Shown: positions 1 to 55,333 of the stretch, in pieces | How positions within the stretch are numbered: the stretch's first letter is position 1 | Layout of the letters: the number at the start of each line of letters is the position of its first letter | Assembly (NCBI GenBank): GCA_015523725.1 | Contig: WAJV01000034.1 | Coordinates: 1-55,333, forward strand | Length of the DNA: 55,333 nucleotides | Source of the DNA: Candidatus Geothermarchaeota archaeon | GTDB lineage: Archaea; Thermoproteota; Nitrososphaeria; Geothermarchaeales; JDFR-13 | Direction: 5' to 3' | Position numbers and translations under genes: made by a program | The notes under the pieces: model-generated | Databases searched by the model: none | Told to the model about the DNA's origin: nothing | Seen by the model: the letters and a program-made list of their open reading frames with translations, nothing else

Positions 1-125
1 AATTTTATGATTCTAAATGGTGTTTTACTATAGAAAGATTCCCATGTTTCTATTGCCCCTATCTTACTTCTCTGGATGATTCGTATCTTTAACTCCTTGG
101 AAAATAGTTCTATCCACTTGTCCAT
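1..125 (-). CDS. Partial hypothetical protein, C-terminus beyond left edge
   Basis: An open frame on the minus strand begins with ATG at 123-125 (MDKWIELFSKELKIRI...) and runs 41 codons without a stop to the window edge. The segment is rich in Lys, Ile and Glu, like ordinary coding sequence here. It would be divergent from moaE. I do not recognise a family from so short a piece, and a chance open frame of this length cannot be excluded. Confidence 0.4.
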   Translation of the reverse strand, partial: MDKWIELFSKELKIRIIQRSKIGAIETWESFYSKTPFRIIK

Positions 126-217
126 CGTATTTTCACGTAATTATATATATGGATTGGTTAGCCTTATTTAGGCATATATCTTATTTCTGATATTTGAGTT
201 GGCTTATGGTGGTTTTT

Positions 218-637
218 ATGGTAAGCGAAGTGGTTGATAAGGAGGAGTGGGATCTGAATAGGTTTTTAGCTGAATTTATTAGTAGGAATAGTGATGGTCG
301 TTCAGGAGCTATCAATATCTTTGTAGGCATAGTTAAGGAAGGTGGTAGGGAGGGTAGGGTAGCTAATCTATACCTGGAAGCATATAAGGATGTGGCTACT
401 GAGGAGCTTCAGAAGATATCTAATGAGGTTAGGGATAAATATGGTTTGAATGAGGTTGAGATTAAGCATGCTATTGGCATGTTTGAGGTTGGAGAGCCAA
501 TTGTTTATGTAGCTATAGCTGCCCCTAGTAGGAGGAATATGTATGATGCTATGCGTGAGGCTATTGAGGGATATAAAAGTCGGCCACCGATATTTAAGAA
601 GGAGATATATGTGAATGGAAGTAGTAAGTGGGTATGA
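218..637 (+). CDS. moaE: Molybdopterin synthase catalytic subunit MoaE
   Basis: The 139-residue protein matches MoaE, the large subunit of molybdopterin synthase, which inserts two sulfurs (carried by MoaD) into precursor Z during molybdenum/tungsten cofactor synthesis. Recognisable features are the GAINIFVGIVK segment near the N-terminus, the HAIGMFEVGEP segment in the middle and the C-terminal EAIEGYKSRPPIFKKE, which carries the conserved basic catalytic residues. I start at ATG 218, nine bases after a GGTG motif, rather than at the upstream in-frame TTG at 194. No MoaD or other cofactor gene is adjacent. The next operon begins about 145 bases downstream. Confidence 0.9.
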   Translation: MVSEVVDKEEWDLNRFLAEFISRNSDGRSGAINIFVGIVKEGGREGRVANLYLEAYKDVATEELQKISNEVRDKYGLNEVEIKHAIGMFEVGEPIVYVAIAAPSRRNMYDAMREAIEGYKSRPPIFKKEIYVNGSSKWV

Positions 638-782
638 ATTATTGGTAGATTTAAAAAATATATTTATCTATTTACATGTAAAAAGTTTAATTTTATAATT
701 CTTAGTATATTCAATGTAATATCTATATTTAAACATGTCTATATAACTTACGTTTGCGATAGTAATTGGTGGTGAGAACCTG

Positions 783-1346
783 TTGACGTTTTCTATGGAG
801 ATTAGGTGGCATGGTAGAGGGGGGCATGGAATCGTCTCTGCATCTAATCTCTTATGTGAGATGGCTATGCGGAAAGGTTATTATGGTATCTCTATACCCA
901 TATTTGGTGCTGAGAGGAGGGGGGCTCCGACGAAGGTATATACAAGGATAAGTAGCCGCCCGATTTATAAGAGGAGTGAGATTAAGAATCCAGATATGGT
1001 AGTCATTACCGACGCTACATTACTTCATATCGTTGATCCATTGAATGGATTGAAGAAAGGTGGCTATGTCGTGATTAATAGTCATAGGTTAGGTGAAGAT
1101 GATATGAGTCTATTAAGTCAGTATAATGTGATTCCTATTAATGCGGTTGATATTGCGCTCAAGGCTGACTTGAGGGTCGGTGGTATACCGGTTGTAACTA
1201 TACCTCTATTGGGTGGTATATTGAAGGTTATCGGTATTATTGACTTGGATACCGCTGTCTCAGTTATTCGCGAGAAGTGGGAAGGCGAGTTGGGTGAGAA
1301 GAATGTTAAGGCTCTTGAGATGGCTATGGAGGTGATTAAGGCTTGA
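783..1346 (+). CDS. porG: Pyruvate:ferredoxin oxidoreductase, gamma subunit
   Basis: This is the gamma subunit of a four-subunit 2-oxoacid:ferredoxin oxidoreductase, which converts pyruvate and CoA to acetyl-CoA, CO2 and reduced ferredoxin. The N-terminal IRWHGRGGHGIVSAS motif and the FGAERRGAPTKVYTRIS segment are typical of this family. The start is TTG at 783, twelve bases after the GGTG of GGTGGTGAG; ATG 795 is an alternative. It is the first gene of a porGDAB operon and overlaps the next gene by four bases. Confidence 0.93.
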   Translation: MTFSMEIRWHGRGGHGIVSASNLLCEMAMRKGYYGISIPIFGAERRGAPTKVYTRISSRPIYKRSEIKNPDMVVITDATLLHIVDPLNGLKKGGYVVINSHRLGEDDMSLLSQYNVIPINAVDIALKADLRVGGIPVVTIPLLGGILKVIGIIDLDTAVSVIREKWEGELGEKNVKALEMAMEVIKA

Positions 1347-1600
1347 GTAAAGTTCTATATCCTATATCAAAGCCGGGGCCAGGTGCGGTTGGTAAGACGT
1401 CCACCTGGAGGTGGCAAAAACCTGTTATTGATTTGAATAAATGTACTAAATGTGGGCTTTGTTGGTTATATTGTCCGGAGCCTGCGTTCGATATTGATGC
1501 GGAGGGTTATCCAGTTGTAAAGTATGATTGGTGTAAAGGTTGTGGGATATGTTATGAAGAATGTCCAGTTGATGCGATTGAGATGGTGAGTGAGGAATGA
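1343..1600 (+). CDS. porD: Pyruvate:ferredoxin oxidoreductase, delta (ferredoxin-like) subunit
   Basis: The 85-residue protein has two CxxCxxCxxxC clusters (CTKCGLCWLYCPEP and CKGCGICYEECPVD), each expected to hold a [4Fe-4S] centre. It passes electrons from the catalytic alpha/beta subunits to soluble ferredoxin. The start TTG at 1343 overlaps the porG stop (TTGA), and a GGTG lies twelve bases upstream. Translation is probably coupled along the operon. Confidence 0.94.
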   Translation: MSKVLYPISKPGPGAVGKTSTWRWQKPVIDLNKCTKCGLCWLYCPEPAFDIDAEGYPVVKYDWCKGCGICYEECPVDAIEMVSEE

Positions 1601-2787
1601 GTATTACATCTAGAGTTAAAAAGGTTTTGACGGGTAATCATGCCACTGCATATGCGGTTATGCAGGCTAGGGTCGATGTAATACCTGCGTACCCAATTAC
1701 TCCGCAGACCACGATCGTTGAGAAGTTAGATGAATTCATTGAGAATGGTTTGTTGGATGCCTCAATGATAAGGGTCGAGTCAGAACATTCTGCTATGGCC
1801 GCTGCCATCGGCGCATCCGCCGCTGGAGCCAGGACCTATACAGCTACCAGTAGCCATGGATTACTATATATGTATGAAAACTTATGGTGGGCTGCTAATG
1901 CTAGGCTGCCTATAGTGGCGACTTTCGTTACTAGGGCGATTGGGCCTCCATGGAATATATGGAGTGATCATCAGGATATATTCACATTGAGGGATACTGG
2001 CTGGATATTATTCATGGCGAAGAATGCACAAGAGGCGTATGATTTGACGATTCAGGCATTTAAGATTGCTGAGAATCCGAACATTAGGTTACCCGTCGGA
2101 GTTGGATATGATGGTTTCTACACTAGCCATACATCTGAACCTGTAGAGATGCTTTCTCAGGATGAGGTTGATTCCTTCTTACCTGACAAGAGGGCAATAA
2201 AGCCACTATTAGATCCGGAGCATCCATATACTATTGGTAACCTGCCTGATGCATCATTTAATTTCTTAATAAGGAAGAATATGTGGAGTTCTATGGAGTC
2301 TAGTTTAGATTATATACGGAAAGTCGGGTACGAATATTACCTACTTACTGGTAGGAATTATGGAGACCTTGTTGATAAATATAGGACTGATGACGCTGAG
2401 ACCATTTTTGTATCAATTGGTGCTATGGCTAATGAGGGTATTGTTGCTGTAGATAAGCTAAGAGCGAGGGGTGTTAAGGTTGGGCATATGGCGCTAAGGC
2501 TTCTTAGACCATTCCCTACAGCCGAGGTTTTAGATGTACTTGATGGGGCTGATAGGGTTATAGTGTTTAGTAGGGCTTTATCTATGGGTAAGGGAGGAGT
2601 CTTATTCACGGAGTTAGCTGACTTAGCCTACAGATATCATTTGGATATTGATGTTTATGATGTGGTTGTTGGTTTGTCCGGGGTTGAGGTAGTGGATAAT
2701 GATTTTATAAAGATATTTAGGGATGTCTCGGAGGGTGTTTTTGATAATAAGGAGACTATTTTCTTGTTGGGTGGTAAATATGTCTAA
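1597..2787 (+). CDS. porA: Pyruvate:ferredoxin oxidoreductase, alpha subunit
   Basis: The 396-residue alpha subunit carries the pyrimidine-binding TPP fold of the POR family. The N-terminal AYPITPQTTIVEKLDEF motif, the VESEHSAMAAAIGASAAGART segment with its conserved Glu, and the DxxDIFTLRDTGWI region are all seen. The C-terminal third (TIFVSIGAMANEGIVAVDKLR) is the transketolase C-like domain. ATG 1597 overlaps the porD TGA. The alpha and beta genes overlap by eight bases. The overall pattern favours pyruvate over other 2-oxoacids, although the substrate cannot be proven by reading. Confidence 0.93.
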   Translation: MSITSRVKKVLTGNHATAYAVMQARVDVIPAYPITPQTTIVEKLDEFIENGLLDASMIRVESEHSAMAAAIGASAAGARTYTATSSHGLLYMYENLWWAANARLPIVATFVTRAIGPPWNIWSDHQDIFTLRDTGWILFMAKNAQEAYDLTIQAFKIAENPNIRLPVGVGYDGFYTSHTSEPVEMLSQDEVDSFLPDKRAIKPLLDPEHPYTIGNLPDASFNFLIRKNMWSSMESSLDYIRKVGYEYYLLTGRNYGDLVDKYRTDDAETIFVSIGAMANEGIVAVDKLRARGVKVGHMALRLLRPFPTAEVLDVLDGADRVIVFSRALSMGKGGVLFTELADLAYRYHLDIDVYDVVVGLSGVEVVDNDFIKIFRDVSEGVFDNKETIFLLGGKYV

Positions 2788-3688
2788 ACCTAAATTAGTA
2801 TCTATAATTGGAGAACAGGAGTATTATTATCCTGGTCATGCTGCTTGCCAGGGATGTGGTGCATCTATTGGCTTAAGGCATTTACTGAAGGCTATAGGCC
2901 CGAACTCCATTTTAGCTGTTCCTGCTGGCTGCACTAGCATAATCGCTGGGAGGGCTAATTTATCTACATTCGGCATACCCTTTATACATACAGCCTTTGC
3001 CTCTGCTTCTGCGGTAGCGTCTGGGATAGTTGAGGCTTTGGATCGGTTGGGGAAGAAGGATGTTAATGTTGTTGTTTGGGCTGGTGATGGAGGGACCTAC
3101 GATATTGGCTTCGCTAGTCTGAGTGGAGCTGCTGAGCGTGGTCATAATATATTGTATGTTTTGGATGATAATGAGGCTTACATGAATACAGGTATTCAGA
3201 GGAGCGGCGCCACTCCAAGGGGGGCTTGGACAACTACTACTATTAAAGGAAAGAAGGAAGGTAAGAAGGATATTATAGACATTATGTTGGCTCATAATAT
3301 TCCATATTTAGCTACTGCGAGCGTAGCTTATCCGCTGGATTTTCATAGGAAAGTTAAGAAGGCCCTCTCAATAAAGGGATTTAAATTCATTCATTTAATG
3401 GCTCCGTGTCCACCTGGATGGAGATTCGACATGAATCTTACTGTTGAGGTTGCTAGGAAGGCTGTGTTAAGCGGTGTTTGGATACTTATGGAGATTGAGA
3501 ATGGTAGGTTGAAACTTAATCCACCGAGTAACACTATGCTTGAGAAGCGTAGGCTTCCTGTGGAGGAGTATATAAAGATGCAGGGTAGATTTAGATATTT
3601 AAAGGGCGAGTTGCTTGAGGAGTTTAAGAGAGACGTGGAGATGAACTGGGAGCGTGTAAAAAAGATTTTGGCGGAGCAGAGTCGTTAA
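2780..3688 (+). CDS. porB: Pyruvate:ferredoxin oxidoreductase, beta subunit (TPP-binding)
   Basis: The beta subunit binds TPP and the catalytic [4Fe-4S] cluster. The CQGCGASIGLRHLLKAIG motif supplies two clustered cysteines, and further ligands are expected at the VPAGCTSII and C-terminal CPPGW cysteines. WAGDGGTYDIG followed by LDDNEAYMNTGIQRSG is the GDG-X(n)-N TPP motif, and YMNTGIQRSGATP is characteristic of pyruvate oxidoreductases. I use ATG 2780, which overlaps the end of porA, rather than an in-frame start at 2723 that would add an unrelated tail lying inside porA. Confidence 0.93.
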   Translation: MSKPKLVSIIGEQEYYYPGHAACQGCGASIGLRHLLKAIGPNSILAVPAGCTSIIAGRANLSTFGIPFIHTAFASASAVASGIVEALDRLGKKDVNVVVWAGDGGTYDIGFASLSGAAERGHNILYVLDDNEAYMNTGIQRSGATPRGAWTTTTIKGKKEGKKDIIDIMLAHNIPYLATASVAYPLDFHRKVKKALSIKGFKFIHLMAPCPPGWRFDMNLTVEVARKAVLSGVWILMEIENGRLKLNPPSNTMLEKRRLPVEEYIKMQGRFRYLKGELLEEFKRDVEMNWERVKKILAEQSR

Positions 3689-3787
3689 CATATATATTAA
3701 CTTTATACAATGATTATCCATACTAGATATATAAGATATAAATAATTTATAATATGGCTTTGACGAGATATTATCTCATTGAGAGTC

Positions 3788-4660
3788 ATGAATATATTTG
3801 AGACTATAAAAACTTACTGGATATTGACTAAGCCTAGGCTGTGGCTTCTTCTATTGTATACTGGAGTGGCTGGGTATGTAATGGGTTCAGGTGGTAGAAT
3901 CGATATTTGGAAATTTTTAGTATTAGTCCTAGGCCTTTATTTTGGTACTGCTGGGGCCAATACAGTTACGAGTTATATAGATCGGGATTTGGATTATGTG
4001 ATGGAGCGTACTAAGAATAGGCCTCTTCCACGGGGGTTAATTAGACCCCCGATAAAGGCTCTATATTTTGGTGGTGTATATGCCATATTATCATTAATTT
4101 TATCCATGTATCTAGGGTGGATCCCATTTTTATTTATGGTATTCGGTTTATTTGATAATATAGTAGTCTATAGTTATTTGACTAAGCGGCGAACGTATTG
4201 GAATATAATTTTAGGGAGTTTTAGTGGGGGGGCTCCTACTGTCATAGGGTATGCGGCTGCTACTGGGGTTGTTGATTTGACGGCTATTCTGTGGGCGGGC
4301 CTCATTGTTATATGGACACCTATTCATATATGGAGCTTAGCTCTATTCTATCGGGATGATTATCGGAGGGCTGGTGTTCCGATGCTTCCTGTTGTTAAGA
4401 GTAAGGATGTTGCGTTCAAGTGTATTGCTGCATCAGCTTTAATATTGTTTGCTTTCTCGATATTATTACCTTTTTCAGATAGTAGGTTATATAATCCAAT
4501 ATATTTTATTATCATCAATGTAATGAATGTTGGTATACTTTACTATTCTATTAAAATGTTTTTTGTCGATGACGATAGGTATGCTTGGAAGTTGTTTAAA
4601 TTGACCAGTCCATATTTAGGTGTTATTTTTACATTGGGAATGATATTGTCAATTTACTAA
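3788..4660 (+). CDS. ctaB: Heme O synthase (protoheme IX farnesyltransferase), UbiA family
   Basis: A polytopic membrane prenyltransferase with about eight or nine hydrophobic segments. The first Asp-rich motif is NTVTSYIDRDLDYVMERTKNRPLPRG, close to the heme O synthase pattern. The later segment WTPIHIWSLALFYRDDYRRAGVPMLPVV matches the TPxHFWALA...DDYxxAGxPMLPVV block of CtaB/CyoE. It farnesylates protoheme for heme-copper oxidases, implying a heme O/A oxidase elsewhere in the genome. No GGTG site is present. A TATA-like stretch near 3747-3756 suggests a very short leader; TTG 3779 is an alternative start. It meets the next gene tail to tail with a 4-base overlap. Confidence 0.88.
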   Translation: MNIFETIKTYWILTKPRLWLLLLYTGVAGYVMGSGGRIDIWKFLVLVLGLYFGTAGANTVTSYIDRDLDYVMERTKNRPLPRGLIRPPIKALYFGGVYAILSLILSMYLGWIPFLFMVFGLFDNIVVYSYLTKRRTYWNIILGSFSGGAPTVIGYAAATGVVDLTAILWAGLIVIWTPIHIWSLALFYRDDYRRAGVPMLPVVKSKDVAFKCIAASALILFAFSILLPFSDSRLYNPIYFIIINVMNVGILYYSIKMFFVDDDRYAWKLFKLTSPYLGVIFTLGMILSIY

Positions 4661-6312
4661 TCTAAACTTCTTTCAGCTTCTTTAGTTAGTAATATTTTCA
4701 TGGCTTTATCTAGTAATAGTATTTTTATGAAGCTGATGGGTAGTGCGGAGCTTCTCATAAATTCATTATTAAACCATCGGTCGCTGTAGTTTCTCTTGAG
4801 GAACTCTTTCATCGCATTCCTTAGCCCCCATATTGATTTAAATCCTATATATGAGGATAGTGATAATGTTGGGGATATAACTATCTTGAGTATGTGTGCA
4901 ACTGCCTCGGGTCTACTCATATATCCTTCTTCTGTAAGTTTTTTTAGTGCGTCGATGTGCTTCATCTCCCCTGTATTTACTTTTATATCTAGGTAGGCTA
5001 GTAGAGCATTTCTGTATAGATTTAGTTGACGTATAAAGTTGTCTTTCTTACTTTTAAGGAAATCATATTCCGCCATTAGGAAGTCTGAGTATATGGACCA
5101 TCCCTCATATACTTCTGGTATATCTAACATTAGCCTTACACGGTTGTTATTTAGAATTGTGTTGGTGAATATAACATGGTACCCTGGATATATTATTTGT
5201 AGTATTCTGTGTAATGCGAAATATGCGTTATGTAGTTTTAGTAGCTCTGGTTCATCACTTAAGTTCACATATACTTCGACGACTTTTATCTCACCTGCTT
5301 GTTTGAAGGATGGAAAGTAGTATATTTCTGGTAGGGTCTCTTTAATCATTGTCGGTATAGGCACTATTTCTACGTCGACATCGGGTAAATCAATTATCTT
5401 CTTCTCTTTAATTATTTTCTTAACTTCGAGTAGTCCATGATTATATAGGGATAGTGCTACTGCAGCAGTCCTTGGATATTCATTCATTATATCGTCCAAC
5501 ACTTTATTTATATTCTTTTCTTTGTTTAGTTCACCAGCTATCTTCTGGAGTTGATTATGGTATGTTTTTAAATCTCTCTGTATTTCCTCCTCAAGCTCAT
5601 CTATATTATCCTCCACCCTCCTTAGTCTAAGGAGCTTTTGATATAATTGTTTCCCCATTGTGAAGTCACGAATCTCCTTCTCTCTTAACTTTTGTAGCCA
5701 TTCGATATAGGCCTCGATAGAGTTTACGGCTGATTCGAAGACTTTTTTCTTATTTCCGACTTCGCTTGAGATCGCTTCTTTCGTAATGAAGTCATTATAT
5801 ATTCCTTTTATTAATATCATTAAGTTTTGGCTTGATAGTATACCTGCATCTATAAACAATTGGACAGGGGTCTCCAACCTATTTTTGGATTTTTCTAGGA
5901 AACTGGGCAGCTCCTCTAGTTTACCTAATACATATTTGAACTTCTCTTTATCAGATATATCCCTCTTTAGATATACATTTATAATCATGTTGAAGGCTAT
6001 GTCGGGTGCTTCTGGATACATCTTCCATATGGGCCATTCATCTATGAAGAAGAGCCTTAGTTTTAAGTAGTCTTTGAATGCTAGATAGTCAAGTTTTTTA
6101 TCTATGGGTAATTCATTTATATTTATATCTTTAAGTTTCTCCAGCTGTATTTGTAAAAGCCCTCTCTCAATTGGTATCGTATTCTTGGATAGATCTGGTA
6201 ATGGTTTGTCTAAATAACTTAGACCAATATTCATCGATTGTTCTGGATGTAGCTCCACTAATTTTGTATACGTCTCCTTAACGATCTCTTCAAATTTATT
6301 TATTTCAGTCAT
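4657..6312 (-). CDS. DUF885 family protein with degenerate metal-binding motif
   Basis: The 551-residue protein resembles the DUF885 family of putative zinc carboxypeptidase-like enzymes. The EGWSIYSDFLMAE motif corresponds to the family's EGWALYAE, and the later LDIKVNTGEM...EEGYMSRPEAVAHILKIVISPTLSLSSYIGF segment follows the family C-terminal pattern. Where the family normally has HEaxPGHH, this protein reads LHRILQIIYPGYHV, so the Glu and one His are missing. It has no signal peptide, so it looks cytoplasmic. A TATA-like element near 6338-6350 suits a short leader with ATG 6312; TTG 6327 is an alternative. Catalysis of the usual type seems unlikely. Confidence 0.68.
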   Translation of the reverse strand: MTEINKFEEIVKETYTKLVELHPEQSMNIGLSYLDKPLPDLSKNTIPIERGLLQIQLEKLKDININELPIDKKLDYLAFKDYLKLRLFFIDEWPIWKMYPEAPDIAFNMIINVYLKRDISDKEKFKYVLGKLEELPSFLEKSKNRLETPVQLFIDAGILSSQNLMILIKGIYNDFITKEAISSEVGNKKKVFESAVNSIEAYIEWLQKLREKEIRDFTMGKQLYQKLLRLRRVEDNIDELEEEIQRDLKTYHNQLQKIAGELNKEKNINKVLDDIMNEYPRTAAVALSLYNHGLLEVKKIIKEKKIIDLPDVDVEIVPIPTMIKETLPEIYYFPSFKQAGEIKVVEVYVNLSDEPELLKLHNAYFALHRILQIIYPGYHVIFTNTILNNNRVRLMLDIPEVYEGWSIYSDFLMAEYDFLKSKKDNFIRQLNLYRNALLAYLDIKVNTGEMKHIDALKKLTEEGYMSRPEAVAHILKIVISPTLSLSSYIGFKSIWGLRNAMKEFLKRNYSDRWFNNEFMRSSALPISFIKILLLDKAMKILLTKEAERSLD

Positions 6313-6415
6313 TCCATTTACACTCAAAACTAATTTGATATTTATATACTATTTTATGTTAACTAATTAAAGATTCTGCCAGTATCTGTTATAATTAATT
6401 AGGTTTTTGTTGGTG

Positions 6416-6915
6416 TTAAGGCCGTTTCCATGCGAAAGCCGTTAGTTCATTCTTATGTCCTCTCATAAATTCACTTAAATAGATTCTAATTTTCTTCAAT
6501 GGACCTGGATTCCTAGTATATCTAGTCGACTCATATATTTTTATTCTCTTGAAACCCGCTCTATTAAGTAGATTACTCAATGTATATTCATTCCATGAAT
6601 ATATGTGGTCATGCGACTCCCCACTTAATACATATCTAGCATTTGGAACCTTTATCATTATGAAATATTTAACGACTTTATATACTTCTCGTAATGCCTT
6701 CAATGGGTTTTCAAGATGCTCGAGAATATGGAATAAAAGTGCTCCATCGTAGGTATCTGGAGGGACGTGTTTACTTATCTCGTGTACATCGCAAACAATA
6801 TCGACCCATGGATTATCCACTATGTCTACGTTTACTAATTAGAATTTATTTATAGTTGTATCTCTCAGTATATGGTGTTTGGTTGGTCGAATCCACATCC
6901 TATATTTAATATCCT
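6416..6915 (-). pseudogene. Broken class I SAM-dependent methyltransferase
   Basis: The downstream part (from about 6835 down to 6416) reads NVDIVDNPWVDIVCDVHEI...LLFHILEHLENPLKALREVYKVVKYFIMIKVPNARYVLSGESHDHIYSWNE, the second half of a Methyltransf_11-type domain. The usual first motif is missing from that frame. Just upstream, in a different frame at about 6862-6915, the minus strand encodes KNRILNIGCGFDQPNTIY, a clear SAM-binding motif I, followed by a TGA. About 30 noncoding bases with stops separate the halves. This indicates a frameshifted and decayed gene, or less likely a truncated protein starting at GTG 6820. Coordinates at the 5' end are approximate. Confidence 0.55.
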
Positions 6916-7159
6916 GTTTTTCACTAAACACCTTAGTTATTAAGTCATAATTTATCTAACTATTAATTACTAATTCTATATAGTGTAAATTATATTAATT
7001 GGGGCTTATTTTATCTATTAATCCTGTTGTTTAAACTTTTCTGGAAAGAAATATTAATTATTATTATTGCTTAATTATTCCGTTAATCTTATCTAGATGG
7101 TATAGTGCTCCTGCATTTTTCTGTATATATAAATGAATATATATTTAATTAATTTAGCT

Positions 7160-7182
7160 GGGATTATTTTTAATTTAATCCC
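7160..7182. repeat. Inverted repeat GGGATTA-N9-TAATCCC before the 7206 gene
   Basis: Perfect seven-base arms separated by nine AT-rich bases lie 13 bases before a GGTG ribosome-binding motif. They sit just downstream of an AT-rich stretch (7135-7153) that could serve as TATA element. The repeat could be an operator overlapping the transcription start or a leader hairpin. The rest of the gene-free stretch 6916-7205 is simple AT-rich sequence in which I see no RNA gene. Confidence 0.4.
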
Positions 7183-7205
7183 GTGGCATAGAGAGGTGAA
7201 CACGG

Positions 7206-7643
7206 ATTTCAAGGAGTTTATCAGAGCTAAATATTATGAGGAGGGAGGCTTTAGTAACCTATATAATTAATAAATTTTTTTTAGCTAGGGGTTTTAGATG
7301 GTGTAATGATCTAGTTATTGGGAGTGGTTACCGCCTAAATATTTGTGATGAATCTATCATTGTAATATCTTTTGACTTAGAATATGCCAGTGATTTCAGG
7401 GATGATGCATATACGTGGTGCTATGTTGATTTTTTTATTAAAGAGCCAGGGCTAGATATAGATGATGAATTGAAGACTAGTTTTACTAGGTTTATTGATG
7501 CAGATTCTAGAAAGATTTTTTGGAGGCATAGAGAGCTTGTTCGGATAATCGATATGGATAGGGCGGTTGAGTATATTATGAGGCTTAGGAATGAACTTTT
7601 GGATTTACTTAGGGAGCATGGTATAGATTCATCATCTCCATAG
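7206..7643 (+). CDS. Hypothetical protein
   Basis: A 145-residue acidic soluble protein that I do not recognise (core GFRWCNDLVIGSGYRLNICDES...). It has no membrane segment, signal or obvious catalytic motif; the C-terminus is helical. The start is uncertain. The first ATG (7236) has no ribosome-binding site. The in-frame ATT at 7206 lies eleven bases after GGTG, the spacing seen at most good starts here, after an in-frame TGA at 7197. An ATT start would add ten residues. The 3' end overlaps the convergent TPP-enzyme gene by 12 bases. Confidence 0.55.
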   Translation: MSRSLSELNIMRREALVTYIINKFFLARGFRWCNDLVIGSGYRLNICDESIIVISFDLEYASDFRDDAYTWCYVDFFIKEPGLDIDDELKTSFTRFIDADSRKIFWRHRELVRIIDMDRAVEYIMRLRNELLDLLREHGIDSSSP

Positions 7644-9314
7644 AGGGGGGATGTCATCCTTATGGGATATAATGTCTACTAATATTGGTTTATTACTTTT
7701 TACTACGTCTCTTACGGCGTCTTCAAGTTTATCGGAATTATTTACTTGAATAGAATCTATTCCCATGGCCTCCGCAATTTTTGCAAAATTTACATATCCT
7801 ATATATGTCTCTATTTCTTTATCGAAGTCTCTCTTACTTAAATAACCTAATATTCCATAACTACTATCGTTTATGACAAATATCTTTGCTTTAATATCAT
7901 GGTAGCTCATAGTGTTTAGCTCCATTAAGCTCATGAGTAAAGAACCGTCCCCCGTTATAGATATAACCTCTTTATTCGGTGTAGCTACTTTGGCCCCTAA
8001 TGCAGCTGCAAATGAATATCCTAGACTCCCGAAACCAGATGCATATAAATATCTAACATTATTCATTAATCCAATTATGTCCCTAGCCCAACTCTCGTTT
8101 CCCCCTACATCCGTTGTTACTATGGCTTCTCCTGGAAGATATTTGCTAATCATATATATGGCATAACCCATATGTATAGGCTTTCTATTGGAATTTGTTA
8201 ATACTTCTTCAATTATCTTCTCTTTAAACTCATTTATCATATCTCTATAGTCTGTGTTGAAGGGTTTCGATTCCAATCCCTGTTCAATTAATATATCTAT
8301 AATTTCATATCTCGGGGAATAGATATTTACAATCGTTTTACCGCTTTTCTCAGAATATTCTATTCTAGATTCATTCTCATAAAGTATTTCATCTAGTTCG
8401 CCTCTCACGTATAGACTTGGTAATATATGGATAACTGTTTCCGCAGATTTAGCATATTTAATTAAGGATTCTGAGTCGACTGAGTCGGGTCTTACTCCAA
8501 TCAATAACAAGGTATCAGCCTCCTCAAGAACATATCTAGCTGATTTTGCTATAGCGAATCTTTTTTCATAGTATCCAGCGAAATAGGGTGATGTTTGGGG
8601 AAGCGATCCAAGTGAGACCATGCTAGTAATGAATGGACTCTTTAAATCTCTTATTAATTGAGCTATTTTATCTATAGTATCTAAATACCAAGCCTCGTCA
8701 CCTAACACTATAGCTATCTTACCTTTCAAGAATCTTTCTATTGTGGTATCCGGTATCTTGACGAAATATTTTTGAAAGTCTTCTATCTGTATACCCTTAT
8801 AGCTTACTTTACTTCCAAGCACGTCTCTCGGTATTGATATGTGCACCGGCCCCATTCTCCCGACTTTAGTGCATATTAAGCCTTTCTTAACATATTCCTC
8901 TACTTGTTTGGGGTCATCGACTACATATGAAAATTTTGTTAATGGATAGCTTATCCAGGGTAGTATATTAGCTTCATCTAGGCCATGGAAGTCATATCTT
9001 TCTCCCAAAGGAACGTCCCCCGATATTAGTAATACTGGACTGCTTGTCGTGAATGCTTGGCCAATCCCTGTTAAGGCATTTGTGGCACCTGGGCCAGCTG
9101 TTACTATAGCAACTCCAGGTTTGCCTGAGGCTCTGGAGTAGGCTTCCGCCATGAATGTTGAGGCCATTTCGTGTCTATTCACCACTGCTTTGATCGTCCC
9201 TCTTTCTTCAATTGACCTGAATACGTGGTAGATGTGTGTACCTGGAATGCCAAATACATTATTTACCCCTAAGTCTTCAAGCGATTCTACTATTATGTCT
9301 CCAATATCCAACAT
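7632..9314 (-). CDS. Thiamine pyrophosphate-dependent enzyme, acetolactate synthase-like
   Basis: A 560-residue protein with the three-domain layout of the acetolactate synthase/pyruvate decarboxylase superfamily. The N-terminal TPP-pyrimidine domain has GIPGTHIYHVF and the catalytic Glu in NRHEMAS. The C-terminal domain has the GDGSLLMSLMEL...INDSSYGI TPP-Mg motif. No regulatory IlvN-type subunit is nearby, so biosynthetic acetolactate synthase is only one option; a decarboxylase of another 2-oxoacid is equally possible. The start is ATG 9314, seven bases after GGTG; TTG 9311 would have better spacing. It is divergent from the macrodomain gene. Confidence 0.8.
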   Translation of the reverse strand: MLDIGDIIVESLEDLGVNNVFGIPGTHIYHVFRSIEERGTIKAVVNRHEMASTFMAEAYSRASGKPGVAIVTAGPGATNALTGIGQAFTTSSPVLLISGDVPLGERYDFHGLDEANILPWISYPLTKFSYVVDDPKQVEEYVKKGLICTKVGRMGPVHISIPRDVLGSKVSYKGIQIEDFQKYFVKIPDTTIERFLKGKIAIVLGDEAWYLDTIDKIAQLIRDLKSPFITSMVSLGSLPQTSPYFAGYYEKRFAIAKSARYVLEEADTLLLIGVRPDSVDSESLIKYAKSAETVIHILPSLYVRGELDEILYENESRIEYSEKSGKTIVNIYSPRYEIIDILIEQGLESKPFNTDYRDMINEFKEKIIEEVLTNSNRKPIHMGYAIYMISKYLPGEAIVTTDVGGNESWARDIIGLMNNVRYLYASGFGSLGYSFAAALGAKVATPNKEVISITGDGSLLMSLMELNTMSYHDIKAKIFVINDSSYGILGYLSKRDFDKEIETYIGYVNFAKIAEAMGIDSIQVNNSDKLEDAVRDVVKSNKPILVDIISHKDDIPPLWR

Positions 9315-9377
9315 GATCACCATATGGTTTGAGATTGTCTTTAATATTAATTAGAGTATCTAGTTGAATTTATTTGT

Positions 9378-9935
9378 ATGGATGTATTTTCCTACCGTGG
9401 TAGACAAATCATTGTATTGAAGGGAGATATTACTGATGTTGAGGCCGATGCGATTGTTAATGCTGCCAATAGATTCTTAAAGCATGGAGGTGGAGTTGCT
9501 GCAGCTATTGTTAAAAAGGGAGGTTATATAATACAAAAGGAGAGTAATAAGATTGTTGCGGAGATGGGTCCGCTTGAGGTGGGTGAGGCTGTTGCGACCA
9601 CTGCGGGTAAACTTAAGGCTAAGAAGGTAATTCATACAGTTGGGCCTATGTATGGTGAGGGAAATGAAAGGGAGAAATTAATTAAGGCTGTTTATAATAG
9701 TTTGAGGTTGGCTGATTCAATGGGATTCGAGAGCATAGCCTTCCCTGCTATATCAACTGGAATATATAGGGTGCCTTTATCATTGGCCTCGAATGCCATC
9801 ATAGATGGGATAAAATTATTTATTGATGAGAATCCGGAGACGAGTATAAAAAAGATATTGCTAGTTCTTTATACTACTAGCGCTTATGATGTTTTTAGAG
9901 AGACTTCACGTAAGAAACTGGGAAAATCTATTTAA
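9378..9935 (+). CDS. Macrodomain (ADP-ribose-binding) protein
   Basis: The 185-residue single-domain protein has the macrodomain signature: ADAIVNAANRFLKHGGGVAAAI, then VIHTVGPMYG, and FPAISTGIYRVPL. The NAAN and GGGVA residues bind ADP-ribose in this fold. Members of this class bind or hydrolyse ADP-ribose adducts, including O-acetyl-ADP-ribose and protein or nucleic-acid ADP-ribosylation. ATG 9378 has no GGTG site and is probably leaderless. It meets the phosphatase gene tail to tail with a 4-base TTAA overlap. Confidence 0.9.
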   Translation: MDVFSYRGRQIIVLKGDITDVEADAIVNAANRFLKHGGGVAAAIVKKGGYIIQKESNKIVAEMGPLEVGEAVATTAGKLKAKKVIHTVGPMYGEGNEREKLIKAVYNSLRLADSMGFESIAFPAISTGIYRVPLSLASNAIIDGIKLFIDENPETSIKKILLVLYTTSAYDVFRETSRKKLGKSI

Positions 9936-10864
9936 TTCAAGACGTTTTTAACCTCTTCATCAGTAACCATAATTATCTCCTCAACTCCTTTTCGGTATGG
10001 CTCATCTAATGGTATTTTTATTATCGAGGCTCTATTGTTCATATATGGCGGCCCTAGTCTGGAAAATAAGGTTATTATTTTGCCGTTATGCCTATATTGA
10101 TAACCATTAACAGGCTCATGCCCTCTAATTATGATTGATAATTCATTCTTATCGAGGAATTTATGTGTTATATCCGGTCCGAATAGATATCCTACACCTC
10201 TATAGCTTGGGATGTATCCTTCTTCATTCATGGGGTCGTTCCACAAGATTTCTGTTAATGTCTCTTTATCTGGATATTGGTAATCTTGAATAGAGGTTTT
10301 CTTGACTGATATTCCTCCATGTAACATTAGTAATCTTGATTTAGATATGCATGCTATTGGTAAGTTGTCAAATATTTCTAGGAATAGTTCATATATTTTA
10401 CGCCATCTATTTGGATATCTGCTTCTTAGATATATGGGAAAATCATGGGGATAGGGTATTAACCATCTTGGGGGTTCATGGTTACCTCTTAAGAGTATTA
10501 TTTGATTTTTATGGGATAATTGTAATGTCATTAAGAACAAAATTGTTTCAATTTGGTACGGTCCTCTATCGATGTAGTCTCCAAGGAATATAACTTTGCC
10601 ATTATTTGTTAGGTGATTCTTAATGTCGGCCTTCTCCAAAAGAATTGATATGGTGGCAATATCTCCATGTATGTCGCCAATTATTAATCCATCTCCATCA
10701 AATAGGTATATTAATTTCCCTCTTTGGTCAAAATATTTCTTCATATCAATTAAATATGCTTTATATTCCTCGAGAAACTGCATTATTCTTGTTTCATCGA
10801 TTGAGCGTATGCTTCTCAATAGTTTGGCTATATATTCATCACTCAATCTATCACCATTAAACAT
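9932..10864 (-). CDS. PPP-family serine/threonine protein phosphatase
   Basis: A metallophosphatase with the three PPP-family signatures in order: GDIHGD (about residue 74), GDYIDRGPY (about 103) and LLRGNHEPP (about 135). The later LHGGI and RGHEPV histidines complete the two-metal site. At 310 residues it has the typical size of archaeal PP1/2A-like enzymes, which dephosphorylate serine/threonine in proteins. ATG 10864 is listed. TTG 10846 lies nine bases after a GGTG and may be the true start, removing six residues. No kinase gene is adjacent. Confidence 0.87.
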   Translation of the reverse strand: MFNGDRLSDEYIAKLLRSIRSIDETRIMQFLEEYKAYLIDMKKYFDQRGKLIYLFDGDGLIIGDIHGDIATISILLEKADIKNHLTNNGKVIFLGDYIDRGPYQIETILFLMTLQLSHKNQIILLRGNHEPPRWLIPYPHDFPIYLRSRYPNRWRKIYELFLEIFDNLPIACISKSRLLMLHGGISVKKTSIQDYQYPDKETLTEILWNDPMNEEGYIPSYRGVGYLFGPDITHKFLDKNELSIIIRGHEPVNGYQYRHNGKIITLFSRLGPPYMNNRASIIKIPLDEPYRKGVEEIIMVTDEEVKNVLN

Positions 10865-10896
10865 ATATTATTATCCCATTTTTAGATATCCTGCAG

Positions 10897-12192
10897 TTAT
10901 TTTGCGAATAGTTTTTTCCTATATGCGTATAAATCCAAGAATCCATGGCCACTAATATTCATCAAAATTATTTTCTCTTCACCTTTCTTATCGAGTTCTT
11001 TTGCTATGTCTATAGTGGCCCTGATTGCATAACTTGATTCAGGGGCAGGTATCCATCCCTCTGTTTCAGTGAATAATTTTGCAGCTTGAAATATCGATTT
11101 TTCATCAGTTGGATATGCTAATGCATCTATATATCCGTGGTGGCGTAGTAGGCTTATTATTGGGGCTGCTGCATGATATCTTAATCCATCGGCCATGATT
11201 GGAGGCATTCTGGTTTTGTGGCCAAGTGTATACATCTTTAATTTTGGAGTGTATTCGGCTACATCACCATAATCATATCTATATGTACCTTTGATGAGAT
11301 TGGGGGCTGCTTCTGATTGGGCAGCCACAAATCTTATCTTCTTCTTTTTATTTAACACATCCATCATGAAAGGTAGTGATATTCCTCCAAAGTTACTTCC
11401 CCCTCCTAGGCAAGCCACGATTATATCTGGATACATATCTAATTTATTAAATTGTTCTTTAGCCTCGAGACCGATTATAGTTTGGTGTAGCAGGACGTGG
11501 TTTAAGACTGATCCTAATGCATATGCTGTATTTCTTTTCTTGGACGCATATTCTAGTCCTTCTGATATGGCTAGGCCTAAGGACCCCTCTTTCTCACCTC
11601 TCTTTAGTCCTTCTCTTCCCGCTTCAGTAATTTTGCTTGGAGATGCATAGACTTTCGCTCCATATAAACGCATAAATGTTCTTCTATCTCTCTTCCAGGT
11701 ATATACTGACCTAACCCAAAAAACTACTGCATTTAAGTCGTTTAGTTTAGCTGCATATGATAAAGCGGTTCCCCACTGTCCAGCTCCAGTTTCGGTTACT
11801 AGGGTTTCTATACCCGCTTTTTTAGCATAATATGCTTGGGCGAGGGCTGTGTTTACTTTATGCGAGCCCGTTGGGGATAAGTCCTCCCTTTTGTAGAAGA
11901 TTTTTACTTTCTTTAACTTTAGCGCCTTCTCGAGCCTAACCGCTCTATATAGGGGCCTTGGCCTACCGGCATGGATATATAATTCCCTCAACTCATCTGG
12001 AATTTTTACAAATCTCTCATCTGTATATTCCTGGCGCCAACATTCTGGAATACTGACCTCCTCCAAAAACCTAATTTTATCTCCCCCAGTTGGATCCATT
12101 GGTTTAGGTAAAGGTTCAGGTAAGTCTGGTAATATGTTATACCAATATTTTGGGAGTTCATCTGGTTCTAGTTCCACTCTATCAATAAACAT
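10897..12192 (-). CDS. trpB: Tryptophan synthase beta chain, TrpB2 type
   Basis: The 431-residue protein condenses indole with serine to give tryptophan using PLP. The PLP lysine lies in REDLSPTGSHKVNTALAQA, and the phosphate-binding glycine loop is CLGGGSNFGG. The N-terminal extension (RPRPLYRAVRLEKAL, preceded by PMDPTGG) is typical of the longer TrpB2 class. That class is usually not paired with TrpA, and no trpA or other trp gene is nearby. The start ATG 12192 lies nine bases after GGTG; an in-frame ATG at 12252 would add twenty atypical residues. Confidence 0.93.
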   Translation of the reverse strand: MFIDRVELEPDELPKYWYNILPDLPEPLPKPMDPTGGDKIRFLEEVSIPECWRQEYTDERFVKIPDELRELYIHAGRPRPLYRAVRLEKALKLKKVKIFYKREDLSPTGSHKVNTALAQAYYAKKAGIETLVTETGAGQWGTALSYAAKLNDLNAVVFWVRSVYTWKRDRRTFMRLYGAKVYASPSKITEAGREGLKRGEKEGSLGLAISEGLEYASKKRNTAYALGSVLNHVLLHQTIIGLEAKEQFNKLDMYPDIIVACLGGGSNFGGISLPFMMDVLNKKKKIRFVAAQSEAAPNLIKGTYRYDYGDVAEYTPKLKMYTLGHKTRMPPIMADGLRYHAAAPIISLLRHHGYIDALAYPTDEKSIFQAAKLFTETEGWIPAPESSYAIRATIDIAKELDKKGEEKIILMNISGHGFLDLYAYRKKLFAK

Positions 12193-12366
12193 ATTTTCAC
12201 CAATAAAGACTTCGCTTTGGAGGTTATTTGAATAAGAAATATATATTTTCAATATCTTAATGTATATTAAAGCTTACTGGTGAATAGTCTGTTTTTTATA
12301 GGGTTTTCCCAATTTTCTCTATTATTATCATAGTTTGTTGCATATATTGACTGAGTGGTGATGGAA

Positions 12367-12834
12367 ATGACTAGACCACCTCTTAGAATGATTACGTATG
12401 GATTATTTATTGGAAGTATTGGTGACGGTGAAGTTGTGGTTGCTGTGTTGAATTGGATAACTCAAGCATCCTTCGAACCTCCCCTTTTGGTAGTTGCTTT
12501 GAAGAAAGGCACAGCTATAAATAGATTGTTTAGGGAGAAAAGGTTCATGACTATTAATGTTGTTCCCGAAGGTGATTTAGATATGGTCAAAGCATTTTTC
12601 GGAAAAGTTGTTATAGAGGGAGATAAGGCTAATGGATACCGTTTTAAATATTCAGCTAGCAGCGGTGGATTAATATTGATGGATTCCTTGGGATACTTTG
12701 ATGTTGAGTTGGTCGATGTGTATGAGGGTGGTGATCACGATATATTTATTGTAAAATTTGTGGATGGTGAGGTGTTTAAAGAGGGTGGTAAACCAATTGT
12801 TATATGGGATACTCCATGGTATTACGGAGGTTGA
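12367..12834 (+). CDS. Flavin reductase-like domain protein
   Basis: A 155-residue protein with the split-barrel FMN-binding pattern: MTRPPLRMITYGLFIGSIGDGEVVVAVLNWITQASFEPPLLVVALKKGTA near the N-terminus and the INVVPEGDLDMVKAFFGK stretch. Relatives are flavin reductases, flavoredoxins or Hpa-C-type components. The partner oxygenase or electron donor cannot be inferred from neighbours. ATG 12367 follows GGTG by ten bases; upstream in-frame GTG and ATG codons at 12355 to 12361 overlap that motif. Confidence 0.78.
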   Translation: MTRPPLRMITYGLFIGSIGDGEVVVAVLNWITQASFEPPLLVVALKKGTAINRLFREKRFMTINVVPEGDLDMVKAFFGKVVIEGDKANGYRFKYSASSGGLILMDSLGYFDVELVDVYEGGDHDIFIVKFVDGEVFKEGGKPIVIWDTPWYYGG

Positions 12835-12908
12835 TTAAATAATAAGTTTAATGTCAATATATTATGTAAAAATTTAAATTGTCAATATGATTTCTCAATG
12901 GATTTGGT

Positions 12909-13412
12909 ATGCGTGGGAGGGTGGTATACTTACCCTCGGATAAAGAATTTGTAAAGCGTTTATTAAGGGTTTATGAACCTTCCCCGGGAGTAAAGATATT
13001 GGACTTGGGTTCTGGCGATGGAAGGATTCTCGAGAGTTTTCTCGATAAATATAGTGATATCAAGGCATTTGGTGTAGAGATAAATCCTAACCTAGTCAGT
13101 CTTTCTAGGAGAAGATTAAGTAGGTTTAAGGATATAGCTCAAATTAAGCTCGGAAATATGTATAACGTGAATCTGTCTGATTACGATGTTGTATATACAT
13201 ATCTGACTAGGAATGCTTTATTTAATCTCAGGCCAAATATAAACAAGCTACTGAGCTCTGGGGGAATTTTGATTGCTCATGACTATCCGGTGCCAGGTAT
13301 CAGACCCTCGCTTACCGATGTAGTTGATTTGAGTGGAAAGAAACACTATATATTTATATATTTTGATAAAGACAGGGTTAAAAAAAGTTTGTTGAAGGGA
13401 TTAAGAATTTAA
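12909..13412 (+). CDS. Class I SAM-dependent methyltransferase
   Basis: The 167-residue protein has SAM-binding motif I (VKILDLGSGDGRILESFL, residues about 32-49) and the acidic motif II (AFGVEINPNLVSLSRRRL). The SDYDVVYTYLTRNAL segment is the usual post-motif region. Size and sequence fit small archaeal methyltransferases of the type that act on proteins such as lysine residues, but the substrate cannot be told. It probably has a short leader. It ends in a 4-base TTAA overlap with the convergent gene. Confidence 0.8.
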   Translation: MRGRVVYLPSDKEFVKRLLRVYEPSPGVKILDLGSGDGRILESFLDKYSDIKAFGVEINPNLVSLSRRRLSRFKDIAQIKLGNMYNVNLSDYDVVYTYLTRNALFNLRPNINKLLSSGGILIAHDYPVPGIRPSLTDVVDLSGKKHYIFIYFDKDRVKKSLLKGLRI

Positions 13413-13939
13413 TAATTATCTAGACTCAGTTTCTTTGCATACTCTTTACTTTTAAATAATACTTTCTCCCTCTCGGAAATTATTGTATGTAATTCATCCT
13501 TAGTTAATTCCCTGGCTTTATGGGCTGGTATTCCCATGATGAGTGAGTTGGCTGGATATTCTTTCTTTGGGGGTACGACGCTTCCAGCGGCGACTATCGA
13601 ATTATCATTTATTATTGCATTATCTAGAACTATGGCTCCAATCCCAATTAATACATTTGATCCAATAACTGCTCCGTGTATTATCGCTCCATGGCTTATT
13701 AAGGATCCTGAGCCTATTTTTACTGGGCTATTTTCCGGGGCCTCAATTAAACAGTTCTCTAAGACTGCTACCCTATTACCTAACTCTATTCTAGCCTCAT
13801 CCCCTCTTAAAATGGATCCGAATAATATAGCTGATTCATCACCAATTATTACCTCGCCCATAATGCGGGCCATGGGATCAATAAATACCTTTTTCCCAAT
13901 TCTCGGCTTTTTTCCAAATACCTCAACGATATTCTTCAT
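13409..13939 (-). CDS. Gamma-carbonic anhydrase-like left-handed beta-helix protein
   Basis: The 176-residue hexapeptide-repeat protein follows the gamma-carbonic anhydrase/YrdA pattern: IMGEVIIGDESAILFGSILRGDEARIELGN, then SLISHGAIIHGAVIGSNVLIGIGAIVLDNA and SLIMGIPAHKARELT. Two zinc histidines (SHGAIIHGA) are present. The first one, usually in a xxHV segment after the RGD block, is replaced in VLENCLIEAPE. Zinc binding may therefore be altered. It lies three bases after the aldo/keto reductase stop, so the two are likely cotranscribed. Confidence 0.82.
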   Translation of the reverse strand: MKNIVEVFGKKPRIGKKVFIDPMARIMGEVIIGDESAILFGSILRGDEARIELGNRVAVLENCLIEAPENSPVKIGSGSLISHGAIIHGAVIGSNVLIGIGAIVLDNAIINDNSIVAAGSVVPPKKEYPANSLIMGIPAHKARELTKDELHTIISEREKVLFKSKEYAKKLSLDNY

Positions 13940-13942
13940 ATT

Positions 13943-14899
13943 TTATACTACTCTATTAATCCTAATATCTTTGCTTAGTTGATCTATCTTTAGCCAATCA
14001 TCGAATTCCAAGCGCCACCCTACACATCCAATATTATCTAGTACTTGCTGGGGATTTTTTGCACCTGGTATGGGTAGCGTATTTGGGTATGCTGTTACAA
14101 TCCAGTTGAGTGCTACTTGTGCCGGTGTCTTCCCATATTTACTGGCGATTTCATTTAGTAATTCAACTAATTTATATATTTTCTTAAAGTTGTCGGGGTG
14201 AAAGATTGGTTCCCTGCTTCTTACATCTTGGAATTGTGGGAGATTATCCGGTGTATATTTGCCGGTTAATGCCCCCTTAGCCAATGGGCTCCATGGAATA
14301 ACTATTAAGTCCTCCCTTAAGGCATATGGAATGATTTCTTTTTCAGCGTCTCTCTCAACTAGGTTATACCTAACCTGTATGGATACTATGTCGGTGGTTG
14401 ATAGGCATGCTCTCGCCGATTCTATTAACTCTACTGGGAAGTCGCTTAACCCGATGTACCTAATTAATCCCATGTTTAATAACTGTTCAAGCGCCTCCAT
14501 ATATTCGCATGTAGGGAAGTTGTGCCATAGTGGAGGCCAATGAACCTGCATTAGATCAATGACATCAGTCTGGAGTCTCTTTAGACTTAATTGGGTGGCC
14601 CTCAATACGTCATCGCGTGACAAGTATTGCCCAGGTATTTTCGTCGCTATAAAAACCTCATCTCTTATTCCAAGTTCTTTTAATGCCTTACCTAAATATT
14701 CTTCACTCAATCCGTCCCCATATACCATTGCCGTGTCGAAGAAGTTTACTCCATTCTCATAGGCCGTCTCAATAATTTTCTTTGCATCTTCATAATTGGT
14801 TACTCCCCATGTCTCACTTATTTGCCATAGTCCCAATCCTATTCTACTAACCCTCTCCCCAGTCCATCCGAGGTCTATCTTCTCAATCTCTTCACTCAT
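13943..14899 (-). CDS. Aldo/keto reductase
   Basis: The 318-residue NADPH-dependent TIM-barrel oxidoreductase has the catalytic tetrad in its usual setting: Asp and Tyr in FFDTAMVYGDGLSEE, Lys in IATKIPG and His in MQVHWPP. The C-terminal LPIPGAKNPQQVLDN matches the coenzyme-binding end. The closest class is the YajO/tas-like AKR group acting on small aldehydes or sugars. ATG 14899 lies ten bases after GGTG; the in-frame ATG at 14911 overlaps that site. Confidence 0.9.
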   Translation of the reverse strand: MSEEIEKIDLGWTGERVSRIGLGLWQISETWGVTNYEDAKKIIETAYENGVNFFDTAMVYGDGLSEEYLGKALKELGIRDEVFIATKIPGQYLSRDDVLRATQLSLKRLQTDVIDLMQVHWPPLWHNFPTCEYMEALEQLLNMGLIRYIGLSDFPVELIESARACLSTTDIVSIQVRYNLVERDAEKEIIPYALREDLIVIPWSPLAKGALTGKYTPDNLPQFQDVRSREPIFHPDNFKKIYKLVELLNEIASKYGKTPAQVALNWIVTAYPNTLPIPGAKNPQQVLDNIGCVGWRLEFDDWLKIDQLSKDIRINRVV

Positions 14900-14984
14900 A
14901 TATTTCACCATACAATTTTCTCCCTTTAGATAATTGAGATTGATATTATATTATTTAAATTAGTTGTTGAGTGGTGGGATTGGG

Positions 14985-15917
14985 ATGGACGTGGTCTTGG
15001 ATATGGATCCTGGAGTCGATGACGCGGTTGCACTTATGTTGGCTTTGAATAGTGAGGAGCTGAATATAGTTGGGATAACTACAACATATGGTAATGTACC
15101 TGTTGATATCGCGACTAAGAACGTTTTCCGTGTATTGTCTCTCGCTAATAGGATTGATGTACCTGTTTATGTAGGTTCATATAGACCAATACTTAGTTTC
15201 GCTGGTTATGCTGAGGATATCCATGGTGAAGATGGATTGGGTGGTGTCTCGATCCCCTATGTTGATATATCACCTAAGGGATCTGCAGTTCCCTTCCTCA
15301 TGCATGCTGCTAGGGAGTATGAAGATTTAACTATAGTCTCCACCGGCCCTTTGACAAATATTGCTTTAGCCATTTTAGTGGATAGGGAGTTCCCTAGACA
15401 CGTAGGGAGATTGATTCATATGGGTGGCGCGTATGGATTGACTGACTATGGTTATGGAAATGTTGGTCCAGTTAATGAATTTAACATTTATAGCGATCCC
15501 CATGCTGCTAAAGTAGTTTTCGAGAGTGATCTAGATATTTTCAGCATTGGTCTCGATGTAACCATGAATCCATCGGCCATGTTTAATGAGCATGAGGTGA
15601 GGTCGATTGGTAAAAAGGGTGGAGAATTTGGTAGGTATATTCCACATATGGTTAGGAGGATTATTGAGAAGGAGGGCGCTGTTGCTTTTCACGACGCTGT
15701 TCCAGTAGCATATTTGGTAGATAATTCTCTGTTAAAGTTTAGGGATCTGTATGTATCTATAGAGGTTTCTGGCGTGGAGGCTTATGGAGCTATGATCGTA
15801 GATAGGAGGAATTGGTTACCGAGTGAGCTTAGGCAAGGGAGTTTAGTTAAGGTTGCTTATTGGATAGATGGTGATAAGTTTAAGAGGATTCTTTGGGATA
15901 GGGTGTTTATGCATTAG
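14985..15917 (+). CDS. Inosine/uridine-preferring nucleoside hydrolase
   Basis: The 310-residue protein begins MDVVLDMDPGVDDAVALMLAL, the calcium-binding DxDxGxDD motif of the nucleoside hydrolase superfamily. It also has the IVGITTTYGN, LTIVSTGPLTNIALAI and GAYG...NEFNIYSDPHAAKVVF blocks. It hydrolyses ribonucleosides to free base and ribose, which fits the nucleoside ABC transporter further along the window. ATG 14985 lies twelve bases after GGTG. The gene ends in a 4-base overlap with the convergent polymerase gene. Confidence 0.92.
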   Translation: MDVVLDMDPGVDDAVALMLALNSEELNIVGITTTYGNVPVDIATKNVFRVLSLANRIDVPVYVGSYRPILSFAGYAEDIHGEDGLGGVSIPYVDISPKGSAVPFLMHAAREYEDLTIVSTGPLTNIALAILVDREFPRHVGRLIHMGGAYGLTDYGYGNVGPVNEFNIYSDPHAAKVVFESDLDIFSIGLDVTMNPSAMFNEHEVRSIGKKGGEFGRYIPHMVRRIIEKEGAVAFHDAVPVAYLVDNSLLKFRDLYVSIEVSGVEAYGAMIVDRRNWLPSELRQGSLVKVAYWIDGDKFKRILWDRVFMH

Positions 15918-17983
15918 CTTATACCTATGAAATTCTCCAGACTGATTAATCTATTTTCGGCATACTCTATTGGTAGCGTATCGATGCTCTTGTTCAACCT
16001 ATTTATATAGTAATTCTTACTGTATCCCATATCTTCACTCCAGTATTCTATTGGGATGGCCTCCCTCTTACTATCCACTATAAATTTTACTACTTCTCCT
16101 TCCCTTAACTTAAATCGTTTTACAGCGTCTATAAATAGGTTATTACCTCTATATTCATACCATCTTCTAGTTATTCTCTTTGTTATTAATAGGTCTTTGA
16201 TGGGGGCTTCTCCATTTGCTATGATGGATATGTAATTAGAGTGGAGGCTTAATACTTTCTTTAATAGGGTTCTCATATCTTCTATATCTGTAGCCTTTGA
16301 AAGTATGTCTATAGCTTCTTTCTGGAATCTTTTTATTATTGGTGGTGTATCCCTCCTAACTAGTTCAATGCCCTTGACTTTTATCTCTCCATTATATCCT
16401 ACACCATAATATCTGTTTGATTGGGCTATAGGCGGTCTACTCATATTTTTTGGTAGATATAGCCATTTATAATGTATATCCAGTTCCATTCTTATACCTA
16501 TTTCCCTAGATATTTCTCTACAGAGTTTAATATAATCTTCTCTTGTGCCTCCTTCTTTATAGACCCATATACTATCTACTATTGCATGTATTACTTTATA
16601 GCCGTGTTTCTTGGCTATATTTATTGTTTTATTGAGGATATATCTGGCATAGGCTGTAACCGATTCGTATGCTTCTATTTTTCCGAATCTAGCGTTTCTA
16701 TATCCAAGGTATCCAAAGCATGCTACTAGTATCCATTTTATGGCATTCTGTCTAGCATAATATATTGGATCACGAGTTTCTTTAGCCAGGTCTTTCAAGA
16801 CCACTCTTCTCCTTATAAGTTTATTTAGAACCATTGGGACTATGCCTTCAACATCCATACATATTTTATGGATCCCTATCGGTGTGACTATATATTCTTT
16901 ACACCCTTCTCTATTAACCGTTTCATTACTGATGTTATACTTTACTATTATGTTTGGGTATAGGCTTGTGAAGTCGCATTGGGCTATATTCCAGTAGAGG
17001 CCTGGTGTGGGTATGTAATATAGTCCGCCTCTATCGATCTTATATAAATTAGTTAGTTTCTTAGGCTTCTCTATATCAACCCTATACTCAGGTATAGCCA
17101 TATGTCTTTTAAGTGCCTCTACCGCCTCTATAGTAGTCAATATTTTTCCTATACTGTATTTGGATACCCTGCCTAGGTCGGTGTAGGAGAGACGACTTAA
17201 TTCGATTAATCCATGGTATTCACTTGGTTCTAATACTGTTGATCCATAGTTTATATATACTCTCCTACGTTTGTGTAGTACCTCTTTTACTCCATCCTTC
17301 TTGACTAGCCATTTATGGAGTATTGGATTTGTATACTCGATTACATCTGGGTCATAGTAGTTTATATATTCAATCAAAGTATCTATGTTCCTGACTTCCA
17401 ATTTATCTTGGTTGCCATTTACATATATAATATATTTCTCGGGTTCCTTCCTCCATGGATTACTGTTTTCTCCGTACCAGTTGAATCCCCTTATTAATAT
17501 CCTCTTGAAGGGTGGGGGTATATAGTTTATTGATTCTCTATCCTCATATTCATATGCATCTATAAATCCACCATCTATATGTATATTTGCTAATAGGCTT
17601 GGTGGAACACCTATATCCAATAATATTTTTTGGGGGATTGCTGGTATTGTATTATATAGTTTGATATGTGTATAATAACTGTTTCTTAGATATCTAACGA
17701 ATTTATAGTATTCACTTATTCCAGAGAATCTTATTACATATATATTTCTATCCTTATTATACCATGGAGGGAGTCTCCAATTCTCTTTATATACATCTAA
17801 TATATCGTCTTTGAATCCCTTGATTAATCGTATAGCCTCCTCATCATCTCCATGAATATATGCTTTTGGAGTATAGTATATTGGTATTTCCCTATATCTA
17901 TGATTTATATCTTTAATTACTATTAATGCCCTGTTTAGCCTTGTATCTATATCTATTTTAAGTATCCATCCTTTGATATCCAT
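15914..17983 (-). CDS. polB2: PolB2-like family B DNA polymerase with altered active sites
   Basis: The 689-residue protein is a short family B polymerase. Motif A is intact (QCDFTSLYPNIIVKYN, Asp about 337). Motif B appears as RQNAIKWILVACFGYLGY (411-428). Motif C reads HAIVDSIWV (466-474) instead of YGDTDSxxV, so one of the two catalytic aspartates is missing. The 3'-5' exonuclease DxE motif is also not recognisable. This pattern fits the crenarchaeal PolB2 (Dpo2) group, associated with DNA damage tolerance. The preceding small gene overlaps it by 31 bases, suggesting cotranscription. Assignment as PolB2 rather than another divergent PolB is inference. Confidence 0.83.
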   Translation of the reverse strand: MDIKGWILKIDIDTRLNRALIVIKDINHRYREIPIYYTPKAYIHGDDEEAIRLIKGFKDDILDVYKENWRLPPWYNKDRNIYVIRFSGISEYYKFVRYLRNSYYTHIKLYNTIPAIPQKILLDIGVPPSLLANIHIDGGFIDAYEYEDRESINYIPPPFKRILIRGFNWYGENSNPWRKEPEKYIIYVNGNQDKLEVRNIDTLIEYINYYDPDVIEYTNPILHKWLVKKDGVKEVLHKRRRVYINYGSTVLEPSEYHGLIELSRLSYTDLGRVSKYSIGKILTTIEAVEALKRHMAIPEYRVDIEKPKKLTNLYKIDRGGLYYIPTPGLYWNIAQCDFTSLYPNIIVKYNISNETVNREGCKEYIVTPIGIHKICMDVEGIVPMVLNKLIRRRVVLKDLAKETRDPIYYARQNAIKWILVACFGYLGYRNARFGKIEAYESVTAYARYILNKTINIAKKHGYKVIHAIVDSIWVYKEGGTREDYIKLCREISREIGIRMELDIHYKWLYLPKNMSRPPIAQSNRYYGVGYNGEIKVKGIELVRRDTPPIIKRFQKEAIDILSKATDIEDMRTLLKKVLSLHSNYISIIANGEAPIKDLLITKRITRRWYEYRGNNLFIDAVKRFKLREGEVVKFIVDSKREAIPIEYWSEDMGYSKNYYINRLNKSIDTLPIEYAENRLISLENFIGIS

Positions 17984-18213
17984 TTCTCCAGCCTCTCCAG
18001 CCTCTTGTAAACATCTATCAATCCTGTGAGTATTACTAGGAAACGTATATCTGGTAATGAAGTTAGGTATATTGGTCCTTGCATCTCCCTAGCTCGTTTA
18101 ATTAGTTTATCTAATATCCTTTTATCATCTTCGCCTATAACCTCCCCCAATTCACTAACCTCTCTTAAAACCTCCTCTAGAAGCTTGGTATAGCTGGGTG
18201 TGCTTCTCCCCAT
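17953..18213 (-). CDS. Small helical protein cotranscribed with the PolB2-like polymerase
   Basis: An 86-residue protein beginning MGRSTPSYTKLLEEVLREV, largely helical with many Glu, Lys and Leu. It has no cysteine cluster or obvious DNA-binding motif. ATG 18213 lies ten bases after GGTG; in-frame ATG 18225 overlaps the site. Its 3' end overlaps the polymerase start by 31 bases, so translation is likely coupled. The position suggests an accessory subunit or regulator of the polymerase, but this is inference only. Confidence 0.72.
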   Translation of the reverse strand: MGRSTPSYTKLLEEVLREVSELGEVIGEDDKRILDKLIKRAREMQGPIYLTSLPDIRFLVILTGLIDVYKRLERLEKWISKDGYLK

Positions 18214-18369
18214 ATATATCACCATTATGTGAAAATAATGGATTGGTATGTTTATCCAATATACTTGGCGGTATAGCCCTTATTTATTCATATTTGGTGT
18301 ATTGATGTTTGTTATATAATTTATATGTATGTTTTATATCTGTGTTTAGACACACACCCCTTTGTGAAA

Positions 18370-19503
18370 CTATTTGGAGGCCCTTCTAACCATGATTATA
18401 AATACTGGTATCAAGATTATTATGAGGAGGCCTGATAATTCATAGAGCTGTTTATAGATTGGATTGTTTATTAATTTAGCTATGTCCGCTATTGCTCTTA
18501 TGAATATTGATGTGTTTAGTAGTATGTATGGGTATATGTTGACTCTGGCTTCGTCTATGGTTTTTCCTTCTATTGTCGTTAGTACTGCTGGTCCATGGCC
18601 TAGCAGCATGTTACCTATGAATCCTAGGGCTATTAAGTGTATGGCAATGTCTAGAATTGGTAGTTGGGTATATATTGTTGTGAATATTATGTAGGCTGTT
18701 GCTCCAAATATACTTGTTATATATGCTGTTGCTAGGTGTATTGCTTGGTATTTCATTAATGGCTTATTGGTTTTGAGGAGGCGTTTAATGTTTATGTTTT
18801 CAAAGTAGTACATTAATAGGGTTGTTATTAATATGAATAAAGCTGATATTGATACGGCTTTAGTGTATGCTATTGTGTTTAGGGGGATTAATGTTATTAT
18901 TACCATTATTGATAGGATTGGTGTAATGTTTAGAATATCTTTTCTTGGGTGGGGGATGAATTTAGATAGTTCTATTCTTTCTGCAAGTATGAATATTAGA
19001 GGATAGGATAGGAGTAGTAGGCTGTAAGCGGTATAGTTCTTTATCTTTGTTGTTAAGAAGTATATTATGGATAGGTATGCTATTAGGGATGTGAGTGAAA
19101 GGTAATAGCTATTTCTATCTATATTTTTGCCTATTATGGTTAGATATGTTATGAATAGTAGGCCTCCTATGAATAGGATGCCACTCGAAATATAGAGTAG
19201 GCTGCTGTTACGTAAGACACTTCCTAATATATATAGGATATACCCAATTATTGTCGAGTATAGTGCTTGCTTTGCCCTAGTTAATCCCTCTTGACTCGAC
19301 ATGATTTGAAGTCCAGCGACTCTCTCATAAATTATCACTATAGTTATGAATCCTATTATTAGCATACTTGAGTGGAGGTTTGTGAATTGATTAAGGATAG
19401 GGATTCCTGTTCTTCCTGCAAATATATTTAGTAGCCTCTGATAACCTAGTAATATGCCTACGACCAATAGTATTATCCCTATGATTAATGGGCTTCTCTT
19501 CAT
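18370..19503 (-). CDS. NnrS-like polytopic membrane protein
   Basis: The 377-residue protein is almost entirely hydrophobic, with about eleven or twelve predicted membrane segments. Histidines occur in LHSSMLIIGF near the first segments and in IHLIALGFIGNMLLGHGPAVL near the C-terminus. That spacing recalls the NnrS family and heme-copper oxidase subunit I-like folds. NnrS proteins are linked to nitric oxide stress or denitrification in bacteria. No nitrite or nitric oxide reductase genes are nearby, so the family call is tentative. Confidence 0.6.
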   Translation of the reverse strand: MKRSPLIIGIILLVVGILLGYQRLLNIFAGRTGIPILNQFTNLHSSMLIIGFITIVIIYERVAGLQIMSSQEGLTRAKQALYSTIIGYILYILGSVLRNSSLLYISSGILFIGGLLFITYLTIIGKNIDRNSYYLSLTSLIAYLSIIYFLTTKIKNYTAYSLLLLSYPLIFILAERIELSKFIPHPRKDILNITPILSIMVIITLIPLNTIAYTKAVSISALFILITTLLMYYFENINIKRLLKTNKPLMKYQAIHLATAYITSIFGATAYIIFTTIYTQLPILDIAIHLIALGFIGNMLLGHGPAVLTTIEGKTIDEARVNIYPYILLNTSIFIRAIADIAKLINNPIYKQLYELSGLLIIILIPVFIIMVRRASK

Positions 19504-19595
19504 CTTTGTACGCCTTAATTAGGTGATAAAAAATTTAGTATTTGAATTGTTAAATATATTATATTGTCCATGTCTTTCTGGTTGGGGGTGTCTAT

Positions 19596-20147
19596 ATGCC
19601 TATATATACGAGGTTGGGGGATAAGGGGAATACGAGTGTAATTGGGGGTGTTAGGCTTCCTAAGGATCATCCGCTTATTGAGGCTTTGGGAACTATTGAT
19701 GAGTTGGCGTCTCTATTGGGTTATATTAGGTCTTTGACTGATGAGGATTATTTAATAAATATTATTAAGGAGGTGCAGGTGGATCTTCATAGGATGTCGG
19801 CTGAGTTGGCTTGTACTTATAGCCCTATTATTGGGAGGAAGTGTGAGGATATTAGTAGAAATGATGTGGCTAGGTTGGAGTTATATATTGATGAGGTTGA
19901 GGCAAATATACCTCCCCTCGATAAGTTTATTGTGGTTGGTGGTAGTGAGTTATCTTCTCTGCTGCATTTCGCTAGAGCTATTTGTAGGAGGGCGGAGAGG
20001 AGGGTTGTTACATTCTTTAAGTCTCAAGGTGTGGAGGGGCATGGGGATGTAATTGCATATTTAAATAGATTGAGTGATTTACTATTTGTTTTAGCTAGGA
20101 AGGTTGGTTTGGAGGAGGGATTTGAAGAGGAGTACTGGACTCCCTGA
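19596..20147 (+). CDS. pduO: Cob(I)alamin adenosyltransferase, PduO type
   Basis: The 183-residue protein begins MPIYTRLGDKGNTSVIGGVRLPKD, the ATP-binding P-loop-like segment of PduO-type corrinoid adenosyltransferases. It continues with GTIDELASLLGYIRS and ends with ARAICRRAERRVVTF...YLNRLSDLLFVLAR, all diagnostic. It makes adenosylcobalamin from ATP and cob(I)alamin. This points to B12-dependent enzymes such as methylmalonyl-CoA mutase or class II ribonucleotide reductase elsewhere. It lies just 15 bases before the GatB-AspRS gene and may be its operon leader. Confidence 0.92.
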   Translation: MPIYTRLGDKGNTSVIGGVRLPKDHPLIEALGTIDELASLLGYIRSLTDEDYLINIIKEVQVDLHRMSAELACTYSPIIGRKCEDISRNDVARLELYIDEVEANIPPLDKFIVVGGSELSSLLHFARAICRRAERRVVTFFKSQGVEGHGDVIAYLNRLSDLLFVLARKVGLEEGFEEEYWTP

Positions 20148-20162
20148 GTGGGGTGGTAGATT

Positions 20163-22928
20163 ATTGAATATAGGGTTAGGATTGGTCTTGAGGTTCATGT
20201 ACCTGTTAATACGGTAGAATCGAAATTATTCTGTGGATGTAGGAATCCATATCGTCACAAGCCTAATAAGCCTAATGAATATGTATGCCCTATATGTTTA
20301 GGTCTACCTGGTGCTTTACCTAGGCCTAATAAAGATGTGCTTATTAAGGCAATTAGAGCTGCAAAGGCTTTGCATTGTAGCGTTAGTGACTCCATCCAGT
20401 TTTATAGGAAGCATTATTTTTATCCCGATCTTCCAAAGGGTTACCAGATAACACAGTTTTTGGGTGGTGGATTCTTACCTATAGGTGTCGATGGGTATTT
20501 AGATTTGGATGATGGTAAGCGGATTCGGATTAAGAGGATTCATGTAGAAGAAGATCCCGCGAGATTGGTGCATCCATCGGGGTTAGGTGAATCTAATAGG
20601 GTCTTAGTGGACTATAATAGATCTGGGGCCCCACTTATTGAGATCGTTACTGAGCCAGATATAGGTTCGCCTGAGGAGGCCCGTGCATTTTTGGATAAGT
20701 TGAGATATATGTTGGAGGCGGTCGGAGTTCTCGATCCATCTATTGATTATGGTCTCAAAACCGATGCTAATGTATCCTTGGGTGAGGGTTCTAGGGTAGA
20801 GATTAAGAATGTAGGATCTGCTAGGGATGTCGAGAAGGCTCTTTCATTTGAGATTATGCGGATGCGGAGATATCTGGATGAGGGTGTTGAGGTGGAGAGG
20901 GAGACTCGTCATTGGGATGAGAGGCGTAGAGTGACGGTCTCAATTAGGGAGAAGGAATATGAGGAGGAGTATAGATACTTTCCTGACCCAAATATTCCAC
21001 CAATAGATTTGAGAACATTGGTTGATGAGGCGTTAAGTGGTATGCCTAAACTAGTCGATGAAGTTGTTCGCGAATTGACCGATACGTATTTGATTAAGCC
21101 TGAGTATGCTAATGTTATTGGTAGGGATCGGGATTTATTGGCTCTCTTTAGAATGCTTTCTCTAGAGCCTAGTAAAGTTAGTGTAAATAGGTTTCTGGCT
21201 AAATTATTGGTCAATGAGGGTAAGTATTTGTTGAAGAGGAACTTGGTTAGATTGGATGAGTTGGCGAATATATTACGGAGCATTATTCAGATGGTGATTG
21301 AGGGTATCCTTAGTGAGGGGGAGGCTAGGAAGAGGCTGCTCCGTAGGTATGAGGCTAGGGAGGGTTTGAAGAAGGTCGAGCCTGGAGTATTGGATAAGTA
21401 TATCAAGGATGTTCTTGCGGAGATAGATGTATCCGGTGGTAATCCCAGGATTAGGGATTATGTTTCTGGCTTGGTTATTAATAGGTTAAGGGAAGATGGT
21501 TTTGCTGTGGATCCGAAATTGGTTAGTAATAGGGTTATGGAGTTGATGGAGCCGCTTTTATCGAGTGGCAGGAAGCCTAGTGTTGAGGTTGATAGGACTT
21601 ATCTTCGGCCTGTAGAGTATAAGGAGAGTTTGGCGGACAAGGTTGTCAATATTAAGGATGTTTTTGAGAAGGTTGGTGAGGAACTTATTATTTCTGGTTG
21701 GCTCGAGAGTAAGATGCATGTCGGTGGGAAATTATTCATTATATTGAGGGATTGGAGTGGAAGGATTCAGTGTATCAGTGAACGTGGCGATGATTTCTTC
21801 GACATGCTGAGGCGTCTTCATCGAGAGTCTTTCCTCATAGTGGGCGGTGTAGTAAGGAGAGATAAGAGGGCTCCGGGAGGCGCCGAGCTTAGATTGTCCT
21901 GGGTTAAACATGTGGGTGGTTATGAGCCGCCTCCACTCACTCTATTGGATTTGGCTAGATCAGGTATAGAGACGAGGATAAGATATCGTTACTTGGATAT
22001 TAGGAGTATGAGAAATCGAAGTATTTTTAGTTTCAGAGCAAAATTATTAGTGGCTATTAGAGATTTCTTTAAAGAGAGGGGTTTTACCGAGATAAATACA
22101 CCAAAAATTATCACGACTGCCACCGAGGGGGGAGCCGAGTTATTTCCATTGCTCTTCTATGGTAGGGAGGCTTTCTTAGCTCAGAGTCCACAACTCTATA
22201 AGCAGATGGCTCTCAACATGTTTAGGAAAGTGTATGAGATAGATAGTTATTATAGGGCGCAGAAATTTGATACTCCTAGGCATCTAGCTGAGTTTTGGTC
22301 GATTGATGTCGAGGCATCACTATATACTCTAGATGATTTATTGTCTCTCGTCGAGGATTTATGCATATATTGCGTTGATTATTTAAGAGATGAGGCGAGG
22401 GAGGAGTTGGATATCCTTGGGAGGGATCTACCTAGGTTATTTAAGCCTTTTCCCAGGATAACCTATTTAGATGCATTGGATCTCCTTCGAAGTAAAGGTG
22501 TTAACATAGTTTTTGGTGAGGATCTCGGAGCGTCGGAGCTTAAGTTATTAGACGTTTTTGGTGATAAACCATATTTCATTACATATTGGCCTAGGGACAT
22601 TAGGGCTTTTTACTATAAGGTTAATGAGGATGATAATAGATTGACTAATAGTTTTGATTTCATGTGGCCATTGGAGAGAGGTTATCCATTGGAGCTAGCT
22701 AGTGGTGGTGAGAGGATTAATGATCCTAATTTATTGATGGAGAATATGAGGAGGAAGGGGTTGTTCCCGGAGGCTTACGAATGGTATATAAATATGTTTA
22801 GATATGGTATGCCTCCCCATGGAGGCTTCGGTTTAGGTCTTGATAGATTATTAATGGCTTTATTACAGCTTAATACCGTTTTAGAGGGGGTTTTCTCCCC
22901 TAGAACACCTAAATATAGTGAACCTTAG
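20163..22928 (+). CDS. gatB-aspS: GatB-AspRS fusion: amidotransferase subunit B joined to aspartyl-tRNA synthetase
   Basis: A 921-residue two-enzyme fusion. Residues 1 to about 485 are complete GatB: the GLEVHV motif with His12, zinc cysteines C24/C26/C42/C45, the RIHVEEDPARLVHP block near 126-138, then helical and YqeY-like tail domains. Residues about 494-583 are the AspRS anticodon-binding OB fold (IISGWLESKMHVGGK...). Residues about 598-921 are the class II catalytic domain (ATEGGAELFP, QSPQLYKQ, DTPRHLAEFWSIDVE, motif 3 GFGLGLDR). Asp-tRNA-Asn would be made and amidated to Asn-tRNA-Asn by one protein with GatA and GatC. The in-frame stop at 20157 leaves only ATT 20160 or 20163 as starts; 20163 lies eleven bases after GGTG. 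GTG 20337 would delete His12 and the zinc site. Confidence 0.93.
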   Translation: MEYRVRIGLEVHVPVNTVESKLFCGCRNPYRHKPNKPNEYVCPICLGLPGALPRPNKDVLIKAIRAAKALHCSVSDSIQFYRKHYFYPDLPKGYQITQFLGGGFLPIGVDGYLDLDDGKRIRIKRIHVEEDPARLVHPSGLGESNRVLVDYNRSGAPLIEIVTEPDIGSPEEARAFLDKLRYMLEAVGVLDPSIDYGLKTDANVSLGEGSRVEIKNVGSARDVEKALSFEIMRMRRYLDEGVEVERETRHWDERRRVTVSIREKEYEEEYRYFPDPNIPPIDLRTLVDEALSGMPKLVDEVVRELTDTYLIKPEYANVIGRDRDLLALFRMLSLEPSKVSVNRFLAKLLVNEGKYLLKRNLVRLDELANILRSIIQMVIEGILSEGEARKRLLRRYEAREGLKKVEPGVLDKYIKDVLAEIDVSGGNPRIRDYVSGLVINRLREDGFAVDPKLVSNRVMELMEPLLSSGRKPSVEVDRTYLRPVEYKESLADKVVNIKDVFEKVGEELIISGWLESKMHVGGKLFIILRDWSGRIQCISERGDDFFDMLRRLHRESFLIVGGVVRRDKRAPGGAELRLSWVKHVGGYEPPPLTLLDLARSGIETRIRYRYLDIRSMRNRSIFSFRAKLLVAIRDFFKERGFTEINTPKIITTATEGGAELFPLLFYGREAFLAQSPQLYKQMALNMFRKVYEIDSYYRAQKFDTPRHLAEFWSIDVEASLYTLDDLLSLVEDLCIYCVDYLRDEAREELDILGRDLPRLFKPFPRITYLDALDLLRSKGVNIVFGEDLGASELKLLDVFGDKPYFITYWPRDIRAFYYKVNEDDNRLTNSFDFMWPLERGYPLELASGGERINDPNLLMENMRRKGLFPEAYEWYINMFRYGMPPHGGFGLGLDRLLMALLQLNTVLEGVFSPRTPKYSEP

Positions 22929-22939
22929 GTGATTTTAGG

Positions 22940-24358
22940 TTGAAGGGACCACTGTCTTCATTAGATGTTGAGGCTAGAAAGGATCTTGTCGAGAGGCAGT
23001 ATAACCTCCTCCGGGAGACTAAAGATAAATTTAATGCATTTATTCACTTGAGGGAATTCGAGTCTATTATAGATGAGGTTGAGGGGAAGGAAGGTCCTTT
23101 AACTGGCTTTTTAATACCTGTCAAAGATAATATTGCTGTCGCTGGGCTCCCCAATACCTGTGGAAGTAGAATGTTGGAGAATTATGTCTCACCATATGAT
23201 GCACATGTCATTAATTTGTTGAAGAGATTGGGTGGTGTTGTGGTTGGCAAGACTAATATGGATGAGTTTGCTATGGGTAATTCTGGTGAGACTAGTTATT
23301 TTGGGCCGACGTTGAATCCATGGGATAGGGATAGAGTCCCAGGTGGGAGTAGTAGTGGTAGTGCGGTGGCTGTTGCCTGGGATGGTTTTGCATCATTAGG
23401 GAGTGATACTGGTGGTAGTGTTAGGTTGCCCGCTGCATACACACATATATTGGGTTTGAAACCTACTTATGGAACCCTGAGTAGATATGGATTAATATCA
23501 TATGCCGATAGTCTGGAGCAGATAGGCTTATTCACTAGATTCTCTTTGGATATGGCATATCTATTATACTATCTTATGGAATATGATCCAAGGGATATGA
23601 CGATGTATTCTGGAAATGTGAGAGATGTTGTGAGGAAGAACTTGAAAATGGTATTTGAAGGCAAGTACAGTGTTGATGGTTTAAAAATGGCGTACTCGAA
23701 TCAATTGATTACTCTGTGTGAGGAACCCGTTCAGAAGAAGGTGTTCGATGCAATCGATAAGATGGAGGGCCTTGGTGTTAAGGTTTTTGATGTGGATATG
23801 GATTTCGTTGAGCCATCACTCTCAATTTACTACATAATCGCTATGGTTGAGGCTAGCAGTAACTTGGCGAGATATAGTGGAGAAAATTATGGGTATCGTG
23901 TTGATGCCGGTAGTTATTGGGAATCGGTGCGAAAGACACGTAGCATTGGTTTCGGTGATGAGGTGAAGCGTAGAATTATAATGGGTACTTATGCTTCTAG
24001 TAAGGGGTATGAGGGGAAGTACTATATTAGGGCTTTAAAGGGGAGGAGGTGGGTAAAGGAGAGATTGAATAAATTGTTGGGTTTGTATGATTTTCTGGTT
24101 TTACCTGTGTCTCCTAGATTACCTCCTAGATTGGGTGAGGCTATTGGACCAGATGGCTACATCATTGATATTTTTACAGTTGTACCTAATTTAACTGGTA
24201 ACCCTGCATTAACTATACCTATTGGCTTGGTGGATGGTTTACCTACTGGTATTCAATTAATTGGTAATTACTTTTCAGAACCTGATTTAATCTTTTTAGG
24301 TTATTTGATGGAGGGAAAAATATATGATCCTTATCTGTCTCCGAGGGGTGTTGATTGA
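22940..24358 (+). CDS. gatA: Asp-tRNA(Asn)/Glu-tRNA(Gln) amidotransferase subunit A
   Basis: The 472-residue amidase-signature enzyme releases ammonia from glutamine or asparagine for the GatB site. The Ser-cisSer-Lys triad is visible: Lys62 in IPVKDN, the serine-rich PGGSSSGSAVAV (134-145) and nucleophile Ser160 in GSDTGGSVRLP. The C-terminal TGNPALTIPIGLVDGLPTGIQLIG is typical. It starts at TTG 22940, twelve bases after GGTG, eleven bases beyond the fusion gene stop. It follows gatB-aspS and overlaps gatC by one base, giving an operon in which every enzyme of the Asn route is linked. Confidence 0.95.
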   Translation: MKGPLSSLDVEARKDLVERQYNLLRETKDKFNAFIHLREFESIIDEVEGKEGPLTGFLIPVKDNIAVAGLPNTCGSRMLENYVSPYDAHVINLLKRLGGVVVGKTNMDEFAMGNSGETSYFGPTLNPWDRDRVPGGSSSGSAVAVAWDGFASLGSDTGGSVRLPAAYTHILGLKPTYGTLSRYGLISYADSLEQIGLFTRFSLDMAYLLYYLMEYDPRDMTMYSGNVRDVVRKNLKMVFEGKYSVDGLKMAYSNQLITLCEEPVQKKVFDAIDKMEGLGVKVFDVDMDFVEPSLSIYYIIAMVEASSNLARYSGENYGYRVDAGSYWESVRKTRSIGFGDEVKRRIIMGTYASSKGYEGKYYIRALKGRRWVKERLNKLLGLYDFLVLPVSPRLPPRLGEAIGPDGYIIDIFTVVPNLTGNPALTIPIGLVDGLPTGIQLIGNYFSEPDLIFLGYLMEGKIYDPYLSPRGVD

Positions 24359-24651
24359 TGGATTTGACTACTGATATTCGTAGAATGATGGAGATAAGTT
24401 TAGTTGGTGGTGACCCCCAATCTTTTTTGGAGGATGTGAAGAAGATCCTTGATTTATTCGATAAATTAGATAGTTTCGAGGATAAATTCAGTGAGGTTGA
24501 ACCATTATATCATCCACTTGAATATAGAGGTTCACCTAGGCAGGATAAAGTGATTGATGTTTATGTTGATGTATCGAAGTTAACGGATTATGTTGAGGAT
24601 GGTTACGTCTATCTCCCTCCAATAAAAGGGGTTAAAAGGTTGACTAGATAG
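24358..24651 (+). CDS. gatC: Asp-tRNA(Asn)/Glu-tRNA(Gln) amidotransferase subunit C
   Basis: The 97-residue protein fits GatC, the small chain that wraps around GatA and stabilises the GatCAB complex. The pattern is loose but recognisable: an N-terminal helical segment (DIRRMMEISLVGGDPQSFLEDVKKILDLFDKLDSF) followed by VEPLYHPLEYRG, the counterpart of the family VxPLxHPLE block, and a Tyr-rich C-terminus (VYLPPIKGVKR). ATG 24358 shares a base with the gatA stop (TGATG); TTG 24355 is also possible. It ends in an 8-base overlap with a convergent regulator. Confidence 0.85.
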   Translation: MDLTTDIRRMMEISLVGGDPQSFLEDVKKILDLFDKLDSFEDKFSEVEPLYHPLEYRGSPRQDKVIDVYVDVSKLTDYVEDGYVYLPPIKGVKRLTR

Positions 24652-25129
24652 TTTCCTCAGGCCTCTTTAGGAAGCCCTTAACTTTAGCCTGTGTTATAAC
24701 ATTGAGTATTAGTCTTGTGTGTGTGCGTTCAATATATCTATGTTCATTTATTTCTTTTATAAAATCATCTAACTCCCATCGGCTCTTGAATAAAGCAAAT
24801 ATTGTAATATCATAATCTCCAGTAATGTCATAGACAGCGTAAACATTATCATATTTACTTAATTCATGTTCAACTTGCCTAATTTTACCTTTTGATACTT
24901 TGATATCGATCAATACTGGAAATATATATCCTAGCTTTTCTAGGTTTAACTTTATTGTATATCCCTCTATTATGCCGAGTTCCTCCAATCTCTTTATCCT
25001 AGCTTGCACGGTACCAGCGGATAACCCCAGTCTTCTAGCTATTTCCCTAGCCGAGACCCTTGAGTTGTTAATCAATATTGAGAGTATCTGTATATCTCTA
25101 TAATCGACAAACGTATGTTTTGCCACCAT
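24644..25129 (-). CDS. Lrp/AsnC-family transcriptional regulator
   Basis: The 161-residue protein has an N-terminal winged HTH (residues about 8-55, DYRDIQILSILINNSRVSAREIARRLGLSAGTVQARIKRLEELGI) and a C-terminal RAM effector domain (VYAVYDITGDYDITIFALFKS). It is divergent from glnA over a 130-base gap, so glutamine synthetase is a plausible target, perhaps with glutamine or another amino acid as ligand. ATG 25129 lies eleven bases after GGTG. It is separate in sequence from the second Lrp gene at 35690. Confidence 0.9.
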   Translation of the reverse strand: MVAKHTFVDYRDIQILSILINNSRVSAREIARRLGLSAGTVQARIKRLEELGIIEGYTIKLNLEKLGYIFPVLIDIKVSKGKIRQVEHELSKYDNVYAVYDITGDYDITIFALFKSRWELDDFIKEINEHRYIERTHTRLILNVITQAKVKGFLKRPEETI

Positions 25130-25190
25130 CTATATCCACCATTTGTTCAGAATATTGTTTTGATAGGCTTAAATATTAAACATTTGTCAA

Positions 25191-25200
25191 GTATAAATAT
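25191..25200 (+). promoter_or_regulatory. Probable TATA element of glnA
   Basis: The stretch GTATAAATAT fits an archaeal TATA element and lies about 60 bases before the glnA start. The expected transcription start is near 25217-25222, leaving a leader that includes the GGTGAATAGCT ribosome-binding site. Confidence 0.5.
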
Positions 25201-25212
25201 ATAAGTTTTAGC

Positions 25213-25222
25213 TACTTAAGTA
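25213..25222. promoter_or_regulatory. Palindrome TACTTAAGTA, candidate Lrp operator
   Basis: A perfect 10-base palindrome at the predicted glnA transcription start, between glnA and the divergent Lrp-family gene. It is short, so chance occurrence in AT-rich DNA is possible. Position is the main argument for regulation. Confidence 0.3.
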
Positions 25223-25259
25223 ATTTTTTATGTTTTTTCTAGTCATTTGGTGAATAGCT

Positions 25260-26663
25260 ATGGCCTCCATGTTAGATAAGATACGTGAATTTAATGTGGA
25301 TTGGGTTGAGCTTCACTTTACTGATTTATATGGAAGGTTGAAGATGACGATGGTTCCGGCCGACACCATTGATGAAGACTCGATAAAAGGCGGTATTCCA
25401 AAGCTTGATGGAAGCAGTGTGACGGGGTTCGGGCGTATAGAATTTAGTGACTTAAATTTACTGCCTGATGAGGATACCTTCGTTATATTACCTTGGAGGG
25501 TGGATGGAGACGTAGTGGGGCGGGTGTATAATTATGTTTATAAGTCGCTGGGACTCGGTCCGTTGGAGGTTGATCCGCGTCAAGTAGCTAAGAAATTGGT
25601 TGAATATTTATCTAATAAGGGTTTCAAGGCTTACTCGGGATTAGAGGCTGAGTATTATGTCCTTAAGGATGTTAAGGTCGATGTTTCTCAGCCATATTTT
25701 AAGATGTCCTACATGATTGATTCGCCTGAGGCACCTTGGAATCAGGATGGATACCCGACTTCCTTTAAGGATGGTTATTACACTTCCCTACATACAGATT
25801 CTATATATGAATATAGGTATAAAGTGGCTTCTCTACTAAAAAAGAGTTTTGGTGTTGATTCGACTGCCCACCATCATGAGGTGGGGGTTGTGGCTCAGAT
25901 GGAGATTGATATTAAGCATAGTGATCCACTGAGGACGGCTGATAATTATATGACTCTTAAGTATGTCGCTAGGAAGGTAGCTCAGGATTATGGGTTATTA
26001 GCAACGTTTATGCCTAAGCCGATATTTGGTGATAATGGCTCGGGTCTCCATACACATATAAGTATTTGGAGGGATAATGATAATCTATTCTATGATCCAG
26101 ACGATGAATATGCCGAGCTTAGTCAATTTGCTAGATATTTTATAGGCGGCTTATTAGAACATGGTAGAAGTCTTTCAGCCATAGTTTCTCCAACTGTGAA
26201 TAGCTATAAGAGACTCGTTCCTGGTTATGAGGCACCTATATTTCTTGCTTGGTCGAGGGGGAATAGAAGTAGTGCGGTTAGGGTTCCAGTGTATCGTAGA
26301 GGGAGGCCTTGGGAGAAGAGGATAGAGTATAGGCCTCCTGATCCTTTGGCTAATCCATATCTAGCAATACCTGCAATAATCATGGCTGGTCTCGATGGAG
26401 TTAAAAAGAAGATCGAGCCTGGGGACCCCGTCGATAAAGATATTTACCATTTAAGTGATTCTGAGTTGAGGAAGTATAATATCAGGAGCCTCCCTAGAGA
26501 TTTATATGAAGCGGTTGAGGAACTGGGTTCCGACAATGATTATTTACGGCCAGTCTTTAACTCTGAGGTCCTAGATACTTTTATGGAGATTAAGAGGAGA
26601 GAGTTTCTAGAGCTTAATCAATACCCTACTCCTGTTGAGCTGCATAGATATTTCTCTTATTAA
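25260..26663 (+). CDS. glnA: Glutamine synthetase, type I
   Basis: The 467-residue enzyme joins ammonia to glutamate using ATP. The N-terminal beta-grasp (VDWVELHFTDLYGRLKMTMVP) and catalytic domain motifs are present: AEYYVLKD, HHEVGVVAQMEID, DNGSGLHTHIS, NSYKRLVPGYEAP and NRSSAVRVP. I see no clear GlnA adenylylation tyrosine motif. ATG 25260 lies eleven bases after GGTG; ATG 25269 is an alternative. It is divergent from an Lrp-type regulator. The product also supplies the amide donor for GatA. It ends in a 4-base overlap with the next gene. Confidence 0.95.
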   Translation: MASMLDKIREFNVDWVELHFTDLYGRLKMTMVPADTIDEDSIKGGIPKLDGSSVTGFGRIEFSDLNLLPDEDTFVILPWRVDGDVVGRVYNYVYKSLGLGPLEVDPRQVAKKLVEYLSNKGFKAYSGLEAEYYVLKDVKVDVSQPYFKMSYMIDSPEAPWNQDGYPTSFKDGYYTSLHTDSIYEYRYKVASLLKKSFGVDSTAHHHEVGVVAQMEIDIKHSDPLRTADNYMTLKYVARKVAQDYGLLATFMPKPIFGDNGSGLHTHISIWRDNDNLFYDPDDEYAELSQFARYFIGGLLEHGRSLSAIVSPTVNSYKRLVPGYEAPIFLAWSRGNRSSAVRVPVYRRGRPWEKRIEYRPPDPLANPYLAIPAIIMAGLDGVKKKIEPGDPVDKDIYHLSDSELRKYNIRSLPRDLYEAVEELGSDNDYLRPVFNSEVLDTFMEIKRREFLELNQYPTPVELHRYFSY

Positions 26664-27346
26664 TCATTATTTTTTAATGCTATTGCCTTTACTCTATCTA
26701 TAGATTCTTTAAATACTAAATTTCTATAGGTTATAATCCCTACTCCATTATCTAACTTGAAGTAGTATTGGTCTCCAATTTTTAGTTTACTGAATCCTTG
26801 TATATTCAAGTACCATAGGGCTCCAAACGTTTTCACCGCAATTTTCTTAGGTATTAATGGTATGTTAGATTCGATCTCTATTTGATGTGGTTCTTCTCCC
26901 TGGAGGTGTCTGACCAGTAAGTTACCCATAATGAGTCCAGTCTTTCTTAATATCATATTATCGTCGATTTTGAGTAGTATGTTAGGTGATATCATTATGG
27001 ATTCCTCTTTATCGATTAAATGGGTGTTCAACCTATTTGGATTCTTTCTTATTCCAGGGTTTTCTTGGGTGAATACCTTTATTCTCGGTTCAATAGTAAT
27101 TTTGTTATTGTTTATGCTGTTTATTATCTCGAATTTATTTTTGACTATTCTTGATGTACCTATTAGAATAGGTAGTGTATTTAAGAGATACTCTTCTTCG
27201 GGGTTCGAGGCTATGTATTTCTCACCAATAATTAGGAATTCATGGTAATAGTTGGATCTATTTAGGTATTCTCCGATGCTTAAGGATACTGGGTTAAGTC
27301 CGATAATTAATATTCTTACTTTGATCTGGTTATCGATAAACACCAT
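26660..27346 (-). CDS. Hypothetical protein with Rossmann-like N-terminus
   Basis: A 228-residue protein starting KVRILIIGLNPVSLSIGEYLNRSNYYHEFLIIG, which resembles the dinucleotide-binding start of FAD/NAD(P)-linked oxidoreductases but with an altered glycine pattern. The middle resembles the small helix-turn found after that motif, and the usual second nucleotide-binding domain is absent. It could be a shortened or divergent disulfide-oxidoreductase-like protein. The function is not assigned. It runs tail to tail with glnA. Confidence 0.6.
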   Translation of the reverse strand: MVFIDNQIKVRILIIGLNPVSLSIGEYLNRSNYYHEFLIIGEKYIASNPEEEYLLNTLPILIGTSRIVKNKFEIINSINNNKITIEPRIKVFTQENPGIRKNPNRLNTHLIDKEESIMISPNILLKIDDNMILRKTGLIMGNLLVRHLQGEEPHQIEIESNIPLIPKKIAVKTFGALWYLNIQGFSKLKIGDQYYFKLDNGVGIITYRNLVFKESIDRVKAIALKNND

Positions 27347-27476
27347 TGGTTACTGCACCATATTTGTCATGTGGATATATTATATACATTTCTCTTGGTA
27401 ATACTTAATATTGTATAAATAGTTTAATTTTACGTCTATTATTGAAATTATGTTATTTGCTTAGGTGGGTGTCGGT

Positions 27477-28823
27477 ATGTTATTGTCTGAAAAGATTGCC
27501 GAATATATTGTCGATATTAGGGATAGGAAGTTACCTAAGGATGTGATTCGGCTGGTTAAGGAGAGGGTTGTGGATAGTATAGGTGTTGCATTAGGTGCGT
27601 TCAATGCACCTCCTGTCGAGATTAGTAGGAGGGTTGTGGAGAGCTTGGGGGGTAAAGGGTCTTTGGCTATAGGTGTTGGGGAAGTTTCACCTGATTTGGC
27701 TGCCTTCCTTAATGGTGTGATGGTAAGATATATTGATTTCAATGATACATATTTATCGAAAGAGGCACTACATCCTAGTGATAATATTCCAGCTGTTCAG
27801 GCTGCTGGGGAATTTGCGGGTATTGATGGTGAATTATTTATTAAGGGTGTTGTAGCTTCATATGAGGTTGCTTGTAGATTAGCAGATGCCGCTTGCATAA
27901 GGGATCGTGGCTGGGATCACGTTACTTACATCGCCATATCTGCGGCTGCTGGTGCCGCAGTCGTTCTTGGTTTAGATTTTGATAAGGCTGTTCAGGCAAT
28001 TAATTTGGCTGCTACCCCAAATATTTCATTACGTCAGACGAGGGTTGGGGAATTGAGTATGTGGAAGGGTTGTGCAGCCGCTAATGCGGCTAGGAATGGT
28101 TTATTCGCTGCATTATTGGCTAAGGAGGGTATGACCGGCCCATCCCCCGTCTTTGAGGGGGAGCGGGGGTTTTTTGCTCAGGTGAGTGGTCCCTTAGACA
28201 TGGATTTTCCCAAGGAAGAGTATATGATTAGAAAGACTAGTATTAAGAGGCACCCTGTAGAATACCATAGTATGAGTGCGGTTGACGCTGTCTTAAAGTT
28301 GAGAGATAGAATCAGTGATTTGAGTGAAGTTGATAAGGTTGAAGTTGAGACGTTTACAGTATCATATCAAATTATTGTTAAGGATCCCGAGAAGTGGAGG
28401 CCCAAGACAAAGGAGACGGCTGACCATAGCTTACCATATATTGTTGCAACTACTTTATTAGATGGATATATATGGATAGATTCATATACTAAGGAGAAGC
28501 TTAAGAGGAAGAATGTTCTTGATTTGATGGGTAGAATGGAGGTAATGGTGGGGGATGGATTTGACAAGTATTATCCAGAAGGCATTCCAAATAGGGTAAG
28601 GGTAATTATGAAGGATGGATCCATCGAGGAGGAATTAGTTATATATCCTAAGGGGCACTTCAAGAATCCTATGGATGTCGATGAGTTGTATGATAAATAT
28701 AGTAGGTTGACTAAGGATTTACTATCTAATTATAAAGATGTATGGGACTTGGTTTGGAGACTCGATAAGATAAGTGATATCAAGGAAATCAATGAGGCGA
28801 TCAATGCGGGGTTGAGGCCATGA
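27477..28823 (+). CDS. prpD: 2-Methylcitrate dehydratase, MmgE/PrpD family
   Basis: The 448-residue protein matches the MmgE/PrpD family, for example in ALHPSDNIPAVQAAGEF, RGWDHVTYIAISAAAGAAVVLGL and LRQTRVGELSMWKGCAAANAARNG. It dehydrates 2-methylcitrate to 2-methyl-cis-aconitate in propionyl-CoA oxidation; a cis-aconitate decarboxylase role is a weaker alternative. It is followed with a 4-base overlap by a methylisocitrate lyase, which strongly supports methylcitrate metabolism. No prpC is in the window. ATG 27477 suits the GGTG motifs better than GTG 27465. Confidence 0.87.
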   Translation: MLLSEKIAEYIVDIRDRKLPKDVIRLVKERVVDSIGVALGAFNAPPVEISRRVVESLGGKGSLAIGVGEVSPDLAAFLNGVMVRYIDFNDTYLSKEALHPSDNIPAVQAAGEFAGIDGELFIKGVVASYEVACRLADAACIRDRGWDHVTYIAISAAAGAAVVLGLDFDKAVQAINLAATPNISLRQTRVGELSMWKGCAAANAARNGLFAALLAKEGMTGPSPVFEGERGFFAQVSGPLDMDFPKEEYMIRKTSIKRHPVEYHSMSAVDAVLKLRDRISDLSEVDKVEVETFTVSYQIIVKDPEKWRPKTKETADHSLPYIVATTLLDGYIWIDSYTKEKLKRKNVLDLMGRMEVMVGDGFDKYYPEGIPNRVRVIMKDGSIEEELVIYPKGHFKNPMDVDELYDKYSRLTKDLLSNYKDVWDLVWRLDKISDIKEINEAINAGLRP

Positions 28824-29704
28824 TACCTATCATTAAGGGATTAGATAGACCCGGTAGTGAGTTGCGGAAGCTCTTGGAGAAGGAGGATATTTTAGTGGCT
28901 CCGGGGGTATTTAATCCGATCTCGGCATTGATAGCAGAGAAATTGGGTTCCAAGGTAGTGTATTTATCGGGAGCTGCATTGACTGGTAGTCTAGCTTTAC
29001 CCGATCTTGGAATTATTACACTCGATGAAGTTATCTATTTTACTAGGGAGATTTCTAGTAAGATATCTATACCACTAATTGTTGATGCAGACACTGGTTT
29101 CGGGGAAGCCCTCAATGTAATTAGGGCAGTCCGTCTTTTCGAGGGAGCCGGCGCCGCGGCTATACATATTGAGGACCAGGTTTTACCAAAAAAGTGTGGG
29201 CATTTGAAAGGGAAGAGGTTGATTGGCCTCGAGGATATGGTTAATAAGATAAAGGCTGCCAAGAGTGCAGCTAGGGATTTGGTTATAATTGCTAGGACTG
29301 ATGCTAGGGGAGTTGAGGGTCTGGATTCAGCTATTGAGCGGGCTAAGGCTTATCTCGATGCTGGTGCTGATATTATTTTTCCGGAGGCTTTGTATAGTGA
29401 GGAGGAGTTTAAGAGGTTCTCTAGGGAAGTGGATGGATACTTATTGGCGAATATGACTGAATTTGGTAAGACTCCTTATTATACGGTAGAGCAGTTTAGG
29501 TCATGGGGATATAAAATAGTTATTTTCCCTGCGACAAGTTTCAGGGCTTCTGTAAAGACGATTGAGATGGTTTATGAGGAATTACTTAGATCTGGTACGC
29601 AAAAGCATATACTTGATAAACTGGCTACTAGGGAAGAAGTTTATAGAATAATTGATTACTATGAATATGAAAAATTGGATAAAAAGATTGCTTCATCACT
29701 ATGA
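28820..29704 (+). CDS. prpB: Methylisocitrate lyase, ICL/PEP mutase family
   Basis: The 294-residue TIM-barrel protein splits 2-methylisocitrate to pyruvate and succinate. Key sequence: VYLSGAALTGSLALPDLGIIT, the metal-binding VDADTGFGEALNVIRAV, IEDQ, and the lyase signature KKCGH (PKKCGHLKGKRL). The later ARTDARGVEGLD and FPEALYS blocks also match. KKCGH and the ATGA overlap with prpD favour methylisocitrate lyase over oxaloacetate decarboxylase or PEP mutase. It ends 17 bases from the convergent gene. Confidence 0.9.
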   Translation: MIPIIKGLDRPGSELRKLLEKEDILVAPGVFNPISALIAEKLGSKVVYLSGAALTGSLALPDLGIITLDEVIYFTREISSKISIPLIVDADTGFGEALNVIRAVRLFEGAGAAAIHIEDQVLPKKCGHLKGKRLIGLEDMVNKIKAAKSAARDLVIIARTDARGVEGLDSAIERAKAYLDAGADIIFPEALYSEEEFKRFSREVDGYLLANMTEFGKTPYYTVEQFRSWGYKIVIFPATSFRASVKTIEMVYEELLRSGTQKHILDKLATREEVYRIIDYYEYEKLDKKIASSL

Positions 29705-29721
29705 CTTGCTACATATCTTCA

Positions 29722-31938
29722 TTACCTAAGTTTTATCTGCCTCGGTGGGTATGATGAATAATAATATGCCAAACCTACTCTATTGTCGATTAAATATATC
29801 AGTGCTATGGAGCCCTTATCGGTATTGAAATAGATATATATCACTTTTTTATCTATTTGGATTATCTGACCAGTAAATGTTTTGTTATCTTTGGTGATCC
29901 AAACGGCTGATTGATTTCCATCTATTACGAAATGGTCGAGTAATTTAGCGGGTAGAATGCTTGTATACTCATATATATAGACGTCTACATAAATAATGTC
30001 CTCTATATCTGTAATGTTTTCCATTGTATAGTTGCCTGTTGATATGTTCCATGTTAAGTGTATAGTTTTGAATCGTAGTTTCAAAGGATGAGGTAGGTAT
30101 GTATCGTTTATGTAGTAGTTCATCATTATTTTGAATCTACCATATTGATTTGTATATCCATCTGCAATTTTCTTCCCATACTTATCGAATACCTCTACTG
30201 TTACATTCTTTATTGGTGTTTTAGTTATATTACTATATATGACTCCTGTTAATATGTAGGTTACTGTGGTATTGCTGTGGAAGATGAGGCTGTTTGCTTC
30301 ATTAAATGCAGTATTTCGTATGGTTATTTTCGCGGTGGTGGCATATAACTTATTTGCAGTTGTATTGATGATGTTGACAATCCCTCCTTGAATATATATA
30401 CTCCATCCACTTGCATTTCTTAGGTCGGATCCTTCTATATTTATTATACTTTTGTTGTCTCCAGATATGAGGAGGCCGTCTAATGGCGACTGCCCCAGCC
30501 GTATTTGGCTAAGGGTTATGTTTGCTTTGCTGTTCACGGAGTTTATGTAACCAAGTCTTCTATCTGTATTCGTTATATATAAATTGCTTATTGTTATATT
30601 GCTGGGGGAGTTCTTTAGATTTAGTGTGAATCCGATTTGTATGGCTCTATCCACACTTGCATTATTTATGTCTATATTGGCTGTTGTGTTTGTTATTTGT
30701 GCTTCAAAAATTTTATCGGTTAATCCGTTCATTGTTAAGCCATTTATATTTGCCTGTATACTGCTGTTTATCGTATTAATGCTTAGGGCTTTATGAGATG
30801 CATCAGTAACCTTTATATTAAATATCGATAGGGATAGATTTGAGAATTTTGTATTTAGATCAATTATTGGTGATTCACTTATCCAGGTTAAGTTATCCAT
30901 GTCTAGACTTACCTGTGTGTTCTGTGCATCTAAGCTTAATTTATCCTGCGATTTATAGAAGGTAATGTTACTGAGTTTTACATATAATAGTCCCGAGTTT
31001 ATTGTGATCGATGAATTTAGGAGATTTGTTTTACTTACAAGCAGGTTTTTTAGGTTGAGGATTATATTAGGGTCTCCGTGTTTCTCTATATAGATAAATC
31101 TTTTGTTGTTATTTTGGATCTTCAGGTTGTCTAAATTGATTGATAATTGGCTATTTCCGGTAGTGTTTATGTATAATCCGATATTATTTCCATTTCCAAA
31201 TTCTATGTTTTGAATATTGAGGGTTAGGTCGGTATTAATTATTGATGAGTTTAGTATTGTATTTGACCATATTCCATCATCTAGGATGATGAAGATTATC
31301 TTTGAGTTTTCTGCATGGAGATTAATCATCTCCCCAGTTATGGTTGTTGTAACATTTCTTATTTTGATGTATATGTATGTGTTAGTGGTTGAAGTTTTTA
31401 ATATGTGTGTCAATTTTATATAACTAGCTTGTGTAACATATACATTCTTTAGAATTGCTGTGTAATTACCTCCTTTTGAGACTGTAATTATATCTGATAC
31501 TATATTGTTTACTCCCCCTCCCCTAGATATATTGATAAATATGTCTTCAAGGGTGAGGCTTGAGTTTGATCCCTCTAGGCTGAATAAATGGTTTGTATAT
31601 ACTCCATAAAATTCGATTGATATGTTTCTAATAACGACATTGGAGTCGATTATCTGTAACTGTTTCCCCTTTGCTATTCTGTTAACCCTCCAATGAAATC
31701 CATTTCCCTCTATTGTTAATGATTTGTCTATGTATCCTCCATAGAAGTCATCGGAGACGTTGCTTATGAAGTAGAGTGTATCGCCGTTCATAACTTGATT
31801 CGATGATACCGCATCCATAACGTTTTGGAAGTCGCCTCCCTCACCTATTGTCCATACCTTATTTCCCTTTAATCCAGGAGATGGAATCAATATTAAGGTT
31901 ATTAGTCCTAGTAATATTATCAACTTGAGAGTATTCAT
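29722..31938 (-). CDS. Secreted right-handed beta-helix surface protein
   Basis: A 738-residue protein with an N-terminal signal peptide (MNTLKLIILLGLITLILIPS), then WTIGEGGDFQNVMDAVSSNQVMNGDTLYF, the typical start of pectate-lyase-like beta-helix proteins. Most of the rest is repeated short strands rich in Asn, Ile, Thr and Ser (patterns such as LxINxxxNxTxxxIxI), with many NxS/T sites for N-glycosylation. Near residues 560-610 a carboxypeptidase-regulatory-like segment appears (TGVIYSNITKTPIKNVTVEVFDKYGKKIADGYTNQYGRFKI). No catalytic residues were identified. Likely roles are surface structure, adhesion or polysaccharide binding. Confidence 0.78.
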   Translation of the reverse strand: MNTLKLIILLGLITLILIPSPGLKGNKVWTIGEGGDFQNVMDAVSSNQVMNGDTLYFISNVSDDFYGGYIDKSLTIEGNGFHWRVNRIAKGKQLQIIDSNVVIRNISIEFYGVYTNHLFSLEGSNSSLTLEDIFINISRGGGVNNIVSDIITVSKGGNYTAILKNVYVTQASYIKLTHILKTSTTNTYIYIKIRNVTTTITGEMINLHAENSKIIFIILDDGIWSNTILNSSIINTDLTLNIQNIEFGNGNNIGLYINTTGNSQLSINLDNLKIQNNNKRFIYIEKHGDPNIILNLKNLLVSKTNLLNSSITINSGLLYVKLSNITFYKSQDKLSLDAQNTQVSLDMDNLTWISESPIIDLNTKFSNLSLSIFNIKVTDASHKALSINTINSSIQANINGLTMNGLTDKIFEAQITNTTANIDINNASVDRAIQIGFTLNLKNSPSNITISNLYITNTDRRLGYINSVNSKANITLSQIRLGQSPLDGLLISGDNKSIINIEGSDLRNASGWSIYIQGGIVNIINTTANKLYATTAKITIRNTAFNEANSLIFHSNTTVTYILTGVIYSNITKTPIKNVTVEVFDKYGKKIADGYTNQYGRFKIMMNYYINDTYLPHPLKLRFKTIHLTWNISTGNYTMENITDIEDIIYVDVYIYEYTSILPAKLLDHFVIDGNQSAVWITKDNKTFTGQIIQIDKKVIYIYFNTDKGSIALIYLIDNRVGLAYYYSSYPPRQIKLR

Positions 31939-32006
31939 ACTATAAATATACTTAGCCTATAACTTAATATAATGCTTACTATAGCCCATCGAATCCTGAT
32001 ACATTC

Positions 32007-33965
32007 TTATGGAAATAGCGTATAGAACAAGTGTAGCAAGGTTCCTATAAAAATAGCTGTAGATATATTTAGTATAGTTATAATCATTGTGTCTTTAGGT
32101 CCGAATTCCTTTATTAATGTGGCCATTGTCGATATGCAGGGAATATATATGGTTGAGATTAATGCTATACTGAATATTTGTTGTGGAGTAAGTATTGATG
32201 TTAAGTTGAATGTTCCTGTAATTTGGGGTAAGAGTAGTAATATTAACTCTTTCCTGATGAATCCAAATATTAATAGGGTACCTGTATATGTCGGCAATCC
32301 CATTAAAACATGTGTTATTGGGGATAAAATTTGATCCATGTATCCAAATATCCCTACTTTATATAAGACTTGAATTAGTCCGCTCCCCACTATATATAGT
32401 GGAAATACTAGGTATATTATTGACATCGTCCTATTAATCGTCTGCCTAAATATGACTTTAAGTGAGGGGATTCTAAATTCATGGATCTCGAGAATTAGTC
32501 CAGGTGTCTCACCAGGATACATTCTTGATGTTATATAATCTATGATTAGTATTATTGCGATGTTTATTCCATATATAAGGAGAGCCCACTCAACCCCTAG
32601 ATAAGCTGCTACCAATCCAAGTATGACTACTGTTCTAGCCGAGCATGGCACCATTGTTATTGCCAGTGATGCTAATATCCTCTCCCTCCTAGTCTCCAAT
32701 ATCCGTGTGGAGAATATTCCTGGTACGGCGCATCCATACCCTAATATAATCGGTATTATAGCTTTACCATGTAAACCAATCTTGTGCATCAAAGTGTCCA
32801 GCATAAATGCTATTCGCGTCATAATTCCTGAATCTTCCATAGCGGAGAGGAAAAGATAAAATGGAAGTACATATGGAATCACTAAAATTATTCCAGCGAC
32901 CACGCCGCCTAGTGCACCGTTTATAAATACTTCAAATAGTGTTCCTTGGAGGTTTGGTGATGCTATAAATATATAGTTAAATAGTTTTTCAATTATTGAT
33001 GATAGGAAGTCTCCCACATAGAATGTCCATAATAACAATGATATGATGACTCCTAAGGAGGTTAAAAATCCAAATATTTTATGTGTTGTAATTACATCGA
33101 GATATTCGGCTAATGTTTTGTGTGGTTCTTTGACATTTAGCACGTTTCTCAATAGGCTTGATATATACATATATCTCTGCGACGCTATTATAGCGTATGT
33201 GGGTTGCCCATATTTTTTCATAAGCTTATTTGAGATTTTTTCTACATAGTTTATTAGACCCCGATGGACATTGAGCTTTTCAATTAATTCTTGGTCTCCC
33301 TCCAGAAGTTTTATGGCGGTAAATCTGGGGGAGTATGGAGAAACTATATTATTATCCTCTATATAATCAATTATTTTTGATATAGCATCCTCTATATCTC
33401 GTGAATATTTAATCTTCTTACTAGGCTTCCTATTAATATTTTTTAGGGCTGTATCTATCAGTTCCTTAAGTCCGACGCCTTTTATAGCGACTGTAGGTAT
33501 TACGGGGACGCCTAGTAATTCGCTTAGCTTATCGAAATTAATTATTAAACCTTTTTTATCGGCCATATCTATTTGGTTTAGGCATATTATTAGTGGTATG
33601 TCCATCTCTATTAGTTGAAGGGTGAAATATAAGTTTCTCTCTATGGTTGATGCATCGATCACATTTATAACGATATCGGGTTTTTCTTTAGCTATAAATT
33701 TCCTAGTTACCTCCTCCTCTTGTGTATATGTTGTTAATGAGTATATCCCAGGGAGATCGACTAGAATGATTTCATTATCCTTATAATTTAGTTTACCGTA
33801 TGCTAGTTCAACTGTTTTGCCGGGCCAGTTACCGATTATTTGTTTAGAGCCTGTTAGTTGATTAAATATTACACTTTTACCTACATTCGCATTTCCAGCC
33901 AGTGCTATTGTGATCTCTTTACCTTTAAGTTTTAAACTGCTTATTTTCCCATGTTTATGCATCAT
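32007..33965 (-). CDS. feoB: Ferrous iron transporter FeoB
   Basis: The 652-residue protein has an N-terminal GTPase domain and a C-terminal membrane domain. GTPase motifs are G1 GNANVGKS, G3 DLPG and G4 NQID. Paired membrane gate regions follow, with LGYGCAVPGI and TMVPCSARTVVILGL, the cysteine-containing Fe(II) gate motifs of FeoB. It imports Fe(II). The gene begins nine bases after the DtxR-FeoA regulator, and both are likely one operon. ATG 33965 and ATG 33962 are adjacent. Confidence 0.95.
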   Translation of the reverse strand: MMHKHGKISSLKLKGKEITIALAGNANVGKSVIFNQLTGSKQIIGNWPGKTVELAYGKLNYKDNEIILVDLPGIYSLTTYTQEEEVTRKFIAKEKPDIVINVIDASTIERNLYFTLQLIEMDIPLIICLNQIDMADKKGLIINFDKLSELLGVPVIPTVAIKGVGLKELIDTALKNINRKPSKKIKYSRDIEDAISKIIDYIEDNNIVSPYSPRFTAIKLLEGDQELIEKLNVHRGLINYVEKISNKLMKKYGQPTYAIIASQRYMYISSLLRNVLNVKEPHKTLAEYLDVITTHKIFGFLTSLGVIISLLLWTFYVGDFLSSIIEKLFNYIFIASPNLQGTLFEVFINGALGGVVAGIILVIPYVLPFYLFLSAMEDSGIMTRIAFMLDTLMHKIGLHGKAIIPIILGYGCAVPGIFSTRILETRRERILASLAITMVPCSARTVVILGLVAAYLGVEWALLIYGINIAIILIIDYITSRMYPGETPGLILEIHEFRIPSLKVIFRQTINRTMSIIYLVFPLYIVGSGLIQVLYKVGIFGYMDQILSPITHVLMGLPTYTGTLLIFGFIRKELILLLLPQITGTFNLTSILTPQQIFSIALISTIYIPCISTMATLIKEFGPKDTMIITILNISTAIFIGTLLHLFYTLFP

Positions 33966-33974
33966 TTTTATACA

Positions 33975-34676
33975 TCAATCTTTTGAGACGAATATATTGA
34001 TCGCTATATCGGATCCTATCGCTAATCTAGATCCCCTAACCAATATCTCTATCGGTCCATTGAGTGGGGCTCTTCTTAAAATCTTTAATTTTGTCCCTGG
34101 GATTAGGCCTAAGTCATATAGTCTCCTTAATACTTTAGATTCTCCCCTAATAAATTTTATTTTGGCGTTATCACCTTCACTTAGCCATATTAGTGGTCTT
34201 AGATTCTCTTTTCGAGTGGTTCTCCCCGATAACTCTACGTTACATGCTTGGCATGAGGATACATTTATATCACATGCGGGTATTACTTCACCATGAGGGC
34301 ATTTAGCTGGGCTTCCTAAATATTTACAGAGTAATATATCTGTTTCATCTGATACTCCATGTTCAACTTCGCATGCTTCATGGTGAATATTATTTGGTCT
34401 TCTACCCAGTACCTTCCATAGGAATACTTCATATAGTCTATGTTTCCTAGTTATTTTACTCCCTAATCTCTCTCCTTTCTTAGTTAGTTTAACACCTTTA
34501 TAGGGAATGTATTCTACATAATTCTTATCAGCGAGTTTCCTAAGCATCTCGGTTATACTGGATGGCTTTACTCCCATATAATTAGCTAGAGCCGTAGTTT
34601 TAACTAAATCATCTCCCCTCGATAGTTTGTATATTGCCTCTAGATATTCCTCGATGCTCACCGATTTGTGTTTCAT
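33975..34676 (-). CDS. DtxR-family iron-dependent repressor with fused FeoA domain
   Basis: The 233-residue protein begins with a winged HTH (SIEEYLEAIYKLSRGDDLVKTTALANYMGVKPSSITEMLRKL) typical of DtxR/IdeR/MntR. A metal and dimerisation domain follows (NNIHHEACEVEHGVSDE), with extra cysteines in SPAKCPHGEVIPACDINVSSCQAC. The C-terminal segment from about residue 160 (SEGDNAKIKFIRGESKVLRRLYDLGLIPGTKLKI) is an SH3-like FeoA domain. It probably senses Fe(II) and represses itself and feoB. ATG 34676 is preferred; TTG 34682 is in frame. Confidence 0.92.
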   Translation of the reverse strand: MKHKSVSIEEYLEAIYKLSRGDDLVKTTALANYMGVKPSSITEMLRKLADKNYVEYIPYKGVKLTKKGERLGSKITRKHRLYEVFLWKVLGRRPNNIHHEACEVEHGVSDETDILLCKYLGSPAKCPHGEVIPACDINVSSCQACNVELSGRTTRKENLRPLIWLSEGDNAKIKFIRGESKVLRRLYDLGLIPGTKLKILRRAPLNGPIEILVRGSRLAIGSDIAINIFVSKD

Positions 34677-34696
34677 GCTCAATCCATATTTTAAAA

Positions 34697-34714
34697 ATTT
34701 AGGTCTGCCTAAAT
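34697..34714. promoter_or_regulatory. DtxR-type operator ATTTAGG-TCTG-CCTAAAT
   Basis: A perfect inverted repeat with seven-base arms starts about 20 bases before the dtxR-feoA start. Its TTAGG/CCTAA half-sites match the established DtxR/IdeR consensus. It sits between a likely TATA element (about 34724-34732 on the minus strand) and the start codon, so binding would block transcription of the dtxR-feoB operon. Confidence 0.7.
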
Positions 34715-34822
34715 ATTACATAATATAAATGTTTTCGGATTAATATAAAACATATATATTTTTAAGTTTGTATGCGTCGTGTCTGGTAACCAATTATTTT
34801 TGTATTTTTTTCTATAAGTGGG

Positions 34823-35569
34823 ATGATTACGTATTTATTTTTCCCCTATTCCACGTCTATAATATATATTTCTCTTTATGGATTAATCCATCCATTAAGT
34901 ATTGAACGTTTACGGGGGATATCATTGGGTATAATTAATGTATCTTATAAAGATGATGGAACCATTGATGTATATGTAGATTATAATCCTATCCTGAAGA
35001 ATGTATATTTGGGGTCTTCTAAATCGTTTACAGAGGTTGGTGTGAAGGTTGGTGAGAATGAATATGTTAGATTAAATGTATATTTCACTGGTTTATCTAT
35101 TCCCTATAACTCTACTGGCTTAGGTAGGGATTCTGGAGCTAATATTGATCGGATGGATTTAGCCTTATATTTCGAATGTCTTGGTGATGGATATAATTAT
35201 AAGTTCGTGGTTTCGTATGGAATTAACTTGGATGGAGATCGTGTCGTTTTAGTTGAGGCTTTTACTGGTGGTAGGCGAAAATATAGGCCTATTCTGTTTT
35301 TTAGGGCTGGATCTGATTACTCATCCAATAAAAATATTGTGGCTAGATTACCTAAATTTGGTGAGGATTCTATTTATTATACTAAGTCTGATGCTGAGGC
35401 GAGGAATGTTGATAGGATATATAGGAAATTTGTTGCCTGGGGTAGAGAGGAAAAGGATTTCGTTGAGGGTGGTGGAGACTATTTGGTCTATAATACCCAT
35501 ATATCAAATATACAGGATATCATTCAATTGGCGGTAATGGTTTTAAGTAAGATATTGAATAAGGTTTAA
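34823..35569 (+). CDS. Hypothetical membrane-anchored or secreted protein
   Basis: A 248-residue protein with a hydrophobic N-terminal stretch (MITYLFFPYSTSIIYISLYGLI) that looks like a signal peptide or anchor. The remainder is strand-rich, with frequent Tyr, Gly and Asp, and no cysteine pair beyond a single ECLG. I do not recognise the family. ATG 34823 is not preceded by a GGTG motif. It is divergent from dtxR-feoB and followed by oligo-T, suggesting a single-gene unit. Confidence 0.6.
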   Translation: MITYLFFPYSTSIIYISLYGLIHPLSIERLRGISLGIINVSYKDDGTIDVYVDYNPILKNVYLGSSKSFTEVGVKVGENEYVRLNVYFTGLSIPYNSTGLGRDSGANIDRMDLALYFECLGDGYNYKFVVSYGINLDGDRVVLVEAFTGGRRKYRPILFFRAGSDYSSNKNIVARLPKFGEDSIYYTKSDAEARNVDRIYRKFVAWGREEKDFVEGGGDYLVYNTHISNIQDIIQLAVMVLSKILNKV

Positions 35570-35598
35570 ATATTTATGGGACTTGGGTTGGAAAATCT

Positions 35599-35605
35599 TT
35601 TTTTG
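35599..35605 (+). terminator. Oligo-T transcription terminator candidate
   Basis: A run of seven T residues lies about 30 bases after the preceding stop codon, before the Lrp gene promoter. Archaeal RNA polymerase stops at such runs without a hairpin. Confidence 0.4.
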
Positions 35606-35689
35606 GATTGATGATATTTTCCTATTTTTATATAATATTCAATTTCTTTATATTTATATTTGGAATTTGTTCAGTGTGGTGAGGCGATT

Positions 35690-36181
35690 ATGATTAAGCT
35701 TGATGAGTTAGATAGGAAGATTCTAAATGAACTTCAAAGAGATTGTAGACAGTCATTAGACTTAATATCTAAGAAGTTGGGTGTCCCGAAATCGACTATA
35801 TACTATAGGATTAGGAAGCTTGAAGATAGTGGTGTTATTGAGGGCTATTATGCGAAGGTTAACCCAAAGGTTTTGGGCCACGAGTATTTCACTGTGACTT
35901 TAGTTAGAGCGAAATATGGCCCTGGATATCATAAGAAGGTTGGGAGAATATTGGCTAGTGTTCCAGGGGTGTGGGCTGTTTATTATGTACTTGGTGATTA
36001 TGATTTTATTGTTATTGCTAGGGCTAGGAATAGGGAGGAGTTTGTTAAGAATATTTTGGAGAGATTTATTGATCTTGATGAGATAGAACGGACTAATACC
36101 ATTACTGTTGTTGAGATATTTAAGGAGGATAATAGAATTCTCTTCCATAATGATGAGTCTGTAGAGGAACAAGATTTATAA
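35690..36181 (+). CDS. Lrp/AsnC-family transcriptional regulator
   Basis: The 163-residue protein has an N-terminal HTH (LDELDRKILNELQRDCRQSLDLISKKLGVPKSTIYYRIRKLEDSGVIEGYYAKVNPK) and a C-terminal RAM domain (VYYVLGDYDFIVIARAR). ATG 35690 lies twelve bases after GGTG of GTGGTGAGG. It is the gene before methylmalonate-semialdehyde dehydrogenase, separated by about 100 bases that hold a palindrome, so it may regulate branched-chain amino acid or propionate metabolism. Confidence 0.9.
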   Translation: MIKLDELDRKILNELQRDCRQSLDLISKKLGVPKSTIYYRIRKLEDSGVIEGYYAKVNPKVLGHEYFTVTLVRAKYGPGYHKKVGRILASVPGVWAVYYVLGDYDFIVIARARNREEFVKNILERFIDLDEIERTNTITVVEIFKEDNRILFHNDESVEEQDL

Positions 36182-36183
36182 AG

Positions 36184-36203
36184 GTATCTAAATATCTAGA
36201 TAC
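36184..36203. promoter_or_regulatory. Inverted repeat GTATCTA-N6-TAGATAC upstream of mmsA
   Basis: Seven-base arms flank six bases, and a nested TATCTAGATA palindrome is present. It begins three bases after the Lrp stop codon and lies about 80 bases before the dehydrogenase start. It is a candidate operator for the Lrp protein. Confidence 0.4.
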
Positions 36204-36282
36204 TAACCAAAAAATATCTGATTTATTTAGATGTTATTCATTATACTTTATGTGTTATAGAAAATATTTTAGGTGATAGGGA

Positions 36283-37761
36283 TTGGCTTTACTAAAGGAG
36301 GTTAGGGATTATTATGGTGATTTAATGCTTTACATTAATGGTGATTTCAAGAGATCTGAGACTGATGAGTATATGGATGTTATGAATCCGGCTTTGGATA
36401 AGGCTATTGCGAGGGTGCCCATAGCTACTCCTGAAGAAGTTGATGAGGCTGTGGAGGCTGCCGTCGATGCGTTTGAGCGGTGGAGGGATGTACCTGTACC
36501 TAATAGGGTGCAGTATCTTTTTAGGATGAAGGAGGTCTTGGAGGCTAATAAGGAAGATATTGCTCGAATTATTGTTCAGAATCATGGGAAGCATATCGAT
36601 GAGGCTAGGGGTGAAGTCAGGAGGGCTATAGAGAATATTGAGACTGCCATCGGTGTAGCGTATACCTTATACAAGGGGGAATTTATGGAGCAAGTTGCAC
36701 CCCTTATAGATGAGTATATGGTTAGGGAACCTCTTGGTGTATTTGCCATTATTAGTCCCTTCAATTTTCCAGTTATGGTTCCATTCTGGTTTCTGCCATA
36801 TGCATTGGCTGTAGGTGCTACTATAGTGGTTAAGCCGAGTGAAATTACTCCACTCCCATTTTATTGGGTGAATAAGCTCATCCATGATGTTGGGCTTCCA
36901 CCTGGAGTAGTCAATGTTGTTTATGGAAGGGGAGAGGTTGGAGAAAGATTAATTAAGCATCCTGATGTTCAAGGGGTTGCTTTTGTAGGGTCTACTAGGG
37001 TTGCTAAAAAGATATATGAGTTGACTGGTAGACTGGGGAAGAGGTCCCTGTTACAAGCGAGTGCAAAGAATTATGCTGTTGTTATGCCGGATGCTGATAT
37101 GGATAGGGCGGCTGCAAATCTAATATCATCATTCTATGGTAATACGGGTCAGAGGTGTCTCGCTAACGCCGTATTGGTCCCTGTTGGCGATGCATATGAT
37201 AAAATCGTCCCCAAATTTATTCAGTTGGCAAGACAGATTAGGCTGGGGTATGGATTGGATGAGGATGTAGACATGACTCCCATGGTCAGTAGGAGTTCTA
37301 TGGAGAGGGTCCTAAAGTATATTGAGATTGGTTTGGACGAGGGAGCAAAGTTATCTCTCGATGGTAGGAATCCAAAGGTTAAAGAATATCCGAATGGATA
37401 TTTTGTGGCACCAACTGTTTTTGAAGATGTCTCTATCGATATGAAGATCGCTAAAGAGGAGATTTTCGGCCCCGTCGCTAGTATTATTAAAGCGGATAAT
37501 CTAGATGAAGCTATCGATATGGTTAATTCCACTAGATACGGAAATGCATCCAGTATATTCACGTCGAGCGGTAAAGCTGCAAGGGTTTTTAGACGTGGGG
37601 TTAAGGTTGGAAATGTAGGAATAAATGTTGGTATTGCTGCACCGATGGCTTTCTTTCCATTCGGAGGTATGAAGGACTCGTTCTTCGGTGTTGTTCATGG
37701 CCAAATATCTTCAGTAGAGTTTTTCACTGATACAAAGATAGTTATTGAGAGATGGTGGTAG
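36283..37761 (+). CDS. mmsA: Methylmalonate-semialdehyde dehydrogenase (CoA-acylating), ALDH family
   Basis: The 492-residue aldehyde dehydrogenase has the catalytic Cys in NTGQRCLANAVLV and the cofactor segment PFNFPVMVPFWFLPYALAVGATIVVKPSE. Both follow the MmsA type, which converts methylmalonate semialdehyde and CoA to propionyl-CoA in valine degradation. The C-terminal VGNVGINVGIAAPMAFFPFGGMKDSFFGVVHGQI also matches this class. The usual general-base Glu region reads LLQASAKNYAVVMPDAD, the deviation seen in CoA-dependent family members. It starts at TTG 36283, eleven bases after GGTG. Propionyl-CoA formed here could feed the prpD/prpB route. Confidence 0.88.
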   Translation: MALLKEVRDYYGDLMLYINGDFKRSETDEYMDVMNPALDKAIARVPIATPEEVDEAVEAAVDAFERWRDVPVPNRVQYLFRMKEVLEANKEDIARIIVQNHGKHIDEARGEVRRAIENIETAIGVAYTLYKGEFMEQVAPLIDEYMVREPLGVFAIISPFNFPVMVPFWFLPYALAVGATIVVKPSEITPLPFYWVNKLIHDVGLPPGVVNVVYGRGEVGERLIKHPDVQGVAFVGSTRVAKKIYELTGRLGKRSLLQASAKNYAVVMPDADMDRAAANLISSFYGNTGQRCLANAVLVPVGDAYDKIVPKFIQLARQIRLGYGLDEDVDMTPMVSRSSMERVLKYIEIGLDEGAKLSLDGRNPKVKEYPNGYFVAPTVFEDVSIDMKIAKEEIFGPVASIIKADNLDEAIDMVNSTRYGNASSIFTSSGKAARVFRRGVKVGNVGINVGIAAPMAFFPFGGMKDSFFGVVHGQISSVEFFTDTKIVIERWW

Positions 37762-37770
37762 AGGGGCATT

Positions 37771-38181
37771 ATGGCTATATATACATTGAGTTCATTAATC
37801 AATTCATTGGTGGAGTTTGAACAATCTGTTGCTAAAAAGTTAGTTGGTTTGGAGGGAGAATTAGAGAATAAAGATTTGTCGGAATTTGTTGGGGGAGTAT
37901 CTAGGCGAATAAGTGAGCTCCGTGATTTAAAGGGCTTTATGGTTGAGATGATCTTAGAGCCGATCTATGGAGTCGATGTTAAGGAGATGATCGATTCCAT
38001 TAAATCTGTGTCCCTTATATCTCCCCCGATTGAAGCAGCGAAGAAGGTTTTGAATATTTACATAGATCTCTATAGTAGGCTGTCACGTGAGGTATATGGT
38101 GTATCGATGGAATTAAGTATGTTGTTGGAGCGATATATGAAATATGCATATAGTATATTGAATAAATTGTCAGTAGAATAA
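37771..38181 (+). CDS. Hypothetical helical protein following mmsA
   Basis: A 136-residue, mostly helical protein (MAIYTLSSLINSLVEFEQSVAKKLVGLEGEL...) with many Leu, Glu, Lys and Ser, and no cysteine, signal or membrane segment. Helical heptad-like spacing suggests a bundle. It begins nine bases after the dehydrogenase stop, so it is likely cotranscribed with it. The family is not recognised. It overlaps the convergent DUF401 gene by 12 bases. Confidence 0.68.
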   Translation: MAIYTLSSLINSLVEFEQSVAKKLVGLEGELENKDLSEFVGGVSRRISELRDLKGFMVEMILEPIYGVDVKEMIDSIKSVSLISPPIEAAKKVLNIYIDLYSRLSREVYGVSMELSMLLERYMKYAYSILNKLSVE

Positions 38182-39378
38182 TATGGCTACTAATGCTACA
38201 AGGAATACTGTAGCCCCCGCGGCAAGATATACATGCTTAAATGTTCTTACAATATCTGCTTTGAAATGTTCGACTGTGAGTACTATGCATAGGTGTGCTG
38301 GGGATAGCATTACGCCTATCCATCCGCCAGTGAAGCCCATTAGGAGTGTTATTGGATTGATGCCATTTGGGGTCAGCAATATCTGTAGTAGGATGGGGAA
38401 TGCTATTGCAGCGAAGACGAATTCTCCAGCAGTCGCTATACCTAGAGAGAATGGGATTATGAATGCAACTAGGCTTTCATTAATGTTATATCCTCTCAAT
38501 ATCATGTACATTTGGTTGGCTGCACCGCTACTTACTATGAATTCCCTGAATATCATTGCCAAGAATATTATGAGGAGTAACTTTGGGTCTAGGGCTGTTT
38601 TTAATCCTTGTTTCCAAGCCTTCTTGTTAGGTTTATACACTAGAATTATGCTTAAGAGTGTTATGAATAGAGTTATTGATATATCTATTTTTAATATTAG
38701 TGCTAGAACAGCTATCTCGATAAATATCCATGTATGTTTAAAGAAGTCTAGTTTCTTTCCGTTTACATGCCCCTCCAAACCTGTATTTTTCTCTATGTAT
38801 AGGCTATATATAACTCCGACTAGTATACCGGAGAGGGCTGCTGGATAAGTATATTTAATTATGTCATATACTGTTGTTTGGAGGAGGGCTGCAGTTAATA
38901 TTATTGCTTGGTATAGTGGCCATGTGGGCACCCATATATGTCGGAACCAATAGTTTAGGAATGAGGCTCTATTTCTCTCTAGTTTTAGGTCGTTGAAATA
39001 TAGGTTATAGGTCATCATTGCAGATACTAAGGCTCCTCCCGGCATGGGTATTAGGCCTATGAGTGCTGGGATTGCTAGGGATGCGAATTTTACATTGATA
39101 CTCATTAGTCCTTTCGTAATATCGTCTAGTACACCGGTTTCTTTCAATACTCCGGCTATGAATAATGCTTGTATTATAGCTGTCAATAGTCTAAGTGTGT
39201 GAATGTTTGTTGAGCCTATATATATGTCTAGTAGTAGGGTTTGGGGGTTAAGGGTTAATAGTCCATAAAGAAATGTTCCGGTTATTAATGATAGATGAAC
39301 TTTTCTGGTTAGGAGTAATATGGTTATTATTATTGCTACGCTTGCTATGTATGCGTATACTGGTGGAATCGTATATAT
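38170..39378 (-). CDS. DUF401-family membrane transporter, apparently ATA-initiated
   Basis: A polytopic membrane protein with ten or more hydrophobic segments, fitting the archaeal DUF401 family in the ion-transporter superfamily. The best blocks are PALIGLIPMPGGALVSAMM, SFLNYWFRHIWVPTWPLYQAI and MGFTGGWIGVMLSPAHLCI. The first usual start is TTG 39186, but the frame stays open for another 64 codons encoding membrane protein sequence (PPVYAYIASVAIIITILLLTRK, HLSLITGTFLYGLLTLNPQTLLL). An in-frame TAA lies about 30 bases further up, and no ATG/GTG/TTG is in between. ATA 39378, nine bases after GGTG, is the best start, giving 402 residues. Substrate unknown. Confidence 0.75.
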   Translation of the reverse strand: MYTIPPVYAYIASVAIIITILLLTRKVHLSLITGTFLYGLLTLNPQTLLLDIYIGSTNIHTLRLLTAIIQALFIAGVLKETGVLDDITKGLMSINVKFASLAIPALIGLIPMPGGALVSAMMTYNLYFNDLKLERNRASFLNYWFRHIWVPTWPLYQAIILTAALLQTTVYDIIKYTYPAALSGILVGVIYSLYIEKNTGLEGHVNGKKLDFFKHTWIFIEIAVLALILKIDISITLFITLLSIILVYKPNKKAWKQGLKTALDPKLLLIIFLAMIFREFIVSSGAANQMYMILRGYNINESLVAFIIPFSLGIATAGEFVFAAIAFPILLQILLTPNGINPITLLMGFTGGWIGVMLSPAHLCIVLTVEHFKADIVRTFKHVYLAAGATVFLVALVAILFY

Positions 39379-39472
39379 CCCCCCACCATTAATCGGAAAT
39401 TTTCCTTTAAATTAATCATTGGATATAATTTTGGTAAAAACTTTATTGCAGATATTTTATTAAACTATTTGT

Positions 39473-40363
39473 TTATATTGTTCTCTCTTCCCTCTCGAAT
39501 TTTATCCCTAATGCGGATGGAGGTCTAACATGTTTTCTTATGGGAGTCGCAACTATTATTAGGAGTGTGATTAGTGTAGTTAAATATGGAGTTGTGCCTA
39601 GTAAATAGGGACTTACATTGTATGGTGGTAGTTGTAGCATCCAGACCATCGAATTTACTCCTCCATATAATAAGCTGAAAACGGGGGTAAGTAGTGGGTT
39701 CCATAGGGATACGATTACGTTGGCTATAGCTATCCATCCCCATCCAGCTCCAGCTCCCTCTGTCCATACTTGGATGTATCCTAATGTGTATATCGCTCCT
39801 GCCACTGTAGCTAATCCAGAGCCTATCATCGTTGTAAGCATCCTTACCTTATCTACATTTATACCCATGACGAATGCCGAGGATGGGTCTTCTCCGGAGG
39901 CCCTGATTATAACACCTGCTTTTAATTTAAATAGTATAATCCAAGAAACTATTGAAGATAGTATTATAAGTAGTAGTATTATGTGGTAGTTTGCGGTGAG
40001 ATTCAATCTCACTGGTAGGCTTAGGCCTACGTAGGGCCTCCCTACTATCGATGCTAATCCATATGAAAATAGGGTTACTGCTAATCCAGATAATATCTCT
40101 CTACCTTTTAAATAGGCTGTTATGAATCCATGTATTCCTCCTACTATGAACCCCAATATCAATGTGGCTAACATTGCTATGTATAAATTCTCTGTGAGTA
40201 TTGTTATTGTAAATGCTGTCGATGCTCCTAAGACGAATAATCCTTCAACACCTAAGTTGATTACACCACTTCTCTCAGTGTATAATTCGCCTAGTGTCGC
40301 TATGTATAGTGGTGTAGATGCCACTATTATTCTTGATATAATCTCGATTAGATAATTCACCAT
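39473..40363 (-). CDS. Nucleoside-type ABC transporter permease 2
   Basis: The 296-residue permease belongs to the BPD_transp_2 family used by BMP-linked nucleoside importers. Typical segments are LYTERSGVINLGVEGLFVLGASTAF and AGAIYTLGYIQVWTEGAGAGWGWIAIANVIVSLWNPL. Eight or so membrane spans are expected. It is the last gene of a four-gene minus-strand cluster and overlaps the other permease by seven bases. ATG 40363 lies twelve bases after GGTG. Confidence 0.9.
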   Translation of the reverse strand: MVNYLIEIISRIIVASTPLYIATLGELYTERSGVINLGVEGLFVLGASTAFTITILTENLYIAMLATLILGFIVGGIHGFITAYLKGREILSGLAVTLFSYGLASIVGRPYVGLSLPVRLNLTANYHIILLLIILSSIVSWIILFKLKAGVIIRASGEDPSSAFVMGINVDKVRMLTTMIGSGLATVAGAIYTLGYIQVWTEGAGAGWGWIAIANVIVSLWNPLLTPVFSLLYGGVNSMVWMLQLPPYNVSPYLLGTTPYLTTLITLLIIVATPIRKHVRPPSALGIKFEREERTI

Positions 40364-41421
40364 TTTAATTTCACCTCGTATTTGAGTAGGAAGTCTAAGG
40401 CGGTTGTCAGGATTAATAGGCCTCCAACGAATAAATTAACTGCCCCTATCGTTAGTCCGGCTATAATTTGCAGTGTATATCCGGACGCTATTAATGCAGA
40501 AACTAGATATCCAGATAATATGGTTGCGAGGGGATCCATTCTGGATAACCAGGTTACGAGGATAGCCATATATCCATATCCAGCAGATACATCCTGTACC
40601 CTTATTAGTTGCCTATGAATTGATAGTATCTCGGCTGCGCCTGCTAATCCAGCTAGAGCTCCACTGAGGAACATTGTGACTAGGATTATTTTTGTTTTTG
40701 ATATTCCCGAGTGGAGGGCGGCATCCGGGTTTAGTCCATATACCTTAATTTCATATCCTATCCTAGTGTTTTTAAATAGGTAATGCATGGCTGCGGCAAC
40801 TATTATTATTGTCGGTATGAATACTGGGTTAACATTTATTCCTCCAAACTGTATTGGATTTATCCATAATTGGTTTGGTATTATATCTGTTCTTGGGTAT
40901 CCGTATTGGGTTTCGCCTCTCCATGGACCATATACTAGATAGTTTCCTAATCCGATCATGATGTAGTTTAGCATTAATGTTGATAATATCTCGTTCAGGT
41001 TGAATTTTGCTTTTAAGTAGCCAGCTATTAATGCATATCCACCGCCAGCTAGTACTGATGCTATCAATATTATAGGGATTCCTATGTATCCCACTATATT
41101 TTTTGGGAGTATGTAGAGGGCTATGTATGTGGTTGCTATTGCTCCTGCTAGTAACTGGCCTTCTGAACCTATATTCCATACACCTGCTTTGTAGGGTAGG
41201 ATTAATCCGAGTCCAGAAAGGGTTAGTGGGATTAGGTATCTTAGTGTTGATGGGTCGATTAAGCCACTGTATATTGAGTATAGAAATTTTGTCGGTGGGA
41301 TAGAGGCTGTTGCATATATTATTAGCATTGAAATGATTAATGATATTATTATTGCCAATATAGTGAGTGTGAATTTTAGGTAAGGAGGCTCTACGAATCT
41401 TCTCCTTATAATTATTTTCAT
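40357..41421 (-). CDS. Nucleoside-type ABC transporter permease 1
   Basis: The 354-residue permease pairs with the gene at 39473. The family blocks TLSGLGLILPYKAGVWNIGSEGQLLAGAIATTY and KAKFNLNEILSTLMLNYI are clear, and the latter is the ATPase-coupling loop region. It would form the membrane pore for nucleoside or similar substrate. It begins 23 bases after the ATPase gene stop. Confidence 0.9.
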   Translation of the reverse strand: MKIIIRRRFVEPPYLKFTLTILAIIISLIISMLIIYATASIPPTKFLYSIYSGLIDPSTLRYLIPLTLSGLGLILPYKAGVWNIGSEGQLLAGAIATTYIALYILPKNIVGYIGIPIILIASVLAGGGYALIAGYLKAKFNLNEILSTLMLNYIMIGLGNYLVYGPWRGETQYGYPRTDIIPNQLWINPIQFGGINVNPVFIPTIIIVAAAMHYLFKNTRIGYEIKVYGLNPDAALHSGISKTKIILVTMFLSGALAGLAGAAEILSIHRQLIRVQDVSAGYGYMAILVTWLSRMDPLATILSGYLVSALIASGYTLQIIAGLTIGAVNLFVGGLLILTTALDFLLKYEVKLKW

Positions 41422-41444
41422 GTTTTTCTGTGCACCTATGGGGC

Positions 41445-42917
41445 TTAGGCTAATAGTTCCAGAACGTGTTCTCTTTTATTTATTCCTCTTTCCAATGTCC
41501 TTAGTTTTCTTTTTGTGATGACGCTGACTATGTCGCTTATATCAATTACTTCGTTGATGTCTTCGCTTAATAGGAGTATTGAGCCTCCCTCATTTATGTA
41601 TTCCATAAATATATTGTGCAGTGTTTCTATGCTTATATGGTCGAGTGCTTTTGTGGGATTTATCGCGATCAAAATCTTTGGTTTTAGAATAATTTCTCTA
41701 GATACTGCCAGTTTTTGCAGGTTTCCTCCTGACAGTGTGCCGGCGTTTTGTTTTAGTGATTCAGCTTTGATGCGGAATTTGTTGATAATGTGTTCCATGT
41801 AATTTTCTTGAATCCTCCATAGCCTTTGTTTCACTCGATAATTTTGCTCTATATTTAGGTCTAGAATTAGGCTTTTTAGTATGTTGTCCGGGATATACCC
41901 GACCATATTCGCCATCTCGTCCCTATCGATTCTTCTTAGGTCTTGCCCGAGGATTGTTATCTTACCCCCACTATATTCACGTAATCCATATAATGTCTCA
42001 CCCAATTCCTTCAAACCTGATCCAGCGAGCCCGAAGACTCCATGAATTTCGCCTTCCCTTAATTCAAGGGTTATGTTTTCCAGTATTTTGTTTCCATAGT
42101 CATCATATATATCTACACCTACGACGCTTAACACTGTGTCTCCCGGACCATTTCTCTTGGATAATTTTAATTGTTTTTCTTTTTCAACAGTTGCTCCAAA
42201 CATTTCATGAATGATCATTTCCTTATTTGCATTTTTCTTATCAATGGTCGTAATAACTTCTCCATTTCGCAATATCGTTATTCTATCCCCTATATTTAGT
42301 GCTTCATCGATTCTGTGGGTAATAACTATTATTAATCTCCCCTCATTTCTCAAGCTATTAATGAATTTATATAAATGAAGTTTTTCCTTATCCGTCAATA
42401 GTGTTGTGGGTTCATCTAATATTAAGACCTTTGGTTTTAGTAGCAATGCCTTTAATATCTCTACACGTTGTCTCTCACTAAAGGATAGTGTATAAACCTT
42501 TTTATTCAGATCGATATTTAATCCATACCTATTAATTATCTCCTTCGCATCTTTCTCAATGCTTTTAGTGGTATTTAAGTATCCATATTTATCCATGGCT
42601 AGGAGGAGGTTCTCTGCAACTGTAAGTTGCTCTATGAGTTTTGGATACTGGCTTACTATGGCTATTCCATTTTTTAGTGAGTCTTTTGTATTTCTTATCC
42701 TTATTTTTCTCCCATCCAGTATTATATCACCCGAATCTATTCGGTAGATGCCTGCTAATATTTTTGCTAGTGTGGTTTTACCAGCTCCATTTTCACCCAA
42801 TATGATATGAATCTCTCCCCTTCTAAAATTTATGGATACGTTTTTTAATGCTTTTATTGGTCCGAATTCCTTGGATAAATTATGAATAAAAAGGAGTGGT
42901 TCCTTGTCCATATTCAT
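41445..42917 (-). CDS. Nucleoside-type ABC transporter ATPase (two ABC domains)
   Basis: The 490-residue protein carries two tandem ABC domains, as in sugar/nucleoside importers of the NupO/RbsA type. Domain 1 has Walker A GENGAGKTT and Walker B VLILDEPTTLL. Its LSFSERQRVEI replaces the standard LSGGQ. Domain 2 has a degenerate Walker A (GLAGSGLKELG), LSGGNLQKLAVSREI and a weak Walker B (ILIAINPTKALD). Such asymmetry is normal in this group. Alternative ATG starts are 42917 and 42911. Confidence 0.92.
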   Translation of the reverse strand: MNMDKEPLLFIHNLSKEFGPIKALKNVSINFRRGEIHIILGENGAGKTTLAKILAGIYRIDSGDIILDGRKIRIRNTKDSLKNGIAIVSQYPKLIEQLTVAENLLLAMDKYGYLNTTKSIEKDAKEIINRYGLNIDLNKKVYTLSFSERQRVEILKALLLKPKVLILDEPTTLLTDKEKLHLYKFINSLRNEGRLIIVITHRIDEALNIGDRITILRNGEVITTIDKKNANKEMIIHEMFGATVEKEKQLKLSKRNGPGDTVLSVVGVDIYDDYGNKILENITLELREGEIHGVFGLAGSGLKELGETLYGLREYSGGKITILGQDLRRIDRDEMANMVGYIPDNILKSLILDLNIEQNYRVKQRLWRIQENYMEHIINKFRIKAESLKQNAGTLSGGNLQKLAVSREIILKPKILIAINPTKALDHISIETLHNIFMEYINEGGSILLLSEDINEVIDISDIVSVITKRKLRTLERGINKREHVLELLA

Positions 42918-42936
42918 TTGGATCTACCGTCTCAGA

Positions 42937-44208
42937 CTATTTTTGAACGACTACATTATTGAGGAACCAGCCCATTCCCCAGAGATCATCATGACCTAAT
43001 CTAACTCCTTCAGGTATATTTATCGAATCCCCTTTATCATAATGCTTACCTAATACGTCACCACCAGTATCTAGCCACATGTTTCCACTCAATGGTCCTG
43101 TGAATGGATCGAAGGCTAGATTAGGGTCTTGCATTTCATTATATCTTCTTTCTATCAATTCTAGTAAAGTAATTCTCTCACCGGTTAACTTATCTTCCAC
43201 GTCGATTCCCTCGAATCTCTGCCTGAATTTATCACTTATCCACATTCTGTCATCATAACTCTTTGCACCTAAATCTACTGCACCAGAGTCTAGTAGATAC
43301 CAGTAATCTACATTCTCTAGGTTCTGGTTGGTGTATAATCCTGCATATACCTTGGCTAATATATCTTTATATATGACGCCCCATCTAACTATTTGGCCAC
43401 TAACCACCACATCCTTACCATATTCATACATTGGGCTATAATGACTGAATACAGGTATTTCAACTCCATTATCCTCGTAATAGGACTGAGCATATTGGAT
43501 TGTGCTTGGAGTATCTTCTGTGAATGCTAATACATCGCATCCCAGTTGTTCAACGAGAGTGGCTGCCGCCTCCTTAGCTAAGTCTGGTGCAAACCACTCC
43601 CCAATTTCTATTACATATACTTTTGAATCAGGGTTTACCTCGGTTATACCTATGGTGAATGCATTAATGTGTCTTATAACCTCTGGTATTAAGTGGGCGG
43701 CTACATAACCTACTTTGCCACTTTTTGTTAGTGCACCCGCCATTAATCCATTTAAATAATATATCTGGTATAGGTCGGCAAAATATGTCCCCATATTCTT
43801 ATTCCTCTTGTATCCTGAGCAATGGAAGAATATTTTATCCGGATGGGCTACGCTACTGTCATAGGTTTGGTTCATAAAATCGAAACTAGTTGTGAATATA
43901 ACATCATATCCTTGATTAATATATTTATTAATAACTTGTTCCGTCTCACCGACTTTAACGGACTCTATTCCAGCTGTCTCTAGCCATTTGAAGGTGTTTT
44001 GAGCCTCTTTTCTACCGACGTCATGGGCATGGGTCCATCCATAATCCCCAACTGGACCTACATAAATCCAGGCGGCTTTAAGTTTTTTTCCTACACCCCC
44101 TCCCCCACCTACTTGTTTGGGGGCAGCGTAATAACCTACACCCCCTCCAACAGCGAGTCCTAAAACTCCGGTTGCAGCCATTTTTAGGAAATCTCTTCTA
44201 GATGACAT
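42937..44208 (-). CDS. BMP-family substrate-binding protein with Tat signal
   Basis: The 423-residue protein begins MSSRRDFLKMAATGVLGLAVGGGVGYYAAP, a twin-arginine (SRRDFLK) signal, so it is exported folded. The mature part follows the BMP (basic membrane protein) family of nucleoside-binding lipoproteins: KAAWIYVGPVGDYGWTHAHDVGRKE, IFTTSFDFMNQT, KIFFHCSG and a typical KVGYVAAHLIPEVIRHINAFTIGI block. No lipobox is visible. It heads the transporter operon. ATG 44208 lies eleven bases after GGTG and below a palindromic element. Confidence 0.92.
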   Translation of the reverse strand: MSSRRDFLKMAATGVLGLAVGGGVGYYAAPKQVGGGGGVGKKLKAAWIYVGPVGDYGWTHAHDVGRKEAQNTFKWLETAGIESVKVGETEQVINKYINQGYDVIFTTSFDFMNQTYDSSVAHPDKIFFHCSGYKRNKNMGTYFADLYQIYYLNGLMAGALTKSGKVGYVAAHLIPEVIRHINAFTIGITEVNPDSKVYVIEIGEWFAPDLAKEAAATLVEQLGCDVLAFTEDTPSTIQYAQSYYEDNGVEIPVFSHYSPMYEYGKDVVVSGQIVRWGVIYKDILAKVYAGLYTNQNLENVDYWYLLDSGAVDLGAKSYDDRMWISDKFRQRFEGIDVEDKLTGERITLLELIERRYNEMQDPNLAFDPFTGPLSGNMWLDTGGDVLGKHYDKGDSINIPEGVRLGHDDLWGMGWFLNNVVVQK

Positions 44209-44218
44209 TTCTTAACAC

Positions 44219-44237
44219 CATATTATTCAATAATATG
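44219..44237. promoter_or_regulatory. Palindrome CATATTATT-C-AATAATATG in the transporter leader
   Basis: Perfect nine-base arms around one central base abut the GGTG ribosome-binding site of the binding-protein gene. A one-base loop makes an RNA hairpin unlikely, so a protein-binding site is the better guess. Confidence 0.4.
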
Positions 44238-44265
44238 TAAATCTATTATAGGCTCTTAACAATTT

Positions 44266-44285
44266 TTTAACATATTTATGTTAAA
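44266..44285. promoter_or_regulatory. Operator copy 1: TTTAACAT-ATTT-ATGTTAAA
   Basis: Perfect inverted repeat with eight-base arms and four-base spacer, 58 bases upstream of the binding-protein start. The same 18-base core recurs at 44350. It sits upstream of a possible TATA stretch of the transporter promoter (44247-44255). The divergent HTH-PRTase regulator is the obvious candidate ligand-binding protein. Confidence 0.65.
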
Positions 44286-44349
44286 TAAGTACCATGCAAC
44301 TTTTTATTTACGTGTTTATATAATTTAGTTAAATGCTTATAACATAAGT

Positions 44350-44367
44350 TTAACATTATTATGTTAA
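44350..44367. promoter_or_regulatory. Operator copy 2: TTAACAT-TATT-ATGTTAA
   Basis: Same half-sites and spacing as copy 1, three bases before the regulator ATG at 44371. A TATA-like stretch at about 44316-44326 places transcription start close to 44345-44350, so the site overlaps it. This suits autorepression. Confidence 0.65.
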
Positions 44368-44370
44368 GAT

Positions 44371-45078
44371 ATGAAGCGCTACATGAATCTGATTAGGGCA
44401 TTATATTTTATTGAATTGCTGCGATTAGCGAAGAAAAGGCTTACGTGGAGTGAGATATCGAGTAGGCTCGGTGAGTCTCCAGCAGCTCTTAGTAGATATA
44501 TGCATGGTCATGTTGTGCCTAGTGGTAATAAGATGGAGAGGCTGATCGGTGATTTAGAGAGTGTTATTGATTTTGAGAGGGAGGTTCTTGAGCGTGTACG
44601 CTATGATAACAGGAGTGGTTTCATTGATAATCAGAGGCTGATTAGTGATATTAAGTTCTTGGATTTGGTTGCTAAGAGGGTTGCTTCCAAGTATATGGGT
44701 AAGATAGATATAGTTTTATCTCCCGCCGCCGATGGTATTCCGTTTGCAACTTTAGTAGCTAATTATATGGATTGTAATTTAGGTATAATTAAGGATTATA
44801 GGGAGACTGCTGTTCACAAGTATGTGGAGGGCTTGCTTTATAGTGAGGATGGTGGTGTACGTCCATTATATCTGCCTAGATCATTGATAAGGAAAGGATA
44901 TCGTGCGTTGATTGTCGATGATGTTATTAGGACGGGGGCCACTCACAGAGCCATTGTCGATATGTTGGCTAAGATTAAGGCGAGGGTTGAAGCTATTTCT
45001 GTGTTGATTGTAATTGGGGATGCTTGGAAGAAGCGGATTGTTGACGTGGATATTGATTATCTGGCTTATATGCCTTAG
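44371..45078 (+). CDS. HTH-phosphoribosyltransferase transcriptional regulator
   Basis: The 235-residue protein has an N-terminal helix-turn-helix (about 20-60, RLTWSEISSRLGESPAALSRYMHGHVVPSG) fused to a type I phosphoribosyltransferase domain. The PRPP motif is LIVDDVIRTGATH (180-192). The architecture resembles archaeal GfcR-type regulators, and by convergence bacterial PurR. It probably senses PRPP or a nucleotide. It is divergent from the nucleoside ABC transporter, and the intergenic region holds two identical inverted repeats. The protein may lack real PRTase activity. It is almost certainly leaderless or has a very short leader. Confidence 0.88.
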   Translation: MKRYMNLIRALYFIELLRLAKKRLTWSEISSRLGESPAALSRYMHGHVVPSGNKMERLIGDLESVIDFEREVLERVRYDNRSGFIDNQRLISDIKFLDLVAKRVASKYMGKIDIVLSPAADGIPFATLVANYMDCNLGIIKDYRETAVHKYVEGLLYSEDGGVRPLYLPRSLIRKGYRALIVDDVIRTGATHRAIVDMLAKIKARVEAISVLIVIGDAWKKRIVDVDIDYLAYMP

Positions 45079-45093
45079 TTGATGGTGTGTACT

Positions 45094-46077
45094 ATGCTTA
45101 GGGGTTGTGTTATTGGGCTTGGTTATATGGGTCGCCACCATTTGAGGAATCTTGTTCGGTTGAGTAGAGAGGGTTATGGTGTAGAGGTTGTTGGTGCGTC
45201 TGATATAGATGTAGAGAAGAGGTCTATAGCTGAGGAGTATGGCGTTCCGTTCTATAAGTCTTATATGGAGTTGGTGGATAGGGAGGAGCCTGATTTTGCT
45301 TGTATAGTGGTTCCCACTGGTATTCATGATGAGGTCGCTATTAGGCTCGCTGAGAGGGGTATTAATTTTTTGATTGAGAAGCCATTAGCCGATTCCCTTG
45401 AGAAAGCTGTTAAGATATATAATGCCGTTCGGGATTATCGAGTTAAGGCTATGGTGGGGCATATAGAGAGGTTTAACCCTGTCATTCTTGAAATTAAAAA
45501 GTTATTGGGTAAGGGTATATTGGGTGAGGTGATATCTATATCTAGTATGAGGGTCGGTCTTCCTCGTTTAATTGATATAGATGTGGTTGATGATCTGGCT
45601 ATTCATGATATTGATTTGATTTATTATTTGACTGGGAGTAGAGTTGGGAATGGGTATGGAGCTGGTGTTAAGAAGTTGGGATATGGTTATGGATGGGATC
45701 ATGCTGATATTATCCTTATTATGGAGAATGGTGTAATTGGTAGGGTCACGGTTGGTAGACTTTCTCCTATTAAGATTCGTAGATTGGAGATGTTGTGTAG
45801 TGAATGGTTTGTTGAGGCGGATTTACTTAAGCAAAGGGCTTATATGTATAGGGGTATATTGAATAAGAAGTATGTTGGTAGTTGGAGGGATTTCATGGAT
45901 TTCTTGAAGATTTTTAGGACTAGGCGTAGGAATATTGAAGTAGTTAGTGAGGAGCCTCTATATTTGGAGTTGAAGGCTTTCATAGATTATGTCATGGGTC
46001 GCCGTGAAGCACCTGTTCCCTTGGAGGATGCTATTGAAGTGTTGAAGGTGATTAGGTCTATTAAATATCTGCATTAA
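45094..46077 (+). CDS. Gfo/Idh/MocA oxidoreductase, likely UDP-sugar 3-dehydrogenase
   Basis: The 327-residue NAD-dependent protein begins MLRGCVIGLGYMGRHHLRNL, the Rossmann motif, and has the EKPLADS catalytic Lys segment plus GHIERFNPV, seen in WbpB-like UDP-GlcNAc(A) 3-dehydrogenases. It would oxidise C3 of the UDP-sugar before transamination by the DegT-family enzyme at 46673. ATG 45094 lies ten bases after GGTG; TTG 45079 and ATG 45082 are also in frame. It follows the regulator closely and is convergent with the acetyltransferase. Confidence 0.85.
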   Translation: MLRGCVIGLGYMGRHHLRNLVRLSREGYGVEVVGASDIDVEKRSIAEEYGVPFYKSYMELVDREEPDFACIVVPTGIHDEVAIRLAERGINFLIEKPLADSLEKAVKIYNAVRDYRVKAMVGHIERFNPVILEIKKLLGKGILGEVISISSMRVGLPRLIDIDVVDDLAIHDIDLIYYLTGSRVGNGYGAGVKKLGYGYGWDHADIILIMENGVIGRVTVGRLSPIKIRRLEMLCSEWFVEADLLKQRAYMYRGILNKKYVGSWRDFMDFLKIFRTRRRNIEVVSEEPLYLELKAFIDYVMGRREAPVPLEDAIEVLKVIRSIKYLH

Positions 46078-46092
46078 ATTTTGAGAAGCGGT

Positions 46093-46686
46093 TTATTCTA
46101 TTAAATTATAGTGTTCGATTGGTATATGATACTCCTCGTTGCATTTTTCGCACTTCATCAGTACATATTGTTCGTGTTTATTCACATAAGTTAACTTATC
46201 TCCACACTTACATACAAATCCTTTGACCCTAGCGGGGTTTCCGTATACTAGTGCATATGGTGGTACATCCTTAGTGACTACTGAACCCGCTCCTATCATT
46301 GCATATTCACCTATCTCTATACCGCATATTATGGTGCTATTGGCGCCTATAGAAGCTCCTTTTCTTACATATGTTTTGATTATTTGCCATGACTGGTTGA
46401 ATGCTCTTGGACGTAGGTCGTTGGTAAATACTACGTGGGGACCTATGAATACATCATCTTCTATATATACGCCTTGGAAGATGGATGCCCTATTCTCTAT
46501 CTTCACATTATTTCCAATATGTACTCCTCTACCGATATATACACATTTTCCTAGTATACAGTTTCTACCAATTTTAGCTTCTTCTCTAACTTGGGCTTCG
46601 TGCCATATCTTGGTGCCCTCCCCTATCTCAGCATCTTGCGATACATGGGCCGATGGATGGATGAATACCCTTTTATTTGTTTTCAT
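46093..46686 (-). CDS. WbpD-like UDP-sugar N-acetyltransferase with C-terminal zinc ribbon
   Basis: The 197-residue left-handed beta-helix transferase has hexapeptide repeats ([32 protein letters not shown]). The [13 protein letters not shown] and GYGNPAR-like [11 protein letters not shown] segments are characteristic of UDP-3-amino-sugar acetyltransferases (WbpD type). It would acetylate the 3-amino group. A short C-terminal zinc-ribbon-like tail ([24 protein letters not shown]) follows the acyltransferase. ATG 46686 overlaps the aminotransferase gene by 14 bases. Confidence 0.88.
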
Positions 46687-47776
46687 AATACTCAATAATT
46701 TTCTTTACAATGTTATTTAAATCTCTGTTAGTGAGTAATGGATGTACCGGTAGAGATAGAACTTGTTTTGAGGCTATCTCACTATTTTCTAGGTGTAGTT
46801 CTCCATATCCGAGTTTTCTATATAATTCCTGTCTGTATATTGGTTTGGGGTAATGTATATCTGTTTGTATATTGTATTTACCTAGATGATTTTTTAGGTC
46901 ATCCCTATCATATGTCCTTATTACGTATTGATGGTATACGTGCTTTGCGTATGGTGCTTCAATTGGTAAGTTTATTTCAGGGATTTTATTTAGATTCCTT
47001 GTTAGGAATTCAGCGTTTTTTCTCCTAACTTCATTTAACATATCCAGTCTTTTTAGTTGGACGATTCCGATTGCTGCCAATATATCTGGCATCCTTAAGT
47101 TATATCCTAGTTCTATGTGATTGTATTTGCTTATTTGTCCATGATCCATTATTAGTTTAATCCTCCTATCTATCTCTTCATCATTAGTCACTATAATTCC
47201 CCCTTCTCCCGTTGTCATATTTTTTGTTGCATAGAGGGAGAATACGGCAATATCCCCGAAGCTTCCTACTTTTTTACCATTGTATGTTGCTCCATGTGCT
47301 TGGCTTGCATCCTCTATTATGTATAGTTTATGGTCTGATGCAATGTCTAGAAATGGTTTTATGTCGCATGGGTGTCCATATAGGTGGACTAATATGATGG
47401 CCCTTGTTTTGGGCGTTATTTTTTCAAGGGTGTCTTCAGGATCTATCGTATATGTGCTTAGATCAATGTCTGCGAAGATTGGCTTGGCATTATTATATAA
47501 TACCGCGTTTGCGCTGGCTATGAATGAGAATGCTGGTGTAATGACTTCATCTCCCTCCCCAATTCCTAATGCTTTTATTGCCGCCATTAGTCCGAGTGTG
47601 CCGTTGGACACTGCTCTAGCGTATTTTGTACCAATATACTCGGCGAACATTTTCTCGAATTGATGTGCTTTGGGTCCATAGGCTATGTAGTTGCTCCTGA
47701 GGACCTCGGCCACAGCCTCAATCTCTTCATTTGTTATGTAGGGTGTGGAAATCGGTATCAAGTGCCTCTCCTCCAT
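46673..47776 (-). CDS. DegT/DnrJ/EryC1/StrS aminotransferase, WbpE-like
   Basis: The 367-residue PLP-dependent nucleotide-sugar aminotransferase has the PLP Lys in [15 protein letters not shown], the [27 protein letters not shown] block and the N-terminal [26 protein letters not shown]. It would aminate the 3-keto UDP-sugar produced by the Gfo/Idh enzyme. It is cotranscribed with the acetyltransferase. The three genes together point to a UDP-2,3-diacetamido-uronic acid for S-layer or archaellin N-glycans. No glycosyltransferase is in the window. Confidence 0.92.
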
Positions 47777-47897
47777 AATTAATCATGTAACTGTATTATC
47801 TTGATATAAATAATTTTGGGGAGGTCTTAGGATATTACTATATATAAATTTGTGTCTATTCATTTAATTATTGATTATTTCTGTGAGGTAATTCCCC

Positions 47898-48869
47898 ATG
47901 AAGGTTATTGTCACTGGAGGGGCTGGTTATCTTGGGAGCCATCTAGTAGATAAATTATTGTCCTTTGGTGAGAATGTATTTGTTATTGATAATTTTTCAA
48001 CCGGCCGGGAGGAGAATATTTCACATAATATTGGGCGTAAGAATTTTAATTACTTCAGGGCTGATCTTAGATATCCCGAGGATTGGCACCCCTTCTTTAA
48101 GGATGCTGGAGTTATAATGCATTTCGCCGCAGATCCTAGTGTGAGGGAGAGTTTCTTTAAGCCGGATAAGCATTTTAGGGATGAGATTGTTGCAACCTTT
48201 AATGTGGTTGAGAATGCGAGGAAGTATGATGTTGAGTATGTGGTTTTTGCTAGTAGCAGTACTGTATATGGTGATGCGAGTACGGTTCCAACTCCTGAGG
48301 AATACAAGAATCTTGAACCTATATCTATATATGGTGGTTTTAAGTTGGCTTGTGAGAATATTCTTAAGGTTTACTCTAAACTGTATGGAATTAAGCTATT
48401 GATTTTAAGGTTTGCTAATGTGGTTGGGGGACGCGGTACTAGGGGAGTTGTTTATGATTTCGTTGTTAAGTTGAGGAGGAATCCTGGGGTTCTGGAGATA
48501 TTGGGTGATGGCAAGCAGAGGAAAAGTTATATTTATGTTGATGATGCGATTAACGCAACTATTCATCTTTATAATTTGTTGATAAAGAAGCGGCTTCCCC
48601 ATGATGTATATAATATTGGTAGTGAGGATTGGATATCCGTCGATGAGATTGCGAGCATCGTTGTTAAGGAGATGGGGTTGAAGGATGTCGTTTTCCACCT
48701 AAATCCACAGACCCCTGATGGTAGGGGTTGGGTTGGTGATGTTAAGAATATGTTGCTTGATATAACTAGGTTAAAGGAGACTGGGTTTAAATTGAAGTAT
48801 CCAACCTCCGGTCAAGCTGTTAGTAGGGCTGTTAAGGATTATTTGAAAGTAGTTAGTATATCGAGATAA
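47898..48869 (+). CDS. NAD-dependent epimerase, UDP-glucose 4-epimerase (GalE) family
   Basis: The 323-residue extended SDR starts MKVIVTGGAGYLGSHLVDKLL, the TGxxGxxG motif, and has the catalytic Tyr in SIYGGFKLACEN with YGDAST and an upstream Ser. It interconverts UDP-Glc/Gal or related UDP-sugars. Near the diacetamido-sugar genes it probably supplies another surface-glycan sugar. ATG 47898 follows GAGGTAA by about six bases. It is divergent from the aminotransferase. Confidence 0.88.
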   Translation: MKVIVTGGAGYLGSHLVDKLLSFGENVFVIDNFSTGREENISHNIGRKNFNYFRADLRYPEDWHPFFKDAGVIMHFAADPSVRESFFKPDKHFRDEIVATFNVVENARKYDVEYVVFASSSTVYGDASTVPTPEEYKNLEPISIYGGFKLACENILKVYSKLYGIKLLILRFANVVGGRGTRGVVYDFVVKLRRNPGVLEILGDGKQRKSYIYVDDAINATIHLYNLLIKKRLPHDVYNIGSEDWISVDEIASIVVKEMGLKDVVFHLNPQTPDGRGWVGDVKNMLLDITRLKETGFKLKYPTSGQAVSRAVKDYLKVVSISR

Positions 48870-48939
48870 AGGTATAAAAATTATGATTTACTCATATATA
48901 ATTATTAAAATATGGTTTTTAGCATTGTAAGTGATTATT

Positions 48940-51693
48940 ATGTCTAGAAAGAAGTATATATATGATTTTGAGGAGGCTGATTGGAGGAATAAGCGTTTAC
49001 TGGGGGGGAAGGGATCCAGCTTGGCGTTGATGACGCAGATTGGGCTTCCTGTGCCACCTGGCTTCACTATAACTACCGATGCATGTAGGGACTTTTTGAA
49101 GTGCAAGGAGGAGGAGATTAATTCTATTGTAGCTAAGTTGGAGAGGCTCCCAAAGCCTGAGGAGAGGGATAGGTTGATTAAGGAGTTATGGGAGATATTA
49201 TCGGGACTAGAGCTTCCTGAGGGTCTCATGGATGAGGTTAAGGTTCATGTTAAAAGATTGGAGGAGAAGCGGGGACTTAAATTTGGTGATAAGGATAAGC
49301 CCCTATTAGTCTCGGTTAGGAGTGGAGCGGCCGTATCGATGCCGGGTATGATGGATACCGTTTTGAATCTAGGGCTGAACGATGAGACTGTTATTGGGTT
49401 GGCTAATATGACGGGGGATTATCGATTTGCATATGATGCATATAGAAGATTTCTTCAATTATTTGGTAAGATTGTACTAGGTATCGATGATAAGTTGTTT
49501 GATGAGAAGTTGGAGTCGATTAAAGAGAAGTATGGAGCCTCGACTGATGTCGATATACCGTTTGATGGATTGAAGGAATTGGTTGATGAATATAAGGAGT
49601 TGATAATTGATAAAATTGGTTTCTTTCCATCCGATCCATGGACCCAGTTGGAGATGGCCATTAAAGCTGTCTTTAGGTCTTGGATGAATCCTAGGGCTAT
49701 TTATTACAGGATAGCTAATAAGATAACACCTGATATAGCTGATTGTACAGCTGTAAATGTTCAGAGCATGGTTTTTGGTAATATGGGTGAGGACTCTGGA
49801 ACAGGAGTTGTTTTCAGTAGAGATGTGGCTAATGGTGAGAATAAGTTATATGGCGAGTTCCTTCCAAACGCTCAGGGCGAGGATGTTGTAGCTGGAATAA
49901 GGACGCCTTTAAGTATCGATGAGTTAAAGAACCGTCATCCAAAGTTATATGAGGAGTTATATGATAAGGTTAAGTTGTTGGAGAGGCATAATAAGGAGGT
50001 TCAGGATGTCGAGTTTACGGTTGAGCGTGGGAAATTATATTTTCTACAGACTCGTAACGCTAAGATGACTGCTTTGGCTAGGGTGAAGACGGCTGTTGAT
50101 ATGGCTAAGGAGGGTATTTTGTCTAGGGAGGAGGCGGTATTAAAGGTTAAGCCGGAGCACGTGCTTCAACTATTGTATCCTCGAATCGATGAATCTTCCG
50201 GCGCTAAGCCGATAGCGAAGGGCTTGAATGCATCGCCTGGAGCGGTGAGCGGCCAAGCTGTGTTTGATCCCGATACTGCTGTCATGTGGGCTAGAGATGG
50301 TAAGGAGGTTATTTTGGTTAGGGTGGAGACCAAGCCTGATGATGTCCATGGATTCTATGCTGCTAAGGGTATTTTAACGAGTAGGGGTGGTATGACTAGT
50401 CATGCGGCGGTCGTGGCGAGGGGTATAGGTAAGCCCGCTGTGGTTGGCGCCGAGGCCTTGAGGATCGATTACGGGGAGAGGCTTTTTAGGGTTGGTGACG
50501 TTGTTGTTAGGGAGGGTGATTGGATAACTATTGATGGTAATACTGGTAATGTTTATTTGGGTAAGGTTCCTACGATTGAGCCTGAGTTAATACCTGAGTT
50601 GAGGGAGTTGTTGGCTTGGGCCGATGAGTTTAGGAGGCTAGGTGTTAAGGCTAATGCTGATGTACCTGAGGACGCTAGGATAGCGAGGGAGTATGGGGCC
50701 GAGGGTATTGGGTTACTTAGGATTGAGCGTATGTTTAGGAAGCCTGAGAGGCTTGAGGTTTTAAGGAGGGTTATTCTATCCGAGAATAGTGATGAGAGGC
50801 TTGAGGCAATGTATGAATTGTCGGAGATGATTAAGAGTGATTTTAAGGAGATGTTGGAGATTATGGATGGGCTTCCAGTCACTATTCGATTAATTGATCC
50901 ACCATTACACGAGTTTCTCCCTAAGCCTGAGGAGCTTTTAAGTGAGATATATGAGGCCGAGAAGAATGGTGATGATGGGAGGGTTATGGAGCTTAGGAGG
51001 TTATATAAGAGGGTAGTTGCCTTGACTGAGGCTAATCCCATGATGGGCCATAGAGGTGTAAGGGTTGGTGTTACTTATCCAGAGATTTATAAGGGTTTGG
51101 TAAAGGCTATGTTGGAGGCTACTGCGGAATTGATTCTAGAGGGTAAGAATCCTATCCTACAGATTATGGTTCCTCAAGTAGCGATGGTCGAGGAGCTTAG
51201 GTTTGTTAAGAAGACGGCGATAGAGCCTGTTAGGAAAGAGGTGGAGGAGAAATATGGCATTAAGATTCCATTCATGGTTGGAACAATGATTGAGACTGTT
51301 AGGGGTGCCTTAACTGCCGATGAGATAGCGAGGGAAGCCGAGTTCTTTAGCTTTGGTACTAATGACTTAACCCAGGCCACATTCAGTTTTAGTAGGGATG
51401 ATGCTGAGAACAAGTTCCTTCCACAGTATCTTGAGCTAGGTCTCTTGAATTCAAATCCCTTTGAGACATTGGATGTTAAGGGTGTTGGGGAGCTGGTTAA
51501 GATCGGTGTAGAACGTGGTAGGTCTACTAATCCAAATCTGGAGATTGGTATATGTGGTGAGCATGGTGGAGACCCTGCCTCGATCGAGTATTTCCATAAG
51601 GTTGGCCTCGACTATGTTAGTGCCTCTCCATTCAGGATTTTGATCGCTCGTTTGGCAGCGGCTCACGCTGCACTAAAGGAGAAAAGTAATTAA
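48940..51693 (+). CDS. ppdK: Pyruvate, phosphate dikinase
   Basis: The 917-residue enzyme interconverts pyruvate, ATP and phosphate with PEP, AMP and PPi. The N-terminal ATP-grasp domain begins KYIYDFEEADWRNKRLLGGKGSSLA, then SVRSGAAVSMPGMMDTVLNLG. The swivelling domain has phosphohistidine His488 in GGMTSHAAVVARG. The C-terminal PEP domain ends with Cys872 in GICGEHGGD. With porGDAB it links acetyl-CoA, pyruvate and PEP. ATG 48940 is preferred over 48931. Confidence 0.97.
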   Translation: MSRKKYIYDFEEADWRNKRLLGGKGSSLALMTQIGLPVPPGFTITTDACRDFLKCKEEEINSIVAKLERLPKPEERDRLIKELWEILSGLELPEGLMDEVKVHVKRLEEKRGLKFGDKDKPLLVSVRSGAAVSMPGMMDTVLNLGLNDETVIGLANMTGDYRFAYDAYRRFLQLFGKIVLGIDDKLFDEKLESIKEKYGASTDVDIPFDGLKELVDEYKELIIDKIGFFPSDPWTQLEMAIKAVFRSWMNPRAIYYRIANKITPDIADCTAVNVQSMVFGNMGEDSGTGVVFSRDVANGENKLYGEFLPNAQGEDVVAGIRTPLSIDELKNRHPKLYEELYDKVKLLERHNKEVQDVEFTVERGKLYFLQTRNAKMTALARVKTAVDMAKEGILSREEAVLKVKPEHVLQLLYPRIDESSGAKPIAKGLNASPGAVSGQAVFDPDTAVMWARDGKEVILVRVETKPDDVHGFYAAKGILTSRGGMTSHAAVVARGIGKPAVVGAEALRIDYGERLFRVGDVVVREGDWITIDGNTGNVYLGKVPTIEPELIPELRELLAWADEFRRLGVKANADVPEDARIAREYGAEGIGLLRIERMFRKPERLEVLRRVILSENSDERLEAMYELSEMIKSDFKEMLEIMDGLPVTIRLIDPPLHEFLPKPEELLSEIYEAEKNGDDGRVMELRRLYKRVVALTEANPMMGHRGVRVGVTYPEIYKGLVKAMLEATAELILEGKNPILQIMVPQVAMVEELRFVKKTAIEPVRKEVEEKYGIKIPFMVGTMIETVRGALTADEIAREAEFFSFGTNDLTQATFSFSRDDAENKFLPQYLELGLLNSNPFETLDVKGVGELVKIGVERGRSTNPNLEIGICGEHGGDPASIEYFHKVGLDYVSASPFRILIARLAAAHAALKEKSN

Positions 51694-51716
51694 TATCTCT
51701 TTTACTAATTTTATTT

Positions 51717-53006
51717 TTATAAGAATTTAATTAATATTATTAAAATAATATTTGATATTCCTACTGATGCTAGTAGTATGAGTATGCCTATTTTTAAGTA
51801 GTCTATGAAGGTTATTTCGATGCCCTTTTCTTTCATAATATCTAATGCAACTACATTGGATGATGATCCTATTGATGTAGTGTTTCCCCCGAAGTCTGCG
51901 CCGAGTATTAGTGCCCACCATAGTGGATTGCTTGGTGAGGATGTGGTTATGCTTCTTAAGATTGGGATGAATGCAGCTGTGAATGGTATATTTGCTATTA
52001 ATGCAGATGCTCCTGCTGATATCCAGAGTATTATGCTCACCGATAGATATTCATTATCTGCTATGAATGGTTTCAAGATAGTGGCCATGTCGGATACTAT
52101 TCCCGTCTTATCTAATCCCCCTATGATTATGAATAATCCAGTTAGGAATAGGAGTGTGCTCCATTCCACATCCTCAAGTACTTTTGGCATCTTGTCTCCT
52201 CCTACGGATAGTAAGATTGATGAGCCTAATATGGCTATGGCTGAATAGCTGAAGTTTGTGTACGGCTTTACTAGAAACATCATCACTGTGAATACGAAGA
52301 CGGCGTAACTTACGTATAATAATTTGTAATCCGTTATTACGTCCGCTGGAGATACTGGAAGTTCTACCGTTATAATCTCTTTATCCAAGGTATCTCTATA
52401 ATATAGATATACTATTAGGAGTGATATTAGGAGGGCGATTAGGGCTATCGGTGCTATATATATTATGAAGTCTAGGAACGTCATATTTATCCTTGTAGCC
52501 ACCATTATGTTAGGCGGGTCTCCTATTATTGTTGCCGCTCCCCCGATGTTTGAGGCCATTATCTCTCCAATTATAAAGGGCTTTGGGTCTATCTTAAGCA
52601 TCTCCGTAATCTCTATTATCATGACTGTCATGAACATGACCACCGTCACATTGGCCAGTAAGGCTGATAGGAGGGCCGTCATCAGTGTGGTTATAATAAA
52701 CATTCTGCGGGGTATGTATCCACTAAGCCTAGCTGTCTCTAGTCCAATGAATCTGAAGAAGCCGGACTCTCTTAGGGCTCCGACTATCACCATCATACCG
52801 AATAGAAGTCCTAATGTCTCGAAATCCACATAGTATATTAAATCTCTTGTGGATACTATACCTAGTATCCATATGAATGTTGCTCCCACTAAGGCGGCTA
52901 TCTGCTTTTCTTTTTTACCTAATGCTATATATGCATAGGTAGTTATGAATATAATGATGGCTAGGTTCCTCTCATTTGTCAATAGCTCGATTAGCCCCGG
53001 CATCAC
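51717..53006 (-). CDS. ArsB/NhaD-type anion/proton transporter
   Basis: The 429-residue membrane protein has about eleven hydrophobic segments and belongs to the ion-transporter superfamily. The pattern GEIMASNIGGAATIIGDPPNIMVA and the matching second-half GADFGGNTTSIGSSSNVVA are the discontinuous helical hairpins of ArsB/NhaD/SLC13 transporters. The substrate could be arsenite, sodium/proton or a dicarboxylate, and the sequence alone does not decide. It is convergent with ppdK, 23 bases away. Confidence 0.85.
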   Translation of the reverse strand: MMPGLIELLTNERNLAIIIFITTYAYIALGKKEKQIAALVGATFIWILGIVSTRDLIYYVDFETLGLLFGMMVIVGALRESGFFRFIGLETARLSGYIPRRMFIITTLMTALLSALLANVTVVMFMTVMIIEITEMLKIDPKPFIIGEIMASNIGGAATIIGDPPNIMVATRINMTFLDFIIYIAPIALIALLISLLIVYLYYRDTLDKEIITVELPVSPADVITDYKLLYVSYAVFVFTVMMFLVKPYTNFSYSAIAILGSSILLSVGGDKMPKVLEDVEWSTLLFLTGLFIIIGGLDKTGIVSDMATILKPFIADNEYLSVSIILWISAGASALIANIPFTAAFIPILRSITTSSPSNPLWWALILGADFGGNTTSIGSSSNVVALDIMKEKGIEITFIDYLKIGILILLASVGISNIILIILIKFL

Positions 53007-53102
53007 TGATCAGCCCTTAGGTAGTTCATCGGGTTAAATTAAATTATTTATTTTAGTGATTTAAATCACATAACAATAATTATGTTGATGGTTCTCCTTA
53101 TA

Positions 53103-54530
53103 TCACCTATGTATTTCCCATATTTCTTTGGTGGAGCACCTAACTCCCCCTCCACCAGCCTCTATATGTGGAATTTCTATCTGTATTAGATCTATCCCGA
53201 ACTCCCTCACAAGATATTTATTTACCTCTTTATTGTATCTGTCGACTACTAATTTCCCTTTACCCAGATTTAATGCATTTGCCATAGTTATCTTACTACC
53301 ACTATGAGGTATTTCGTCTAGGTATACCCCCATTTCGTGAAATAATTGTGGTATCGTTTTTATGCTAATATCTAGGTTTTTCTCAATCTCTATCACCGAG
53401 TAGAACCCGACTCTCATCGGGTCTATAACTGCATAGTAAGTTCCGTTTAGGTCTCCTAAATATGTTAATACAACGTCTAAGTGGACTGCACCTGTCTCAC
53501 TCCATTTCTTAATATATCCAGATAATGGTATTCCAATTAGATGTATATCCTCTGATAAGACTTTTCTCATCGTTACTAATGCAGCTAGGTTTGAGCCTCT
53601 AACTCCAATTCCTGTTAATAAATATTTTCCATTATCAGTCTGAATAAGGATGAAGTTCCCTCCCTCTGCGTTGGCTTTAATTATCCCGTTATTTATCTGG
53701 CTCCATCTAATTCTTATAACTGGTTCTAATCCCAATTCATCATATATGTCTATGATCTTCCTCTCTTCTCCTGCCCTGATCTTCAATGCCATATTCCCTA
53801 TGAAGGGTTGTTCGGTTATTGTTAGGCTTTGGTCCCTCACATAACCAATTTTTGCGTATCCCTCTCCTAGATCTATTTTAATTATTTTATTAAGTGGGGA
53901 ATGGCTTATTTTGTCTTTTAATTCTTCCATCTTATTACTTGGTAGGTATTTATCTACTACTATTATACACCTTACTCTTTCTTGGTTAAGGGCTTCAACG
54001 ATGTTCATTATATCTCTCATCCAACCGTTTTCATCGGGGGTTTTCTCGCCATTTAGTGTATATCTCCTCCATACCCACTTTTCCCATCTACCTAATACTT
54101 CTTTGAATTGTCTGTTGGATGGAACGGCTAATAGGATATGTTTTTTCTCAGCGTCTTCTGGATATACATATAAGTTGTTTTGGAGTAAATTTAGTTGCTC
54201 TTTTATGAGTCTATCCTCGAAATTATCATGTGTCTCTCTCCATCCCTCGGTAGCTAGTTCTTTGAGTAGTTTAGATGGCATTAGGGAGACTATTTGGTCT
54301 AGATATATGAAGGCATACCTATATTTTTCTTCAGTTAATGCCCAGCTACTAGATATTGTTTGTGTACACGGTTGGGGAGGAATATTTGGGTATCCTTTTA
54401 TTATTTCACCGTAACATGAGTTGGTAGTCTTTGGCGATAATATGTGTTCTATATTTCGTTTTAATTTATCAATTTCCTCCGAGTACTTCTGTCTATCGAA
54501 TAATGTATCTACATATGTTATTAGCTTCAT
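53103..54530 (-). CDS. Guanidine-modifying enzyme superfamily hydrolase, arginine deiminase-like
   Basis: A 475-residue protein whose C-terminal 250 residues match the arginine deiminase/amidinotransferase fold: YVRDQSLTITEQ (230-241), AEGGNFILI with Glu289, TGIGVRGSN, GAVHLDVVLTYLG with His350 and Asp352, and GGGGVRCSTKEI with the nucleophile Cys465. The family EGGD has become EGGN. The N-terminal 220 residues are unusual and unlike classical ADI. It could act on arginine, a related guanidine or another amide. It begins nine bases after the Lon-like gene ends, so they are likely cotranscribed. Confidence 0.68.
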   Translation of the reverse strand: MKLITYVDTLFDRQKYSEEIDKLKRNIEHILSPKTTNSCYGEIIKGYPNIPPQPCTQTISSSWALTEEKYRYAFIYLDQIVSLMPSKLLKELATEGWRETHDNFEDRLIKEQLNLLQNNLYVYPEDAEKKHILLAVPSNRQFKEVLGRWEKWVWRRYTLNGEKTPDENGWMRDIMNIVEALNQERVRCIIVVDKYLPSNKMEELKDKISHSPLNKIIKIDLGEGYAKIGYVRDQSLTITEQPFIGNMALKIRAGEERKIIDIYDELGLEPVIRIRWSQINNGIIKANAEGGNFILIQTDNGKYLLTGIGVRGSNLAALVTMRKVLSEDIHLIGIPLSGYIKKWSETGAVHLDVVLTYLGDLNGTYYAVIDPMRVGFYSVIEIEKNLDISIKTIPQLFHEMGVYLDEIPHSGSKITMANALNLGKGKLVVDRYNKEVNKYLVREFGIDLIQIEIPHIEAGGGGVRCSTKEIWEIHR

Positions 54531-54539
54531 TAATTAAAC

Positions 54540-55333
54540 TTAGCCGTTCCATAGGTATTTAAGTACATCATCTATTGTTGATGCCTCGACTATCGTCATA
54601 TTATACCCTTTATCATTAATATATTTTTGTACATCGACTATTTTGGATTCATAGGTTATTATGTAAAATCCTGGTAATATCTCTTTTTTTATTGGGACAT
54701 ATACTTGAACCTTTTTCTGTCCCTCTGGAACTATAAATATTTTACCCCCATTTTCAGCCGCCGCTAATGCTTTTTGAAGTATTCCACCGACTTTTCCTAT
54801 CGAGCCGTCGGGATTTATTGTTCCAGTTAGGTATATCGATTGGTTTATTGTTTTATTTAGCATTAGGGAGATTAGTGTAGAGGTTATTGCGGCTCCCGCA
54901 CTGGGTCCATCTACAACATCAACCTTCATTGGTGCTTCAATACTCAATATTATATCATAATTGCTTAGGTTTATGGATGTGTATTTCTCCGCCACCATCT
55001 TAGCGATTTGTAGGCTGGTTTGTAGGTCTATTCCGATCTTTGGTTGGGTATTTACCAATACTCTCCCTTGACCTGGGAGGAGTGATATGGTGAAGTTCAG
55101 TACTATACCGAAGTATCCCGTGTTGTTTTGCCCGACTGCTACTGCATGGAACTTTATCGATCCTTGTGCATTTATATTCGATGATGAGTTTGGTGTAGTT
55201 AAGTATCCTGATATTGATCTATAATATGAGAGTTGTTGTTCTAATACATTTACCCTATTTTCTATATCGGCTATTCTATTTCTAAGGTTTAAATTATCTA
55301 GGTAGAGTCGATATGTATATGTTCCTATATACC
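54540..55333 (-). CDS. Secreted Lon-like (S16) serine protease, 5' end outside window
   Basis: The frame is open to the right edge, so the N-terminus is missing. The edge-proximal part has a coiled-coil segment (LNLRNRIADIENRVNVLEQQL). It continues into SNINAQGSIKFHAVAV...ISLLPGQGRVLVNTQPKIG, then the S16 proteolytic domain. The nucleophile Ser lies in VDVVDGPSAGAAITST and the catalytic Lys in GSIGKVGGILQKALAAAE. No AAA+ ATPase domain is seen. This is the stand-alone archaeal Lon-C type, probably membrane-anchored or extracytoplasmic. ATG/GTG/TTG codons such as TTG 55058 are internal. Confidence 0.85.
   Translation of the reverse strand, partial: YIGTYTYRLYLDNLNLRNRIADIENRVNVLEQQLSYYRSISGYLTTPNSSSNINAQGSIKFHAVAVGQNNTGYFGIVLNFTISLLPGQGRVLVNTQPKIGIDLQTSLQIAKMVAEKYTSINLSNYDIILSIEAPMKVDVVDGPSAGAAITSTLISLMLNKTINQSIYLTGTINPDGSIGKVGGILQKALAAAENGGKIFIVPEGQKKVQVYVPIKKEILPGFYIITYESKIVDVQKYINDKGYNMTIVEASTIDDVLKYLWNG

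Follow-up and report, generated by a model that had tools for sequence, protein, structure and literature searches.

A GatB–AspRS fusion protein in uncultured archaea, a probable covalent Asn-transamidosome

Results

GatB and AspRS are encoded in one reading frame

The window (the whole stretch of DNA analyzed, 55,333 nucleotides) carries a gene in which GatB is joined to an archaeal-type aspartyl-tRNA synthetase (AspRS). The fusion is confirmed: its frame (20163–22928, + strand) encodes 921 amino acids plus a stop codon, is open throughout, scores above NCBIfam cut-offs for both families, and has full-length orthologues. The protein is likely, from its sequence features and genomic setting, to be a covalent Asn-transamidosome of the Thermus/Deinococcus type that makes asparagine on tRNA-Asn.

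The GatB half consists of a catalytic domain (residues 6–284; 20178–21014, +; Pfam GatB_N, E = 6e-89) and a sequence-divergent tail (residues 285–467; 21015–21563, +) that forms helices in the AlphaFold2 model. The tail is under the Pfam GatB_Yqey cut-off, yet profile-profile comparison gave a 99.4% match to the tail of free archaeal GatB over 176 columns. A weakly conserved linker of about 20 residues (468–488; 21564–21626, +) leads to the AspRS half, which contains an anticodon-binding OB fold (residues 506–585 with support from the model; 21678–21917, +; Pfam match at 510–576) and a class II catalytic domain (residues 603–914; 21969–22904, +; Pfam tRNA-synt_2, class II D/K/N, E = 4e-72). 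The window protein exceeds the cut-offs of the GatB families NF004012 (404.9 versus 338 bits) and TIGR00133 (352.1 versus 314.8), and of the aspartate--tRNA(Asn) ligase family NF003483 (417 versus 353 bits). It lies slightly below that of TIGR00458, the archaeal-type AspRS family (365.8 versus 368.4), for which the G002 fusion scores 391.7.

The AlphaFold2 model, built from a 62-row alignment, has a mean pLDDT of 87.9. Its single long low-confidence stretch (residues 469–479) falls between the GatB tail and the anticodon-binding domain, where the linker is predicted to be flexible. The pTM is 0.54: each half is sound, and the relative placement of the halves is not fixed by the model. In Foldseek searches the AspRS part matched 1wyd (TM 0.90) and the GatB part matched 3h0l, 3ip4, and 3kfu; no chain with both GatB and AspRS was among the 50 matches listed. 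The frame, the family assignments, and the model all bear out the sequence-only reading, in which GatB runs into a complete archaeal-type AspRS without a stop.

Upstream of codon 59 the fusion frame has no in-frame ATG, GTG, or TTG. The conserved GatB N terminus (IIEYxVxIGLEVH) nevertheless starts earlier, at ATT ATT immediately 3' of a TAG. On the simplest reading, therefore, translation probably starts at AUU. The putative start and a Shine-Dalgarno-like motif lie together in GGGGTGG-TAG-ATT-ATT (20150–20165, +), which, extended by GAA, is common to the window, G001, G005, and G008, that is, to four species of two genera. Other fusions begin with TTA-ATT-ATT (G002) or GTG (G004, G007, G009, and G010).

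As the same reading had it, GatA and GatC follow the fusion. The gatA gene (22940–24358, +; Pfam and NCBIfam) has intact Lys-Ser-Ser amidase motifs, and gatC (24355–24651, +) is identified by Pfam and conserved position. Next come an Lrp/AsnC-type regulator gene (24644–25129, −; identified by eye) and a glutamine synthetase gene (25260–26663, +; Pfam Gln-synt_C). Both neighbors keep their position beside the operon across the carrier family, which fits a role in nitrogen metabolism without proving it. Elsewhere in the window, a 689-aa protein (15914–17983, −) resembles, by eye, a family-B DNA polymerase; G001 and G002 have an open frame of similar length close to the fusion.

The fusion is present in two archaeal classes

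Eleven genomes of uncultured heat-loving archaea carry the fusion. It is full length in eight, namely the window and seven further assemblies with orthologues of 915–933 aa: G001, G002, G004, G005, G007, and G009 from the window's family, and G218 from another class. In the other three (G006, G008, and G010) it is interrupted solely by contig ends. Ten carriers, among them the single-contig genome of Ca. Geothermarchaeum rappei JdFR-14, belong to Candidatus Geothermarchaeales, and the eleventh is G218. The eight full-length proteins share 50%–73% identity. No additional fusions appeared among the matches listed for 400 genomes of the class and 350 of the phylum; a candidate 819-aa GatB frame in G582 was rejected, the frame being 485 aa with no fusion.

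For the pair G004 and G007, dN/dS is 0.10 in GatB, 0.13 in the linker, and 0.11 in the synthetase (in wider pairs dS is saturated or nearly so). At values of about 0.1, both halves are under purifying selection.

In G218, the fusion, gatA, and gatC stand in unrelated surroundings. Contamination was considered and set aside: threonine synthase on the same contig, a single gene, is 59%–66% identical to homologs in G218's own family and 54%–55% identical to those of Geothermarchaeales, so the contig looks native. Because a carrier of a different class holds the fusion on such a contig, the module has probably moved laterally between archaeal classes. The fused GatBs form one clade in trees (100/100), as do the fused synthetases (100/100), which argues for a single origin followed, probably, by transfer in either direction.

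The synthetase half has an aspartate-type pocket and a divergent position

The aspartate-type pocket residues K680 and D715 are invariant among the fusions (AsnRS has Glu/Leu and Glu at these sites), as are the motif-2 and motif-3 arginines. In the OB fold, position 85 is Pro, as in the Sulfolobus enzyme, and position 26 is Glu versus His in Sulfolobus. We take Pro85 and His26, in this numbering, to mark non-discriminating AspRSs, and position 26 to be the known tRNA-discrimination site. Motif 2 reads YYRAQK rather than FRAE; the Gln (Q700, codon 22260–22262, +) is present in 8/8 full-length fusions, and the other synthetases read at this motif have Glu. This change could alter catalysis. The C terminus, PRTP, is AsnRS-like.

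The fused synthetase falls outside all sampled AspRSs (support 97/96 and 100/99 in two trees) and outside all AsnRSs (100), with long branches in play and with a Thermococcus reference row, numbered by position, included. By this placement it appears to be a third lineage beside AspRS and AsnRS; the long branches make a connection to how AsnRS arose no more than possible. A grouping of the fused synthetases with the second AspRS of sister families f4, f6, f7, and f8 was rejected (p-AU 0.009), and fused GatB did not nest with the GatBs of these families in the tree. Derivation of the fusion from their neighboring aspS2-gatA-gatB genes is unsupported, as the gene order differs.

Carriers also encode separate AspRS and AsnRS

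The window's genome encodes GatE, a separate AspRS with the Asp-type pocket and without Pro85, and a separate AsnRS in which Glu replaces both the pocket Lys and Asp. Thus, of the genes that the sequence-only reading had proposed to look for, aspS and asnS are present, and no second gatB besides the fusion and GatE was found in this 72.7% complete assembly. AsnRS is present in every carrier checked. Separate AspRSs also occur in carriers and, without Pro85, look discriminating. The free AspRS of G218 (L222:296–1636, −) is highly divergent from its own family (branch 1.38).

Sister families f4, f6, f7, and f8 have a free GatB and two AspRSs, the gene for the second lying near gatA and gatB; no AsnRS was found in the genomes checked. 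At the loci L046–L052, L091, L093, and L094, from genomes with two AspRSs and no AsnRS, a Pro85 AspRS adjoins gatA-gatB, as if specialized for tRNA-Asn. Families f2, f3, and f5, together with G003 of the window's own family, have AsnRS and GatE and no GatB.

The tRNA-Asn read in G005 has G1-C72, G73, and anticodon GUU. No second, fusion-specific tRNA-Asn was seen among the G005 loci read, which ARAGORN handles poorly because of many introns. Introns and odd lengths are frequent at the tRNA loci L202–L219 and L163–L170 of this genome, and ARAGORN misnames some of them, for example as tRNA-Pyl.

A short AsnRS-core paralogue (L004:1486–2514, −, and at L156, L157, and L153) is 343–358 aa long and has the motif TKATGACENVATMF. 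The 343-aa protein of L004, from the window's genome, is below the NCBIfam cut-offs for both AsnRS and asparagine synthetase A. A reading of it as an asparagine synthetase is unsupported (121.6 versus 368 bits), and its best solved relative is an AsnRS.

Asparagine synthetase A is absent where the fusion is present

Asparagine synthetase A was found in 0/11 carriers and in 10/10 verified fusion-free genomes with AsnRS, although the carriers are related, so that about two independent contrasts remain, and several of their assemblies are incomplete, which makes gene absences uncertain. In seven of the fusion-free genomes (G003, G011, G012, G014, G021, G075, and G206) a short class II protein scores above the asparagine synthetase A cut-off of NCBIfam, and in three (G122, G175, and G259) it groups with those proteins in the tree. 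The ten span two separate archaeal groups. A Fisher test on raw counts gave p ∼3e-6 with 11/11 fusion-free genomes, including G026, which was left out of the final 10/10 as its short protein is unverified.

AsnB was searched for in G000–G002 and G004–G010. No full-length match was found in G004–G010; G001 and G002 have one, and in G000 an AsnB end lies at a contig edge. These last three, G000–G002, are the genomes of the window's genus, where the asparagine route would thus be redundant. In the carriers as a group, the fusion gene seems to have replaced the ordinary asparagine-making enzyme.

Discussion

tRNA-dependent asparagine synthesis is known in Thermus, Deinococcus, and Bdellovibrio, which also have AsnRS (PMC4206432). 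T. thermophilus and D. radiodurans (PDB 3kfu) possess, in addition to a separate AspRS and an AsnRS, an extra archaeal-type AspRS with GatCAB, and tRNA-Asn is the site of asparagine synthesis there when no asparagine synthetase is present; the carriers have the same set of enzymes, and we propose the same role for theirs. The known Asn-transamidosome is composed of separate chains held together by tRNA (PMC9499178), whereas in the carriers a single chain contains both AspRS and GatB, and the synthetase is of its own lineage. The covalent link covers AspRS and GatB only; GatA, GatC, and tRNA are not in the chain.

A curated AspRS–GatC fusion family (NF009460, PRK12820) likewise joins AspRS to one of the subunits of this amidotransferase, but the partner is GatC, and the window protein falls far below the family's cut-off (97.8 versus 1379 bits). 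We found no earlier description of a GatB–AspRS fusion in the open-access literature searched, in agreement with the sequence-only reading, which knew of none. The sister families resemble the carriers in having the same enzymes as neighbors and a Pro85-type AspRS, but their aspS, gatA, and gatB are separate genes, AsnRS is lacking, and the synthetase is of another lineage. In fusion-free relatives, archaeal asparagine synthetase A (PDB 3p8t, PRK06462) would do the same metabolic job. It descends from the same synthetase family but is tRNA independent and lacks both an OB fold and a GatB part.

In the proposed mechanism, the C-terminal AspRS half would charge tRNA-Asn with aspartate, the acceptor end would pass to the active site of GatB, and ammonia would be released from glutamine by GatA, with the linker tying AspRS permanently to GatB. 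From sequence, we infer the enzyme activity, the use of tRNA-Asn, and channeling, and fixed stoichiometry together with channeling is a plausible consequence of the fusion. Since AspRS binding stabilizes Thermus GatCAB at high temperature (PMC4206432), the permanent tie may be helpful in the heat.

The proposal of a covalent Asn-transamidosome fits all the evidence, but not as the main route to Asn-tRNA: with a separate AsnRS and a discriminating-type AspRS present, the fusion would not be the sole source of Asn-tRNA and is more likely there to make asparagine on tRNA. We counted for this reading the intact GatA motifs, the Asp-type pocket, Pro85, dN/dS, the absence of asparagine synthetase A, and the separate AspRS and AsnRS; against it, AsnB in G000–G002, Glu at position 26, the motif-2 Gln, incomplete assemblies, and the relatedness of the carriers. 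A second Asn-tRNA-Asn route for translation, used for example when free asparagine is short or heat degraded, appears unlikely as the main function. GatCAB and an Asp-type synthetase would yield Asn-tRNA-Asn directly, as the only route in sister families without AsnRS, and the window's genus retains the fusion despite AsnB; however, every carrier checked has AsnRS, and the distribution of the fusion coincides with the lack of asparagine synthetase A. One protein could serve both roles.

Quite improbable, in our estimate, is a synthetase half that no longer aspartylates and serves GatCAB as a tRNA-binding or stabilizing module while the free AspRS charges. The invariant motif-2 Glu-to-Gln change would suit such a module, as would the stabilization of Thermus GatCAB by bound AspRS at high temperature (PMC4206432), but the other active-site residues are invariant, the synthetase matches GatB in its low dN/dS, and the free AspRS has a discriminating look. 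That an assembly error or frameshift joined two genes is almost certainly wrong: although the window's assembly is fragmented, the frame is intact in independent assemblies, once on a single 1.58 Mb contig, with no separating stop or frameshift in any of the full-length versions, so it cannot be put down to chance or to a local assembly error. In the sister families, gatA intervenes between the second AspRS gene and gatB or the two are on different strands, an arrangement from which a single indel could not produce the fusion.

A bolder extension of the asparagine-synthesis reading, in which the fused synthetase represents a third lineage that has survived, a tRNA-Asn-dedicated AspRS near the intermediate ancestral to AsnRS, tied covalently to its amidotransferase in a self-contained asparagine-making module that spreads laterally and displaces asparagine synthetase, is conceivable but doubtful.

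Transamidosomes have been described as separate-chain complexes, in which channeling of Asp-tRNA-Asn is hard to test. A natural single-chain synthetase-amidotransferase would make channeling testable via linker cleavage. The fusion and asparagine synthetase A occur in different genomes, a reciprocal pattern which suggests that a tRNA-bound route can take the place of an amino acid pathway, as seems to have happened in two archaeal classes. The fused synthetase also bears on the origin of AsnRS from AspRS.
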